NCBI RefSeq assembly: GCF_014859555.1
Contig: NZ_JACUTY010000002.1
Coordinates: forward strand, 1 to 64,000
Reading direction: 5' to 3'
DNA from: Thiomicrospira sp.
GTDB lineage: Bacteria; Pseudomonadota; Gammaproteobacteria; Thiomicrospirales; Thiomicrospiraceae
Length of the DNA: 64,000 nt
Shown: positions 1 through 64,000 of the stretch, one piece after another
Layout of the letters: every line of letters begins with the position of its first letter
Numbering within the stretch: position 1 is the first letter of the stretch
Position numbers and translations under genes: made by a program
Notes under the pieces: generated by a model
Database searches by the model: none
Told to the model about the DNA's origin: nothing
The model's input: only the letters and a program-made list of their open reading frames with translations

Positions 1-996
1 TTGTTAGCGCTGCCCACTTTACTCAAACAAGGTTATTGCCCACGCCTTGCCAGCGGCACGATTTGCGCCTCAGGCACACTTGGCCAAATCATCCCACCGT
101 CGATTGTTTTGATTTTATTGGCGGATGTGCTGTCCAACGCCTATCAACAAGCCCAGTTACAGCAAGGCAATTTTGCCCCCGAAACCCTATCGGTGGGGGA
201 TTTATTTGCCGGTGCCATCCTACCAGGCCTGGTGCTGGTCGGGCTTTATATCCTTTACATGATTGGCGTGGCGATTTTTCAACCGCATCGTGTGCCGGCG
301 TTTAAAACCGAACATACCGGTTTAAACAGCGGCTTAATTGGACGAGTTATACAAAGTTTATTGCCGCCGATTGGTCTGATTGTTTTGGTGCTGGGTTCAA
401 TCATTGGTGGCATTGCGACCCCAACCGAAGCGGGGGCGTTAGGTGCATTAGGTGCGTTACTGTTGGCTTTGGCAAAAGGTCAACTCAGCCTAAACACCTT
501 AAAATCGGTGATGCTCAGCAGTTTAAAAATCACCAGTATGATCTTTTTAATCTTTATTGGCGCCGCCTTCTTTTCGCTAGTATTCCGTGGTTTGGGTGGC
601 GATGATTTAGTACACGATTTACTCGGCGAGTTACCCGGGGGGTTATTCACCGCGATGCTGATTGTGATGGTGATGTTATTTGTGCTGGGTTTCTTTTTAG
701 ACTTTATCGAAATCACCTATGTGGTGGTGCCGATTGTCGCACCGATTTTATTTATCCTAGGGGCTGACCCCATTTGGCTGGGCATTATGATTGCGATTAA
801 CCTACAGACCGCGTTTTTAACGCCGCCGTTTGGGTTTGCGTTATTTTATTTACGCGGTGTCGCCAGCCAGGCCAGTCTGAAAACCATTGATATGTATCGC
901 GGTGTTTGGCCTTATATATTAATTCAACTCTTTTTGCTTGGCCTGCTGGCGTTTTGGCCGAGTTTAAGCACCTGGCTGCCGAGCTTGTTATCTTAA
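1..996 (+). CDS. TRAP transporter large permease (DctM-like), 5' truncated by window edge
   Basis: Multi-TM protein with 'GTICASGTLGQIIPPSIVLILLAD' and 'TPTEAGALGALGALLLAL', typical of the DctM family; open at position 1. Confidence 0.85.
   Translation: MLALPTLLKQGYCPRLASGTICASGTLGQIIPPSIVLILLADVLSNAYQQAQLQQGNFAPETLSVGDLFAGAILPGLVLVGLYILYMIGVAIFQPHRVPAFKTEHTGLNSGLIGRVIQSLLPPIGLIVLVLGSIIGGIATPTEAGALGALGALLLALAKGQLSLNTLKSVMLSSLKITSMIFLIFIGAAFFSLVFRGLGGDDLVHDLLGELPGGLFTAMLIVMVMLFVLGFFLDFIEITYVVVPIVAPILFILGADPIWLGIMIAINLQTAFLTPPFGFALFYLRGVASQASLKTIDMYRGVWPYILIQLFLLGLLAFWPSLSTWLPSLLS
222..233. repeat. HIP-like palindrome ACCAGGCCTGGT, exact copy in dctM-like CDS
   Basis: Exact 12-mer. Confidence 0.97.
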
Positions 997-1017
997 AATT
1001 TCACCCAAGGAAAGCCG

Positions 1018-2178
1018 ATGTTTTGGATATTTTTACGCTTAGGTCTAACCTCGTTTGGCGGGCCGATGGCCCATATTGGTTTTTTCCGCCAGGAGTTTGT
1101 CGAAAAACGCGCTTGGTTTAGCGACAGCCAATTTGCCCAGTGGATCGCGTTATGCCACGCCTTGCCCGGGCCTTCGAGCTCACAACTGGGTTTTCTAATC
1201 GGTTATCAACGTGGTGGCTGGCCGGGTGCTTTGGCGGCCTTTTTGGGTTTTACCTTGCCGTCAGCTTTAATCATGAGTGGTCTGGCCTATGGTTGGTTTG
1301 CCTACCACCAGGCCTGGTCGGCATTAATTCCGGCCTTATTAATTGTCGCGGCTGCGGTGATTATTCAGGCCACTTGGGGCATGGCGAAACAGTTTTGTAG
1401 ACGTGCCGAATGGGTATTAACCGCGATCAGTAGCGCATTCGTATTACTGGCCTTTCCCAGCGTCTGGACACCGATTTTATTATTGCTTGGTTTGGCGTTA
1501 CTCGGCCAATGGCTAAAAACAGACGCCCCCGCATCCACACTGAGTTTGCAACGCTCGCCCAGTCGTCGACTCGCGTTAACCCTACTGGTCGCACCCTTGG
1601 GTTTATTAATCCTACTACCAGGCCTGGTGCTTTTTCTGCCAGAACTGGCCTTGTTTGATAGTCTGTATCGCGCCGGGGCACTGGTATTTGGCGGCGGTCA
1701 TGTTGTGTTGCCTTATTTACAAATCGAACTGGTACAACCAGGCCTGGTGACGGAGTCGGCTTTTTTAAGCGGTTATGCATTTGCACAAACCTTACCCGGG
1801 CCCATGTTTAGTTTTGCAACCTATTTAGGCACACTTACGCAAGGCTGGCTGGGCGCCATTATCGCCACAATAGCGATTTTTTTAGCCGGTTTGGCTTGGA
1901 TTATTGGCGTATTGCCGTTTTATCAACAGCTCATTACTCGCTCAAGTTTTCAGGCGGGATTAGTTGCGATTCAAGCTGGGGTGGTGGGGTTTCTCATCGC
2001 GGCCTTAATTAACCCGATTTTACCGCACGCAATTGTGAGTTTGCCAAGCTTGGGGTTATTAGGTTTAAACCTGTTATTACTCTGGCGATTTAAGGTTTCG
2101 GCGATTGTATTGATCTTATTGAATTTGAGTGTGGTGGTTTTCGCCGAATGGCTAGCACCAGGCCTGGTGATTGGTTAA
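1018..2178 (+). CDS. chrA: Chromate transporter (CHR/ChrA family, two-domain)
   Basis: 'RLGLTSFGGPMAHIGFFRQEFVEKRAWFSDSQFAQWIALCHALPGPSSSQLGFLIGY' and second-half 'FGGGHVVLPYLQIELV...LPGPMFSFATYLG' CHR signatures. Confidence 0.9.
   Translation: MFWIFLRLGLTSFGGPMAHIGFFRQEFVEKRAWFSDSQFAQWIALCHALPGPSSSQLGFLIGYQRGGWPGALAAFLGFTLPSALIMSGLAYGWFAYHQAWSALIPALLIVAAAVIIQATWGMAKQFCRRAEWVLTAISSAFVLLAFPSVWTPILLLLGLALLGQWLKTDAPASTLSLQRSPSRRLALTLLVAPLGLLILLPGLVLFLPELALFDSLYRAGALVFGGGHVVLPYLQIELVQPGLVTESAFLSGYAFAQTLPGPMFSFATYLGTLTQGWLGAIIATIAIFLAGLAWIIGVLPFYQQLITRSSFQAGLVAIQAGVVGFLIAALINPILPHAIVSLPSLGLLGLNLLLLWRFKVSAIVLILLNLSVVVFAEWLAPGLVIG
1307..1318. repeat. HIP-like palindrome, exact copy in chrA
   Basis: Exact 12-mer. 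Confidence 0.97.
1617..1628. repeat. HIP-like palindrome, exact copy in chrA
   Basis: Exact 12-mer. Confidence 0.97.
1737..1748. repeat. HIP-like palindrome, exact copy in chrA
   Basis: Exact 12-mer. Confidence 0.97.
2157..2168. repeat. HIP-like palindrome, exact copy, last codons of chrA
   Basis: Exact 12-mer. Confidence 0.97.
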
Positions 2179-2255
2179 GAGGTTGTGTTTTAGCCACATT
2201 TAGCCGCCGGTTTTTGATAACCAGAGCGGCCAGGCTCAGACTTAATTTAGTCCTT

Positions 2256-2516
2256 TTAATCGCCTTTTTCTGCAATTTTTTTCAAGTTTTCGTGAATTTT
2301 AAACAACACAATTAATAACTCACACCAAATTCTTGCAAATACCCCACCAAACACAATAATCGCCAAACCGGTAAAAAAGCTGCCTAAGGTCACGCCGTAA
2401 TAACCCGACATTGCACCTAAACCAGACACCAGTGCAATCGCAAGTAATAGCCAATACACAAACGTAATGATCTTTGGGGTTAACATCGAATCAAACATTA
2501 AAATCGGCTTTAACAT
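2256..2516 (-). CDS. DUF4282-type small membrane protein
   Basis: 86 aa, two TM segments, 'RIWCELLIVLFKIHENLKKI' DUF4282-like pattern. Confidence 0.6.
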   Translation of the reverse strand: MLKPILMFDSMLTPKIITFVYWLLLAIALVSGLGAMSGYYGVTLGSFFTGLAIIVFGGVFARIWCELLIVLFKIHENLKKIAEKGD

Positions 2517-2639
2517 GGTCTCTATCCTTTCATTATTTAATAAAATTCACCTAGGTGAATTAGCCCCCCATTGTTTGGCAAAACGCGGATTAAGTACAAT
2601 CAAATTGTTTTATCAATGGATTGGGCGCCTCGATTGTGT

Positions 2640-3608
2640 TTAAGGCTGTTTCGATGAAGTTTTGCGCTTGATGGTGAGCACCCCCACACCGATCATAACT
2701 AAGGTAAAACCGATTAGGTGCGACAGGGTAAAAGGTTCGGCCAGAATCCAGACGGCTAATGCAATCGTAAACACCGGCCCTAAACTGCCGATGATGCCAG
2801 TTTGTGCTGGGCCTAAGCGGGCGATAGCTTCAGAAATCATAAAGCTGGGGATAACCGTACTGAAAATCGCCAGCAAAAAAGTCCAAAGTAGAATCTGTGG
2901 ATTCAGCTCAAATTCTGTCCAATTCATGGTTACACCAAAAAATACCACCACCCAAACACAAGCCGCCAACATCGCCCAACTGGTAAACCATAAACTGCCG
3001 ACTTGAGCGATGATCGCGCGGCTAAACAACACATAAAACGCGAAACTAAAGGCCGCTAACGCTACTAATAACGTGCCTTTGGCTACGCCATCCCCCGCCA
3101 AACTGGCTTCTTGCGCGTAAATCAGCCATATGCCGATATAAGACAAGGTTAAAGCTAAAATGATTTTACGCGTTAAAGGTTGCTTAAAAAACAACGCCCC
3201 TAAAATCGCCACCATAATCGGATAGGTGAATAACGTCAGGCGTTCAAGCTGTGCCGAAATCAACTCCAACCCCATCAAATCCAGCCATGACGACACAAAA
3301 TAGCCCATAAACCCTAGCCCGATCAACGCCAACCAAGTACGCGCTGGAATTTGCGCACCTTTTTGCGGGTAACGTTGCCACAAAGCCCAGGCGATCAGTG
3401 CATACACCGGTATCGCCATGAGCATTCTGAGCAGCATCACGCCATCCGCATCCGAACCGGCTTGGTAAGCGAGTTTGATCAAAATGGATTTAACTGAAAA
3501 CAGTAAAGTGCCGACCACCGCTAAGCCAAATCCGATCCAAAAATAGCCTCGTGTCACAGTGTCTAATCCTGCTGCCAAAAAGCCCATTATAGTAACAAGC
3601 CAACACAA
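2640..3608 (-). CDS. EamA/DMT-family transporter
   Basis: Ten-TM DMT pattern, C-term 'SLGPVFTIALAVWILAEPFTLSHLIGFTLVMIGVGVL'. Confidence 0.8.
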   Translation of the reverse strand: MCWLVTIMGFLAAGLDTVTRGYFWIGFGLAVVGTLLFSVKSILIKLAYQAGSDADGVMLLRMLMAIPVYALIAWALWQRYPQKGAQIPARTWLALIGLGFMGYFVSSWLDLMGLELISAQLERLTLFTYPIMVAILGALFFKQPLTRKIILALTLSYIGIWLIYAQEASLAGDGVAKGTLLVALAAFSFAFYVLFSRAIIAQVGSLWFTSWAMLAACVWVVVFFGVTMNWTEFELNPQILLWTFLLAIFSTVIPSFMISEAIARLGPAQTGIIGSLGPVFTIALAVWILAEPFTLSHLIGFTLVMIGVGVLTIKRKTSSKQP

Positions 3609-3712
3609 TGCATGACAGATGCAAAACTTTCGTTTTATTTAGACGCGGGTTTTGTATAATGCAGGGTCAAAGTTGGTTTATTTTAGATGCTGTAACAAGG
3701 ACATTATCCCTT

Positions 3713-5956
3713 ATGAAATTTCGTTTCCCGGTCGTCATTATTGATGAAGATTTTCGCTCAGAAAATGCCTCGGGCACAGGCGTGCGTGCGCTGGCTGAAG
3801 CCATTGAAAAAGAAGGCATGGAAACCTTAGGGGTCACCAGTTTTAATGACACGGCGATGATTGCCCAACAGCAAAACCGTGCTTCTTGTTTTATTCTATC
3901 GATCGACGACGACGAGTTTGCCGATGAAGCGCATAAAGATGACGCGATTGAAAAGCTGCGTTTATTCGTCGGCGAAATTCGCCATCGCAACGCCGACATT
4001 CCAATCTTTTTATATGGCGAAACTCGCACTTCTCGCCACATACCGAATGATGTATTGAAAGAACTACACGGCTTTATTCACATGTTTGAAGATACGCCTG
4101 AGTTTGTCGCGCGCCATATTATTCGCGAAGCACGTGTGTATCTGAAAGGTTTAGCACCGCCCTTTTTCCGTGCGCTCACCGCTTATGCCGCTGATGGCTC
4201 CTATTCTTGGCATTGCCCAGGACACTCCGGCGGTGTGGCTTTCTTGAAAAGCCCAGTCGGGCAAATGTTTCATCAGTTTTTTGGCGAAAACATGTTGCGC
4301 GCCGACGTGTGTAACGCGGTAGATGAACTGGGTCAGCTATTAGACCATACCGGTGCGGTCGCCGACTCAGAACAAAACGCGGCGCGTATTTTTGGCGCCG
4401 ACCACTTGTTTTTTGTAACAAATGGTACCTCAACCTCAAACAAAATTGTTTGGCACGCCAACGTCGCGGATGACGATATTGTGGTGGTCGATCGTAACTG
4501 TCATAAATCAGTTTTACACTCCATTATTATGACCGGTGCCGTGCCGGTTTTCTTAATGCCAACCCGCAACCATTACGGCATCATTGGCCCAATCCCGGAA
4601 TCGGAGTTCCATCCTGAGACCATTAAAAAGAAAATTCAAGCCAATCCTTTGGTGGTCGATCCAACCGCAAAACCACAAATGTTGACGCTGACTCAAAGCA
4701 CCTATGATGGCATCTTGTATAACGTAGACACTATCAAGAAAACGCTGGGTGAATACGTTGAAAACCTGCATTTCGATGAAGCTTGGTTGCCGCATGCAAC
4801 ATTCCACCGCTTCTATGAAGGCATGCATGCCATTGGTCGCGACACCAACCGCTCTGAAGGTCCGATGGTTTATGCTTGCCAATCCACGCATAAATTATTG
4901 GCGGGCTTAAGCCAGGCCAGTCAAATTTTGGTTCAGGAATCACCAAAACGTTTATTGGATCGTGGGCGTTTTAATGAAGCTTATTTAATGCACGTTTCCA
5001 CCAGCCCGCAATATTCGATTATTGCCAGCTGCGATGTGGCCGCCGCTATGATGGAACCACCGGGCGGTACCGCTCTGGTGGAAGAGTCAATTGCCGAAGC
5101 GCTGGATTTCCGTCGTGCAATGCGCAAAGTTGACGAAGAATTTGGCGATTCATGGTGGTTTAAAGTTTGGGGGCCAGACGAACTCGCCGAAGAAGGCATG
5201 GGCGAACGTGATGCCTGGATTTTGCGAGCCAACGAACCTTGGCATGGTTTTGGTAACCTAGCCAAAAATTTCAACATGCTTGATCCAATTAAAGCGACGA
5301 TTATTACACCAGGCCTGGCGGTAAATGGTGACTTCTCTGAAACCGGGATTCCAGCAGCGATTGTCACGCGTTATTTGTCGGAGCATGGTGTGATCATCGA
5401 AAAAACTGGCTTGTATTCGTTCTTTATCATGTTCACCATCGGTATTACTAAAGGCCGCTGGAACACCATGGTAACCGCCTTGCAACAGTTTAAAGATGAT
5501 TATGATCGTAACGTGCCTTTGTGGCGTGTATTGCCCACTTTTATCGCCAAATACCCACGTTATGAACGCATTGGTTTAAAAGACCTGTCGGATGCAATCC
5601 ACAATATGTACAAAGAAAACGATGTGGCGCGCTTAACCACCGAAATGTACACTTCGCACATGGAACCGGCGATGAAACCGGCCGATGCTTACGCGAAAAT
5701 GGTACATAACAAAATTGAGCGCGTTGAAGTTGATGATTTAGAAGGACGCATTACCGCGATTCTACTAACGCCTTACCCACCGGGAATCCCATTGTTAATT
5801 CCGGGGGAACGCGTCAACCAAAAAATCATGGACTATTTGAAATTTGCACGTAACTTTAATGAAAAATTCCCTGGGTTCGAAACCGATATCCACGGACTGG
5901 TAAAAGAAGAAGTAGACGGCAAAATGGTCTATTCAATGGATTGCGTGAAAATTTAA
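3713..5956 (+). CDS. Orn/Lys/Arg decarboxylase (PLP dependent)
   Basis: 'SWHCPGHSGGVAFLKSPVGQMFHQFFGEN', 'NGTSTSNKIVWHANV', PLP-lysine region 'VYACQSTHKLLAGLSQASQI'; start chosen at ATG 3713 (MKFRFPVVIIDEDF), ORF itself opens at 3608. Confidence 0.9.
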   Translation: MKFRFPVVIIDEDFRSENASGTGVRALAEAIEKEGMETLGVTSFNDTAMIAQQQNRASCFILSIDDDEFADEAHKDDAIEKLRLFVGEIRHRNADIPIFLYGETRTSRHIPNDVLKELHGFIHMFEDTPEFVARHIIREARVYLKGLAPPFFRALTAYAADGSYSWHCPGHSGGVAFLKSPVGQMFHQFFGENMLRADVCNAVDELGQLLDHTGAVADSEQNAARIFGADHLFFVTNGTSTSNKIVWHANVADDDIVVVDRNCHKSVLHSIIMTGAVPVFLMPTRNHYGIIGPIPESEFHPETIKKKIQANPLVVDPTAKPQMLTLTQSTYDGILYNVDTIKKTLGEYVENLHFDEAWLPHATFHRFYEGMHAIGRDTNRSEGPMVYACQSTHKLLAGLSQASQILVQESPKRLLDRGRFNEAYLMHVSTSPQYSIIASCDVAAAMMEPPGGTALVEESIAEALDFRRAMRKVDEEFGDSWWFKVWGPDELAEEGMGERDAWILRANEPWHGFGNLAKNFNMLDPIKATIITPGLAVNGDFSETGIPAAIVTRYLSEHGVIIEKTGLYSFFIMFTIGITKGRWNTMVTALQQFKDDYDRNVPLWRVLPTFIAKYPRYERIGLKDLSDAIHNMYKENDVARLTTEMYTSHMEPAMKPADAYAKMVHNKIERVEVDDLEGRITAILLTPYPPGIPLLIPGERVNQKIMDYLKFARNFNEKFPGFETDIHGLVKEEVDGKMVYSMDCVKI
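5308..5319. repeat. HIP-like palindrome, 11/12 copy in decarboxylase
   Basis: ACCAGGCCTGGC. Confidence 0.85.
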
Positions 5957-5979
5957 TTTCGCTTAAATCTAATCTTTTT

Positions 5980-6003
5980 GAGCCCGCTTTAGCGGGCTTT
6001 TTG
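5980..6003 (+). terminator. Rho-independent terminator after decarboxylase
   Basis: AGCCCGC TTTA GCGGGCT followed by TTTT. Confidence 0.85.
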
Positions 6004-6108
6004 CGCCTAAGTTCGTGGTTTTTTCATAATCTAATTGGCTGGCTTCTTTATAATACCTACTCGTAACTTGGTAGCCAGCTGAACAATAGCCGCCGACTTT
6101 AATCCTGT

Positions 6109-7563
6109 TTGCCTCAAACATCCTTACATGGAATCGCTTTAATGATTGTGAGCTTCAAAGTCAAACTCATCGCCCTGCTGCTTATTTTTGGGCTTTTTTT
6201 GATCGTCGGCACGATTGTCACGAATCACGCCATGCTCAAAAACAGCTTAATTGAGTATGTGGATAAGCGTGACCAACAGCATCTTGAGCGTATCAAAAAG
6301 AATATTCAATTTGTGATTGAGGAAAAATTTGAGTACGACCTAAGTATTATTGATGAAGTCACCTGGCGTAAAATTGTCAGCATTTCCAGCCGAGTCGACT
6401 TTACCGAAACTTTTGTGCCGGTTGATTTGTTTTTAAACTATCCCTATTCGGACTTTAAACAACGCCACCCGGACTTTACCGAAAAACGCCTTAGCTTAGT
6501 CGATACCAATAAAGACTGTCTATATGGCTTTCCGACCGAAGAAAACCGTAAATTCATTCCAATCGAAATTAATCAACAGATAGTGGGTTACATTGGCTAC
6601 AGCCATCGCGCCGAACTGACCGAAGCCTTAGATATCCAGCTAGCGGAACGCCAACGGTCATTGCTAACTTACGGCGTATTCTTTCTGGTGTTATTGTCTG
6701 GCATATTATTAATGCCGTTTGGTCACTACTTCCTGCAACCGATTTTATCGGTCACCCAGGGTATGCGCGCGCTCACGGCAGGTAAGTTTAATACCCGTTT
6801 AAAAGTCAATCGGCGTGATGAGCTTGGGCAACTACAACAGGATTTTAACCACCTCGCGATCAGCCTAGAAAAAAACCAACAAAGTCGTAACCAATGGATT
6901 GCCGATATTTCACATGAGTTACGCACACCTCTAACCATTATTCGCGGCGACATTGAGGCCTTAAAAGATGGCATTCGCCCCCTTAATGCTGACAGTTTAG
7001 ATAACTTATACAGCGAAGCCATCCACCTAAATCGTTTAGTCGAGGATCTTTATCAAATTACGTTAAATGACGTGGGTGGCTTACGTTATCAAATGCAGCC
7101 GCTTGAATTTGGCTTACTGGTTAAACAATCAATTGAACCCTTCATCAGCCTGGCACGCGAAAAAGGCATTAAGCTTGAGACCTACCTGCCAGTTTCCGAG
7201 ATAAAATTCCGTGGTGATGCCGACCGTTTACAGCAAATGCTGACCAACTTAATCAGTAACAGCCTGGCTTATACCGATGCACCAGGCCTGGTAAAACTCC
7301 GTTTAAAAACCAATAAAAACAATTTAAATTTGGATATTGAAGATTCGGCACCAGGTGTACCGGATGACGCGCTGCCGCATTTATTTGACCGATTCTTCCG
7401 AGGCGAAGCCTCACGCAATCGTCGTTATGGCGGCGCTGGCATCGGCTTGGCCTTGGTGGAACAAATTGTACAAGCGCATCAAGGTACAATAGACTGTCAA
7501 CACAGCCCGCTAGGCGGCTTACTTATTTCTATCCAACTACCCTTGGAGGCGTTTCCTAAATGA
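6109..7563 (+). CDS. Sensor histidine kinase (BaeS-like; HAMP, HisKA, HATPase)
   Basis: 'ADISHELRTPLTIIRGDIEALKDGIRPL' H-box, 'RRYGGAGIGLALVEQIVQAHQG' G-box; alternative start ATG 6142. Confidence 0.88.
   Translation: MPQTSLHGIALMIVSFKVKLIALLLIFGLFLIVGTIVTNHAMLKNSLIEYVDKRDQQHLERIKKNIQFVIEEKFEYDLSIIDEVTWRKIVSISSRVDFTETFVPVDLFLNYPYSDFKQRHPDFTEKRLSLVDTNKDCLYGFPTEENRKFIPIEINQQIVGYIGYSHRAELTEALDIQLAERQRSLLTYGVFFLVLLSGILLMPFGHYFLQPILSVTQGMRALTAGKFNTRLKVNRRDELGQLQQDFNHLAISLEKNQQSRNQWIADISHELRTPLTIIRGDIEALKDGIRPLNADSLDNLYSEAIHLNRLVEDLYQITLNDVGGLRYQMQPLEFGLLVKQSIEPFISLAREKGIKLETYLPVSEIKFRGDADRLQQMLTNLISNSLAYTDAPGLVKLRLKTNKNNLNLDIEDSAPGVPDDALPHLFDRFFRGEASRNRRYGGAGIGLALVEQIVQAHQGTIDCQHSPLGGLLISIQLPLEAFPK
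7281..7292. repeat. HIP-like palindrome, exact copy in histidine kinase
   Basis: Exact 12-mer. Confidence 0.97.
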
Positions 7564-8252
7564 ACATCCTAATTGTTGAAGACGAACAACGTATTGCCGA
7601 TTTGTTAATGGATTATGCTAAGGCCGCAGGTTACCAAGCCTCGCACTTAAACACCGGGGTTAACGCGGTCGAAACTATTCGCAACACCCAACCCGACTTA
7701 GTCTTGTTAGATATTATGTTGCCGGGCGTAGATGGCTTGGATATTTGTAAAGGGGTGCGCAAAACCTCGCAAGTGCCGATCATTATGGTGAGTGCGCGGG
7801 TGGAAGAATTGGATCGTATTTTAGGCTTAGAAATCGGTGCCGATGATTACATTTGCAAACCTTTCAGCCCGCGTGAAGTCATGGCGCGCGTTAAAGCCGT
7901 TTTACGCCGCCACTACGAGACACAAACACCGACCGAATGGGTTTTGGATGAATCTCGCTCACAAGTTCAGTTTCAGCAAAAAAGTGTGGCGCTAACCTCG
8001 GTTGAGTTTGCTTTATTTCAAGTATTATTTGAACACCCGGGTCAGATTTTTTCGCGTTCCCAGTTGATGAATCGAATTTATCAAGATGGCCGTGTGGTAT
8101 CGGATCGCACCGTCGACAGCCATATCAAAAAACTACGCCAAAAACTGCACCAGGCCTGGCCGGATACCGAAGTGATTCACTCGGTATATGGCATTGGCTA
8201 TAAGTTTGAAATACTTGATGAACCCGAAACAGAGGTCGAGTTGGCTGAATGA
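7560..8252 (+). CDS. OmpR-family response regulator (BaeR-like), overlaps kinase stop
   Basis: Receiver 'LVLLDIMLPGVDGLDICKGVRK' plus winged-helix 'SDRTVDSHIKKLRQKL'. Confidence 0.9.
   Translation: MNILIVEDEQRIADLLMDYAKAAGYQASHLNTGVNAVETIRNTQPDLVLLDIMLPGVDGLDICKGVRKTSQVPIIMVSARVEELDRILGLEIGADDYICKPFSPREVMARVKAVLRRHYETQTPTEWVLDESRSQVQFQQKSVALTSVEFALFQVLFEHPGQIFSRSQLMNRIYQDGRVVSDRTVDSHIKKLRQKLHQAWPDTEVIHSVYGIGYKFEILDEPETEVELAE
8149..8160. repeat. HIP-like palindrome, 11/12 copy in response regulator
   Basis: ACCAGGCCTGGC. Confidence 0.85.
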
Positions 8253-8277
8253 AACGTCAGCACAAGCGCCATATTCC

Positions 8278-9489
8278 TTAAGCTAATTGCTTCACAATAT
8301 GTTGTGCGACATAACGTGCTTGTGCCAACACGGCGGTGAGTAAATAACCACCGGTCGGTGCTTCCCAATCCAGCATTTCACCAATCGCATAACCACCAGG
8401 CCTGGTGGTTAGTTCACTAAACTCACTTAAGCTCTCAAACGTTAACCCACCCGCGCTGCTAATCGCTTCACTGATCGGGCGGGCGGCGGTCAATTTTAAT
8501 TCAAAATGCTTTAGGGTATGGGCAACTTTTTGCATATCTTGCGCTGCGTTAGCATCCAACCTTTCGCGCAATAAATTAATCCGCATTGCATCCAAACCGG
8601 CCCGTTTTAACTGGTTAGACCAAGACATTTTGGCGCGCGGTTTATTTAGGCGCTGCCTAAGCTTATCTAGCGACACATCTGGCATTAAATCCAAATAAGC
8701 TTCGACTTGCCCCTGCTTCAATAAACTATCTCGCATTGGCGCTGATAAGGCATAAATCAAACTGCCTTCAATACCGGCTTGCGTAATCAAACACTCGCCT
8801 TTTTGATGCCAAACACGCCCCTGATAATCGGTTAGATTTAATGCCACCGACTTTAAAGGTTGACCGGCAAATTTATCTTGAAATATCGCCGACCAAGCTA
8901 AATCAAAGCCACAGTTGGCGGGTAATAGTGGTGTTATATGATCCGGTTCAAAATACTTAACCCACTGCCCGTCCGACCCCAAATGCGGCCAACTTGCACC
9001 CCCTAACGCGAGGATGACTTGATCTGCTTCAATGTTTTTTTGGCCTTCAAGGGTTTGAAACACAAGCGCGCCATCATTTGACCAGCCTTGCCAATGGTGA
9101 CGCATGGCAAACTGCACACCTTGCTCGCGCAAACGCTGCAACCATTTACGTAACAAAGGTGCGGCCTTCATATCCTGTGGATAAACCCGACCAGAGCTGC
9201 CCACAAAGGTATCTATACCAAAACTTTGCACCCAATTACGAATATCATTCGGGCCAAAATTTTTAATCCAAGGTTCAATTTGCGCTCGCCGAGTCCCATA
9301 AGCCGCCATAAATTCATTCATAGGTTTGGTATGGGTAATATTCAGTCCACCCCGACCGGCCTGCAAAAACTTACGCCCGACCGACGGCATCGCATCATAA
9401 ACCGTGACCACCAGGCCTGGTTGTTTCGACAAGACTTCGGCGGCCATCAAGCCGCCCGGTCCGGCACCGATAATGGCGATCTGTTTCAT
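8278..9489 (-). CDS. HI0933/BaiN-type NAD(P)/FAD-dependent oxidoreductase (TIGR03862-like)
   Basis: 'IAIIGAGPGGLMAAEVLSKQPGL', 'GRKFLQAGRGGLNITHTKP', C-term 'TRPGGYAIGEMLDWEAPTGGYLL'. Confidence 0.85.
   Translation of the reverse strand: MKQIAIIGAGPGGLMAAEVLSKQPGLVVTVYDAMPSVGRKFLQAGRGGLNITHTKPMNEFMAAYGTRRAQIEPWIKNFGPNDIRNWVQSFGIDTFVGSSGRVYPQDMKAAPLLRKWLQRLREQGVQFAMRHHWQGWSNDGALVFQTLEGQKNIEADQVILALGGASWPHLGSDGQWVKYFEPDHITPLLPANCGFDLAWSAIFQDKFAGQPLKSVALNLTDYQGRVWHQKGECLITQAGIEGSLIYALSAPMRDSLLKQGQVEAYLDLMPDVSLDKLRQRLNKPRAKMSWSNQLKRAGLDAMRINLLRERLDANAAQDMQKVAHTLKHFELKLTAARPISEAISSAGGLTFESLSEFSELTTRPGGYAIGEMLDWEAPTGGYLLTAVLAQARYVAQHIVKQLA
8391..8410. repeat. Extended HIP-like palindrome, 20-bp perfect copy
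   Basis: AACCACCAGGCCTGGTGGTT. Confidence 0.97.
9410..9421. repeat. HIP-like palindrome, exact copy in flavoprotein
   Basis: Exact 12-mer. Confidence 0.97.
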
Positions 9490-9526
9490 CTAAATAATTC
9501 CAGCTATTGATTAGAGGCATTATAAC

Positions 9527-9559
9527 GAAAAAGCCCCAGACTTAAGCTGGGGCTTTTTG
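9527..9559. terminator. Bidirectional-looking terminator
   Basis: AAAAAGCCCCAG ACTTAAG CTGGGGCTTTTT. Confidence 0.85.
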
Positions 9560-9584
9560 AATCAAGCAAATACTTAACTTAGGT

Positions 9585-10607
9585 TTAGCGCGTCAATTCA
9601 TTATAAATATGACGCGAATTGGCCTGCCAAGTCTGATCAAATACTGGACGATCCTTGTAAGCCGACTGATCGATTCTTTCGGCATCGACCAGATCACCAC
9701 CAGATTCAATTACCTTTTTAACTTCGGTTTGCAACCAAACCAAGTAATCGTAAGTATCGCGTTTAACTGTCGCCATATCGGTTGGGCCACCATGGCCCGG
9801 AACAATAATGGTGCCTTCTGGTGTAAAGTCCATAAAGGTTTCAAACGACTTCACCCACTTAAAGGTGTCGGTGTAATTAAACAGCGCCAACATACGGGTG
9901 TTGTAGGCCAAATCACCCGGGAAAATGACATTGCGTGATGGAACGTAAACCGCAGTCGAACCTGGAGTATGGCCCGGACCAAAGTAATGTAACGAGACTT
10001 TCTCGCCACCGCCGACATCAATTTCCATCTCCTCATCAAAGATTGTGTATTCTTCAGAAATATTGTGTGCACCTTGAGTGTACTGAAACCCAACCGCATC
10101 CGACCAACGCTGTTTGATAATATCCCAACTTGCACTAAAGTCAGCATAAGCTTGTCGGTTAGAGTAGAAGTTGCGCACCCCCATGTCATACCAATAACTC
10201 GCCCCTAAATGTGCATGACCTTGGTGGTTTTCAACTGCCACCCATTTCACCGGCTTATTGGTGTGTTTTTTAATTTGCTCATGCAAGGCTTTCGCTAAAG
10301 CGGGGTTAGCACCACCATTAAACACAAATACGCCATCTTCAAAAATCATAAAGCTCAGGTTGTTGTTCAAACCATAGTTGGATGGGTTATGCCAAATCAA
10401 GCTGCCTACCACCGTATATACACCTTCGGTGACTTTAACCGCTTCTGGTATATAAGCTCTTGGCCCCAAATAACCCGCCGCTTTTTCGGCACGCGTTAAC
10501 TGTTCACGATAATGATCCATCCCTTTGGTTAACGGGTCTTGAGATGCATTAGCCCAACGGCTGCCCAGTAGTGCCGCGGCACCAAATATAAAATGACGTC
10601 TATTCAT
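9585..10607 (-). CDS. MBL-fold metallo-hydrolase with Tat-like signal
   Basis: 'MNRRHFIFGAAALLGSRWANA' leader; 'FGPGHTPGSTAVYVPSRNVIFPGDLAYN' and 'IIVPGHGGP' metal-binding motifs. Confidence 0.8.
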   Translation of the reverse strand: MNRRHFIFGAAALLGSRWANASQDPLTKGMDHYREQLTRAEKAAGYLGPRAYIPEAVKVTEGVYTVVGSLIWHNPSNYGLNNNLSFMIFEDGVFVFNGGANPALAKALHEQIKKHTNKPVKWVAVENHQGHAHLGASYWYDMGVRNFYSNRQAYADFSASWDIIKQRWSDAVGFQYTQGAHNISEEYTIFDEEMEIDVGGGEKVSLHYFGPGHTPGSTAVYVPSRNVIFPGDLAYNTRMLALFNYTDTFKWVKSFETFMDFTPEGTIIVPGHGGPTDMATVKRDTYDYLVWLQTEVKKVIESGGDLVDAERIDQSAYKDRPVFDQTWQANSRHIYNELTR

Positions 10608-10621
10608 GGTATCTTCCTTTT

Positions 10622-11257
10622 TTATTTTTTAACGTTAAGTTTTGTCGGATTTTCAATCGCTCGCCAAGCCGAGTCGGTCAACTCGTCCAAATAAGCCATC
10701 AATGGTCTTTCCAGCAACCCATCCAGATGGAGTTGCACCATCCTTAACACACCGCCAAACGCCAGTGACGCGGCCACCATGCCATCCATTTTGCGCAGTT
10801 CCTGTGAGTCGATGCCTTGCTGAACAATATCCCTTAAAATCATAAAGGGTTTAGATGAGCAGATGTGGGAAGAATTCGGCAAATAATCTTTATGGCGTGC
10901 ATAGAGTATAAAGCTCATCACCTCAGGATAGTCAAGGCTAAATTGCATCATCCAAACCACTAAAGCACGATAACGGGCTTGTGCGCTAGAATGGGGCTCT
11001 ATAATGGCAATCTCTTGCTGGTAAAGCTCTTCAATCAAACGCTCCATCAAACTATTTGCCAAGCCCTGCTTGTCACCAAAGTGTTTATAAATCGTGCCTG
11101 TGCTCACACCCGAGTGTTTAACTAAGTCAGGAATACTTGTATTGAAATAGCCTTTTTCTACGAACAGATACAACGCACTGGTTAAAACCTTGGTTTTAAG
11201 CGGTGACGACGCATCGACATGGAAAAAGTTTTGCATATTCTGCACCAACCCAAACAA
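10622..11257 (-). CDS. TetR/AcrR-family regulator
   Basis: 'KTKVLTSALYLFVEKGYFNTSIPDLVKHSGVSTGTIYKHFGDKQGLANSLME' HTH. Confidence 0.88.
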   Translation of the reverse strand: MFGLVQNMQNFFHVDASSPLKTKVLTSALYLFVEKGYFNTSIPDLVKHSGVSTGTIYKHFGDKQGLANSLMERLIEELYQQEIAIIEPHSSAQARYRALVVWMMQFSLDYPEVMSFILYARHKDYLPNSSHICSSKPFMILRDIVQQGIDSQELRKMDGMVAASLAFGGVLRMVQLHLDGLLERPLMAYLDELTDSAWRAIENPTKLNVKK

Positions 11258-11501
11258 CTAGAATGAACTTTCATTCTAGTTGTTCCGATCTAACAATAAC
11301 AGTCCTATTTAATGCAAAAATTATGAATAATGTTTTTATTCTCAGCCTTCAGGCGAATCCTACTTAGTCAAATAAATTAAAAGAGGATTTGTATAAAATT
11401 TACTAATGGCATATAATTGCCTGGCTTTACCTCATGCTCTCTCATTAGTGACGACTTATTTTCACTGTCTTGTTTTGTACAAGCGGTTTGATTTCGCTAG
11501 A

Positions 11502-11524
11502 CCTGAGAGCCGTACGGAGCTCGG
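11502..11524 (+). promoter_or_regulatory. Candidate structured element in long leader of DEAD-box helicase
   Basis: CCTGAG-AG-CC GTAC GG-AG-CTCGGG: hairpin with symmetrical AG/AG internal loop. Confidence 0.35.
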
Positions 11525-11680
11525 GATCATTTTTTTGGCACTTTCGCCATCTTCGTGACTTATTACCTGTTAAGCAATATATTGGCTATTCGCTTTTTAT
11601 TCGACAGGATTTTTATCGCCCATCATCTCCGTGGAATTGAGTGTTAGCGTATTTAATTAACGCACATTAAGGAATCCACT

Positions 11681-13489
11681 ATGAGCGACACATCTAGCAC
11701 AGACATCACTTTTGAGAGTTTTAATCTCGACCCAATGGTTTTAAAAGGCCTAAAAGACATCGGTTATGAGGTTCCCTCTCCGATTCAGGCTCAAGCCATA
11801 CCACCGATTTTAGAAGGCCGCGACATTTTGGGCATGGCGCAAACCGGTACCGGTAAAACCGCCGCGTTTGCTTTGCCTTTATTGTCACGAGTTGACGTAA
11901 AAAACACCAACCCACAAATTTTAGTTTTAGCGCCGACGCGCGAATTGGCGATCCAGGTGGCTGAAGCCTTTCAAGGTTTTGCACATCACATCAAAGGCTT
12001 TCACGTATTGCCTATTTATGGCGGTCAAGAATATGGCGGTCAAATCCGCGCCTTAAAACGCGGTGCGCAAGTCGTAGTTGGTACGCCAGGTCGCGTTATG
12101 GACCACATGCGTAAAGGCACCTTAAAGCTTGATCAACTTCAAGCGATGGTACTAGATGAAGCCGACGAAATGCTACGTATGGGCTTTATTGATGACGTGG
12201 AATGGGTGTTAGAACAAACGCCACAAGATCGTCAGATTGCGCTGTTCTCAGCGACCATGCCAAAAGAAGTTCACAAAATTGCGTCAAAGCATTTGAACAA
12301 CCCGGTAGAAGTTATTATTAAGCAGAAAGCCAATACGGCTTCACTGATTACCCAGTCTTATTGGTTAGTTAGTGGTTTACATAAATTAGATGCGTTAACT
12401 CGTATTCTTGAAGCGACCACGTTCGATGGCATGATTATTTTCGTGCGTACCAAAACGGCGACGGTTGAGTTGGCGGAAAAATTAGAAGCACGTGGTTATT
12501 CAGCGGCCGCTTTGAATGGCGACATCGCTCAGAACCAACGTGAACGTATTGTTGATCAGTTGAAAAAAGGCAAAATCGATATCTTAATCGCCACCGATGT
12601 GGTCGCACGTGGTTTGGATGTTGAACGTATTACCCACGTTATTAACTACGACATTCCTTATGACACCGAAAGTTATGTTCACCGTATCGGTCGTACCGGT
12701 CGTGCGGGTCGTGAAGGTAATGCCATTTTATTTGTGGCACCACGCGAACGTCGTTTGTTGCAGCAAATTGAGCGCGCCACCAATAAAAAAATCGACATGC
12801 TGGAATTACCAAGCACCGAAACGATCAACGATCAACGCGTTGAAAAATTCAAATCTCGCATTACTGACGCCTTGGAGCAAGAAGGCTTGGAGTTCTATCA
12901 CAAAATGATCGAAGACATGCAGCAAGCGTCAAATGTGCCGGCCTTAGAGATTGCCGCTGCCTTGGCTAAACTGTTGCAGGGCGACACGCCTTTCTTCTTA
13001 GACGACAAGCCTGTGCGTCAAAACTTCCGTGATGATGACCGTGGCTCGCGTGACTTTGGCCGTGATCGTCCAAGTCGTGGTAGAAACGACCGTGGTTCAG
13101 AACGCGGTTCGGATCGTCCAGAACGTGCGCCACGTCGCCCACGTACCGATGGTCCACCGGAGTCTGGCATGAAACGTTACCGCTTAGACGTTGGGTTTGC
13201 GAACGGCGTTAAGCCAGGCAATATTATTGGCGCGATTGCGAACGAAGGCGGAATTGAAGGTTCATCGATTCGTCAATTGAATATTCAGGACACTTTCAGT
13301 TTGGTCGATTTGCCAAGCAACTTATCAAAAGAGCAGTTAGCGACCTTGAAGAAAACCTGGATTTGCGGTCAGCCAAGTGGCTTATCAGAAGTTAACGAAA
13401 GTGGTGGTTCAGCATCGGCTGGTGCACCACGTCCAAAACTAAGTCGTAAACCTGGCACAAGCGCACCACGTAAACCACGTCGTACTTAA
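11681..13489 (+). CDS. deaD: DEAD-box RNA helicase (DeaD/CsdA type)
   Basis: 'AQTGTGKTAAFALPLL', 'VLDEADEML', 'SAT', 'HRIGRTGRAGREG'; RG/RD-rich linker and C-terminal RNA-binding domain. Confidence 0.92.
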   Translation: MSDTSSTDITFESFNLDPMVLKGLKDIGYEVPSPIQAQAIPPILEGRDILGMAQTGTGKTAAFALPLLSRVDVKNTNPQILVLAPTRELAIQVAEAFQGFAHHIKGFHVLPIYGGQEYGGQIRALKRGAQVVVGTPGRVMDHMRKGTLKLDQLQAMVLDEADEMLRMGFIDDVEWVLEQTPQDRQIALFSATMPKEVHKIASKHLNNPVEVIIKQKANTASLITQSYWLVSGLHKLDALTRILEATTFDGMIIFVRTKTATVELAEKLEARGYSAAALNGDIAQNQRERIVDQLKKGKIDILIATDVVARGLDVERITHVINYDIPYDTESYVHRIGRTGRAGREGNAILFVAPRERRLLQQIERATNKKIDMLELPSTETINDQRVEKFKSRITDALEQEGLEFYHKMIEDMQQASNVPALEIAAALAKLLQGDTPFFLDDKPVRQNFRDDDRGSRDFGRDRPSRGRNDRGSERGSDRPERAPRRPRTDGPPESGMKRYRLDVGFANGVKPGNIIGAIANEGGIEGSSIRQLNIQDTFSLVDLPSNLSKEQLATLKKTWICGQPSGLSEVNESGGSASAGAPRPKLSRKPGTSAPRKPRRT

Positions 13490-13521
13490 TCGTCTAGCTT
13501 AACCAGATAGATTAAATTTGG

Positions 13522-13569
13522 CATAAAAAAAGCCCAACCACCAGGCCTGGTGGTTGGGCTTTTTTTATG
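13522..13569. terminator. Bidirectional terminator formed by a 48-bp perfect palindrome with the ACCAGGCCTGGT repeat at its centre
   Basis: CATAAAAAAAGCCCAACCACCAGG|CCTGGTGGTTGGGCTTTTTTTATG, between convergent deaD and LPP20-like genes. Confidence 0.92.
13536..13555. repeat. Extended HIP-like palindrome, 20-bp perfect copy at centre of terminator
   Basis: AACCACCAGGCCTGGTGGTT. Confidence 0.97.
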
Positions 13570-13590
13570 GGTTCGATAAATATCTTGAGC

Positions 13591-14607
13591 TTACTGGCCG
13601 CTTAAAAACTCAATAATGCTTTTACCTTGCATCAAACGGCTATAAGCCGTGGTGTCACGAATCGCCGCTTGTTCACTTTCTGATGACACGCCGCGGGCTT
13701 TCATATTGACGGTCGAAACGGTTCGATTGTTAACGTCTGTGACCGTAATCTGGCTATCACGATTCACCATTTTTAAACTCGCAATACGCGCATCAGTGGT
13801 TCTGACCGACATAGGGCTAGTTTGCGTACTGAGCTGTATCCGTACATTCGCCCCCGTATTAGATAATTTATAATTTTCCGTCGTTAATTGCTGTTCAATC
13901 AACTGAGCTAAGGCCTGCGAATTTTGGTCGGCTTGAATCGAAAACACCGCCGCTTGTTGTTGCTGGCTCATATGCACATACAAGGTTTGATTTAAGCTAA
14001 TGACGGCATCCGGCTTATAAGTTGGCTGCAAAACCTGCATCACACTTAATGTTGACATAAGTTCCGCTGACTGTTGCATGATCGTGGGTTTATTCTTTAA
14101 CTGTTCAAACAAACTGGTTTGTTTATAAAGCTCAAAGTCATGGCGTAACTGAGATTGCGCTTGATTCAATTTGTTTTGATAGCTCTGAATCAAGGCTTGA
14201 CGATTAACGCTCACCACTACTTCAACTTGACCGGCATTTCGCTGTTGATCCAACAAACTCACACCGACAAAATCAATGGCTTTGGTCTGGGTTAACACTC
14301 GGTTTCTAAAGTCTTGCTCAACCTGCTCATCGCCGTCACGCATAGTGACAGATAAGTTGGTTTCGGTTTGGGATTGAACCGAAACCGAAATCCGTGTTGC
14401 AATCCGCGCTAACGCATCTTGTTGCGCGGATTGCTCCGATTCACCAAAACCTTGCGCATAAAAATGCGCTTGGTTGTCCGGCGGCACCATCAGCTCGGGC
14501 TTGGGTTGCGCAGTTTGACTTGCTGAACTGGGTGGTTTGCTTGGACTCGACGCACAGCCGACCAACCCGAATAACACAACCAAACTTATTAAACTATTTT
14601 TAACCAT
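13591..14607 (-). CDS. LPP20-like lipoprotein
   Basis: Lipobox 'LFGLVGCASS'; 'FYAQGFGESEQSAQQDALARIATRISVSVQSQTE' LPP20-like. Confidence 0.7.
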   Translation of the reverse strand: MVKNSLISLVVLFGLVGCASSPSKPPSSASQTAQPKPELMVPPDNQAHFYAQGFGESEQSAQQDALARIATRISVSVQSQTETNLSVTMRDGDEQVEQDFRNRVLTQTKAIDFVGVSLLDQQRNAGQVEVVVSVNRQALIQSYQNKLNQAQSQLRHDFELYKQTSLFEQLKNKPTIMQQSAELMSTLSVMQVLQPTYKPDAVISLNQTLYVHMSQQQQAAVFSIQADQNSQALAQLIEQQLTTENYKLSNTGANVRIQLSTQTSPMSVRTTDARIASLKMVNRDSQITVTDVNNRTVSTVNMKARGVSSESEQAAIRDTTAYSRLMQGKSIIEFLSGQ

Positions 14608-14675
14608 AAGACGTCTTTCTCACTTAATTTATTCAACGCTTTTAAAAAAAGCAATGGCTCAGAAACCACACGCTG

Positions 14676-15914
14676 TTATTTTGTAGCCTGCATTTTTTTC
14701 TGACTGGCATCCGCTTCAATAATCACATCTACCACTTTGGCATATTTATTGGCTAACGAATATTGTTTCACTATGTAATAACTGCCCATACCGATGGAAG
14801 GTAACAAATAAATTACGTTTTCAGTTAAACGCACAATCCGCTCCCCCATTAAATCCCGCTTATCGACTGGCACCAAAGCGGTTGAAACCGCCAAACTCAC
14901 CAGTTCTTTGTCAAAGTTTTGAAAACTATTACGGCCGATTAATGAAGCCACCGATAAGCTATAAAGCACACCCGCTTGCATAGCGCTGGACTTTATATCA
15001 TCCAACACCCGTTTAATATTTTGCGCTAACATCACACGATCTTCGGACAAGTTAATGTCACTTTTAAGCGCAACTAACGCCGAATCCAATAACAGAAAAT
15101 GAATTTCTTGCTTTTGATCGGCTTGCTGTTCGGCCTGTTTAATTTGCACATCCAATACCGCGATTTGCTCATTTATTTGCTGAACGTCACTCACGCTCAA
15201 AGGGCGTAAAGAACCGGTATAGTTGGGTTTGTTTGTGGCTTTATTGTCTTCGAGGCGTTTTTCGAGATAGGCTTTATCTTTTTTTAAGTACGCCGCCTCA
15301 TCAATTGCGGTTTGCATTTGCTGGTGCGAGTCGACTAAGTCTTTTTGATAGTTAACAGGCATCAACGAGGTGAGGCCTGCAAATAGGTTCGGATGCATTG
15401 TTGCTTGCGCCGCTTCTATTTGAATCGGGGTTTTGTCTTCGGCATCGACAAACTCAAGAAATTGATCCAGCCTAGGCGAATACTTAAGTACATTTGGCCA
15501 ATTTTGCGCATCAGCGCCATAAAGTACCTGGATTTTTTGGTAAACCTCATAGGTCAGCGGCGAAATACCCGGTGCCATATAACCGCCCAACACGCGCATT
15601 TGATAGGGATCGGAATAATGCCGGGTGGCATACCAAGGGTCATTCGCGAGTGCTTGTCGGATGGCTTTGTAGTCTTGATCACTCATCTCATCCGTAATCG
15701 CTTGTGGCCATTTGGCGTCAGCTGAAATCGGCATGTTATTTAGAATATGATGATTGACTCGTAATACACCAGTGCCAACCGCAACTCGATTCGCGCTGGC
15801 TTCAACCGTTGGTACTTCGAGCAAGGCGGTCGCTCCCTCACCCAAAGTAGCACAACCGGCAGTCAACAACACGCCCACCACAAGTCCGCTTAAGCCCAAG
15901 TAACGTTTAATCAT
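14676..15914 (-). CDS. Hypothetical lipoprotein
   Basis: Lipobox 'VGVLLTAGCATLG', no confident family. Confidence 0.65.
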   Translation of the reverse strand: MIKRYLGLSGLVVGVLLTAGCATLGEGATALLEVPTVEASANRVAVGTGVLRVNHHILNNMPISADAKWPQAITDEMSDQDYKAIRQALANDPWYATRHYSDPYQMRVLGGYMAPGISPLTYEVYQKIQVLYGADAQNWPNVLKYSPRLDQFLEFVDAEDKTPIQIEAAQATMHPNLFAGLTSLMPVNYQKDLVDSHQQMQTAIDEAAYLKKDKAYLEKRLEDNKATNKPNYTGSLRPLSVSDVQQINEQIAVLDVQIKQAEQQADQKQEIHFLLLDSALVALKSDINLSEDRVMLAQNIKRVLDDIKSSAMQAGVLYSLSVASLIGRNSFQNFDKELVSLAVSTALVPVDKRDLMGERIVRLTENVIYLLPSIGMGSYYIVKQYSLANKYAKVVDVIIEADASQKKMQATK

Positions 15915-15943
15915 AAGCTCTCTTATTATTTTTTGGTTTGAGC

Positions 15944-16888
15944 TTAACGCATGAAAAACTGTTCATCGAGCTCTTGGTTAAGTTGTAAGTTACGTGTTCT
16001 TTGATCCTGGGTTAACACCAACAAACGGTAAAAATTATCAAACCGCGCTTTCGCCGAGGCAATAATGTCATTCTGGTTGCCACCTAATCGGAACGCTTGT
16101 TCGTATGCTTGTTTGGCATTGGCGCTAATATTTAAGTTTTCAGACCGACTGCCTTGGGCTTCATACAGCACCGCTAAGTTATAATAAAAATTCACGTCGC
16201 GCTTACCTTGATACTTAAGCATATCGTCAATCGCCGATTGAAAATTACCCTTCTCCGCAAAGCCGATCACATGCGATAAATCCGACGGCAGGCTAAGAAA
16301 CTCTCTAAGTTGATTGGTTCGGGTAGGTGAAATATCCGTCACAAATTTTTTAACCGCCGTTTGGGTTAAGCTAGCCAATACCGTTTGCTTGCTTGGCAAA
16401 CGATTGGGGTCACTTGAAAAGCGGAACTCTTGAGCATCGTAAACCTTAGCCAATACCGCATTCGAACCTTTTGACAGGGTAAAAGTGACGCTTAGGTTGG
16501 CTTTGCGTTCGCCACCTTGTTCGCTATATTGGAAATCCATCACCTCCATATCCAACACCACGCTGGCCATATCGTAAATCGGGTGGATGCTGATAAAACG
16601 GGTTTCGGTAATCTGAACTTGGAGCTGATTTACCAAGTTGCGTGTCAGCAGATCCACCTCGTCATTAGCTGGTGGCTGAGTCGAAAAAGCTAAGTCGGGA
16701 TTAATCGCAAAACTCAAATACACGCCTTCGGCGGTTTCACTGCCACTTTTAAGCTCTTCAATTTTACTCAGCTCAACCGGTGCAGTATAGGATGGCACCA
16801 CAATCTTGGTATTTTGGGCACAGCCCGACATCAACAAAATCAAGCTTAATCCGATCAGACGTTGCATCGTTAAGTTGTTTCGTAACAT
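15944..16888 (-). CDS. TPR-containing lipoprotein (hypothetical)
   Basis: Lipobox 'LILLMSGCAQ'; 'NFYYNLAVLYEAQG...AKQAYEQAFRLGG' TPR-like; start at ATG 16888 (ORF opens at 16939). Confidence 0.65.
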   Translation of the reverse strand: MLRNNLTMQRLIGLSLILLMSGCAQNTKIVVPSYTAPVELSKIEELKSGSETAEGVYLSFAINPDLAFSTQPPANDEVDLLTRNLVNQLQVQITETRFISIHPIYDMASVVLDMEVMDFQYSEQGGERKANLSVTFTLSKGSNAVLAKVYDAQEFRFSSDPNRLPSKQTVLASLTQTAVKKFVTDISPTRTNQLREFLSLPSDLSHVIGFAEKGNFQSAIDDMLKYQGKRDVNFYYNLAVLYEAQGSRSENLNISANAKQAYEQAFRLGGNQNDIIASAKARFDNFYRLLVLTQDQRTRNLQLNQELDEQFFMR

Positions 16889-16933
16889 TCTATTCTTCCC
16901 TTTTTCTGTTAGTTTAGGGCAAATACGGCTTAC

Positions 16934-16951
16934 GGGCACCTCGATTAACCC
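16934..16951. repeat. Dispersed intergenic motif GGGCACCTCGATTAACCC, copy 1
   Basis: Identical 18-mer at 20473-20490. Confidence 0.85.
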
Positions 16952-17209
16952 AAGTCCGTTTTTAAAAATTTACGTCTACTTATGCTGACTCATTTTATTG
17001 TGTTGAGAGTAAGTTTAAGGGCTGCGAAACCCGTCATTCGCGGATCGCATCACGCCCTTTGGTATGAAAGGAGCCAAAACAAACAAAGCTTTGATTAAAT
17101 TAAAACTGGCTTGTGTCCAAACCGAATGACTGAGTTCCGTTATCATCTGTTTCGGGGATATCGAACCCACGTTTAACAACCGCCAATCCTGCCAACATAA
17201 AATGATTGC

Positions 17210-17392
17210 CTATTCTTTAGTAACACGGTCCAGCTCTTTAAACGACTTATCCGATTCCGCTTTTTGCGCATCGGCTTTGGCCCGTTCAAGCTGCATACGT
17301 TCGGCTTCCGTCATCGCCATGTTGGCACAACCGCCAAGTACCAAAGCACTCAGCGTTAAAATTACAAGTTTAAACTTCATGTTTATTCTCAC
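17210..17392 (-). CDS. Small lipoprotein
   Basis: 60 aa, lipobox 'LSALVLGGCANMAM', charged helical remainder. Confidence 0.6.
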   Translation of the reverse strand: MRINMKFKLVILTLSALVLGGCANMAMTEAERMQLERAKADAQKAESDKSFKELDRVTKE

Positions 17393-17423
17393 TTAAAAGT
17401 CAATTATTAAGGGATCGTATGAT

Positions 17424-17453
17424 GAAAAAAGCCTCGATTTTTCGAGGCTTTTT
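17424..17453 (-). terminator. Terminator
   Basis: AAAAAAGCCTCGA TTTT TCGAGGCTTTTT; lies between two co-directional minus-strand lipoprotein genes. Confidence 0.85.
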
Positions 17454-17465
17454 GTAGATCCCTAA

Positions 17466-18059
17466 TTACATAGGTTCTTTTGCAATTTCGGCTGACATTT
17501 CATCAAACGACTTTTGCGCTTGGAACTGCTGCCACAAGGCTTGATCGTTTTTCATGCTGGTGTTAACCGATTGTTGAATGATTTTCTGCGCATTTTCTTT
17601 ATCAATCCCCATCAACACAAAATAACGCCCATCTGGCGCTTGCAGTGAACGGTAGATTTTTGAACCATATAATTCTTGGTTCGCCACCGTACGCAAAGTA
17701 GAACTCGCGGCTGCATCGACGGTTTCCGCATCGCCTACGCCAGTTGTGCCTAAATAGCTTTTCACCATTTTTTGCGCGCTGACTTGCACCTGCTCAGCTA
17801 ACCGACCACGTGCATCGGCGGCGGCTTGATCACGCATAAACGAAATACCGGCTCTAGAAGGTTCGGTTACGCCGACAGCTGAGATTTCAACACCCGGTAC
17901 GGGTTCATCACAAATCCAGCCAGGTGCGGGGGTTGAGGTTCCAGGGAAGGTGCAATCCGGCACAGCCGTTTGAACTGGCTCAGGTTTAACATCCTTGCCA
18001 CCACAGGCCGCCAATAAGCCAACCATCGATAAAACCGGGATTAATTTAATTAAATTCAT
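17466..18059 (-). CDS. LPP20-family lipoprotein
   Basis: Lipobox 'VGLLAACGGKD'; 'ISAVGVTEPSRAGISFMRDQAAADARGRLAEQVQVSAQKMVKSYLG'. Confidence 0.7.
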   Translation of the reverse strand: MNLIKLIPVLSMVGLLAACGGKDVKPEPVQTAVPDCTFPGTSTPAPGWICDEPVPGVEISAVGVTEPSRAGISFMRDQAAADARGRLAEQVQVSAQKMVKSYLGTTGVGDAETVDAAASSTLRTVANQELYGSKIYRSLQAPDGRYFVLMGIDKENAQKIIQQSVNTSMKNDQALWQQFQAQKSFDEMSAEIAKEPM

Positions 18060-18161
18060 TCACTCTCTCCTTTAACAAGATTTGCATACAGCCAAGCATT
18101 CGACTGCTTTAATTTCCAGATTATATTAATTCAACCATCAAAAAAACGTAAGTACTTATTT

Positions 18162-18212
18162 GGTCACCTCGATTAAGTAAGCCCTGCCCGAACCGACTTA
18201 ATTGAGGTGCCC
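18162..18212. repeat. Inverted pair of the GGGCACCTCGATTAA motif
   Basis: GGTCACCTCGATTAAGT ... ACTTAATTGAGGTGCCC. Confidence 0.8.
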
Positions 18213-18234
18213 AAGTTTTATAAGCGCGCTAGGC

Positions 18235-19236
18235 TTACTTGATATTGTGAAGACTTACTTCATTCTTAAGGGCTTCGGAGCGCTTAAAGGCTAATAAGTT
18301 TTCAATCGTAGTTTTAGCGATTTCTGCCAAAGCTTCTTGAGTAAAGTAGGCTTGGTGGCCGGTAACGAGTACATTTGGAAAGGTCATCAGGCGTTCAAAG
18401 TTATCGTCCAAAATAATATCATTCGAGTGATCTTCAAAAAACAGCGGCCCTTCTTCCTCATACACATCCAGCCCAACATACCCGATTTTGCGCGTTTTTA
18501 GGGCATTAATCAGCGCTTTGGTATGGATCAAGGCGCCGCGCCCAGTATTAATAATCATCACGCCATCGTGCATTTTTTCAATACTGGCCTGGTTAACCAG
18601 GCCGTGGGTATCTTTGGTTAAAGGACAATGCAAAGAAATTATATGTGACTCTTCGTAAAGCTGATCCAATGGAACCTGCTCAAAACCTTGTTCTTTACAG
18701 GTTTTACACAAATAGGGGTCATACACTAGAATGTGGCAGCCAAAGGCTTTCATGCGTTCAGCGACCAATAAACCAATTTTTCCAGCGCCGATAATGCCGA
18801 CGGTTTTGCCAAAAAAGTCAAATCCCAACAAGCCGTTTAAAGCGAAATTGCCTTCACGTACTCGGTTATAGGACTTATAGAGTTTTCGACTTAAAGCCAG
18901 CATTAAACCAATCGTATGTTCGGCCACCGCATAAGGCGAGTAGGCTGGCACACGGACGATCTTAATACCCAGTGTTTCAGCCGCTTGCAAATCAACATTA
19001 TTAAACCCTGCACAGCGCAAAGCGACAATTTTGCAGCCGCCATTAACCAAAATTTCTAGGGTCGCTTCGGTTAGCTCGTCATTCACAAATGCGCTTACCG
19101 CTTCAAAGCCTTGCGCATAATGCGCGGTCGCGACATTCAACGGCACTTCAAAATATTGCAGGGTTAACTCTGGCACTTCGTAATGACGAAAAGATTCTTT
19201 GTCATAAGGTTTACTGCTAAATACCGCGACTTTCAT
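18235..19236 (-). CDS. ldhA: D-lactate dehydrogenase (2-hydroxyacid dehydrogenase family)
   Basis: 'GKTVGIIGAGKIGLLVAERMKAFGCHILVYDPY', 'GHQAYFTQEAL'. Confidence 0.88.
   Translation of the reverse strand: MKVAVFSSKPYDKESFRHYEVPELTLQYFEVPLNVATAHYAQGFEAVSAFVNDELTEATLEILVNGGCKIVALRCAGFNNVDLQAAETLGIKIVRVPAYSPYAVAEHTIGLMLALSRKLYKSYNRVREGNFALNGLLGFDFFGKTVGIIGAGKIGLLVAERMKAFGCHILVYDPYLCKTCKEQGFEQVPLDQLYEESHIISLHCPLTKDTHGLVNQASIEKMHDGVMIINTGRGALIHTKALINALKTRKIGYVGLDVYEEEGPLFFEDHSNDIILDDNFERLMTFPNVLVTGHQAYFTQEALAEIAKTTIENLLAFKRSEALKNEVSLHNIK
18586..18603. repeat. Inside-out arrangement of the same half-sites in ldhA
   Basis: GGCCTGGTTAACCAGGCC, 18-bp palindrome. Confidence 0.9.
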
Positions 19237-19260
19237 AAGCCACCCCTGTGTTGTGAAAAA

Positions 19261-20364
19261 TTATAAATCGCGTAAATCTAAAAATGATTTTAACGAGTGT
19301 TTGGTCCAGGGTGCGACTTGATCACGAAATGCCTTTTGCGATGCCCATACTTTTTTTGCCAACGGATCCCGATTCGCCGCCGCTTCAACCACTTCGATTG
19401 AGGCCTGCTTTAACGCAAGCAACACCTCTGGTGGAAATTGACGTAACTGAACCTGATGTTCTTCGACCAGGGTATTAAGCGCTTGTTGATTACGTGCGGT
19501 GTATTCGGACAGCATATTCAAATTGGCGACTTTCATTGCGTTACGCACAATGCTCTGTAAATCTTTAGGCAAATCATTAAAAGCTTGTTCATTAATCATG
19601 CATTCCAGCGCCGAACCGGGCTCTTGCCAACCGGGCGAATAATAATAGGTCGCCACCCGGTGAAAGCCAAAAGCTAAATCGTTATAAGGCCCGACAAACT
19701 CGACCGCGTCAATCAAACCGGTTTGCATGGCTTGAAACAATTCATTACCGGGTAAATTAACGGGTACCGCATCAACTTTCGCATAAACTTCAGCACCTAA
19801 ACCCGGCATACGAATTTTGAGGCCTTTTAAATCAGCTAGGCTGTTAATTTCACGATTAAACCAGCCGCCCATTTGAGTGCCGGTATTACCGGCTGGATTG
19901 GGAATTAAACCAAACGGTTTATAAGCTTCTTCCCATAGTTCTAACCCGCCGCCGTTATAAAACCAGCTGTTCATTTCTTCGGCGGTTAACCCCATTGGCA
20001 CCACGGTGAAAAAATCAGCACTGGGCAACTTGCCTTTCCAGTAATAAGCCGTAGCATGACCAAGTTCAGCACGACCTTGTGAAACCGCGTCAAACACTTC
20101 AAAAGGCCCCACCATTTCACCCGCACCATAGACACTAATTTGAATACGTCCACCAGACATTTCATTAATCAAGCTAGCTAGCTGATTAGCACCCGTGCCT
20201 AAACCTGGAAAGTTTTTCGGCCAGGCTGTCACCATTTTCCACTTAAATACGCGATCATCTTTACTCACTACCGAATCCGATTCGGACTGACAACCCACCA
20301 GGCCTGGTAAGGTCGCGGTGGCGGCCAAAGCGGTTAAACCGCCTAATAACTGGCGTCTTCGCAT
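19261..20364 (-). CDS. TRAP transporter solute-binding protein DctP-like with Tat/lipobox leader
   Basis: 'MRRRQLLGGLTALAATATLPGLVGCQ'; 'FKWKMVTAWPKNFPGLGTGANQLASLINEMSGGRIQISVYGAGE'. Confidence 0.85.
   Translation of the reverse strand: MRRRQLLGGLTALAATATLPGLVGCQSESDSVVSKDDRVFKWKMVTAWPKNFPGLGTGANQLASLINEMSGGRIQISVYGAGEMVGPFEVFDAVSQGRAELGHATAYYWKGKLPSADFFTVVPMGLTAEEMNSWFYNGGGLELWEEAYKPFGLIPNPAGNTGTQMGGWFNREINSLADLKGLKIRMPGLGAEVYAKVDAVPVNLPGNELFQAMQTGLIDAVEFVGPYNDLAFGFHRVATYYYSPGWQEPGSALECMINEQAFNDLPKDLQSIVRNAMKVANLNMLSEYTARNQQALNTLVEEHQVQLRQFPPEVLLALKQASIEVVEAAANRDPLAKKVWASQKAFRDQVAPWTKHSLKSFLDLRDL
20297..20308. repeat. HIP-like palindrome, exact copy in the signal peptide of DctP-like protein
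   Basis: Exact 12-mer. Confidence 0.97.
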
Positions 20365-20472
20365 GCTGCTTTCTCCTCAATTTGAATAACGCCCATTATA
20401 GACAAAGTCGAGCTGTAAAATAAAAAACACCTTTAGCCAATGCATAATGGCCTGCTTATTAAGTTTACTTAA

Positions 20473-20490
20473 GGGCACCTCGATTAACCC
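20473..20490. repeat. Dispersed intergenic motif GGGCACCTCGATTAACCC, copy 2
   Basis: Identical 18-mer at 16934-16951. Confidence 0.85.
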
Positions 20491-20684
20491 CTGATTCATT
20501 CTGGCCGACTATGACCTAATTTCACATGTATTCGTTTTATTGCAATCGCAAAAAATACTAAATTCAATTAAATAGACGTATTAACAATCCTCTATCGAAT
20601 ATAGACCCATAAACAAATTTTGGGAAATTAAGGATATATTTAGGCTTCCTTTTGATAATTTTGGTCTGCATAATAGCGCACATT

Positions 20685-22373
20685 ATGCAAAAACAACTCG
20701 CACAACATTTATTCGACCACAGCCAACAGCTTATTTTGACACTGGATGATCAGGACTACATCAAATCTATCAATCCGTTTGCCTGCGAATTGCTTGGACA
20801 AACAGAAGATCAATTATTAGGTCAAAACTGGGTTGAACGTTATGTGCCAGTGGATGAGCAAGCCGACTTAACGCGTCACCTTGAAGAAGTCAAAACCCTT
20901 CAGCTCACGCATGTAACCTACCACCACCATGTGCTAGATCATGCAGGACACTTGCACGCGTTTAATTGGCATCATGGTTTTTTACACAACGAGCAAGATC
21001 AGACCTCATTGGCTTGTTTAGGTCAGGATGTCACGGAGCTCGAAGACACCCAAAAACGCCTGAGTTATTTAAAAGACTACGACAAACTCACCCAATTGCC
21101 CAAAATGGACTTGTTCAAAGAAATGTTTGAGCACGCCATGCATATGGCAAAACGTTATCAGCATAAACTGGCGTTATTTTTTATTGATATCGACAGCCTA
21201 AAAATCATTAATGATCGCTATGGCCACCATATCGGTGACGAGTTAATTCAACATGCCGCACGTTGCTTAAACAGCTTGACCGAGGATAACCATACTTTAG
21301 CGAGTTTTGGTGGCGACGAATTTGTATTGTTGGTTGAAAAAGCCGATATGCAGCAAATATTTAAACACTGCGAAGCTATCAACACATTATTTGTTAACCC
21401 TTTTGAGACCCAGGTTGGCGAAATGATGATGTCTTGCAGCATGGGCATCAGCCTTTACCCGGAAGATGGCACCGATTGTAATACGTTACTACAGCATGCC
21501 GATATCGCCAAAAACCGTGCCAAACAAGATGGTAAAAACCAATTCCACTTTTATCGCAGTGGCATGGATGCCGAAATCAGCCAAACCCATATGATGGAAA
21601 TGGAGCTTAAAAAAGCCATTTTTCATAACGAATTTGAACTCTATTTCCAACCACAAATCGACAACCACGATCAACACCTCGTAGGCTGTGAAGCACTGAT
21701 TCGTTGGAACAATCCCTTATTGGGTTCGGTATCGCCGGCGGAATTTATTCCGTTTGCCGAAACTTCAAATTTAATCGTGCCGATCGGTGAATGGGTATTA
21801 ACCAATGCAATTGAACAACATTTGGCTTGGCAAGAACAAAGCTACACCATTCCGGTCAGCATCAACGTGTCCCCCAAACAACTGGAGCACAGTAGCTTTA
21901 TCGAGTTGGTGATGAGCTTACCTACTCGTTACCCAGCGCTCGATTTGACCCAAATCGAACTCGAAATCACCGAAACCTCAATGGTTAAAAACCCGGAAGC
22001 GACGTTTGAATTATTAAAACGCATTACTTCACTGGGCATTAAAATTGCGATTGATGATTTTGGCACCGGCTATTCGTCATTTGCCAGTTTAAAACGTGGC
22101 ATGTTTAATAAGGTCAAAATTGATCGGTCATTTGTCACCGAGTTGCACTTAGATTCTGAAGATGCCGTGATTGTGACCGCGATTATTCGGATGGCCGAAA
22201 CCCTGGGCCTGAGCATTATTGCGGAAGGCGTCGAACACCTAGAGCAAACCCATATTTTAACCCAGCTGGGTTGCCGCCATATTCAAGGATTTTTATATGG
22301 CAAACCCATGCCGGCTGAGAACATGATCGGATTTATGCAAACCGACTTTCCTCTCGCCAATCGACCGGTTTGA
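20685..22373 (+). CDS. PAS-GGDEF-EAL cyclic-di-GMP protein
   Basis: 'SFGGDEF' GGDEF motif and 'EALIRWNNP' EAL motif; start ATG 20685 (ORF opens 20652). Confidence 0.9.
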   Translation: MQKQLAQHLFDHSQQLILTLDDQDYIKSINPFACELLGQTEDQLLGQNWVERYVPVDEQADLTRHLEEVKTLQLTHVTYHHHVLDHAGHLHAFNWHHGFLHNEQDQTSLACLGQDVTELEDTQKRLSYLKDYDKLTQLPKMDLFKEMFEHAMHMAKRYQHKLALFFIDIDSLKIINDRYGHHIGDELIQHAARCLNSLTEDNHTLASFGGDEFVLLVEKADMQQIFKHCEAINTLFVNPFETQVGEMMMSCSMGISLYPEDGTDCNTLLQHADIAKNRAKQDGKNQFHFYRSGMDAEISQTHMMEMELKKAIFHNEFELYFQPQIDNHDQHLVGCEALIRWNNPLLGSVSPAEFIPFAETSNLIVPIGEWVLTNAIEQHLAWQEQSYTIPVSINVSPKQLEHSSFIELVMSLPTRYPALDLTQIELEITETSMVKNPEATFELLKRITSLGIKIAIDDFGTGYSSFASLKRGMFNKVKIDRSFVTELHLDSEDAVIVTAIIRMAETLGLSIIAEGVEHLEQTHILTQLGCRHIQGFLYGKPMPAENMIGFMQTDFPLANRPV

Positions 22374-22470
22374 GCGTTTTAAATTGAGCTCAACTAACCG
22401 CTTAACTCGTGACTCTCTACCGAATTTTCAGTATGATAGCGCTTCCATTAACTTAACCCACTGAGTTGTT

Positions 22471-23175
22471 ATGTATTTAGATTCATTTCACACAAGCCAA
22501 GGTCAATCCATCACCATCACCCCCGAGCAGGGCAGTCAATTTGCCAAGCAAGTTTCGGACGACTTCAACCCGCTGCATAACCCCGACTCTAAACGTTTTT
22601 GTGTACCGGGCGATTTATTGTTTGCATTAGTGTTGGCGCATTATGGGCTGTCTAAAAGTATGGTGTTTAAGTACACCGGCATGGTGGGCAAAGGCGTGGT
22701 GTTGAATTTCCTAGATACCCAAGCGGCTCAGTTTGCTATCGCCGATACCAACGACAAACCCTACTTAGAAGTCACGCGCGATGGCGATACCAGCCATAAT
22801 ATGAGCTTAATCGAAGCCTTTTCGCGTGCGTATGTCGCGTTTTCTGGCCACAGCTTTCCGCATATTCTAGTGCCGCTCATGCAACAAAAAAATGTCATGA
22901 TCAACCCCGACAAACCCATGGTCATTTACGAAAGCATGGCGTTTGGATTTGACGACTTAAGTGCGGAACATCCAAGCTTAGAACTTACGAATAGTTCACT
23001 GGATGTCAATGGAAAACGCGGTTTAGTGCGCATGGAATTTGATATTTGTGAATCAGGTGTACGTGTCGGATCAGGCTACAAAACCATGGTTTTAAGTGGT
23101 TTGCGCGAATTCGATCAAGATCAAATTAATACACTTATACAACTATACCAACAGACAAAAACCAATCATCGCTAA
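22471..23175 (+). CDS. DUF3581-family protein
   Basis: 'VSDDFNPLHNPDSKRFCVPGDLLFALVLAHYGLSKSMVFKYTGMVG'. Confidence 0.75.
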   Translation: MYLDSFHTSQGQSITITPEQGSQFAKQVSDDFNPLHNPDSKRFCVPGDLLFALVLAHYGLSKSMVFKYTGMVGKGVVLNFLDTQAAQFAIADTNDKPYLEVTRDGDTSHNMSLIEAFSRAYVAFSGHSFPHILVPLMQQKNVMINPDKPMVIYESMAFGFDDLSAEHPSLELTNSSLDVNGKRGLVRMEFDICESGVRVGSGYKTMVLSGLREFDQDQINTLIQLYQQTKTNHR

Positions 23176-23186
23176 TAATTTAAGTC

Positions 23187-23198
23187 ACCAGGCCTGGT
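23187..23198. repeat. HIP-like palindrome, exact intergenic copy
   Basis: 12 nt after the DUF3581 stop. Confidence 0.97.
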
Positions 23199-23394
23199 GC
23201 TTGCCCTTTCTTTTTTGCGTTTGAGCTACTTAACGCTTGCAAACCCCATAGCCCTAGCGGGGTTGCAAGCGATGCTCTAAAGGTTTTAACCGCCCTCCAG
23301 CCAACCACAATTATTGACAATACAGGCAGTCGTGGTAAGCTTTGCCACTTATAAATCCAGTTTATTACTACGCCTTTAAATAGTTAGGAACCCC

Positions 23395-26226
23395 ATGAGT
23401 TTAGTTGCTTTTAACCTCCCAATCGTAGCCCTGCTTCCTTTTTTCGGTGCGATTTTGGCGGCTTGGTCTTCCAAGCTAAATCGTGCGGCCTCTGCTTGGA
23501 CAGCAGCGGGCATTACTGTGCTGTCCATGGCTTTTTTAGCCCCCGCCTTTTCCATCCCCTTTAACGGCGAGACCTTAATTCAAAGTTGGGCCTGGATGCC
23601 GGCCATTGGGGTGGATTTTGCCTTTCGATTAGATGGCCTCGCGCTGTTATTTGCGATGCTTATTTTGGTCATCGGCCTATTAATCATAGTGTATGCCCGC
23701 TATTACTTGTCTGCCAAGGATTCAATGGGGCGTTTCTTTGCTTATCTACTGATGTTTATGGGCTCAATGCTGGGGATTGTGTTATCCGAAAACATGATTC
23801 AGCTGGTGGTGTTTTGGGAGCTCACCTCCCTCACGTCCTTCTTATTAATCAGCTATTGGCAGCACCGCCAAGACGCGCGCCAAGGTGCACGTATGGCGTT
23901 AGCCATTACCGGCGCGGGCGGCCTAGCTTTATTAGGTGGCGTATTGATACTCGGCCACATCGTTGGCAGCTATAACTTAACCGACGTGCTGGCGGCGGGT
24001 GATTTAATTCGTGCTCACGAACTCTATGTTCCGGCATTAGTATTGATTTTATTAGGTGTTTTTACAAAGTCCGCTCAATTCCCATTCCACTTTTGGTTAC
24101 CTCACGCAATGGCCGCGCCGACACCGGTTTCGGCTTATTTGCATTCGGCCACCATGGTAAAAGCTGGTATTTTCTTATTAGCCCGTTTTTTTCCAGCCTT
24201 ATCTGGCACGCCAGAATGGATGTGGTTAGTCGGCGGCGCTGGTATGATTACCTTTGTGATTGGGGCTTATACCGCGTTATTCAAACACGATTTAAAAGGT
24301 CTGCTAGCTTACTCCACAATCAGTCATTTAGGTTTAATCACCTTGTTATTTGGGTTTGGCACCCATATGGCAGCGGTCGCAGCCATCTTCCACATCATTA
24401 ACCACGCAACCTTTAAAGCTTCTTTATTCATGGTCGCAGGCATCATTGATCATGAAACCGGTACGCGTGATATGCGTAAACTTAACGGCCTGCTCAAATA
24501 TATGCCACACACCGCCGTGTTGGCTATGATCGCAGCCGCAGCGATGGCCGGCGTGCCGTTATTAAACGGGTTCTTAAGTAAAGAAATGTTCTTTGAACAA
24601 GCCATCACAGCTTCTCATGCCTCCACGCTGGCTTGGTTTATCCCGATTATTGTCACCATTGCGGCTATTTTCTCAGTCGCTTATTCGTTGCGTTTTATTC
24701 ACGACGTATTCTTTAATGGTGAACCGGTTGATCTTCCGAAAACGCCGCATGAACCACCGCGTTTTATGAAAATTCCGGTCGACTTACTAGTCATCGTTTG
24801 TTTAGCGGTGGGGATTATCCCGATGTTTACGGTCGCACCGATCTTAGCGGTAGCGGTAGCCGGAACCCTTCAAACCACGCCGCCGGAATATAGCTTAGCG
24901 ATTTGGCATGGCTTCAACTTACCCTTGATGATGAGTTTATTAGCGCTAGCCTTAGGGGTGGGGGTCTACTCTATGCGTGAACGTTTGCATGTTTGGCACG
25001 AACGTTTTATCGCTCGCATTGATGCACGTGCTATATACAACGCCGTGCTGCTAGCTACCTTACGTTTTTCAGTGCGTTTAACTCGTGCGTTTGATAAAGG
25101 CTCACTCCAGCACGCTGCGGTTTGGGTTATTGGCACCGCCTTGGTAGCCGGACTGATTGGCTTTTTATCGATGCCGGCCGCCTTGTTAGGTGAACGTGAA
25201 GGCCTGCCTTTGGATGCCGTCACCTTCCTCGCGGCGGTAGCGCTAATGATCGCCACTTATTTAACTGTACACTGGCGCGAAAAACGCTTAACGGCACTGA
25301 TTGCTATCGGCGTGGTGGGCTTAATTGTCTCGTTAGGTTTTGTTAAGTTTTCGGCTCCTGATCTGGCCCTTACACAACTTTCGGTAGAAGTGGTGACAAT
25401 CGTTTTATTATTGCTTGCACTTTACTTTTTGCCGCAATCCAGCCCCAAAGAAATCGGTCGAGTACGTTTAAGTCGTGACATTGTCATTTCAGTTTTAGCT
25501 GGGGTAGGTGTCACTTTGTTTACCATGGCGGTGTTGAGTCGTGAATTCGATCCAATTTCAACTTACTTCTTAGAAAATGCCAAACCGGGCGGCGGCGGTA
25601 CCAATGTCGTTAACGTCATTTTAGTGGATTTCCGTGGCATTGATACACTTGGTGAAATCGTCGTATTAGCCTTAGCCGGCTTGGGTATTTATGCCATGCT
25701 CGAAGGCATGAAACTGCCCGCACCGAGTAAAGATATTCATGGCCGCCAGTGGAACTTGGATAATCATCCCATGATTATGCAAACCTTAACGCGCTTGTTA
25801 TTACCGTTAATGTTAATGGTCGCGGTGTATATATTCCTTCGCGGTCACAACCTACCGGGCGGTGGCTTTATTGCTGGCTTGATCGCGGCGGTCGCGTTGA
25901 TTGTTCAGTATCTAGCTAACGGCATTGAATGGACGAGTGATCGCTTAAAAGCCGACATGCATTGGGTGATTGGCTTTGGCTTATTGGCCGCCACCGGCAC
26001 CGGCTTAGTCGCCATAGGTTTAGGCTTCCCATTCTTAACCTCCACCTTTACTTATTTAACTTGGCCGGTGGTCGGTAAATTTGAAGTCGCCAGTGCCATC
26101 GCCTTTGATATTGGGGTGTTTTTAGTCGTCGTCGGCGCGACCGTGATGAGTTTGGTGCAACTCGGTAAACTCAGCTACGCTTCGCATCATAATGACGACC
26201 ACAAAACCCAACAGGAGACAAAATAA
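23395..26226 (+). CDS. mnhA: Mrp/Mnh monovalent cation/H+ antiporter subunit A (fused A-B)
   Basis: 'FWELTSLTSFLLISYW', 'PFHFWLPHAMAAPTPVSAYLHSATMVKAGIFLLARF'; C-terminal MnhB-like 'LPGGGFIAGLIAAVALIVQYLANG'. Confidence 0.93.
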   Translation: MSLVAFNLPIVALLPFFGAILAAWSSKLNRAASAWTAAGITVLSMAFLAPAFSIPFNGETLIQSWAWMPAIGVDFAFRLDGLALLFAMLILVIGLLIIVYARYYLSAKDSMGRFFAYLLMFMGSMLGIVLSENMIQLVVFWELTSLTSFLLISYWQHRQDARQGARMALAITGAGGLALLGGVLILGHIVGSYNLTDVLAAGDLIRAHELYVPALVLILLGVFTKSAQFPFHFWLPHAMAAPTPVSAYLHSATMVKAGIFLLARFFPALSGTPEWMWLVGGAGMITFVIGAYTALFKHDLKGLLAYSTISHLGLITLLFGFGTHMAAVAAIFHIINHATFKASLFMVAGIIDHETGTRDMRKLNGLLKYMPHTAVLAMIAAAAMAGVPLLNGFLSKEMFFEQAITASHASTLAWFIPIIVTIAAIFSVAYSLRFIHDVFFNGEPVDLPKTPHEPPRFMKIPVDLLVIVCLAVGIIPMFTVAPILAVAVAGTLQTTPPEYSLAIWHGFNLPLMMSLLALALGVGVYSMRERLHVWHERFIARIDARAIYNAVLLATLRFSVRLTRAFDKGSLQHAAVWVIGTALVAGLIGFLSMPAALLGEREGLPLDAVTFLAAVALMIATYLTVHWREKRLTALIAIGVVGLIVSLGFVKFSAPDLALTQLSVEVVTIVLLLLALYFLPQSSPKEIGRVRLSRDIVISVLAGVGVTLFTMAVLSREFDPISTYFLENAKPGGGGTNVVNVILVDFRGIDTLGEIVVLALAGLGIYAMLEGMKLPAPSKDIHGRQWNLDNHPMIMQTLTRLLLPLMLMVAVYIFLRGHNLPGGGFIAGLIAAVALIVQYLANGIEWTSDRLKADMHWVIGFGLLAATGTGLVAIGLGFPFLTSTFTYLTWPVVGKFEVASAIAFDIGVFLVVVGATVMSLVQLGKLSYASHHNDDHKTQQETK

Positions 26227-26612
26227 TGGAATGGTTAATGGCAATTGTAATCGGCGTGATGACGAGCGCTGGTGTGTATTTAACCTTACGCGCACGAACT
26301 TTTCCTGTAGTTTTAGGTTTAACTTTATTGGCTTATGCCGTTAACGTATTTTTGTTTGTCATGGGCCGTTTAACCATTGGCCAACCTGCGGTGATTGATG
26401 CCGCTGCGACGGGCTATGCGGATCCGTTACCGCAAGCCTTAGTGCTTACCGCAATTGTGATTGCGTTTGGTATGACGGCGTTCTTGATCGTACTTGCTCT
26501 TAAAGCACGCGGTGAAATGGGGAACGACCACGTTGATGGATTGCACCTTGCCGATGATGAACGTTTGGTCGAACAAACACCCAGCCAAACTAGCCAGGAG
26601 ACCAAGCTATGA
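26226..26612 (+). CDS. mnhC: Mrp antiporter subunit C
   Basis: 'ADPLPQALVLTAIVIAFGMTAFLIVLALK'. Confidence 0.92.
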   Translation: MEWLMAIVIGVMTSAGVYLTLRARTFPVVLGLTLLAYAVNVFLFVMGRLTIGQPAVIDAAATGYADPLPQALVLTAIVIAFGMTAFLIVLALKARGEMGNDHVDGLHLADDERLVEQTPSQTSQETKL

Positions 26613-28132
26613 TGCAACTTACCGCTTGGGCTATTTTATTGCCGCTTATCGCCGGATTTTTACTGTTATTTGCACGTATAGGCGGTTTGCGCCTACAACG
26701 CTCGCTCAACCTATTGGTTGTGCTGGGTCTTGTATTTATAAGTTTCGAATTAGTCAAGCTGTCACTAACGGGCGTGCATCAGGTCTATTTATCCGGTAAC
26801 TGGATTGCACCCTTCGGGATTGTATTTGTACTGGATCAACTTTCTGCATTGATGTTACTGATTACAGCTTTACTGGCTTTGGGTGCACTTTGGTATGCGA
26901 TAGCCACTAAATATGATCAAAAAGGTTCGCATTTTCATGTGCTGTTCCAATTGCAGCTGTTTGGCTTAAATGGCGCGTTTTTAACCGGTGACCTATTTAA
27001 CTTATTCGTATTTTTCGAGGTGTTACTGCTCGCGTCTTACGGGCTACTTCTGCATGGTAATGGGCGTTTGCGCACCAAAGCTGGTTTGCATTATGTGGTG
27101 ATTAATCTAATTGGCTCTACCTTATTCTTGTTTGCGGTCGGCGCACTTTATGGTGCACTGGGTACACTGAACATTGCCGATATGGCCGCCAAAATATCCA
27201 TCGCACCCGCTGAAGACTTAGGTCTGATCGCAGCAGCGGGCTTATTGCTATTGGTGGTGTTTGGTGTCAAAGCCGCTATGTTCCCATTGTATTTATGGCT
27301 ACCTAGCGCTTATTCTCATACCTCGGCGCCCGTTGCCGCTCTGTTTGCGATTATGACCAAGGTGGGGATTTACTCCATTATCCGTGTGCATGGCACCATT
27401 TTTGGCATCGAAGCCGGTGATCTCGCCAGTTTCTACACGCCCTGGGTGCTTGGCTTAGGTTTAATCACCTTATTGTTAGCCGCATTTGGGGTCATGGCTT
27501 CACGTGGTTTGCGTGAACAAGTGGCTTACCTAGTATTGGCCTCAGTGGCGACCTTGCTCATTGGGGTCGGCTTAAATAGTCCACAAGCCTTGGCCGCAAC
27601 CCTATATTACTTAATGCATTCCACCTTAATTGCGGGGGGCATGTTCTTATTGGCGGATGTTATTTCGCGAGGGCGTGGCGTGCATGAAGACCGATATGAA
27701 TCGGCACCGATTATGCCTAACGCCATCTTAATTGGTAGTGTATTTATGTTCGGTGCGGTCGCAATGACCGGTATGCCCCCGCTGTCAGGCTTTTTTGGTA
27801 AGGTCTTAATTCTGGCGGCGGCCTTGGATAATGTTTGGTTCTTTAGCGTATTGGGGGTCATTCTGGTTTCAAGCTTGCTGATGATTATTGCCATGGCGCG
27901 GGCTGGTTCACTTTTGTTTTACCGCACCCAACCGGTAAACGTGTTACCCGGCGAACCACTAAATCGCGCGGCCTTTAGTGCCGTGATTGGCTTATTGGCG
28001 GCCAGTCCAATTTTGGTGATTTTTGCCAATCCAATCACAGCTTATACCGAGTCGGTGGCCATACAGGTATTTGATAGCGCCACTTATATTGAAGCTGTTT
28101 TATCCACACCAGCGACACAGAAGGCTGAATGA
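26609..28132 (+). CDS. mnhD: Mrp antiporter subunit D
   Basis: NuoN/MrpD-type 'GDLFNLFVFFEVLLLASYGLLLHG', 'FPLYLWLPSAYSHTSAPVAALFAIMTKVGIYSIIRVH'. Confidence 0.92.
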   Translation: MMQLTAWAILLPLIAGFLLLFARIGGLRLQRSLNLLVVLGLVFISFELVKLSLTGVHQVYLSGNWIAPFGIVFVLDQLSALMLLITALLALGALWYAIATKYDQKGSHFHVLFQLQLFGLNGAFLTGDLFNLFVFFEVLLLASYGLLLHGNGRLRTKAGLHYVVINLIGSTLFLFAVGALYGALGTLNIADMAAKISIAPAEDLGLIAAAGLLLLVVFGVKAAMFPLYLWLPSAYSHTSAPVAALFAIMTKVGIYSIIRVHGTIFGIEAGDLASFYTPWVLGLGLITLLLAAFGVMASRGLREQVAYLVLASVATLLIGVGLNSPQALAATLYYLMHSTLIAGGMFLLADVISRGRGVHEDRYESAPIMPNAILIGSVFMFGAVAMTGMPPLSGFFGKVLILAAALDNVWFFSVLGVILVSSLLMIIAMARAGSLLFYRTQPVNVLPGEPLNRAAFSAVIGLLAASPILVIFANPITAYTESVAIQVFDSATYIEAVLSTPATQKAE

Positions 28133-28626
28133 TGTTAAAAAAACTGTTTCCGCATCCTATCTTAATGTTGGTACTTTGGGCGACCTGGCTGTTACTGCAT
28201 AACAGCCTTGCCCCCGGCCATATCGTATTAGGTTTTATTTTAGCGACCTTTATTCCCTGGCTAACCTCTGGTTTTTGGCCTGAAAAAATATGTCTACAAA
28301 AACCTCTCACATTGTTCAAATTTTTGGGCGTGGTATTGTGGGATATGCTGGTGGCGAACTTTACGGTGGCCAAACTCATTTTAGGTAAAAACGAGCATCT
28401 ACAGCCTAGCTTCATCTGTATCGAGTTAGATATTACCAGCCCTGTTGGCATTAGTTTATTAGCCAATACTATTTCCTTAACTCCCGGCACAGTATCGTGT
28501 GACTTGTCGGCCGATCATCGTCAATTATTGGTACACGGCCTGCACATTAAAGATGCGCAGGCGACGATTAATGAAATCAAAAAGCGCTATGAAAAACCAC
28601 TTATGGAGGTCTTTACATCATGCTAG
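28129..28626 (+). CDS. mnhE: Mrp antiporter subunit E
   Basis: 'LLANTISLTPGTVSCDLSADHRQLLVHGLHI'. Confidence 0.9.
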   Translation: MMLKKLFPHPILMLVLWATWLLLHNSLAPGHIVLGFILATFIPWLTSGFWPEKICLQKPLTLFKFLGVVLWDMLVANFTVAKLILGKNEHLQPSFICIELDITSPVGISLLANTISLTPGTVSCDLSADHRQLLVHGLHIKDAQATINEIKKRYEKPLMEVFTSC

Positions 28627-28889
28627 CCACGGTTTTACCCATCGCGTTTGCGCTTGTCAGTTTAGCGTTCGTACTCAGCTTGGTTCGTTTTATCAAAGGG
28701 CCGGATCTACCGGATCGTATTCTGGCGTTAGACACGCTTTATATTAATGCGATTGCGTTGTTAATCTTGCTCGGTCTGTATTTGGGCAGCGCACTCTACT
28801 TTGAAGCTGCACTTTTAATTGCCGTAATGGGGTTTGTGGGCACCGTCGCCTTAAGCAAATACCTATTGCGCGGCGATATCATGGAATAA
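28620..28889 (+). CDS. mnhF: Mrp antiporter subunit F
   Basis: 'RFIKGPDLPDRILALDTLYINAIALLILLG'. Confidence 0.9.
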   Translation: MLATVLPIAFALVSLAFVLSLVRFIKGPDLPDRILALDTLYINAIALLILLGLYLGSALYFEAALLIAVMGFVGTVALSKYLLRGDIME

Positions 28890-28899
28890 GGATACGAAT

Positions 28900-29229
28900 A
28901 TGTTGGAATGGATTTTGGCGTTACTGGTATTGATTGGTGCCTTTTTTACCCTAGTCGGCTCGATTGGTTTATATAAACTGCCCGACTTTTTTATGCGTTT
29001 ACATGGCCCAACTAAAGCTACAACGTTGGGCGTGGGGGCTATTTTGTTGGCTTCGGCTTTGTATTTTACGTTTATTACCGAACAAACCAGTTTGCATGAA
29101 GTATTGGTGACCATATTCTTATTTATCACCGCACCGGTTAGTGCCCACCTGATGGCCAAAGCGGCCTTGCATATCAAGCTCAAACAAATCGAACGCACTC
29201 AAAACGTATCTGAAACTGAACGTTTCTAA
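28900..29229 (+). CDS. mnhG: Mrp antiporter subunit G
   Basis: 'GSIGLYKLPDFFMRLHGPTKATTLGVGAILLAS'. Confidence 0.9.
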   Translation: MLEWILALLVLIGAFFTLVGSIGLYKLPDFFMRLHGPTKATTLGVGAILLASALYFTFITEQTSLHEVLVTIFLFITAPVSAHLMAKAALHIKLKQIERTQNVSETERF

Positions 29230-29241
29230 ATGCTTTTTCTA

Positions 29242-29265
29242 GCCACCACCAGGCCTGCTGGTGGC
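29242..29265. repeat. Degenerate extended HIP-like palindrome, intergenic after mnhG
   Basis: GCCACCACCAGG|CCTGCTGGTGGC, one mismatched pair. Confidence 0.85.
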
Positions 29266-29348
29266 AGCTCATACTGCAAAAACTCCGACAAAAGCACCTC
29301 TTACTGATAAAATGTTGGTTTTTTACACTTAAGCTGAATCCCACCATT

Positions 29349-30431
29349 ATGAGCCAGGCGCAACTGATTTTATTTGATAAACGTAACCAACCTTTAAAAG
29401 AATACATTGTCGCTGTCACAGCGTCAGATGGCCTAGACATCAAAGGGGTTCAGCTTGTTGCCTCTCCAGCCAAAGGCGAAAAAGCGCTACTTTCTGCCGG
29501 CCTGCGTATTCCGCCACTGGAGCAGTTTGATTACAACACCAAAAAAATCGCGCATACCGCGTTAGATCAGCTAATCATTTCTGAAGACGAAGTGATTAGC
29601 TGTGAAGAGTTTATTCAGCGCGCATCAGAAGATGAAGTCGTGCGTGCGGCTTTGACCCGCTCTATGAACAAAGCACAATTAGCGATTGAAGCCTTAATCA
29701 GTGAATTCACTCAATCCGAAGTGATTCCACTCATCAAAGAAAATCGCAACGACGCTTTATACAAACTCAAACAGCATGATAAAACTCTCAAAGGTAAACG
29801 TGTCTTGTGTTTGGACATTGAAGCGACTGATATTTCGACTAACCCTGAAGCCGATGTCATTCAAATTTCGATTTGCGATTTGGAAGGCCATGAAATCCTA
29901 AATCAGCTCATCAACCCGGGTTACGACATTCCCGAAAATGAAAAGCACAATATCTCAACCGAGATGGTGCAAGAAGCACCTTTGTTTGCGCAGTGTTGGG
30001 ACGAGATTCATAAAGTGTTGCTTGAGGCCGACATCATTTTGGCCTACAGTACCGAAAGCGACTTTGCTTATTTGCAAAACTCCGCCAATAAAAAAATGTT
30101 GGAATTCGAACTCGACTACAACAAATGGTTAGATGTAGCCGAGTTCAGTAAAGAATTAGTGGGTGCGATGCGGTGGCATTCTGAACGTATGTATTGGTTC
30201 TGGAAAACACCTAAGCTCACCGTGGCTTACGAAAAAGTATTGGGCCAACCTTTCCCGGGTGATGCACACGATGCCTTGGCCGATGCACGTGCCACCGCTG
30301 AACTCATGCTAGCGATGCTAAAACTTGGGCGTAACTCGCAAATTAACGAGAAAAAACCGGTGGCAAACGAGAAAAAAGCCGTCAGCAATAATTTATTTGC
30401 ACAAGCTTTTGCCAACGCGAAACGCAAATAA
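29349..30431 (+). CDS. DnaQ-like 3'-5' exonuclease domain protein
   Basis: 'VLCLDIEATDISTNPEADVIQISICDLEG' and 'DAHDALADARATAELML' exonuclease motifs. Confidence 0.75.
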   Translation: MSQAQLILFDKRNQPLKEYIVAVTASDGLDIKGVQLVASPAKGEKALLSAGLRIPPLEQFDYNTKKIAHTALDQLIISEDEVISCEEFIQRASEDEVVRAALTRSMNKAQLAIEALISEFTQSEVIPLIKENRNDALYKLKQHDKTLKGKRVLCLDIEATDISTNPEADVIQISICDLEGHEILNQLINPGYDIPENEKHNISTEMVQEAPLFAQCWDEIHKVLLEADIILAYSTESDFAYLQNSANKKMLEFELDYNKWLDVAEFSKELVGAMRWHSERMYWFWKTPKLTVAYEKVLGQPFPGDAHDALADARATAELMLAMLKLGRNSQINEKKPVANEKKAVSNNLFAQAFANAKRK

Positions 30432-30447
30432 CACAAAGGTTAAAACC

Positions 30448-30897
30448 ATGTCGGACATCAACTTTTTAAATTTAGAACACGCCAAAAAAGGCGATCAGTT
30501 TGATTGGACGCAACTCAAAACTCATCTAAAGTTTGATGCCGATGGTTTAATGCCAGCGATTGCGCAACAGCATGATACAGGTGAAGTTTTAATGTTGGCG
30601 TATATGAACTTAGCCGCGCTAGAAGAAACCTTAAAAACCGGGCGTGTTTGTTATTGGTCGCGCTCGCGCCAAAGCTATTGGCGCAAAGGCGAAGCATCTG
30701 GCCAAATCCAAACACTAAAACAAGCACGTTTAGATTGTGATGGTGATACTTTGCTTTTACTAGTCGACCAAACTGGCCCGGCTTGTCATACTGGCCGCTC
30801 CAACTGTTTTTACAACGCAATTAAAGGTGACAAAGTCGAAATCCTAACCGATCCTTTAATTGACCCAGCCGAGCTTTATAAACACCATTCGCATTAA
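30448..30897 (+). CDS. hisI: Phosphoribosyl-AMP cyclohydrolase
   Basis: 'EVLMLAYMNLAALEETLKTGRVCYWSRSRQSYWRKGEASGQ', 'QTGPACHTGRSNCF'; start ATG 30448. Confidence 0.92.
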   Translation: MSDINFLNLEHAKKGDQFDWTQLKTHLKFDADGLMPAIAQQHDTGEVLMLAYMNLAALEETLKTGRVCYWSRSRQSYWRKGEASGQIQTLKQARLDCDGDTLLLLVDQTGPACHTGRSNCFYNAIKGDKVEILTDPLIDPAELYKHHSH

Positions 30898-30928
30898 AAA
30901 AAGCCGTGTAATAACACGGCTTTTTTAT
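30898..30928. terminator. Bidirectional terminator hisI/hsp20
   Basis: AAAAAAGCCGTGT AATA ACACGGCTTTTTT. Confidence 0.88.
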
Positions 30929-31501
30929 TTAAGACTTAATTGGAATTTGTCGATGACCATTTTTTGGAGCTTGACCATCTCTTGGCAAGATCACCGTTAG
31001 TACCCCGTTTTTCATACTGGCTTCAATCTTCTCCAGCACCACATCATCCGGCAGATCTAAGGTACGTTGAAACTGGCCATAGCTGCGTTCAATTCGATAA
31101 TAATGTTGATCCTTATCTTCTTTTTCTAAATGCTTTTCACCCTGAATAAACAAGGTCTGGCCATTCAGTTCAAGCTTAATATCCTCTTGCACCAGGCCTG
31201 GTGCTTCAAGCGAAACCGTATATTGCTTATCATCACTAGCCACATTCAAGTTAGGTCGAAAAGCCGCTTGATTATTGTCAGAAAACAACGCGTTTAAACG
31301 GCGAGTAAGCAAACCAAAACCACGAAAAGCCTCATCAAATAACCGATCCATTTCTCGATGTAGCTGCCAAATATCCGCCACCCCAGTTTGAGAAGGGTAT
31401 TGTTCACGTTTCACCGGAACCGCCTGTTCAGAAGCATTTGGCTCTTCATGTTTAAACCAGTTCCAAGGATTAATTTTACTCAGTTCCATTTTGCACCCCA
31501 T
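30929..31501 (-). CDS. Hsp20/alpha-crystallin family small heat shock protein
   Basis: 'FRPNLNVASDDKQYTVSLEAPGLVQEDIKLELNGQTLFIQGEKH...YGQFQRTLDLPDDV...ASMKNGVLTVILPR'. Confidence 0.9.
   Translation of the reverse strand: MGCKMELSKINPWNWFKHEEPNASEQAVPVKREQYPSQTGVADIWQLHREMDRLFDEAFRGFGLLTRRLNALFSDNNQAAFRPNLNVASDDKQYTVSLEAPGLVQEDIKLELNGQTLFIQGEKHLEKEDKDQHYYRIERSYGQFQRTLDLPDDVVLEKIEASMKNGVLTVILPRDGQAPKNGHRQIPIKS
31191..31202. repeat. HIP-like palindrome, exact copy in hsp20
   Basis: Exact 12-mer. Confidence 0.97.
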
Positions 31502-31603
31502 GAAATTAAGTGATTGAATATTAAAGGAATAGATCCCATCTACGCATTAAACTTATGTCTCACTTAATAACTTTTCAAGGGGAAAAATAGAATATTGGAT
31601 CAA

Positions 31604-31861
31604 CTAATTTGAATCGGTCGGACAGGTTGAACAACCTAAAGAACGTTTATTTACCAAACGCTGATAAACCAACACCACCAATAAAGTCGCTAACACGGTC
31701 AGCAAAATCAACGGCCAAAAAGCTGGAATCATCTCCCAACCAATCGCTAAGGTAATCTGGCTATGCGCATCCAGTTTTTCAACCAAATGCCAATTCATCA
31801 AGTGGCTATCCAAGTAAACCACCAACAACAAAACCGCTACCGCTAACATCACTAAACACAT
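31604..31861 (-). CDS. Small two-TM protein immediately downstream of mcrC
   Basis: 85 aa; ATG begins 5 nt after the mcrC stop; C-terminal 'GCSTCPTDSN'. Confidence 0.55.
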   Translation of the reverse strand: MCLVMLAVAVLLLVVYLDSHLMNWHLVEKLDAHSQITLAIGWEMIPAFWPLILLTVLATLLVVLVYQRLVNKRSLGCSTCPTDSN

Positions 31862-31866
31862 GGTTT

Positions 31867-33162
31867 CTACTCCAAAATTGATGACAACCAGGCCTGGTTG
31901 TTTTCTTCGTTCTCTAAATCAAACGGCAAAACTTGTAATGAGATAGTTTCGCTGAACTTGAACATATCTAAAGGTTGATTAAATGTCGCACAACACGGAT
32001 AAATCAATACCAACCTACCCTGACCGTTTAACACTTTATGACCGTAAGCAAACAGCTGATACATATCCGACTGGGCGATGCCCGATTTAGCATCTTCTGA
32101 GCCATTTTCGTATGTTTGACTTTGGTTAATCAACTTCCACTTGGTATCCAAAACTGCAATTGGGCTTTTATCTCGGTAAAGCACCAAATCGGGTCTTAGT
32201 TGAAATACCTGCTTTTCGCCTTGAGTCGCTAAATAGTTTCGAGACATTTGAGTTTTAAGGTTATAGCCAATGGGCAAATTGCGCTGTATATGATGTGCTA
32301 CGTAAGCCTCAAATAATTTATCCATCGGCAATAAAAATGAAATACCACTATGTTGATTGGCGGTTGCAAACGGACTGTATTGGCTTAAAATCAACTTCAA
32401 CCAAGGTAATAACGGTTGATAGTAATGCATATCACGACTTGTTCGCCAAGCCTTAAAATCTTGCATTATGTGATGTGAAATTGGCACTTCGTCAAACGCA
32501 AAACGTAATTCGCGCGCGAGCTTCTGGTTAGGTAAATATTGACTCCATTTACTCACCAAAATTAGTGCTGAATGGATCAAGCGGTTTTCAGCTCGCTCAT
32601 CACTAAACACATCATATTCGATGCAAAACTGGGTTTGTTTAGAAGGCGATTGGCGCAATTGACGTGCGGTTTGTAACTGACCTTTTAAAAAACGCTCTTG
32701 AGCCTCGATGCGCTGGTAATCCTTGCGAACGCCTTTACGCACCACCTGCGCCAAATCTTGCAGAAAGCGACCAATCAGCACTTCAGGCAAGGGTTGTTTG
32801 AGTCTATCAATTAAGGCATCGGTGGATTCAATAAAAGGCAAAACTTTGGCCGCAGCCAGCATTTTAAGTAAGCGTTTTCGACTCGCCACCAGGCCTGGTT
32901 TTTCAAGAGTTGGCTCGTGCTTTGGTAAGATTTCAATTTGCACACCATCTGGCGTTGCAATGACGCCAACATATCCATGAACCTTTAACGTATGCGCGTT
33001 AACAAAACTTAAGTAACGATGTACTTTATCTGCTGATTGAGCAATTTGAGACAAGTACAACCAGGCCTGGTGGTTGACTTCAATCTGGTCAAAACTGTTT
33101 TGCGCGTTATGATCGGCTCGAACAATTCGCCCCCATTCACGCACCACCAGATTATTTAACAT
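31867..33162 (-). CDS. mcrC: McrC-like component of McrBC 5-methylcytosine restriction system
   Basis: 'FAFDEVPISHHIMQDFKAWRTSRDMHYYQPLLPWLKLIL', nuclease core 'FQLRPDLVLYRDKSPIAVLDTKWKLI'. Confidence 0.85.
   Translation of the reverse strand: MLNNLVVREWGRIVRADHNAQNSFDQIEVNHQAWLYLSQIAQSADKVHRYLSFVNAHTLKVHGYVGVIATPDGVQIEILPKHEPTLEKPGLVASRKRLLKMLAAAKVLPFIESTDALIDRLKQPLPEVLIGRFLQDLAQVVRKGVRKDYQRIEAQERFLKGQLQTARQLRQSPSKQTQFCIEYDVFSDERAENRLIHSALILVSKWSQYLPNQKLARELRFAFDEVPISHHIMQDFKAWRTSRDMHYYQPLLPWLKLILSQYSPFATANQHSGISFLLPMDKLFEAYVAHHIQRNLPIGYNLKTQMSRNYLATQGEKQVFQLRPDLVLYRDKSPIAVLDTKWKLINQSQTYENGSEDAKSGIAQSDMYQLFAYGHKVLNGQGRLVLIYPCCATFNQPLDMFKFSETISLQVLPFDLENEENNQAWLSSILE
31887..31898. repeat. 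HIP-like palindrome, exact copy at 3' end of mcrC
   Basis: Exact 12-mer, part of 16-bp palindrome CAACCAGGCCTGGTTG. Confidence 0.97.
32888..32899. repeat. HIP-like palindrome, exact copy in mcrC
   Basis: Exact 12-mer. Confidence 0.97.
33060..33071. repeat. HIP-like palindrome, exact copy near 5' end of mcrC
   Basis: Exact 12-mer. Confidence 0.97.
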
Positions 33163-34950
33163 TTAAAGGCCCTGATAAATTGCTTTGAAAACGTCCTCAT
33201 CCAAACCATCAATTCCTGTTCGCTGGAATTTTTCAGTGGTGTTAGGCGCCTCCGTGTCAGTGAACAAATTATTAAATGTTTGGCGTTGGTAAAAATTATC
33301 CGCCGCCGCGCCCAGAACCCAACGGATTTTTTGCCAGTCGTCATAAAAGTATTCTTCCAGCAGCGGTAAGATTTTATTTTTAAACGCGTTACGTAAATCA
33401 TCAAGGTTATTTAAATTCATTAAAAATGCATGGCCTAAAGTATGTTCGCGGTCATATAGAGCTTCAATGCGTTGATTCATTACATTTAGCATTTGACGAA
33501 CATTAACACCGTCCAAATTCTCTGTCACCAGGTCTGATTGTGGCATCATTTCAATAAAATCAAACCGGCGGCGTAAGGCTGTATCCATTAATGCCAATGA
33601 GCGATCTGCGGTATTCATTGTGCCAATAATATAAAGATTGTTCGGAACCGAAAAAGGGGTTTTGGAATAAGGCAAAGTGACTTCAATCGCTTCAGGATTA
33701 CCTGAACGTTTACTAGGCTCAATTAAAGTAATCAACTCACCCAAAATTCGTGAAATATTACCACGATTTATTTCATCGATAATGAGCACATGGGGCTTAG
33801 GCTTATCACTTGGTTCGTGTTTTGATAATAAACTCTGAAACCGATCAACATTTAGTGTGCCGGGTTTTAATTGATATATTGTCATCTGTGATAATGACTT
33901 ATCAAAAATCCTATTAGCAGGTAAACTCGGTGAGAATGTTCTTAGCCATTTCACATTACGTTTCTGCTTAAATCCACTTCGACTGTCATCCTCTAGGAAC
34001 TCATACTCACCAGTTACTTCTGCAATGGCTCTAAATTTACTATTCCCATCAGAGACCACAATTAAATCCCCTGTTTGCATAATATTTTTAAACACATTTA
34101 CCGAAGTCACCGCATAGTTGTTGTTGTCCAATTTTTCGCCTAAGCTTTTAGACATTTTCTCGTGTATTTTTAATCGATTATCTAAACCAGAAAAGTCAAA
34201 ATCATAACCCCATCCAAGTAAAACATAATCATTTTCCAAACATTCTTCGTAAATAAAGTCTTCGTCTTGCAGGGTATTACCCAAAGACATTTTCCAGACT
34301 TTTCGATTTGTAAGCGAAATGTTTTCAGATGTTGCGCTTTCTACTTTTGAGACAGCCGTCTGGCATATTTGCTTAAATATTCCATCCACAACTTCATAGC
34401 TAATTTTTTCGCCGTCTGTTTTTGCCTGAATACCTTCAACAAAATCTTCATAACTAAAGCTTTGGTGAAAGGTAACAAATTCGACTTGTCCAGGGTAAGC
34501 TTGTTTAAGCTCTTGAATTGAACGAGGCCTGGTGGTGGGTAAGCTTGATTCAAGAATACTCACAGCCAAATCAATGGTACTAAACGTTTTACCCGTACCA
34601 GGTGGGCCGTACAGAATTTTATTCAACGCCTTTTTATCATTAAGCGAACCGACATTTTGAGTAGCTTTGTAATATTGATAAAAATCCAAATATTGCCTTA
34701 AAGCAGCACTTAAGCGCCTATTGTCATGTTCCGCATTCCATCCAGCTAAATCACCACCTCTAACTAAGCGTTGATAAAAACTATCCAAAGTACCAATATT
34801 TTGTTCATCAAAGACATTTTGCTCTAGACCATTCTGTAACCTAAAATCAGCGTACTCTAAATCATTCCCATTTAAAGCCCTAAGATAAGAGGATACTGCA
34901 CCAGCAGTTTGTAACTGTGTGCTTAACCACTCTCTAAATAATTCTTCCAT
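33163..34950 (-). CDS. mcrB: McrB-like AAA+ GTPase with inserted domain
   Basis: 'ILYGPPGTGKTFSTIDLAV', 'HVLIIDEINRGNISRILGELITLIE', 'IIGTMNTADRSLALMDTALRRRFDFIEM'; start ATG 34950 (ORF opens 34974). Confidence 0.88.
   Translation of the reverse strand: MEELFREWLSTQLQTAGAVSSYLRALNGNDLEYADFRLQNGLEQNVFDEQNIGTLDSFYQRLVRGGDLAGWNAEHDNRRLSAALRQYLDFYQYYKATQNVGSLNDKKALNKILYGPPGTGKTFSTIDLAVSILESSLPTTRPRSIQELKQAYPGQVEFVTFHQSFSYEDFVEGIQAKTDGEKISYEVVDGIFKQICQTAVSKVESATSENISLTNRKVWKMSLGNTLQDEDFIYEECLENDYVLLGWGYDFDFSGLDNRLKIHEKMSKSLGEKLDNNNYAVTSVNVFKNIMQTGDLIVVSDGNSKFRAIAEVTGEYEFLEDDSRSGFKQKRNVKWLRTFSPSLPANRIFDKSLSQMTIYQLKPGTLNVDRFQSLLSKHEPSDKPKPHVLIIDEINRGNISRILGELITLIEPSKRSGNPEAIEVTLPYSKTPFSVPNNLYIIGTMNTADRSLALMDTALRRRFDFIEMMPQSDLVTENLDGVNVRQMLNVMNQRIEALYDREHTLGHAFLMNLNNLDDLRNAFKNKILPLLEEYFYDDWQKIRWVLGAAADNFYQRQTFNNLFTDTEAPNTTEKFQRTGIDGLDEDVFKAIYQGL
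34522..34533. repeat. HIP-like palindrome, 11/12 copy in mcrB
   Basis: ACGAGGCCTGGT. Confidence 0.8.
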
Positions 34951-35059
34951 AAAAACCCCTTTAGTTAACTGCATTCAGTTTACATAACCCGCCACTTAGA
35001 TGGGAATGTTTACCCAGTAAAAAATGTAAATAACTACAATATAACTAAAGATTAATCCA

Positions 35060-35077
35060 ACCACCAGGCCTGGTGGT
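35060..35077. repeat. Extended HIP-like palindrome (18 bp), intergenic mcrB-cbbO
   Basis: ACCACCAGGCCTGGTGGT. Confidence 0.97.
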
Positions 35078-35092
35078 CGGGGTTAACGAGGA

Positions 35093-37357
35093 TTACTGCG
35101 TTAAGTTAATAAACAATTTGGGTAATTGTTCGGGTAGGCGCTCGACCTTTTCGATAATGGCGTAGTGGTTGCCGAAAATATCGGCTACGTATTCGTCGGC
35201 TTTGGGGTCCATGTTGATGCAGTAGGTGTAAATGCCTTGATTGGCTAATTCTGTGACCGCTTGTTTGCTGTCTTGAATCAGCATTTTTGGATCTTTAACA
35301 TCAATATCGGCGGGTTCACCGTCAGTCAGAATCAGCATGAGTTTTTTATCGGTTTGTTGTGCCGATAAATAATGCGCCGCATGGCGCATCGCCGCACCCA
35401 TTCTAGTTGAATAGCCCGCTTGCATCGCCGCAATGCGCGATTTAACCGGTTCTGACCAATGCTCGCTGTAGCCTTTGATGTGCTGATAACGCACTTCGTG
35501 ACGTGTGTCTGAACTAAAGCCAGCAATCGCAAACGGATCGCCTAATTGCTCAACCGCCCACGCCAATAAGGCCAAAGCTTCTTGGCTGAGTTCGAGCAGG
35601 GTTTGATTTGTGCCCGCAACTCGTTGATTTAAAGACTCGGACATATCTACCAGCAACATCACTGAAATGGAGCGGCCATCTGGTGTATGGCTGGTGTTTA
35701 TACGTGGGTCGGGTTGTGATCCGCTTTTGTAGTCGATGAGTGAACGAATCGCGACATCCAAATCCAGCTCGTCACCTTCTTCTTGAAAACGCACCCGCAC
35801 TTTATTTTGTGGTTTGAGCATTTCGATCACACGTTTGAGCTGTTTCACCAGGCCGGCATGTTTGGCGAGCAAACTATCAATTTTGTTGGCGTCGCCAGCT
35901 GGGTGCAAACGTTCGTAAACCGTAGTCCATTCAGGACGATAACTTTCGCTAATGTAGTCCCATTCATCGTAATGACGTGGCGGCAGGCCGCCATCAAGGT
36001 CAACTTCGCGGTCTTGATCATCTGGCTGGTATTCGTTTTCGACCGTATCATCGGCTTCGTCACCTTCTTCGTGGAACACCCATAAATAGCGGTTGTCGTC
36101 ACGATAGGAGATTTCAGTGTCGGTGAAATAGATATTCGGCAAACTGTCGGTTTGTTTACGGCTTTTAACAAAATAATGCGTTGCGAGATCACGCAGGTCT
36201 TCAATGCTGGAGTTTTCGCCCTTTTGCATGATCTGGTTAAACTTTTCAACCATTTCTTCGATTAATGCATCATTGGGTTTAAAGTCTGGATCTAGCAAAG
36301 CACGCGATAAACGAGTTGAACGGTAACGCAAACAGGACTCTTGACTATCATCGCAACTACCTTCAACCGGAATCGGGTGCAAACCCAAAAACAGTTTTTT
36401 CAAACCCGGAAAACGCGCAATAGCGAGTGAGTCCACGCGACAATCTTCAAACAGTTCAAGAAATAATTGCACTTGCGGTGCCATATTGTCGCCGTTGGTG
36501 GGTTTTGACCAGGTGTAATGCGCCATCATATGCATCAGCATGGCGCGATAACGATCTAAACCTGACACGCCATTTAACTCGTCGTACATATCCGGCACAC
36601 GCATGGCGTCGTCTTCAATATAGGGAATCGGTTTTTTGATTTGGTCAAATGCGGTCGAAAAACTCACAAACAGTCGATCTTGATCCCAAAGCGCGCTTTG
36701 CAACATATCCAGCTGACGTTCGACATCTTTAAACACTACCCCGTGGCGTTCGCGTTGCATGATGTTTTTAGAGTCCGCTGATTGCAGTGCAAAATATTCA
36801 GCTTGTTGATCCGGAAAGTGTTGGTAGTTACGAATACCGTAATCCATCCAACGACCTAGTCCGTCTAAAGTCAATTTACCCACTAAAAACGGCACTTGAT
36901 CCAGCATCGGAATCAGGCCTTTGCTTTCATACATCGACTGGTGTCCGTGAATTACGGTTTGAGTGCGGTCAATAAAGTCATCCAGCATCGCCAGATATAC
37001 GTTGAGCTGTTCAACCTGATCAATTCGACGGTTTAGTGAGGCGAGACTTTGCAAAAAAGGCACGATGGCTTTGCTGTTTGGGCTGCGTGCCAGTTTATAA
37101 GCATAGTCGGCCACCGCACTGAGCGAGGCTTCGCCCAGATGGCTGGCAATGCTGGGCATCTCATCTAAATAAATGATAGCCGGTTCGGCACCTCGTCCCA
37201 TTTTACAAAGTAGTTGGGCTTTTTCTAGATAGGTGTTTAAGCCGGTTTCCGACAAACATTCCCGAGCCAGTGCCACACATTGGGGGAAAATTTGCTGAAC
37301 CTGCTCAAAGCCACAATTGAGTTGCTTGCGGTAGGTTTCAAGTAATTCTTGCGTCAT
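35093..37357 (-). CDS. cbbO: CbbO, VWA-domain RuBisCO activase subunit
   Basis: Large protein with C-terminal MIDAS 'VMLLVDMSESLNQR' and 'LILTDGEPADIDV'; directly follows cbbQ; start ATG 37357 (MTQELLETYRK). Confidence 0.9.
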   Translation of the reverse strand: MTQELLETYRKQLNCGFEQVQQIFPQCVALARECLSETGLNTYLEKAQLLCKMGRGAEPAIIYLDEMPSIASHLGEASLSAVADYAYKLARSPNSKAIVPFLQSLASLNRRIDQVEQLNVYLAMLDDFIDRTQTVIHGHQSMYESKGLIPMLDQVPFLVGKLTLDGLGRWMDYGIRNYQHFPDQQAEYFALQSADSKNIMQRERHGVVFKDVERQLDMLQSALWDQDRLFVSFSTAFDQIKKPIPYIEDDAMRVPDMYDELNGVSGLDRYRAMLMHMMAHYTWSKPTNGDNMAPQVQLFLELFEDCRVDSLAIARFPGLKKLFLGLHPIPVEGSCDDSQESCLRYRSTRLSRALLDPDFKPNDALIEEMVEKFNQIMQKGENSSIEDLRDLATHYFVKSRKQTDSLPNIYFTDTEISYRDDNRYLWVFHEEGDEADDTVENEYQPDDQDREVDLDGGLPPRHYDEWDYISESYRPEWTTVYERLHPAGDANKIDSLLAKHAGLVKQLKRVIEMLKPQNKVRVRFQEEGDELDLDVAIRSLIDYKSGSQPDPRINTSHTPDGRSISVMLLVDMSESLNQRVAGTNQTLLELSQEALALLAWAVEQLGDPFAIAGFSSDTRHEVRYQHIKGYSEHWSEPVKSRIAAMQAGYSTRMGAAMRHAAHYLSAQQTDKKLMLILTDGEPADIDVKDPKMLIQDSKQAVTELANQGIYTYCINMDPKADEYVADIFGNHYAIIEKVERLPEQLPKLFINLTQ

Positions 37358-37370
37358 GTTTTTCACGGAA

Positions 37371-38171
37371 TTAAGCAAAAACCATATTAATGGCGTTATC
37401 CAAGGTTTCGCGAATATCCGCGTCATCGGTAATCGGACGAACCAATGCCATACGACAGGCATCTTGCTTCTCAACACCCTGTGCAATCAAGGTGGCGGCG
37501 TACACCATCAAACGTGTGGAAATACCTTCATCCAAACCGTGACCTTTTAGTTTACGGGCGGCTTCACCAATTTGAACCAATTTTTTCGCGACTTCCAACT
37601 CCACGCCAGATTCTTTGACCAGAATCTCAGCTTCGACATAAGCCGGCGCATAATCAAAATCTAACGCGCAAAAACGTTGCTTAGTTGACTGTTTTAAGTC
37701 CTTCATCAAACTTTGATAGCCCGGGTTATAGGAAATCACCAATTGAAAATCTGGGTGTGCTTTAACCAACTCGCCTTTTTTGTCGAGTGACAATTCACGA
37801 CGGTGGTCGGTTAGCGCATGAATAACCACCATGGTATCTTGGCGTGCTTCGACCACTTCATCCAGATAACAAATCGCACCATGACGTGCCGCCAGTGTTA
37901 AAGGCCCGTCTACCCAACGTGTGCCACTTGAATCTAATAAAAAACGACCGACTAAATCTGAAGCGGTAATGTCTTCGTTACATGAAACGGTGATTAAAGG
38001 TTTGCCAAGTTTCCAGGCCATGTGTTCAATAAAACGCGATTTACCACAACCTGTTGGGCCTTTAACCATCACCGGCAGACGCGCATTGTAAGCGGCTTGG
38101 TATAACGAAACCTCGTTGCTCTGTGCTTGGTAAAACGGTTCTTTTTCGATGTTATATTGGCTAATATCCAT
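37371..38171 (-). CDS. cbbQ: CbbQ, MoxR-type AAA+ RuBisCO activase
   Basis: 'GPTGCGKSRFIEHMAWKLGKPLITVSCNEDITASDLVGRFLL', 'CYLDEVVEARQDTMVVIHALTDHRREL'. Confidence 0.93.
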   Translation of the reverse strand: MDISQYNIEKEPFYQAQSNEVSLYQAAYNARLPVMVKGPTGCGKSRFIEHMAWKLGKPLITVSCNEDITASDLVGRFLLDSSGTRWVDGPLTLAARHGAICYLDEVVEARQDTMVVIHALTDHRRELSLDKKGELVKAHPDFQLVISYNPGYQSLMKDLKQSTKQRFCALDFDYAPAYVEAEILVKESGVELEVAKKLVQIGEAARKLKGHGLDEGISTRLMVYAATLIAQGVEKQDACRMALVRPITDDADIRETLDNAINMVFA

Positions 38172-38197
38172 GACCTGACCTTTTAAAATACGATGAA

Positions 38198-38243
38198 GTT
38201 ACTTTTAATAAAGCACCAGGCCTGGTGGTTTATTAAAAGTAAC
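38198..38243. repeat. 46-bp near-perfect palindrome with HIP core between cbbM and cbbQ
   Basis: GTTACTTTTAATAAAGCACCAGG|CCTGGTGGTTTATTAAAAGTAAC; 22 of 23 pairs match (38213/38228 mismatch). Confidence 0.95.
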
Positions 38244-38278
38244 CTAACTATGATTAACACTGAAATTGTCGATAGGTA

Positions 38279-38308
38279 AAAAAACCCCTGCTAATTGGCA
38301 AGGGTTTT
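38279..38308 (-). terminator. Terminator after cbbM
   Basis: Minus strand AAAACCCTTGC CAATTA GCAGGGGTTTT + T-run. Confidence 0.85.
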
Positions 38309-38328
38309 ATCTGCTAAATAAGCATTAC

Positions 38329-39708
38329 TTATTTATGAACGCCTAACTTTTCTCTCCAACCTGGATAGATTTTGTCAGCGTCAGCTGGGAAGGACTCAAA
38401 CGCACGTGCGAATTCTTGGTGATCTTTCGCGAATTCAATTGGGTCAGCTCCTTGCTGCCAACACTCATAAGCCTGGCGTAAAGAGATCGCACCGGCGGCT
38501 GGGCTGTCGATGTGACCATAAGAACCACCACCAGAGGTGTTGATAACGTTGCCGTGACCTAAGTTTGCGAAGAAACCAGGTAGACGTAGCGCGTTCATAC
38601 CACCAGAGATGATTGGTGTAGTTGGCTTCATGCCGTTCCACTTCTGGTAGAAGAATGGCCCTTGACACTCATCACGCTCGATCATGTATGCAATGTTTTT
38701 GTCTTCATTGCCGCCTTCCATTTTACCGAAGCCCATCGTACCCACGTGGATACCTGACGCCCCTTGTAAACGGGAGATTTTAGACAATACAAATGCGGTA
38801 TAACCACGATTAGCAGAAGGCGATGTGATCGCACCATGACCCGCACGGTGGTAATGTAAGTACTGTGAAGGATAATTACGACGTGCGGTTGTGATCATGC
38901 CTGGACCACCCACATAACCGTCAACTAGGAATGCAACGTTCTGTGCAAACTCACCAAACGCTTCTAGGATGTAATCGGCACGGTAAAGCATTTCGTAATG
39001 ATCATCTGCAGTGATGTTTGCAGAGAACAATTTAGCTTGACCGGTTTCGTCTTGTGCACGTTTCATCGCATCAACAACTAAAGGCATAACTTTTTTCATT
39101 GGCGCGAAAACTTGGTTACCTTGTGGTTCATCATTTTTGATGAAGTCGCCACCCAACCAGAACTGGTAGGCTGCATTAGCAAATGGTTCTGGGCGTAAGC
39201 CCAATTTTGGCTTGATGATCGTACCGGCGATGTAACCACCGTTTTTGTAATCACGGCCAAGAATACGCCACATATCAGAAATGTCTTTTGCAGGGCCGTC
39301 AAACAAATGCAACTTAGTTTCTGGAACCCAGAAATCTACCATCTGTAGGTTTTTAACGTCGCCCATACCTTGGTTGTTACCAATCGCCAAGGTTAGGAAA
39401 GAAACCAACATGGTTTTGCCATCTGTCGCGTTACGGTCAAACAGATCGAATGGATAAGCGATTTTAATCACATGATTGGCTTCGTCGATTTCATAAACCA
39501 AAGCATCCACGCCTTTAGTGAAATCATCTGTCGTACAAACTTCAACGTTGGTGCCAGTTGAAGATTCCGCCGCAATGTGTGCCGCGACTTCTAAATAACC
39601 ATAACCTGCGACCTGCTCCATGTTATAAGCCACCAAAATATGGTTTTGACCTGCAATTAGGTCTTCTTCTTTCAAACTCAAGTCCGCATAACGATTTGAC
39701 TGATCCAT
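38329..39708 (-). CDS. cbbM: Form II RuBisCO large subunit
   Basis: '[28 protein letters not shown]', '[21 protein letters not shown]', '[18 protein letters not shown]' (active-site K region). Confidence 0.98.
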
Positions 39709-39842
39709 TTAACTTACCTCAATAATAGACGGATAACCGTCTTTAACTATTTGTTATTGATAAAAACCAATAACCCCAAAATCTTTAAGGCCAGTTTATA
39801 GGAACTAAGAATTTATACAAATCAATATATTAAATGAGAATG

Positions 39843-39858
39843 ATAGATTTTTATCTAT
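39843..39858. promoter_or_regulatory. Candidate LysR/CbbR-type operator in the cbbR-cbbM intergenic region
   Basis: ATAGAT TTTT ATCTAT inverted repeat upstream of cbbM. Confidence 0.35.
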
Positions 39859-39862
39859 ACCT

Positions 39863-40819
39863 TTACTGTAGAAGGCTTTCAATTTTCTTTGTTAGGCTAT
39901 TTACTTCAAGTTTTAACAACTCAATTAACTTCTGTGCCGCAACTGAATGCAGCTTGCCTTTTGATGAAACAAGATACCACTGGCGACGAATCGGAAATCC
40001 TTCAACATTCAAAATGACAATTTCTCCCTGTTCAACATAATTTATAACGGTGGCAAGTGAGGCCACCGTGATACCCAGGTTTTGCATCAATCCTAAACGA
40101 ACCACTTCGTTACCACCCAAAATCATCTTGATGTTGGGTGTGAAACTTTGTTTTTGAAAGGCATTTTCTACTTGGGCTCGTTTACCGGATCCTTTTTCAC
40201 GCATTAAAATTGGAATATTGGTCAGCTCATCTAATTTAATTTTTGATTTTTTAGCTAAGGGATGGGACTTGTGTGCGACAAAAGCCAATGGATTCGGAGC
40301 CAACTTTTCGGAGTCTACATTCAAACCCTCTGGCGGCTCTCCGAGTATATAAAAGTCGTCTTCATTTTTTTGTATTCGATCGAGTAATTGCTCCTTGTTT
40401 CCGACAGTCATCGCTATTTTAACTTCTGGATATCGTTCGACATACTCTTGTATCACTTTAGGTATAAAATATTGTGCCGAAGAAACCACAGAAAATTTAA
40501 CTCGCCCACCTGAAAAACCTTTTTGATTTTTAATTCGATCTTCCGCGAACACTAGTTTTTCAAGTATGTCTTTAGCCGCTTCATAAAGTATTTCACCCGC
40601 TTGAGTTAAAAATACTTTCCGGCCAATCAGTTCAAATAACTGGACTTCAAGTGCATCGGCCATTTTTTTAACCTGCATTGAAACCGTTGGTTGAGTAAGG
40701 TGCAATTCTTCTGCCGCTCGCGTAAAACTTTTATGTCTTGCGATCGCCTCAAATACTTGAAGCTGACGAATGGTTGCATGTCGAATTAATTGATAAGGCT
40801 TATCTGCCACTTTAATCAC
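39863..40819 (-). CDS. cbbR: LysR-type regulator CbbR
   Basis: 'RQLQVFEAIARHKSFTRAAEELHLTQPTVSMQVKKMADALEVQLFE', next to cbbM; start codon uncertain (GTG at 40819 or GTG 40807). Confidence 0.88.
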   Translation of the reverse strand: MIKVADKPYQLIRHATIRQLQVFEAIARHKSFTRAAEELHLTQPTVSMQVKKMADALEVQLFELIGRKVFLTQAGEILYEAAKDILEKLVFAEDRIKNQKGFSGGRVKFSVVSSAQYFIPKVIQEYVERYPEVKIAMTVGNKEQLLDRIQKNEDDFYILGEPPEGLNVDSEKLAPNPLAFVAHKSHPLAKKSKIKLDELTNIPILMREKGSGKRAQVENAFQKQSFTPNIKMILGGNEVVRLGLMQNLGITVASLATVINYVEQGEIVILNVEGFPIRRQWYLVSSKGKLHSVAAQKLIELLKLEVNSLTKKIESLLQ

Positions 40820-40829
40820 CAGGCCTGGT
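40818..40829. repeat. HIP-like palindrome, exact copy overlapping the predicted cbbR start
   Basis: Exact 12-mer. Confidence 0.97.
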
Positions 40830-40852
40830 TGTGTTTGTAGGAACTATTAAAA

Positions 40853-40885
40853 CAAAAAAACCCAGGACAAGCCCGGGTTTTCAAG
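40853..40885 (-). terminator. Terminator after fba
   Basis: Minus strand AAAACCCGGG CTTGT CCTGGGTTTTTTT. Confidence 0.8.
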
Positions 40886-40907
40886 ATATAAGATTTCGTT
40901 TTAAATC

Positions 40908-41972
40908 TTATTTTACGATTTGGTTCAATGAACCCGCCGCGTAACGTGCTTGCATTTCTTCTAGGCCAATCGCTTTGATCTTAGAACCATGACCTGCACA
41001 ACCAAAGGCTTCGAAGCGGGCTTTACAGATTTCCATCATCGCATCTTCAGCCGCTTTGTAAAATTTACGCGGATCGAAGTTTGATGTATTTTCGGCTAGG
41101 TGCTTACGAATCGCACCGGTAGAAGCCATACGTAAGTCGGTATCTATGTTTACTTTACGCACGCCGTACTTGATACCTTCAACAATGGCTTCAACTGGTA
41201 CACCGTAAGTTTGACCCATATCACCACCATAATTGTTGATGATAGTTAGCCATTCTTCAGGAACAGAAGATGAACCATGCATCACAAGGTGAGTGGTTGG
41301 GATACGCTCGTGGATCTTTTTGATCTGGTCGATTTTCAATACGTCATCAGATGGCTTAGAAGTAAACTTGTAAGCGCCGTGTGACGTACCTACCGCTACC
41401 GCTAAACAGTCAACATTGGTGTCTTTTACAAACTGAGCCGCTTCTTCTGGATCAGTCAACAAAGCTGAGTGATCTAGCTTCTCGTCAGAACCATGACCGT
41501 CTTCTTCACCCATCATGCCTGTTTCTAGTGAACCTAAGCAACCTAGCTCACCTTCAACCGATACACCACCCGCGTGAGCGATTTTAACCACTTCTGCTGT
41601 AATGCCTGCGTTGTATTCATAAGATGCTGGGGTTTTCATATCAGACATCAAAGAACCGTCCATCATTACCGAAGTAAAGCCAGACTGGATTGCACGTAAA
41701 CAAACGCCTACGTCTGAACCGTGATCCTGGTGCATAACCACCGGAACGTTCGGGAACATTTCAACGGCACCCTGTACTAGGTGACGCAACATAGGTTCAC
41801 CTGCATACTTACGTGCGCCAGCTGAACCTTGTAGGATAACAGGTGAGTCAACTGCGGCCGCAGCACGCATAATTGCACGAACCTGTTCCATGTTGTTTAC
41901 GTTAAACGCTGGCATACCGAACTGATGTTCTGCTGCGTAGTCCATTAATTCACGAAGTGTAATCATCGCCAT
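40908..41972 (-). CDS. fba: Class II fructose-bisphosphate aldolase (Calvin-cycle subtype)
   Basis: '[21 protein letters not shown]', '[10 protein letters not shown]', '[14 protein letters not shown]'. Confidence 0.93.
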
Positions 41973-42086
41973 CTGCGAAACTCCTTTATTGGTTTCAAAA
42001 AAATTCTTAGCCCGTGGGCACTTATTCTGTCTGTTTCATAACCCATGCCAGCCTTTAGCTAACAACGGGTTATTTTCCCTTATAAT

Positions 42087-43526
42087 TCAAGGGACTTTTA
42101 CGATCTCTAATCGATTAGTTCCGCCCATAGTGCCGCGTTGTTCGCCACGAGTCAAGATGACTAAATCACCTTCTTGCACAATGCCAAACTTTTTAAGCTG
42201 AGCCAACACGTTTTGTTGAATTTCTTCATCATTTAAACCGGTGTAATCAACCATTGATGGATAAACACCACGATACATACACACTTTACGACGTGTGCTT
42301 AAGTGCGGTGTTAGTGCAAAAATTGGAATACCGGAACTAATACGAGACATCAATAAAGGTGTATTACCCGATTCTGTTAAAGCCGCAATACACTTAACAT
42401 TAAAGTGGTTAGCGGCATACATGGTCGCCATTGCTATAGTTTCATCAACGGCATTGAAATAGTCTTCAATTCGGTGCATCGAGTGCCGCGTAGAACGCGA
42501 TTTTTCGGCTTCATGACAAATGCGCCCCATGGTTTCAATAACCTGAGAGGGGAAACGACCAGTCGCCGTTTCACCAGACAACATGACCGCATCTGAACCG
42601 TCCATTACGGCGTTAGCCACATCAAATACTTCGGCACGTGTCGGAATCGCATTTTCAATCATGGTTTCCATCATCTGAGTCGCGGTAATTGTGACGCGGT
42701 TTAATTGACGAGCACGTTTGATAATTTTCTTTTGCAAGGCTGGTAGTTGCGCATCACCCACTTCTACACCCAAGTCACCACGTGCAATCATCACGACGTC
42801 TGAGGCCAATATAATGCCATCTAAAGTTTCATCATCCGCTACCGCTTCGGCACGTTCTATCTTGGATACGATACTGCAATGTAAACCGGCTTGAGCGGCT
42901 AAGGTACGGCAATATTCAACGTCTTCGGCAGAGCGTGGGAAAGACAACGCCAAGTAGTCTGCGTCTATTTTGGCGGCCGTTAGGATATCTTCTTTATCTT
43001 TTTCTGTTAAGGCACTAGCGGATAAACCACCACCCATTAAGTTGATGCCTTTATTATTAGATAAAGTACCGCCAACTGTTACCGTACATTCCACACGCTC
43101 ACCAACCACTTGGTTAACCTGCATCACAATACGACCGTCATCTAACAATAATAAATCACCTGCCTTAACGTCATAAGGCAGGTTTTTATAGGTTAAACCA
43201 ACCTCTTGCTGATTGCCCGCTTCATTACCTACTGCATTATCTAAGGCAAATTGAGCACCATCTTCAAGCTCAATTGGTCCATTTTTAAATTTAGCGATTC
43301 GAATCTTCGGACCTTGAAGGTCAACCAACACAGCGACTTCGCGATTTAATTTAGCCGCGGCTTCACGAATCCAGTTAGCTCGATCAATATGATCCTCTGC
43401 CGACCCGTGTGACATATTAATACGTACAACATCTACACCTGCTTTAATAATGCGCTCGATTTCGCCAGGACGATCCGTCGCAGGGCCAAGTGTAGCAACA
43501 ATTTTTGTTCTTCTCATAGAAACCAT
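42087..43526 (-). CDS. pyk: Pyruvate kinase
   Basis: 'RRTKIVATLGPATDRPGEIERIIKAGVDVVRINMSHG', 'MIARGDLGVEVGDAQLPALQKKIIKRARQLNR'. Confidence 0.95.
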   Translation of the reverse strand: MVSMRRTKIVATLGPATDRPGEIERIIKAGVDVVRINMSHGSAEDHIDRANWIREAAAKLNREVAVLVDLQGPKIRIAKFKNGPIELEDGAQFALDNAVGNEAGNQQEVGLTYKNLPYDVKAGDLLLLDDGRIVMQVNQVVGERVECTVTVGGTLSNNKGINLMGGGLSASALTEKDKEDILTAAKIDADYLALSFPRSAEDVEYCRTLAAQAGLHCSIVSKIERAEAVADDETLDGIILASDVVMIARGDLGVEVGDAQLPALQKKIIKRARQLNRVTITATQMMETMIENAIPTRAEVFDVANAVMDGSDAVMLSGETATGRFPSQVIETMGRICHEAEKSRSTRHSMHRIEDYFNAVDETIAMATMYAANHFNVKCIAALTESGNTPLLMSRISSGIPIFALTPHLSTRRKVCMYRGVYPSMVDYTGLNDEEIQQNVLAQLKKFGIVQEGDLVILTRGEQRGTMGGTNRLEIVKVP

Positions 43527-43701
43527 TTAAATTACTTTTCCTTTCTTAAAAGGGCTTATGCTCAGTAAGATGGCTCGCAAAATAAACTGTTACCCCTAAT
43601 CGGGGAATAGACACATCCGGCCTAAACAGCAATTCACTTCCCGAGACACCCTGTTACTTCCATAAGCCAATTCTTTATAAATGCGCACCAAACCTAGGAT
43701 C

Positions 43702-43713
43702 ACCAGGCCTGGT
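43702..43713. repeat. HIP-like palindrome, exact intergenic copy after pgk stop
   Basis: Exact 12-mer within CACCAGGCCTGGTG. Confidence 0.97.
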
Positions 43714-43728
43714 GCTTGATAAACCCGC

Positions 43729-44910
43729 TTATTTAGCGGCGCGTTTTTCCAGCATATCAACCGCTGGTAGTTTTTTGCCTTCCAAAAACTCTAGGAAAGC
43801 ACCACCGCCTGTTGAAATATAAGATACTTGATCTTCAATACCATACTTATCAATCGCCGCTAAAGTGTCACCACCGCCCGCAATTGAAAAGGCCTTTGAT
43901 TCAGCAATCGCTTTAGAGATGGTTTTAGTGCCTTCTCCAAATTGATCAAACTCAAATACACCCACCGGCCCATTCCAAACAACCGTACCGGCGTTTTTAA
44001 TGATTTCAGCCAATTCAGCGGCTGTTTTCGGCCCAATATCAAAAATCATGTCGTCATCAGACACTTCAGACACATCTTTGGTTTCAGCCGCGGCGGTTTC
44101 AGAAAACTCTTTACCGGTTACCACATCTTGCGCTAGAGGAATCGAAGCACCACGACCGTTCATGATCTCGTTAAGCTTGTTCGCGGTTGGAACCAAATCG
44201 TCTTCACAAAGAGATTTACCCACATTATGCCCAGCCGCTTTGATGAAGGTGTTGGCAATACCGCCACCTACGACCAACTGATCTACAACCGTAGATAAAG
44301 ATTCTAAAACCGTCAATTTAGTCGATACTTTAGAACCACCGACAATCGCCACTAATGGACGTGCTGGCTCTTTCAATGCTTTTGTTAATGCGTCTAGTTC
44401 TTCCGTTAACAACAAACCGGCACAAGCGACAGGTGCATATACACCCGCGCCATGGGTAGAACCCTGTGCACGATGAGCGGTACCAAAGGCATCCATTACA
44501 TACACGTCACATAATGCCGCGTACTGCTTAGATAACTCTTCAGTGTTTTTCTTCTCACCGACGTTAAAACGTACGTTTTCAAGAAGAACTAACTCGCCTT
44601 CAGCGACATCAAAACCACCATTTAGGTAGTCTTTGATTAAACGGACGTCTTTACCCAGCTTTTCAGATAGGTTAGCTGCAACCGGAGCCAAAGAGTTTTC
44701 TTCAGAGAAAACCCCTTCTTCTGGACGACCAAGGTGTGACATAACCATCACCTTAGCGCCAGCTTTCATCGCCGATTCAAACGTTTTCATTGACGCACGA
44801 ATACGTGCATCAGATGTTACTTTACCGCCTTTAACTGGAACGTTAAGGTCAGCACGAATTAATACGCGCTTACCCTTAAGATCCAAATCGGCCATTCGAA
44901 TAAAAGACAT
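43729..44910 (-). CDS. pgk: Phosphoglycerate kinase
   Basis: '[24 protein letters not shown]', '[19 protein letters not shown]'; start ATG 44910 with upstream GGGGAAAG. Confidence 0.95.
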
Positions 44911-44920
44911 AGCTTTCCCC

Positions 44921-45928
<1,008 letters not shown>

Positions 45929-45970
45929 CTAATTGATGAGGTGTTTAAAACGCCTGTTTTAAACACAACA

Positions 45971-45994
45971 AACTCGCCAGAAAACTGGCGAGTT
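45971..45994 (-). terminator. Stem-loop between tkt and gap (terminator or attenuator)
   Basis: AACTCGCCAG AAAA CTGGCGAGTT, weak T-tract on the minus strand. Confidence 0.6.
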
Positions 45995-46018
45995 AAACTT
46001 TAAAAATAAAACTTTTGA

Positions 46019-48010
46019 TTAAGCGATTATTGCTTCAGCTTTTGCGACAACGTTTTCAACGGTGAAACCAAACTCTTTAAATAGCTCACCGGCTGGCGCA
46101 GACTCACCGAAGGTGTCGATGCCGACAACATCGCCCTCTAGGCCAACATACTTACGCCAAAAATCCGTTACACCCGCTTCTACTGCCAAGCGTGGTACAC
46201 CTGGAATCAAGACCGAATCTTTGTAAGCTTGGTCTTGCATATCAAACATATCTGGACAAGGCATAGATACAACACGTACTTTTTTGCCTTTCGCTGTAAT
46301 AGCGTCAGCCGCCTTAACAGCAAGCTCAACTTCAGAACCTGTTGCGATAATGATCAATTGCGCACCAGCTGCATCTTTAAGGACATAGCCGCCTTTCTCA
46401 ATCATTTTAACTTGCTCAGGAGTACGCTCCATTGGCGCTAAGTTCTGACGCGAGAATACTAAGGCTGTTGGTGCATTACTGCGCATCATCGCTACTTTCC
46501 AAGACACCGCTGACTCAATGGCATCACAACCACGCCAGGTTTGGAAATTTGGAATCATACGCATGGTCGCAATTTGTTCAACTGGCTGATGCGTTGGACC
46601 ATCTTCACCTAGACCGATTGAATCATGGGTGTAAACATAGATGGTGCCGATTTTCATCAACGCTGACATACGCAATGCATTGCGCATGAATTCCATGAAC
46701 ATTAAGAAAGTCGCGCCATAAACTTTAAACCCGCCATGTAGAACCATACCGTTCATCATGTGTGCCATACCAAACTCACGCACACCCCAAGAGATGTAGT
46801 TACCGTCGGCGTTGTTTTTGTTTACTTTAACCGTGCCTGACCAGTTGGTTAGGTTTGAACCGGTTAAGTCCGCTGAACCACCAAACATTTCTGGCAATAA
46901 TGGCCCCATAGCTTCAATTGCATTTTGCGATGCTTTACGTGACGCAATGTTTGGCATTTCCGCTTGAGTTTTAGCAATGAACTTATCCATTTCAACTTCA
47001 AAGTTCGCTGGCAACTCACCCGACATACGACGTTTGAATTCTTTTGCTAAATCAGGATAGTTTTTCGCATAGTCTTCAAACAATGTATTCCACTCAGCTT
47101 CTTCATCCGCTCCTTTCTTGGTGTGATCCCATCCATCATAGATATCTTGTGGGATAACGAACGGCTCGTGCTTCCAACCTAGGTTTTCACGGGTTAGCGC
47201 GATTTCTTGATCACCTAATGGTGCACCGTGACAGTCGTGTGTACCGCAAAGGTTTGGCGAACCGAAGCCGATCGTGGTTTTAGTACAAATTAAAGTTGGC
47301 TTGTCTTGGATAGACTTAGCTTCATGGATAGCGGCATCAATGGCATCGGCATTGTGACCATCTACACCACGGATAACGTGCCAGCCATAAGACTCGAAAC
47401 GACCCGCAACATCTTGCTCCATCCACTCATCAATGTGACCGTCAATTGAGATATTGTTGTCATCCCAGAAAGCGACCAACTTACCAAGACCTAACGCACC
47501 CGCCATGGCACAAGATTCGTGTGACAAACCTTCCATCAAACAACCATCGCCCATAAAGGCATAAGTATGGTGGTTTACAATTGCGTGTCCTGGACGGTTA
47601 AACTGCGCCGCTAACGTGCGTTCTGCAATCGCCATACCTACTGCGTTAGTAATGCCTTGGCCTAATGGCCCCGTGGTGGTTTCGATACCATCCGCATAAC
47701 CATACTCTGGGTGACCAGCGGTTTTGGCATGCAACTGACGGAACTGTTTGATATCTTCCATACCCAAGTCAAAACCAGTTAAATGCAGTAGAGAGTAGAT
47801 CAGCATTGAGCCATGACCATTTGACAATACAAAACGGTCACGATCTGCCCATTTGGCATTTTTTGGGTTGTATTTCATGTGGCCATTCCACAGTACTTCT
47901 GCAATATCAGCCATGCCCATAGGCGCGCCTGGGTGACCTGACTTGGCTTTTTGTACGGCATCCATACTTAACGCACGAATTGCGTTAGCTAAATCTCTAC
48001 GAGTTGGCAT
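46019..48010 (-). CDS. tkt: Transketolase
   Basis: '[27 protein letters not shown]', '[15 protein letters not shown]', '[18 protein letters not shown]'. Confidence 0.96.
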
Positions 48011-48219
48011 ATCAACGTCCTCAATTTTGAAAAAAATTCGGGTGTTCTAGAAGTTTCGGCGTTGCACACAGCCTTATCCAGAATAAACTTAATCTGCTAT
48101 TCTCGCTTAAAAACAAGAATTCTTCAACAAAAATGCGAATCTTGCAAAAAGATTGCATGTCTTTTTTAGGCCAATAAAACTCGAATCACGCCCAACTGAC
48201 GGGGCTTTAGTAGCGCCTT

Positions 48220-51200
48220 TTAATTCGCTCGAAGCGTTTGAATTTTATAAGAAATTTTTGTGCTTGCACTCTCATATAGTGATAACAAAGCCGGAATCAC
48301 CAGCAAAATAAGCACGGTGGCAAACATTAAACCAAATGCAATCGAAATCGCCATCGGAATCAAAAACTGCGCTTGTAATGAGGTTTCAAACAGCAATGGT
48401 GTCAGTCCGGCAATGGTGGTTAAAGACGTCACCAATACCGCCCTTAAGCGTTGTACCGAGGCTTCTTCAAGGGCCTCATTTACATTCAGACCTTCTTCAC
48501 GCAAACGTTTATAAAAACTCACTAAAATAATTGAGTTGTTCACCACAATGCCCGCCAGTCCGAAAAAGCCGAACATGGACAAGATGGTCAAACTCACCCC
48601 CATAACATAATGACCTAGAATCGCGCCAATTAAACCCAGCGGAATCGCCATCATCACAATTAGCGGCCAGCCATAAGACTCAAACACCCAAGCTAAAATT
48701 AAATAAATCAAAGCCATACCAATAAATAAACCCAGCATCATGTCGCCAAAAGTTTTTTGCTGATTTTTGGCCGTGCCTTCCAAGCTATAACGCACGCCAT
48801 ATTCCTGCATAATCTGGGGGAGCACATCCTGCTCCAAGTCAGCCAGAATTCGATTTGCGCTGTTTAGGCTCCGATCCACATCGCCCAGCACAGTTACGGC
48901 TAGTTTGCCGTTAAAATGTCGCATCACATCAAAACCTTGCTGGGTTTGCCAGCTCACGATATTGCCCAACGGCACGCGCTCGCCAGATGGGCTGATCAGT
49001 TGCTTGGCATTCAATACCGCGAGCTGCTCTTGCTGATTACGAGGCAACATAACCCTAACTTCAATTTCGTCTTCACCCAGTGTATAAATTTGCGAAAGTT
49101 GGCCAGAAAAAGCCGAACTCAGTTGCGCGCCCACCGATTGATAAGAAAAACCCATGGCTTGCGCGATCGGTGTCAGTTTAAACACCATTTGCTCGCGCCC
49201 ATAAGGTAAATCATCCGACAAACCACTGACTCCTTCAATGTCATCTAATACTTGCTGTAAGTCTAGCGAGGCCTGTTTGAGATTTTGCGGTGACCCGCCG
49301 GTAAATTGAATTTGAATATCGCGACCCGGTGGCCCACCTACTTGCGATACTACATTAAAATTTTCTAGCCCAGGCATCGGGTCGATTTTTGCCGTCCAGC
49401 TCCGAATAAACTCGGCATTACGCGTATGTCGGCGATCCGGATCGAGCAGCTCAACATTGATCGTGCCATACACCGCACCCGATGAACCCGATCCTTGGTT
49501 ATAAGCCACCACCGCGGTTTGAATAATACCGGGCTCCAGTTCTTGCTCGGTTTGTCGTAGAGCGGTATAAACCTGATCAACAAACTGCGCGGTAACCGTT
49601 TCCGGGGTGCCGGATACAAATTGAATCGAAGCATTAATTTTGTCGGCTTCAGGTGAGGGGAAAAACGTAAACCCCATACGCCCACCGGCGATCAATCCAA
49701 TTGTTACCACAATCAAGCCTAATGCCATTGCCAGCACCGTGGCACGGCTTTGCAGTACCCAACGAATCACTTGGCGAAACTGAACCTGTCTAAAATGGTT
49801 AAACGCATTATCCCAACGCTCACGCAGCTGGTTGGTTTTCAAGGGTTTGCCATGCCGTAACCCAAAACGTAAATGCCCAGGAAGCACTAAGAAACACTGA
49901 ATCAATGAGACCAAAATAACCGATACAATCACCATCGGAATCGCAAATAAAATCGCACCGATTTCCGCGCCAATCATCATCAAGGGTAAAAAGGCCGCAA
50001 TGGTGGTCAGAGAGGAGGCCATGACTGGCGTAAACATTCGGTGCGCGCCGCCTTCAGCGGCTTCGGCCGATGACTCGCCTTGTTCATAGTGGGTCAAGGT
50101 GTCTTCCCCCACTACTATCGCATCATCGACAATGATCCCCAGTGCCATTATCAAGGCAAACAAACTCATCATATTAATGCTGCCGCCGGCTAAATAAAGC
50201 ACCATTAAGGTTGTCATAAACGAGACCGGAATCCCCAACGCCACCCAAAAAGCGACTCGGCCATTTAAGAAAACATACAAAATGAGCAATACCAAAACTA
50301 AACCGCCCAAACCATTATTAACTAATAACATGATGCGTTCTTTGACCAGTGACCAGGTTTCATCATAAACCCTAAGATCAATGCCTGCAGGCAAACTCGG
50401 CTCCACTTCCGCCAACCAGTCTTGCATAATCCGCGAAGACACCAAAGTATCGCCCGATTCAGCACGTTGCAACGCCATCTCAATCGCGGGACGACCTTCA
50501 ACCACCAAATAGCTGGCATCGCGAACCGGCCTTAAAGTGACTTCAGCCAACTCACCCAGCTCAAGATACTCAGTATCACCGACACGTAATGGCAATTCTC
50601 GAAAGCCTTGTTCGCTGCGACGCTGTTCAATCGCACGCAAATCTCTCGCGGTGTCTTGATCGCCAAACCGACCCGCTGGCACATCTTGACTCAGCTTATT
50701 TATTTGGCTCGCGATTTGATCAAAGTTTAGGTCATACTGCGCCATGGAAGCCATGCTCATCTCAATCGCCATTTCTTCTAATGGGCGACCGCGAAACTCG
50801 ATTTTGTCGATACCCATATCTAACAATGCACGTTCGTAGTCTCGCACCAAATAACGTAAGCGATCTTCTTCACCCTGCTGCCCCATTACCAGCACTTTCG
50901 CTACTGGCTCGTAACGGATAATACGCTCAACAACGGGGGTTTGAATATCCTGAGGTAGGTTGCGCAATTCAGATACACGCTGGCGCACTTGATCCACCGC
51001 TTCAATCATATCGGTGCCTTCAACATATTTGAGCGTCACCACAGACACTCCCAATGATGAAGTTGAGGTCATTTCATCCAGGTTTTCAACATTACGCAAT
51101 ACACGCTCGATTGGATCGGTGACGCTTTTTTCGACATCTTGCGCATTTGCGCCCGGCCACACCACCCGAACCTGAGCATAATCAAGATTAAAGCTAGGGA

Positions 51201-51336
51201 AAAATTGTACATTTAACTTCATTAACGCCACGATCCCTAACAGAATCATTAAAGCCATCAATAAGTTAGACGCGACTTTATGGCGGACAAAAACGCCTAT
51301 CAGCCCATAAGAAGTGGGTTTGCTCGTCGGTTTCAT
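48220..51336 (-). CDS. RND-family efflux permease
   Basis: 1038 aa, 'ALIMALGIIVDDAIVVGEDTLTHYEQG', 'FGFFGLAGIVVNNSIILVSFYKRL'. Confidence 0.92.
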   Translation of the reverse strand: MKPTSKPTSYGLIGVFVRHKVASNLLMALMILLGIVALMKLNVQFFPSFNLDYAQVRVVWPGANAQDVEKSVTDPIERVLRNVENLDEMTSTSSLGVSVVTLKYVEGTDMIEAVDQVRQRVSELRNLPQDIQTPVVERIIRYEPVAKVLVMGQQGEEDRLRYLVRDYERALLDMGIDKIEFRGRPLEEMAIEMSMASMAQYDLNFDQIASQINKLSQDVPAGRFGDQDTARDLRAIEQRRSEQGFRELPLRVGDTEYLELGELAEVTLRPVRDASYLVVEGRPAIEMALQRAESGDTLVSSRIMQDWLAEVEPSLPAGIDLRVYDETWSLVKERIMLLVNNGLGGLVLVLLILYVFLNGRVAFWVALGIPVSFMTTLMVLYLAGGSINMMSLFALIMALGIIVDDAIVVGEDTLTHYEQGESSAEAAEGGAHRMFTPVMASSLTTIAAFLPLMMIGAEIGAILFAIPMVIVSVILVSLIQCFLVLPGHLRFGLRHGKPLKTNQLRERWDNAFNHFRQVQFRQVIRWVLQSRATVLAMALGLIVVTIGLIAGGRMGFTFFPSPEADKINASIQFVSGTPETVTAQFVDQVYTALRQTEQELEPGIIQTAVVAYNQGSGSSGAVYGTINVELLDPDRRHTRNAEFIRSWTAKIDPMPGLENFNVVSQVGGPPGRDIQIQFTGGSPQNLKQASLDLQQVLDDIEGVSGLSDDLPYGREQMVFKLTPIAQAMGFSYQSVGAQLSSAFSGQLSQIYTLGEDEIEVRVMLPRNQQEQLAVLNAKQLISPSGERVPLGNIVSWQTQQGFDVMRHFNGKLAVTVLGDVDRSLNSANRILADLEQDVLPQIMQEYGVRYSLEGTAKNQQKTFGDMMLGLFIGMALIYLILAWVFESYGWPLIVMMAIPLGLIGAILGHYVMGVSLTILSMFGFFGLAGIVVNNSIILVSFYKRLREEGLNVNEALEEASVQRLRAVLVTSLTTIAGLTPLLFETSLQAQFLIPMAISIAFGLMFATVLILLVIPALLSLYESASTKISYKIQTLRAN

Positions 51337-52616
51337 CGACGGCCTCGCGTTCCATTAAAGGTTTGCGGCGTCACCAATAACCCAGAAATCGCGTTAGGTA
51401 AATGCGTGACACTTAATTGGTCACCTTCCACTAACTCGCCTTCAATTAAAGCCCAACGTACATTATCCAATTCAACTTCGCCCACAACGGAAACAGCGCG
51501 TGCCACCAGCCGATCCTGTTCCACAACATAAACACGGTCACTACTATATAACGCACTGTAAGGCACCGCAAAACCCTGTCGTAAAATTGGCATTTCCAGC
51601 ACAATTTCTAACACATCTCCTGGACGCAAATGGCGTAGCTCGGCTGGCACTTGAAAGAAGCTATCCAAACCTGAACTGGTCGCTTCGCCAGCCAAGCGTA
51701 CTAACGGCAAAGCGGTTTGTTCACCCGTCGCCCGATACCAGGCCTGGATGGGCTGATTTTGATCTAAGGCTTGCTGAATTTTTAAGCGTGTTTTAGCTGG
51801 TAACTTAGCGCGTAACTCCAGTGAATCCAGCGGGTAATATTCAACTAATAAGCTATTAGCATTGACTTGGTCACCCTCTGCTACCGCTACCTGAAGCACT
51901 CGACCCGCGACTTTGGCTTTGACATGTGAACGCTCTACGTTCAGTTTCGTGCGGTTAAGATTGGCAAAAGATCGATCTAAACGTGCTTGAAGTTGTTTTA
52001 GCTTAACCGTTTGCTGATCGACGATTAAACGTGCGTTCATCAAGGCTAACGCTTGTCGTGCTAACGCGTCACGCGCTTGATCCACACTTGATTCAGCGGC
52101 TAAGTCGCGCGCAACTAACTGTTGATTTCTGGCCAGGTCGGATTGTTTGATTTTATATAACGCTTGCTCTTGCTCCAAGCGTTTACGTTCGGTCTTTTGG
52201 GCTTGCTGTTCGGCATCAAAAGCCGCCTGCGCTTCATCAAATTCAGCTTGTGCGGTTTGTAAGGTCAGATTGACCTCTAACGGGTTAAGTTGTAATAACG
52301 TATCGCCTGCCATAAACAAGGCGCCTTCTTTGAAAGGCAAACGTTTGACTTCTGCGGATAAAGGCGCCACGAGTTTGATACGCTGATTCGATTCGACCCG
52401 AGCGTATAAGGTATGATGCGGATTCCAATCTTGCTGGCTCAAACTCATGACCTCGACTCCCCAAGCGCGCTCGCTGATTTCAGTAGCGGGGGCTTGGGGT
52501 TTGGTCGCTTTCAAATATTGAAATACGGCGATCGACAACAACATAATCAACAACGGCCAAAGCCAAACTTTGATTTTATGCGACACTGACATTGGGATTC
52601 CTTTGCTTAAAAGCAA
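51333..52616 (-). CDS. RND efflux membrane fusion (adaptor) protein
   Basis: Barrel-hairpin architecture; 'RVESNQRIKLVAPLSAEVKRLPFKEGALFMAGDTLLQLN'; overlaps permease start. Confidence 0.88.
   Translation of the reverse strand: MLLSKGIPMSVSHKIKVWLWPLLIMLLSIAVFQYLKATKPQAPATEISERAWGVEVMSLSQQDWNPHHTLYARVESNQRIKLVAPLSAEVKRLPFKEGALFMAGDTLLQLNPLEVNLTLQTAQAEFDEAQAAFDAEQQAQKTERKRLEQEQALYKIKQSDLARNQQLVARDLAAESSVDQARDALARQALALMNARLIVDQQTVKLKQLQARLDRSFANLNRTKLNVERSHVKAKVAGRVLQVAVAEGDQVNANSLLVEYYPLDSLELRAKLPAKTRLKIQQALDQNQPIQAWYRATGEQTALPLVRLAGEATSSGLDSFFQVPAELRHLRPGDVLEIVLEMPILRQGFAVPYSALYSSDRVYVVEQDRLVARAVSVVGEVELDNVRWALIEGELVEGDQLSVTHLPNAISGLLVTPQTFNGTRGRR
51737..51748. repeat. HIP-like palindrome, 11/12 copy in membrane fusion protein
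   Basis: ACCAGGCCTGGA. Confidence 0.8.
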
Positions 52617-52658
52617 TAGATGAACAACGTTAAATCAACACCGCAGAACCATCACATA

Positions 52659-52678
52659 AACCACCAGGCCTGGTGGTT
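52659..52678. repeat. Extended HIP-like palindrome, 20-bp perfect copy touching the fieF stop
   Basis: AACCACCAGGCCTGGTGGTT. Confidence 0.97.
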
Positions 52679-53576
52679 ATGAGCTTCCCCATTGATGATG
52701 CTCTGGATCCGAACGTAAACTCACTGGTTCTTGATGAATCAATACATCGGCTTGTGGAAACGCCTCTTGAATCCGCTCAGTGACCTCTTCCGCAATGCGG
52801 TGTGCTTTCACTAAAGGCATTCGATCATCTAACTCTAAATCCACTTGAATAAACATATTCGGCCCGGATCGATAGGTACGCAAGTCATTAAAGCCTTCCA
52901 CGTCTCGATGAGACAAAATAATTTTCTGAATTTTCTCACGCATTGCACTCGGCAATTCAATGTCTAACAATTGATTAGCCGATTCTTTAGCCAGCTTTAA
53001 GGCACTCCAACCGATAAATACCGCAATAAATATCGCTAATACCGCATCGACCCACTCAAACCGCCACAAAGTCACGATTAAACCGACCGCCACCAAAGCA
53101 TTGGCGGCAATATCGGTTATGTAATGTAGCGAGTCGGACTTAATCGCAGTGGACTGAGTTTGACGAACCACATAACGCTGAAACAATACCAGGGCACTAG
53201 TTAACAGCATCGAAAATACCATAATCCAAATACCAAGCGCTACCTGCTGAATACTTTCCGGATTAATTAAACGACCTATCGCATACACCAGCAAATAAAA
53301 AGCTGAACCGGCGATAAAAACACTTTGCGCCAAAGCGGCTAAAGGCTCGGCTTTGCCATGCCCAAAACGGTGTTCAGAGTCGGCGGGCACTTGAGCCAAA
53401 CGCACCGCAAATAAAATCATCACCGAGGCCACCACATCCAAAGCTGAGTCCAGTAACGAAGCCAAAATACTCACCGAACCGGTCAGCCACCAACCAGCAA
53501 ATTTAACCACAATCAGGGTTAAAGCTACACTAACTGACGCGTAAGTGGCTAAGCGCGTTAAACGTCGACTATCCAC
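52677..53576 (-). CDS. fieF: Cation diffusion facilitator (FieF-like)
   Basis: 'SVSILASLLDSALDVVASVMILFAVR', 'DSEHRFGHGKAEPLAALAQS'. Confidence 0.88.
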   Translation of the reverse strand: MDSRRLTRLATYASVSVALTLIVVKFAGWWLTGSVSILASLLDSALDVVASVMILFAVRLAQVPADSEHRFGHGKAEPLAALAQSVFIAGSAFYLLVYAIGRLINPESIQQVALGIWIMVFSMLLTSALVLFQRYVVRQTQSTAIKSDSLHYITDIAANALVAVGLIVTLWRFEWVDAVLAIFIAVFIGWSALKLAKESANQLLDIELPSAMREKIQKIILSHRDVEGFNDLRTYRSGPNMFIQVDLELDDRMPLVKAHRIAEEVTERIQEAFPQADVLIHQEPVSLRSDPEHHQWGSS

Positions 53577-54828
53577 GGGACTCCACCGAGTTTTTAGTGC
53601 TGATTAAATGGGTTTTGTAATTATCGAGCCTTGCTAAACGTTGCTGATCAATCGCCTGACCCATTTTTTCTCCCATTAAGCCACTATCGGCTAAGGCTTT
53701 CGCATCCACTTGACGACAAGCCTCAAGCGCGCCAAGCCAGAAAGCTTTTTGCTTATATTCTTCCGTTTCAAAACCCAAACGTCCGTGGTGATCGGCTTCA
53801 CACACGGTTAATAATTGTTCAAAACGCTCCGGTTGACGCATCGCGTCACAGCCTTTGATAACTTTAAGCATATCTTTTGGCGCCATATCTAAGCCACCGC
53901 GATGAATCCAGCCATGCCACTCGGTAGCACGTAACGCCAATTGGAGAGTCGACTTAGGAACTGGATAAATTTGTGCCCAGCGACTAATTAATGATGTGCC
54001 GGCTTGCTCATGCCCCGGGTGTTTAGGCCAAAAACTAGCGTGCGTTAAGCTTTTGCCTAAATCATGCACCAAGGCCGCAAAGCGAATATCTAACGAATTC
54101 GATAATTTGGCCGCCGCATCCAATACCATCATAGTATGCGTACCGGCATCGCCTTCCGGGTGTTGTACCGGTGATTGCGGCACCTCAAACATTTTATCTA
54201 ATTCAGGAAATAACACACTTAACGCACCGACTTCACGCAGACACTCAAAAAATAAGCGGGGACGTTTGGTTAACAAAGCTTTGGATACTTCCAGCCAAAC
54301 TCGATCAGGTACTAAATCATCCAATTCACCTTGAGCCGACATTTCGCACAACAAAACTCGCGTTTCATCGGCCAATTGAAAATCGAAATCCGCTAATTGT
54401 GCCCGGAAACGAGCCACTCTTAACACCCTCAACGGATCTTCGGTAAAAGCCGGCGATACATGACGTAATACACGAGCGTGAACATCTTGCTCGCCACCGT
54501 AAGGATCAATCAAACGACCGGACTGAGTCATCGCCATCGCGTTAATCGTCAAATCCCGGCGCATTAAGTCTTCTTCGAGCGTGACTTCTGGCGAGGCATT
54601 AACTTCAAACCCATGGTAACCATGACCCGATTTACGCTCGGTACGGGCTAGTGCATATTCTTCCTGGGTTTCTGGGTGTAAAAATACCGGAAAATCGACA
54701 CCGACTTGCTTACAACCCAACGCCAACATTTTTTCAGGCGTAGCACCCACCACTACCCAGTCACGATCCTGAACAGGAATATGCAACATCCCATCCCTGA
54801 CCGCTCCGCCAACTAGGTAGACTTGCAT
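53569..54828 (-). CDS. cca: Multifunctional CCA tRNA nucleotidyltransferase
   Basis: 'MQVYLVGGAVRDGMLHIPVQDRDWVVVG', 'MRRDLTINAMAMT', HD 'FAALVHDLGKSLTHASFWPKHPGHEQ'. Confidence 0.93.
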   Translation of the reverse strand: MQVYLVGGAVRDGMLHIPVQDRDWVVVGATPEKMLALGCKQVGVDFPVFLHPETQEEYALARTERKSGHGYHGFEVNASPEVTLEEDLMRRDLTINAMAMTQSGRLIDPYGGEQDVHARVLRHVSPAFTEDPLRVLRVARFRAQLADFDFQLADETRVLLCEMSAQGELDDLVPDRVWLEVSKALLTKRPRLFFECLREVGALSVLFPELDKMFEVPQSPVQHPEGDAGTHTMMVLDAAAKLSNSLDIRFAALVHDLGKSLTHASFWPKHPGHEQAGTSLISRWAQIYPVPKSTLQLALRATEWHGWIHRGGLDMAPKDMLKVIKGCDAMRQPERFEQLLTVCEADHHGRLGFETEEYKQKAFWLGALEACRQVDAKALADSGLMGEKMGQAIDQQRLARLDNYKTHLISTKNSVESRG

Positions 54829-54830
54829 GT

Positions 54831-55805
54831 TTACTTAAACTCGCTTGAATTACGCCCAGCATGTTCACGAAAAAACTCATAACGTTGACGAATTTTATGC
54901 GGAACGATGTAACTTGATAATATACTTTCGATACTAGCTGGTTCAAATCCAAATTGACGTGAAAAATCCTGCTGGCTAACCAGGTCAACCGCCAACTGTT
55001 TTTGCTGATAGGCATCTACTGTTTTGAAAGGCGCTAACCAGCCCAACCACAACATAAATTTTGCGTTCGCTTGGCACATAGGCAGCAATTTAGCCGATTC
55101 CAACCCCATAAAGCCACTCACCCATTCGGCCAAGTCCATTAACGTCATACGTTCTTCACCGGCCAGCTCAATTTTGGCATTAAAACAACTAGGGGTTTTA
55201 ATCGCTACAACCAACGCTTGGGCAAAATCTTTAACCCAAAGTGGCTGAACTTGTTTTTCTGCGTTTGGAAGCATCATAAAAGTAGAACGTTCTAACTGCG
55301 CTTTGTATAGCCGCGTGGTGTTATCACCCTCACCAATTAGTAAGCCGGCTCGTAAAATGGAGGTTTTGCTGAAAGCCATGTTGTGAATAATGCTATCGGC
55401 TTCACCTAATACCCGCAACCAGTTAGATTTAGCTTGAGTTGCATTGGCACCGATTTGCGACAACTGAATTAAACGAGCCAAGCCGACCTGCTCGGCGGCT
55501 TTTTTGATGGCTTGGGTAACACTAACGAAATCGGCTTCTTCAACGGTTTCTGAACGATTACTTTGGTCTGCTAATAAATTAATGACCGTATCGTGACCTT
55601 TAAACAAAGATACTAATGCATCTACACTTTGTTTTTCAACACTCACCAACCGAACACCAGGAATTAAAGCTAACTCGCGATAACGCTCAACCCGACGCAC
55701 CGCCACACTAACCTCATAGCCAGCCGCCGTTAAAGCCGAAATGGCCGCACGGCCTACAAAGCCCGCACCGCCTAACACACATACTTTTTTTCCCAACTTC
55801 ATCAT
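54831..55805 (-). CDS. NDUFA9-like NAD(P)-binding protein
   Basis: 'KVCVLGGAGFVGRAAISALTAAGYEVSVAVRR' Rossmann fold. Confidence 0.75.
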   Translation of the reverse strand: MMKLGKKVCVLGGAGFVGRAAISALTAAGYEVSVAVRRVERYRELALIPGVRLVSVEKQSVDALVSLFKGHDTVINLLADQSNRSETVEEADFVSVTQAIKKAAEQVGLARLIQLSQIGANATQAKSNWLRVLGEADSIIHNMAFSKTSILRAGLLIGEGDNTTRLYKAQLERSTFMMLPNAEKQVQPLWVKDFAQALVVAIKTPSCFNAKIELAGEERMTLMDLAEWVSGFMGLESAKLLPMCQANAKFMLWLGWLAPFKTVDAYQQKQLAVDLVSQQDFSRQFGFEPASIESILSSYIVPHKIRQRYEFFREHAGRNSSEFK

Positions 55806-55929
55806 TCAATATTCTCTCTTATGTTCTGAACGGCCGAATTATTCAGCGTTAATCTATTCGAATAGGACGAAAGCACGCAATATTAAGGAAAAGTTCTAAA
55901 CCGGTCAAGCAGCTCAGTCCGCTCAACCC

Positions 55930-58488
55930 TTAGGTTAGACTCTTTTGATAAAGCCGCATGAAGTCATCGGCGGGTATCGCCTGACTGACAAGAAAACCCT
56001 GATATAGGTCACAGTCATGTTGCATTAAATAAGCCAGTTGATCGGTATTTTCAACGCCTTCTGCCAACACACATAAGCCAAGCGCATGCCCCATGGTAAT
56101 AATTGCATTAACAATTTGTTGACCGTTTTGCTCGTGACTTAAGTCAGCCACAAAACTCTGATCAATCTTAATCACATCTAACGCAAAGCGTTTTAAGTAA
56201 GATAATGAAGAATAACCCGTGCCAAAATCATCCAAGGCCAAAGTCAAACCTAGCTGGCGCAGCTTTATTAGTGTTTCATCTATGTGCGAGACTTCTTGCA
56301 TCAACGCACTTTCCGTTAACTCCAGTTCTAAATAACGCGCTGGAAACCCTGTTTCATCCAAAATCTTTTTAATTAATTTATCCACACCGCCATGGCGTAA
56401 TTGCTGCGCCGATACATTAACCGCTAGACGAAATGGCGGATAACCTTGCGCCAACCAAGCCTGGCCTTGTGTACAGACCTCTCGCAATACCCATTCACCT
56501 ATTTCCTGAATCAAACCGGTTTCTTCCGCCATGGGAATAAAGTTTAGCGGCGAAATAAAACCTTTCTCGGGATCAAGCCAACGAATTAAAGCTTCCGCTC
56601 CAACAATGTGATTGGATTTCAAATCGACTTGTGGCTGATAATAAACCTTCAAGTGTTTTTTAAAGATCGCCTGTTTTAACTGAAGCTCTTGACGCACACG
56701 CTGACGTGCGAGCTCGGTTAACTCGTCGTTATAAAAGGCAAAACTGCCTTTACCATCAGCTTTTGCGCGATAAAGCGCGGCATCGGCATTTTGCAATAAG
56801 GCATCGGCATTTTGCCCATGATCCGGAAACACGCTGATCCCCATCGTTACACCCACCCTAACTTCGGCACCTTGGGTTAACTGAAGCGGCTGACTGATAT
56901 TTTGCGCAATGCGATGCGCCAACACTTCAGCGGATTTGGTATTAGGTAAATCCTCAATCAACACCGCAAACTCATCGCCCCCCATTCGGGCGAGGGTATT
57001 CATTTGACCAAGTTGATCGGACAACCGAGAGGCTAACGCGGCTAATAACTCATCGCCAACAGCGTGACCGTAACTGTCATTTACGTCTTTAAACCGATCT
57101 AAATCGAGCATAATCAGTGCCATCTTTTTATGCTCACGCTTAGCGTGTTTTATTTGATGACTTAGACGTGTCATAAACAACACTCGATTAGGCAAGCCAG
57201 TTATATGATCGTAATGAGATACATAATCAATCAACGCATCTTTCTCAGCCGCTCGGGTTTCTATTTCGAATTTGTGTGCCATCAACTCACGACGCCAAAT
57301 CATCCAGAGCATCAACATTAAAGCAACCATGGCTAAACTGGAAATTAAAGTAACCCAACCTACTAGCTCTCGCAAAGGATCTCTTGCTTGACCTTGCGTC
57401 ATTTGGGTAAACACAGTCCAGTTAGCATTCTGAATGTCAGTATAGCCAAACACCATTTTTTCATCATCACACGTTTTAATAACCGAGCCCAAATCTGAAA
57501 CACCTTGAACTTGCAACAACCAAGATGAATGCATACAACTAAACTCGACAACTGCACGCCCAGCCTCATCCAGGCCCAAAAACTTTGGTGTATTACCCTC
57601 CTGAACGACTAAATACGACATTGCCCCATCTGGTGCAGCTGACCAGTGCTGCAATGCTTTTAATAAAATGTCAGCAGGTGAAGCATGCAACACCAGTACA
57701 ATACTGCGCTCCATGTCTTCAGCCGGAAATGGTATCAGCCACTCTAAATGCAAAACGCCTTGTTCATCTTTGTACAGGCTACTTTGCATCACTTCTTGGG
57801 CGCGACCCGAATCAGAAATTAACTGACTAAGGATGTTTGAGTTAGTGTGCGCCTTACCACCCCAATATTTGACCAACTGACCAGCAGAATAAACTTCAAT
57901 CGCATCATAACCATAGGCTTTAATTCGATTCGTAAATACACGGTCCAGAATTTGCTCTAAACCTGAATCTTCATCAACAATTAGCCAGCGCTGTATCGCC
58001 TGCATTAAAAACACGTCACTCGCTAAATTGTTTGCGTCACCTTGGCGTTCGGCTAGCCAATTATTGATCAGGTCGGCCTGGAGTTGCGAAAAGGCCATTA
58101 ATCGATCTCGAGTTTCGCGCTCTACTTGAGGCGTTTGTTTCCAGATTAAGCCCCCAGAAATAATCGGAACCATTAAAGCTGTCGCAAAAAAACCAGCAAT
58201 TAACCAACGATTATAACGGATTAATGGTTTTTCAACCCGCTCTAACCGATTTAACCCTTGCCAGCTGGTCAGCAACACATAAAGCAATAAAGCCGTAATC
58301 GCGACAAACAGCAAGCCTTTTGTCAGGCTAAGAGTCACAAGTAAATCAGGCGATTTAACCAAAAATACCAAAATATAGTCTGACAAACCTATCCATAAAC
58401 CCGCCAATATGGCATAGGTTAGGCTTACGCCAATCGGTAATCCCAGCCATTTTCTGATTCGCACAACAAGACTCCTAAGCAGGTGCAC
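55930..58488 (-). CDS. Membrane GGDEF-EAL protein
   Basis: 'RMGGDEFAVLIED', 'GAEALIRWLDPEKG', periplasmic sensor between TMs. Confidence 0.9.
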   Translation of the reverse strand: MHLLRSLVVRIRKWLGLPIGVSLTYAILAGLWIGLSDYILVFLVKSPDLLVTLSLTKGLLFVAITALLLYVLLTSWQGLNRLERVEKPLIRYNRWLIAGFFATALMVPIISGGLIWKQTPQVERETRDRLMAFSQLQADLINNWLAERQGDANNLASDVFLMQAIQRWLIVDEDSGLEQILDRVFTNRIKAYGYDAIEVYSAGQLVKYWGGKAHTNSNILSQLISDSGRAQEVMQSSLYKDEQGVLHLEWLIPFPAEDMERSIVLVLHASPADILLKALQHWSAAPDGAMSYLVVQEGNTPKFLGLDEAGRAVVEFSCMHSSWLLQVQGVSDLGSVIKTCDDEKMVFGYTDIQNANWTVFTQMTQGQARDPLRELVGWVTLISSLAMVALMLMLWMIWRRELMAHKFEIETRAAEKDALIDYVSHYDHITGLPNRVLFMTRLSHQIKHAKREHKKMALIMLDLDRFKDVNDSYGHAVGDELLAALASRLSDQLGQMNTLARMGGDEFAVLIEDLPNTKSAEVLAHRIAQNISQPLQLTQGAEVRVGVTMGISVFPDHGQNADALLQNADAALYRAKADGKGSFAFYNDELTELARQRVRQELQLKQAIFKKHLKVYYQPQVDLKSNHIVGAEALIRWLDPEKGFISPLNFIPMAEETGLIQEIGEWVLREVCTQGQAWLAQGYPPFRLAVNVSAQQLRHGGVDKLIKKILDETGFPARYLELELTESALMQEVSHIDETLIKLRQLGLTLALDDFGTGYSSLSYLKRFALDVIKIDQSFVADLSHEQNGQQIVNAIITMGHALGLCVLAEGVENTDQLAYLMQHDCDLYQGFLVSQAIPADDFMRLYQKSLT

Positions 58489-58632
58489 ACACCGAGTATA
58501 TTTATGCGACCATTCTAAAGTAATCCAGATTAAAGATTAAACGATTTTTGAATAGGCAAGATTAAACGGTATGCGTCAGCAATTGATTAAGACCGCGACT
58601 TAAGTCTGCTAAAATAGCGCTCAAAATCGATT

Positions 58633-58944
58633 TTGAAAGGAGTGATTATGCAACCCATGCAGGTATCGGCTTATAAAAGCCCTAAAAAAAATGAACTGTT
58701 TTTATTTATTCCGCAGGTCAGCGGGCTGGATGAGTTACCCAAAGAGCTATTAGTCATGTTTGGCAAACCTGAGCACGTCATCGATTTTGAACTCACCCAA
58801 GATCGCAAAATGGGGCGTGAAGATGCAAAACAAGTCTTAGAAAATTTGCATAGTAAAGGCTACTATATGCAAATGCCGCCCAATGAAATCGAAAAGATCA
58901 GCGACATGCCACCGCCACCAGAGCGCCTAGACAACATATTTTAA
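58633..58944 (+). CDS. YcgL-domain protein
   Basis: 'QVSAYKSPKKNELFLFIPQVSGLDELPKELLVMFGKPEHVIDFELTQDRKM' YcgL pattern. Confidence 0.8.
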   Translation: MKGVIMQPMQVSAYKSPKKNELFLFIPQVSGLDELPKELLVMFGKPEHVIDFELTQDRKMGREDAKQVLENLHSKGYYMQMPPNEIEKISDMPPPPERLDNIF

Positions 58945-59077
58945 AATTACGAATTAAGACGTTAAAAGTAAGCTTCAAAAGCATCTACAAACTCGGGACT
59001 AAAATACTGGCTACTAATAAATACAGGGTAGCAAATTAAAACAGGCCAGAGCTGTAATTTTGTCAACAAGCGGAAAA

Positions 59078-59102
59078 CCGATAAGAATATAACTCTTATC
59101 GG
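59078..59102 (-). terminator. Terminator of the CCM operon (after mcdB)
   Basis: CCGATAAGA ATATAAC TCTTATCGG; minus strand followed by TTTT. Confidence 0.7.
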
Positions 59103-59117
59103 CTTAATAGGTTAAAA

Positions 59118-59324
59118 CTAATCAGGCCAAACACGACGACTTAAAATTACTTTTTTTTCTGGCTCTTTCTTTACAGCAGGTTGTTTTTGTGGCGGTTGTT
59201 TTTTTTCAGTTACCGGTGCAGAAGGCTTCTGTTCTGCAACTTCACTTGCAGAAGTGCTTTCTACTTCATCACTTACAACCGAATCATTATTTTGTGTAGT
59301 TTTTGGTTTACGTCTAGTTACCAT
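59118..59324 (-). CDS. mcdB: alpha-McdB-like carboxysome positioning adaptor
   Basis: 68 aa, low-complexity/disordered, C-terminal 'RRVWPD' (terminal Trp as reported for alpha-McdB); overlaps the end of the ParA gene. Confidence 0.75.
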   Translation of the reverse strand: MVTRRKPKTTQNNDSVVSDEVESTSASEVAEQKPSAPVTEKKQPPQKQPAVKKEPEKKVILSRRVWPD

Positions 59325-59946
59325 CTATTTCCTCCCATAAAAGGTTTATTTCAAGTTTAGCTTTTTCATTATCCATTTCAACGACACCACGCCCCATACC
59401 CATTGAGTCTCGGTATACCTTTCGATCACGGACAATACTTTTCAACAACAACAATTCACTATAATCGGCAAGATACCCTTGGGCTTCTTCAACCTCCTTA
59501 ACCGATGGATTAGTTGGAGCAAGGGTTAATACCGCACGAACTCGAAGATTTGGATTATAATCTCGAGATAGTAAAATTATTTCTTGCAAACTTGGGAGTA
59601 CATCCAAGTCAGGCTGAGACGGTCTAAATGGCACTAGCAAGGTGTCTACAGCGGTAAGCCCTGTTCTAAGCTCTCTGCTATCTCGGCCACCAGCATCAAC
59701 CAGTACGTACTCATAACGCTTACCCAGATCCAAAACGGTATCACGGATATTATCAAATGCCTGAACATGGTGGACACGAGGTAAGTCTAACTCCTGCCTA
59801 TCTAAACACCAGTTGGAGGAGGTGCCTTGCCGATCAGCATCAACAATGATCACATCTTTACCTTTAGACGCTAATAAGGCCGCAAGATTAACAGTTAAAG
59901 TGCTTTTACCACAGCCGCCTTTGATATTGCCAATTTGAATAATCAT
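59314..59946 (-). CDS. mcdA: McdA-like ParA ATPase
   Basis: Deviant Walker A 'GNIKGGCGKSTLTVNLAALLAS', 'VLVDAGGRDSRELRTG'; adjacent to csoS1D and McdB-like gene. Confidence 0.82.
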   Translation of the reverse strand: MIIQIGNIKGGCGKSTLTVNLAALLASKGKDVIIVDADRQGTSSNWCLDRQELDLPRVHHVQAFDNIRDTVLDLGKRYEYVLVDAGGRDSRELRTGLTAVDTLLVPFRPSQPDLDVLPSLQEIILLSRDYNPNLRVRAVLTLAPTNPSVKEVEEAQGYLADYSELLLLKSIVRDRKVYRDSMGMGRGVVEMDNEKAKLEINLLWEEIDGN

Positions 59947-60006
59947 AGTGCCTACTTAACAAATATCTTGTTTAAAATTTTAACGCAATAACATTCGGAT
60001 AGCTCA

Positions 60007-60621
60007 TTAAATACCCGTTAACTGTTCTATGGCCCGAGTAGCGGCTTCAGCGGCGACATTTATATCAGCCTCATTACCTGCCAAAATCAATCGGCCATAT
60101 GCACCAATAGCTCTAGCCTCGATCAGTGTAATATTAGCCGCCTTTTCAGCTTCATTGGCGGCATATACAATATAACCAGCGGGCTCTGTCTCAAGAATAT
60201 ACATACTATGACCAGGTAACATCATCGAACCTCGACGGTTATCCCTGTTAATCAAAACCGCATGGTCTGGCATTATAGATCGAATTATTTCATTCCACAT
60301 TATCCGACACTTCTGACGGTTACACTCTGTTGTTTTTAAAAAATCCAACATTGTTTTTCCCGATTCCAGCACATCACTCTGATCACGGTGATGTATAAAC
60401 ATTGAGCCATAAGCCCTCTCAACTAACTGCTGACCTAAATGCACGTTGGATGATTTTAAAGCTATATCCGTCAAACGATGAACGGCCATACCAGGAGCGA
60501 CTTCCAACCAAAGACAAGCGTCTCCTGGCACAGGTAAAAAACCCTGTGAGGCTGTACCCATATAGGATGCAATCTGCGGTTGAAGTGAATTGATGTTTAT
60601 ATATGTTCTAAGTTTAATCAT
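60007..60621 (-). CDS. csoS1D: CsoS1D-like tandem BMC-domain shell protein
   Basis: '[71 protein letters not shown]' and second BMC domain '[29 protein letters not shown]'. Confidence 0.9.
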
Positions 60622-60633
60622 AATATTTAGTAC

Positions 60634-61251
60634 TTAATCTATTTGTGCCAACAGGGCACGCAAGGCTTGCGTACGATTACTTAGCCTTGATTTAATAACG
60701 GGTGTGAGTTCGGCCACGGTTGCCCTTTCACGCAAAAGATAAAAAACAGAATCATATCCATAACCTTCTTTACCACGGGCTTCATTCAAAATATAACCGG
60801 TCCAATCCGCCGTCACACATATCGGCAAGGGATCCATAGCATGCCTTACATAAGCCATAGTGCAAACGTATTTAGCCTGTCGATGGCCCTCCGGAACGTC
60901 GTGCATTACTTTCAATAATTTTTGCACATTAGCATAATCGTCAGCGTTTTCACCGGCAAATCGAGCGGAAAACAAACCCGGCGCGCCATTCAATGCCTCA
61001 ACAAACAAACCGGAATCGTCACCGATAGCCGGTAATCCAGTTTTCTCTGCGGCAAAGCGAGCTTTAAGAATAGCATTTTCAATGCAGCTATGGCCTGTTT
61101 CCTCTACCTGATCAGAAAAGAACTCAGACTGCAAATACACATAGTAACCTTTCAAAACCGCTTGCATCTCTACAAGCTTACCAGGATTACCAGACGCTAA
61201 AACAATCGGCTTAGTGTTTTGATAGCCCGCTAGTTTATAAGGAGAATACAT
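60634..61251 (-). CDS. rdgB: RdgB/Ham1-family non-canonical purine NTP pyrophosphatase
   Basis: 'IVLASGNPGKLVEMQAVL', 'ETGHSCIENAILKARFAAEKTGLPAIGDDSGLFVEALNGAPGLFSARFAGE'. Confidence 0.9.
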   Translation of the reverse strand: MYSPYKLAGYQNTKPIVLASGNPGKLVEMQAVLKGYYVYLQSEFFSDQVEETGHSCIENAILKARFAAEKTGLPAIGDDSGLFVEALNGAPGLFSARFAGENADDYANVQKLLKVMHDVPEGHRQAKYVCTMAYVRHAMDPLPICVTADWTGYILNEARGKEGYGYDSVFYLLRERATVAELTPVIKSRLSNRTQALRALLAQID

Positions 61252-61265
61252 TAGATAAATCCTGT

Positions 61266-61808
61266 TTATTCAGGCATCACAGACGAGTGATGATGAACAA
61301 TTTTCCAATCATTATTACGGAACTCATAAACAAAAGTATAACGCGCAGGAACCTCTTTCGTACCTGACTTATCTGTCAACCGAAAAGAGTAAATCCCAGC
61401 GTCCGTTAATTTATTACAACCTTTTTTAACATTACGTTGCACAATAGTTCCAACAGGCTTTTTTTCTAAAAAATGTGAAAAATAATCTTCAATCTCAGCC
61501 AGGTTTGTTCTGGCTAAATTTGATACCGTTGGTAGCAATACGGCGTCATCAGCATAAAGCGCAGAAACGGCTTTGGGATTAAGTGTTTTTAAGGCCGCAC
61601 TCCATTTATCAAAAAGCTCTGCAGCCAACTTCTCATCTACTGGCGCACAAAAACTATGCTCGTTAGCCGACAAGGTATCTATAGGGCGAGACGAAACGCC
61701 TGTCACTAGCTGAGAAGGGGTTCTCAATGAAGTACTTAAGCTGACCCGTGCCTTATTTTGACTTTCGATACCAAGTGTTCCGGTTATGTGAACCGTTTGA
61801 TTTTTCAT
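61266..61808 (-). CDS. Iota-class carbonic anhydrase (CaMKII-AD/COG4337-like) with N-terminal extension
   Basis: 'FDKWSAALKTLNPKAVSALYADDAVLLPTVSN' and C-terminal 'RYTFVYEFRNNDWKIVHHHSSVMPE' (HHHSS signature of iota-CA). Confidence 0.78.
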   Translation of the reverse strand: MKNQTVHITGTLGIESQNKARVSLSTSLRTPSQLVTGVSSRPIDTLSANEHSFCAPVDEKLAAELFDKWSAALKTLNPKAVSALYADDAVLLPTVSNLARTNLAEIEDYFSHFLEKKPVGTIVQRNVKKGCNKLTDAGIYSFRLTDKSGTKEVPARYTFVYEFRNNDWKIVHHHSSVMPE

Positions 61809-61889
61809 TTTATTATTCCTTTTATTTGTCTTGCTAAGCCTGAAGCAAACTAACCAATAAATTAGATTAGATTAAAAACCAGCTCGACA

Positions 61890-62858
61890 CTATGTTTTGG
61901 CTGTCTGAAAGTACTCAGTACCTTTTTCAAGTAAAAACTCTAGAAATTCATTGGCTAAAATTGACAATGATTTACCCGTAGGATAAACAATATTCAGCTC
62001 TTTTTCTAACGGGAAACCTTCAACATCTAAAATAGCCAAGGGCCCTTCTACGCCCTCTATATATAGTGAGTGCTTAGGCACAACTGAAATACCCAAGCCC
62101 CCAAATACAGCATGCTTGATGGTCTCTGTACCTTCTAATGTAAGCTTTTCGTTAATGACCAAACCTTGTTGATTAAACCTTTCCTCAACCGCGGAACGAA
62201 TCCCTGAACCAACTTCTCTCATCAAAACAGGCTCTTCAGCAATGCGAGTTAATGAAATGTTTTTAACCCCAACGAGTTTATGATCTCGATGTGCAATAAA
62301 TACCAATGGATTTGGAGCGAAAGGTATAACAACGGCATCTAGTGAAGTTGGCGGCTTTTGACCCATGATGTATAAGTCATCCAGATTCTCTTCAATTCGA
62401 CTTAAAATTGTTTCTCGATTACAAACGGTAAAAGATAAATCAATATCAGGATATTTTTTTGAAAAATCACCCAGTGCTAAAGGTAAAAAATACTTTGCCG
62501 TCGTTACTACCGCGACCCTTAGACGACCTTTCCTCATACCTTTGAAATCATTTAATTTCATTTCAAGGTTTGATAGCACGTCAATCACCTGGCGACAAGA
62601 GTACGCCACCTCTTCACCTACATCTGTCAAATATATATTACGGCCGATTTGCTCATACAACGGAACATCGAGACTTTCCTGAAAACTTTTTATTTGAGTC
62701 GAAACAGTCGGTTGAGTCAAATGCAAAGCTTCAGCTGCTTTTGTAAAACTACTGTAACGTGCAACTGCTTCAAAAACCTGAATCTGACGCAAAGTCAGAT
62801 ACCGGATTAAGTGATGGCTAGAACCAAATTCCTGCGCATTTTTTGTCACATTACTCAA
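61890..62858 (-). CDS. LysR-type regulator (CbbR-like, CCM-associated)
   Basis: 'RQIQVFEAVARYSSFTKAAEALHLTQPTVSTQIKSFQESLDVPLYEQIGRNIYLT'. Confidence 0.88.
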   Translation of the reverse strand: MSNVTKNAQEFGSSHHLIRYLTLRQIQVFEAVARYSSFTKAAEALHLTQPTVSTQIKSFQESLDVPLYEQIGRNIYLTDVGEEVAYSCRQVIDVLSNLEMKLNDFKGMRKGRLRVAVVTTAKYFLPLALGDFSKKYPDIDLSFTVCNRETILSRIEENLDDLYIMGQKPPTSLDAVVIPFAPNPLVFIAHRDHKLVGVKNISLTRIAEEPVLMREVGSGIRSAVEERFNQQGLVINEKLTLEGTETIKHAVFGGLGISVVPKHSLYIEGVEGPLAILDVEGFPLEKELNIVYPTGKSLSILANEFLEFLLEKGTEYFQTAKT

Positions 62859-62867
62859 CCTTAAGAC

Positions 62868-63170
62868 TTATTTACACTTACTAGGTGTTAAAACTTCTGC
62901 ATTCAAACTAAACATAAAATAGTGATAGCCCTTTTTAACGTCTTTCATTAGTTCATCACTCACAAGACCATACTGATCTTCATTGACCATAACCATAAAT
63001 AAAATATTACTGTCCGCATCAAAGTGGCCCGATTGAACTCCCGAGTCTCCTTCTCCAGAAACATAAAAGAAAGTAAAACCTGTAATACCGACCTTTCTAA
63101 ATATTTTTTTTACGCGGTCTTCTAAGGTATTAGATGTGATTATCTGCATCAACTTTTGGTTACAAGACAT
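62868..63170 (-). CDS. PII-like protein (SbtB/CPII type)
   Basis: 100 aa ferredoxin-like PII fold pattern, directly downstream of sbtA; C-terminal 'TPSKCK'. Confidence 0.72.
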   Translation of the reverse strand: MSCNQKLMQIITSNTLEDRVKKIFRKVGITGFTFFYVSGEGDSGVQSGHFDADSNILFMVMVNEDQYGLVSDELMKDVKKGYHYFMFSLNAEVLTPSKCK

Positions 63171-63186
63171 CGTTCAAACTCCAAAA

Positions 63187-64000
63187 TTACAGGCCAATAT
63201 ACCAATTGGCAATCGAATAAAATAATGGTATGCCAATCAACACATTAAAAGGAAAGGTAACACCAAGTGCAAGAGTCAAATAATAGGATGGGTTTGCCTC
63301 TGGAATTCCCATACGCATGGCTGGCGGAACCGCTATATATGATGCACTCGCAGCCAAAATTGCTACCAGAAGCGTACCGCCGACACTAAACTCAAGCAAG
63401 GTCGCACCCACAAATATACCTATTAACCCACCAATAATGGGCATAACGATACCAAACGCAACTAGGGTGCCACCTACTTTTTTAAATGACTTCATTCTTC
63501 TCGCAGCCTCCATGCCGAGGTCTAGCAAGAATAAACAAAGAACACCCATAAAAATCTCGTGAGAGAAAGGGTAAACTTTCTGCATCGCTTCAGGACTTGC
63601 TACCGCGCCAATCACCATAGCACCTAGTAATAAAACTACACTGCCATTAGTTAAGGCCTCATGTAGCAGTGACTTCCAAGGAACGCTAGGGCTTTCAGCG
63701 TCACCCGTATTCTCAGCTAATTGTATTTGACGTCGTGCCATCGCAGCCAATAAAAGCCCGATAATTATGGCTGGTGTTTCCATCACCACCATCATAATAA
63801 TAGGGTAGGTTTCGTGACTGATTCCAGAGGCTTCTAAAAACGCAACCGCCGTTAAAAAAGTACCCGCACTTACTGAGCCATAATGCGCTGTAATTGCGGC
63901 GGCATTCATCCTATCAATACGGTCACGGAAACGTAACAACATATAACCAATAATGGGTAACAAAAAGCCTAATACCGCGGCCCAAAAAATAGATTTTATA
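63187..64000 (-). CDS. sbtA: SbtA-type sodium-dependent bicarbonate transporter, 5' end beyond the window
   Basis: 'ITAHYGSVSAGTFLTAVAFLEASGISHETYPIIMMVVMETPAIIIGLLLA' and 'GGTLLVAILAASASYIAVPPAMRMGIPEANPSYYLTLALGVTFPFNVLIGIPLF'; the frame remains open to 64000. Confidence 0.9.
   Translation of the reverse strand, partial: IKSIFWAAVLGFLLPIIGYMLLRFRDRIDRMNAAAITAHYGSVSAGTFLTAVAFLEASGISHETYPIIMMVVMETPAIIIGLLLAAMARRQIQLAENTGDAESPSVPWKSLLHEALTNGSVVLLLGAMVIGAVASPEAMQKVYPFSHEIFMGVLCLFLLDLGMEAARRMKSFKKVGGTLVAFGIVMPIIGGLIGIFVGATLLEFSVGGTLLVAILAASASYIAVPPAMRMGIPEANPSYYLTLALGVTFPFNVLIGIPLFYSIANWYIGL

Follow-up and report, generated by a model that had tools for sequence, protein, structure and literature searches.

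A carboxysomal iota-carbonic anhydrase of Thiomicrospira with a disordered N-terminal extension proposed as a targeting tag

Within the window, that is, the whole stretch of 64,000 nucleotides of Thiomicrospira DNA analyzed here, a gene on the minus strand (positions 61266–61808) encodes a 180-aa iota-carbonic anhydrase (iCA) that we consider, on balance, to be a carboxysomal enzyme equipped with a disordered 57-residue targeting tag, which would most probably dock to shell hexamers via [IV][ST]G motifs. The role of iCA as the carboxysomal carbonic anhydrase (CA) of Thiomicrospira has already been published and is not new. What is added to this known enzyme is the targeting role proposed for its extension, which is undiscussed in the available portions of the carboxysome literature found; Wieschollek 2024, which lies outside that literature, may cover it.

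The enzyme and its genomic setting

The ATG of the iCA ORF is preceded by a Shine-Dalgarno-like AGGA, and its product matched the CaMKII_AD/iota-CA domain (PF08332, 1.1e-19) as well as PDB entry 3h51, both by sequence (9e-36) and by fold in a Foldseek search (TM 0.84). The catalytic domain, recognized by the invariant columns of the family alignment and by the fold, comprises residues 58–180 (61269–61637, minus strand), and the C-terminus reads HHHSSVMPE. Residues T94, Y109, H173, S175 and S176 are invariant in the alignment and the HHSS motif is present; judged by motif context, T94, Y109, H173 and S175 would be the counterparts of T106, Y124, H197 and S199, which are described as the catalytic residues of all2909 (PMC8132391). 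The AlphaFold2 model reached a pLDDT above 84 over most of the domain. The protein is thus an iota-CA of the COG4337/CaMKII_AD type with a complete catalytic set, for which CA activity is predicted. Some members of the iota-CA class are metal-free. For two other iota-CAs, Hirakawa 2021 saw no clear bicarbonate dehydration, the direction needed in carboxysomes, which counts against the proposed role. Two cysteines, C54 (61647–61649) and C131 (61416–61418), are nearly invariant in the family alignment; they also occur in several exported iCAs, are absent from the 3h51 alignment and may form a disulfide. The preliminary description had read the ORF as an iota-CA preceded by a 57-residue extension that contains HITG and LVTG and lacks a signal peptide, a reading borne out by the sequence, PF08332 and 3h51: HITG occupies residues 7–10 and LVTG residues 34–37, and residues 1–57, as read from the sequence, hold no hydrophobic stretch that could serve as a signal peptide.

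The gene belongs to a set on the minus strand of the window that comprises, besides iCA, an sbtA bicarbonate transporter gene cut by the window end and complete in locus L058 (63187–63999; PF05982, 5e-93); a P-II-like protein, SbtB-type by position (62868–63170; PF00543, 1.5e-12); a CbbR-like LysR regulator (61890–62858; PF03466, with NF045990 at 2.6e-58, below the cut-off); a HAM1/RdgB-type NTP pyrophosphatase between iCA and csoS1D (60634–61251; PF01725, 1.2e-53); a csoS1D-like tandem BMC shell protein (60007–60621; PF00936 at 3.8e-10 and a CcmP-type NCBIfam at 1.1e-69, below the equivalog cut-off); an mcdA-like ParA ATPase (59314–59946; PF13614, NF041546); and a small mcdB-like protein (59118–59324), named for its position after mcdA and its low-complexity sequence, with no family match. 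This order agrees with the csoS1D/mcdAB neighborhood that the preliminary description had given for iCA. Along the contig, where the cbb and cso genes were named by sequence and position, a single strand carries cbbL, cbbS, csoS2, a gene for a 332-aa protein, csoS4A, csoS4B and two csoS1 genes, then ferritin-like, pterin-dehydratase-like and SulP transporter genes, sbtA, the P-II-like gene, LysR and iCA, followed by HAM1, csoS1D, mcdA and mcdB. Consequently csoS2 lies on the same contig and strand as iCA, 8 kb away, and csoS1D lies near iCA. The HAM1/RdgB gene also adjoins csoS1D in carboxysome loci of Thiomicrospira and of several genomes of genus g3.

No match to PF08936 (CsoSCA) was obtained in the genome to which the window belongs (G000), which answers the question of csoSCA presence raised in the preliminary description. 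The 332-aa protein between csoS2 and csoS4A (L058:10704–11702, on contig C133 beyond the window) matched CsoSCA_N at 1.5e-6, which fits the 'degraded csoSCA' that PMC9164163 reports in Thiomicrospira. Across the genus the body of this CsoSCA_N-like remnant is 12–19% identical, the closest pair reaching 63%, and its N-terminal R[SA]P[SN]G[KR]x[IV]T motif is retained. Thiomicrospira carboxysomes are stated to contain iCA in place of CsoSCA (PMC12628692, citing Wieschollek 2024). Together with the presence of CsoS2, the missing PF08936 match and this published account of the genus uphold the suggestion of a carboxysomal iota-CA replacing CsoSCA. We conclude that iCA is the carboxysomal CA that replaces CsoSCA, its presence in purified carboxysomes having been reported for the genus, not for this species. 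The genomes that bear CsoS2 and iCA and are CsoSCA-negative were those of eight Thiomicrospira, G178, G009 and G061, and CsoSCA and an extended iCA coexist in many others. Two CsoS2-bearing genomes of family f44 (G105 and G245) matched neither CsoSCA nor iCA, and one genome labeled by kinship as belonging to the genus of the window (G004, locus L074; 83% complete) has CsoSCA and no iCA.

Features and distribution of the extension

The proposed carboxysome-targeting tag consists of residues 1–57 (61638–61808, minus strand); the proposal draws on modeled disorder, conservation and its association with CsoS2. Residues 1–45 are disordered in the AlphaFold2 model (pLDDT below 50), and no helix was modeled in residues 1–58, where pLDDT is below 50. 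A total of 34 distinct extended iCAs were collected from 30 gammaproteobacterial genomes of at least five families, drawn from relatives and from family, class and phylum samples. Motif 1, an [IV][ST]G element reading ITG at residues 8–10 (61779–61787), is found in 34/34 of them, a universality that is partly by construction since the collecting pattern required it. Motif 2, an [IV][TS]G element reading VTG at residues 35–37 (61698–61706), is found in about two thirds; part of genus g3 has VTxR in its place, and tandem second iCA copies lack it. In loci L060, L068 and L069, such a second copy without motif 2 sits on the far side of csoS1D, with about 1.9 kb separating the two copies. Almost all of the 34 sequences also conserve a PIDT element (residues 42–45, 61674–61685) as IDT, IDV, FDT or VDT.

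The extension could in principle be a neutral relic, for example of a lost signal peptide, in which two [IV]TG motifs arose by chance, given that the motifs are short and that related iCAs are exported. We regard this as very improbable, however. Two or more [IV][TS]G motifs were present in the first 57 residues of 0/370 background proteins and in 17 of 9,885 windows of 57 residues (0.17%). The extension is moreover kept in five families or more, and its dN/dS of 0.015–0.11, obtained at near-saturated dS, indicates purifying selection.

The occurrence of the extension follows that of CsoS2. CsoS2 was detected in 29 of the 30 genomes with an extended iCA, the exception being G119, which is 84% complete. 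When Gammaproteobacteria were sampled evenly (369 genomes), CsoS2 was present in 9 of the 10 genomes with an extended iCA, vs 72 of the 369 overall (Fisher 2e-6, a value that ignores phylogeny), and accompanied none of the eight strong unextended iCAs. In genomes negative for CsoS2, iCAs begin with a signal peptide, as is often the case, or carry no extension at all. The extension is kept even where iCA lies far from csoS2 or csoSCA (G178, G422, G329, G023 and G013), the distance from csoS2 being about 80 kb in G178 and more than 500 kb in G422 and G329. In the phylum-wide sample the full extension was found in no other genome, and strong iCA matches there begin at residue 32 or later. This tight association with CsoS2 genomes strengthens the idea of targeting. 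Apart from extended iCAs, CsoS2-bearing genomes yielded just two strong iCAs, both fusions of an FKBP-like domain to iota-CA, located in the carboxysome loci of G009 and G061 (L061:13477–14169 and L148:6202–6924), the former matching FKBP_C (PF00254) at 2.1e-5; both genomes are without CsoSCA. Since these fusions reside in carboxysome loci and lack the extension, recruitment through the tag has at least one alternative.

The same data bear on the possibility that the extension serves the enzyme in its structure or regulation, for instance as a dimer clasp or a C54–C131 redox switch, and that iCA is trapped passively or via its catalytic domain. The near invariance of both cysteines is in its favor, as is the report that HnCsoSCA enters shells by non-specific contacts, with no defined peptide described in the available text of PMC12646314. 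Yet residues 1–45 were not modeled confidently against the domain, several exported relatives have both cysteines without the extension, and the extension tracks CsoS2; we judge this explanation to be unlikely.

Likeness to CsoS2 and the proposed docking

The preliminary description had likened the extension to CsoS2. By hhalign, residues 7–30 (HITGTxGI...VSLSxSLR; 61719–61790, minus strand) aligned with the [IV]TGTxG...RNxS segment of the CsoS2 C-terminal domain (CTD) with a score of 19.8 and P of 0.0048, the assigned probability being only 7%; 0/600 column shuffles scored as high, and 3/300 in a narrower set. The middle repeats of CsoS2, to which the description had also pointed, were rejected as the match, as evidenced by the two best matches against the full CsoS2 alignment, which lie in the CTD (the end of F2, then the C-terminal peptide). 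Nor did the motif spacing of CsoS2 carry over: the distance between the [IV]TG motifs is 27 residues in this iCA and 27–29 among extended iCAs, vs about 8–11 residues in CsoS2. Profile searching had been named as the means of judging the likeness, and the outcome was divided, with a similarity found by profile-profile comparison and not by a genome-wide HMM, the latter speaking in part against the likeness. Searched against the ORFs of the loci, the CsoS2 CTD HMM gave iCAs as its top non-CsoS2 matches (E of 0.12 and 0.16); searched across 18 whole genomes, it returned no iCA at E≤10. Comparison of the extension with PDB sequences gave no match, to a CsoS2 chain or otherwise, and iCA had no match to PF12288 (CsoS2). 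Because the genome-wide CTD HMM was without an iCA and the hhalign probability was 7%, we class the likeness, as judged from these alignments, as short-motif similarity, not homology. The N-terminus of CsoSCA was tried as a source of the extension and rejected, as no alignment was obtained in a profile-profile comparison.

The mechanism we propose starts from the report that [IV]TG motifs of the CsoS2 CTD contact His79 of CsoS1A (PMC10484944); the CsoS1 sequence of this genome has His at position 79. In addition, encapsulation has been achieved with the CsoS2 CTD as the anchor or peptide (PMC11365436). In an alpha-carboxysome that lost CsoSCA, the iCA would convert bicarbonate to CO2 for use by Rubisco, and its disordered 57-residue N-terminus would act as the carboxysome-targeting tag. 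Its [IV][ST]G elements, and residues 7–30 in particular, may run alongside shell-protein strands close to CsoS1 His79, the way CsoS2 does, and the docked extension would anchor iCA to the inner face of the shell. That the extension targets iCA and that [IV]TG mediates the docking are both inferences.

The main competing explanation, which has some merit and which we nevertheless hold to be improbable, is that the extension brings iCA into carboxysomes through contact with Rubisco (or with CsoS2 or CsoS1D) and not with shell hexamers. CsoSCA is reported to bind Rubisco by its disordered N-terminus (PMC12646314), and the conserved PIDT and SLR/QR elements go beyond what [IV]TG alone explains. 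Against this, the extension shows no profile similarity to CsoSCA N-termini, and the sole above-shuffle match found was to a shell-binding segment of CsoS2. Docking on the shell is the reading that we prefer. More tentatively, and with slightly less than an even chance in our estimation, the CA may have acquired a mimic of the scaffold's shell-docking sequence as a cargo tag, in at least five gammaproteobacterial families and, in some of them, before CsoSCA was lost.

Comparison with known carboxysome and encapsulation systems

As to how CA enters alpha-carboxysomes, the study of CsoSCA, in its available text, found no defined shell-binding peptide (PMC12646314). If true, an [IV]TG-type tag on iCA would be a testable recruitment rule, would account for the replacement of CsoSCA by an unrelated CA, and would offer a compact CA plus tag usable for building carboxysomes elsewhere.

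The closest known system is the iota-CA of Thiomicrospira carboxysomes, for which PMC12628692 cites Wieschollek 2024 and which shares the genus, the enzyme class and the CsoSCA-less alpha-carboxysome. The exported bacterial iota-CAs, of which that of X. campestris (3h51) is the nearest structure, share the domain, with 53% identity over the aligned part; where iCA has the extension, CsoS2-negative relatives of this type carry a signal peptide or nothing. The CTD of CsoS2 (F2 and F3/C-terminal peptide, as described in PMC10484944) resembles the tag in its [IV]TG motifs, its ITGTxG...xS-type segment, its disorder and its shell context, whereas the iCA tag is N-terminal, not C-terminal, and has at most two motifs, 27–29 residues apart. 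With CsoSCA the tag has in common a disordered N-terminal region on a carboxysomal CA; the two differ in that there is no sequence similarity and in that the CsoSCA peptide is described as binding Rubisco, the shell being bound non-specifically (PMC12646314). Encapsulation peptides of other microcompartments are likewise short tags linked to cargo, but they are described as short helical domains (PMC12339742), and no helix was modeled in the iCA tag, at a pLDDT below 50. A scaffold mimic on the enzyme, should that reading be correct, would constitute a route distinct both from that of CsoSCA and from that of the helical encapsulation peptides.
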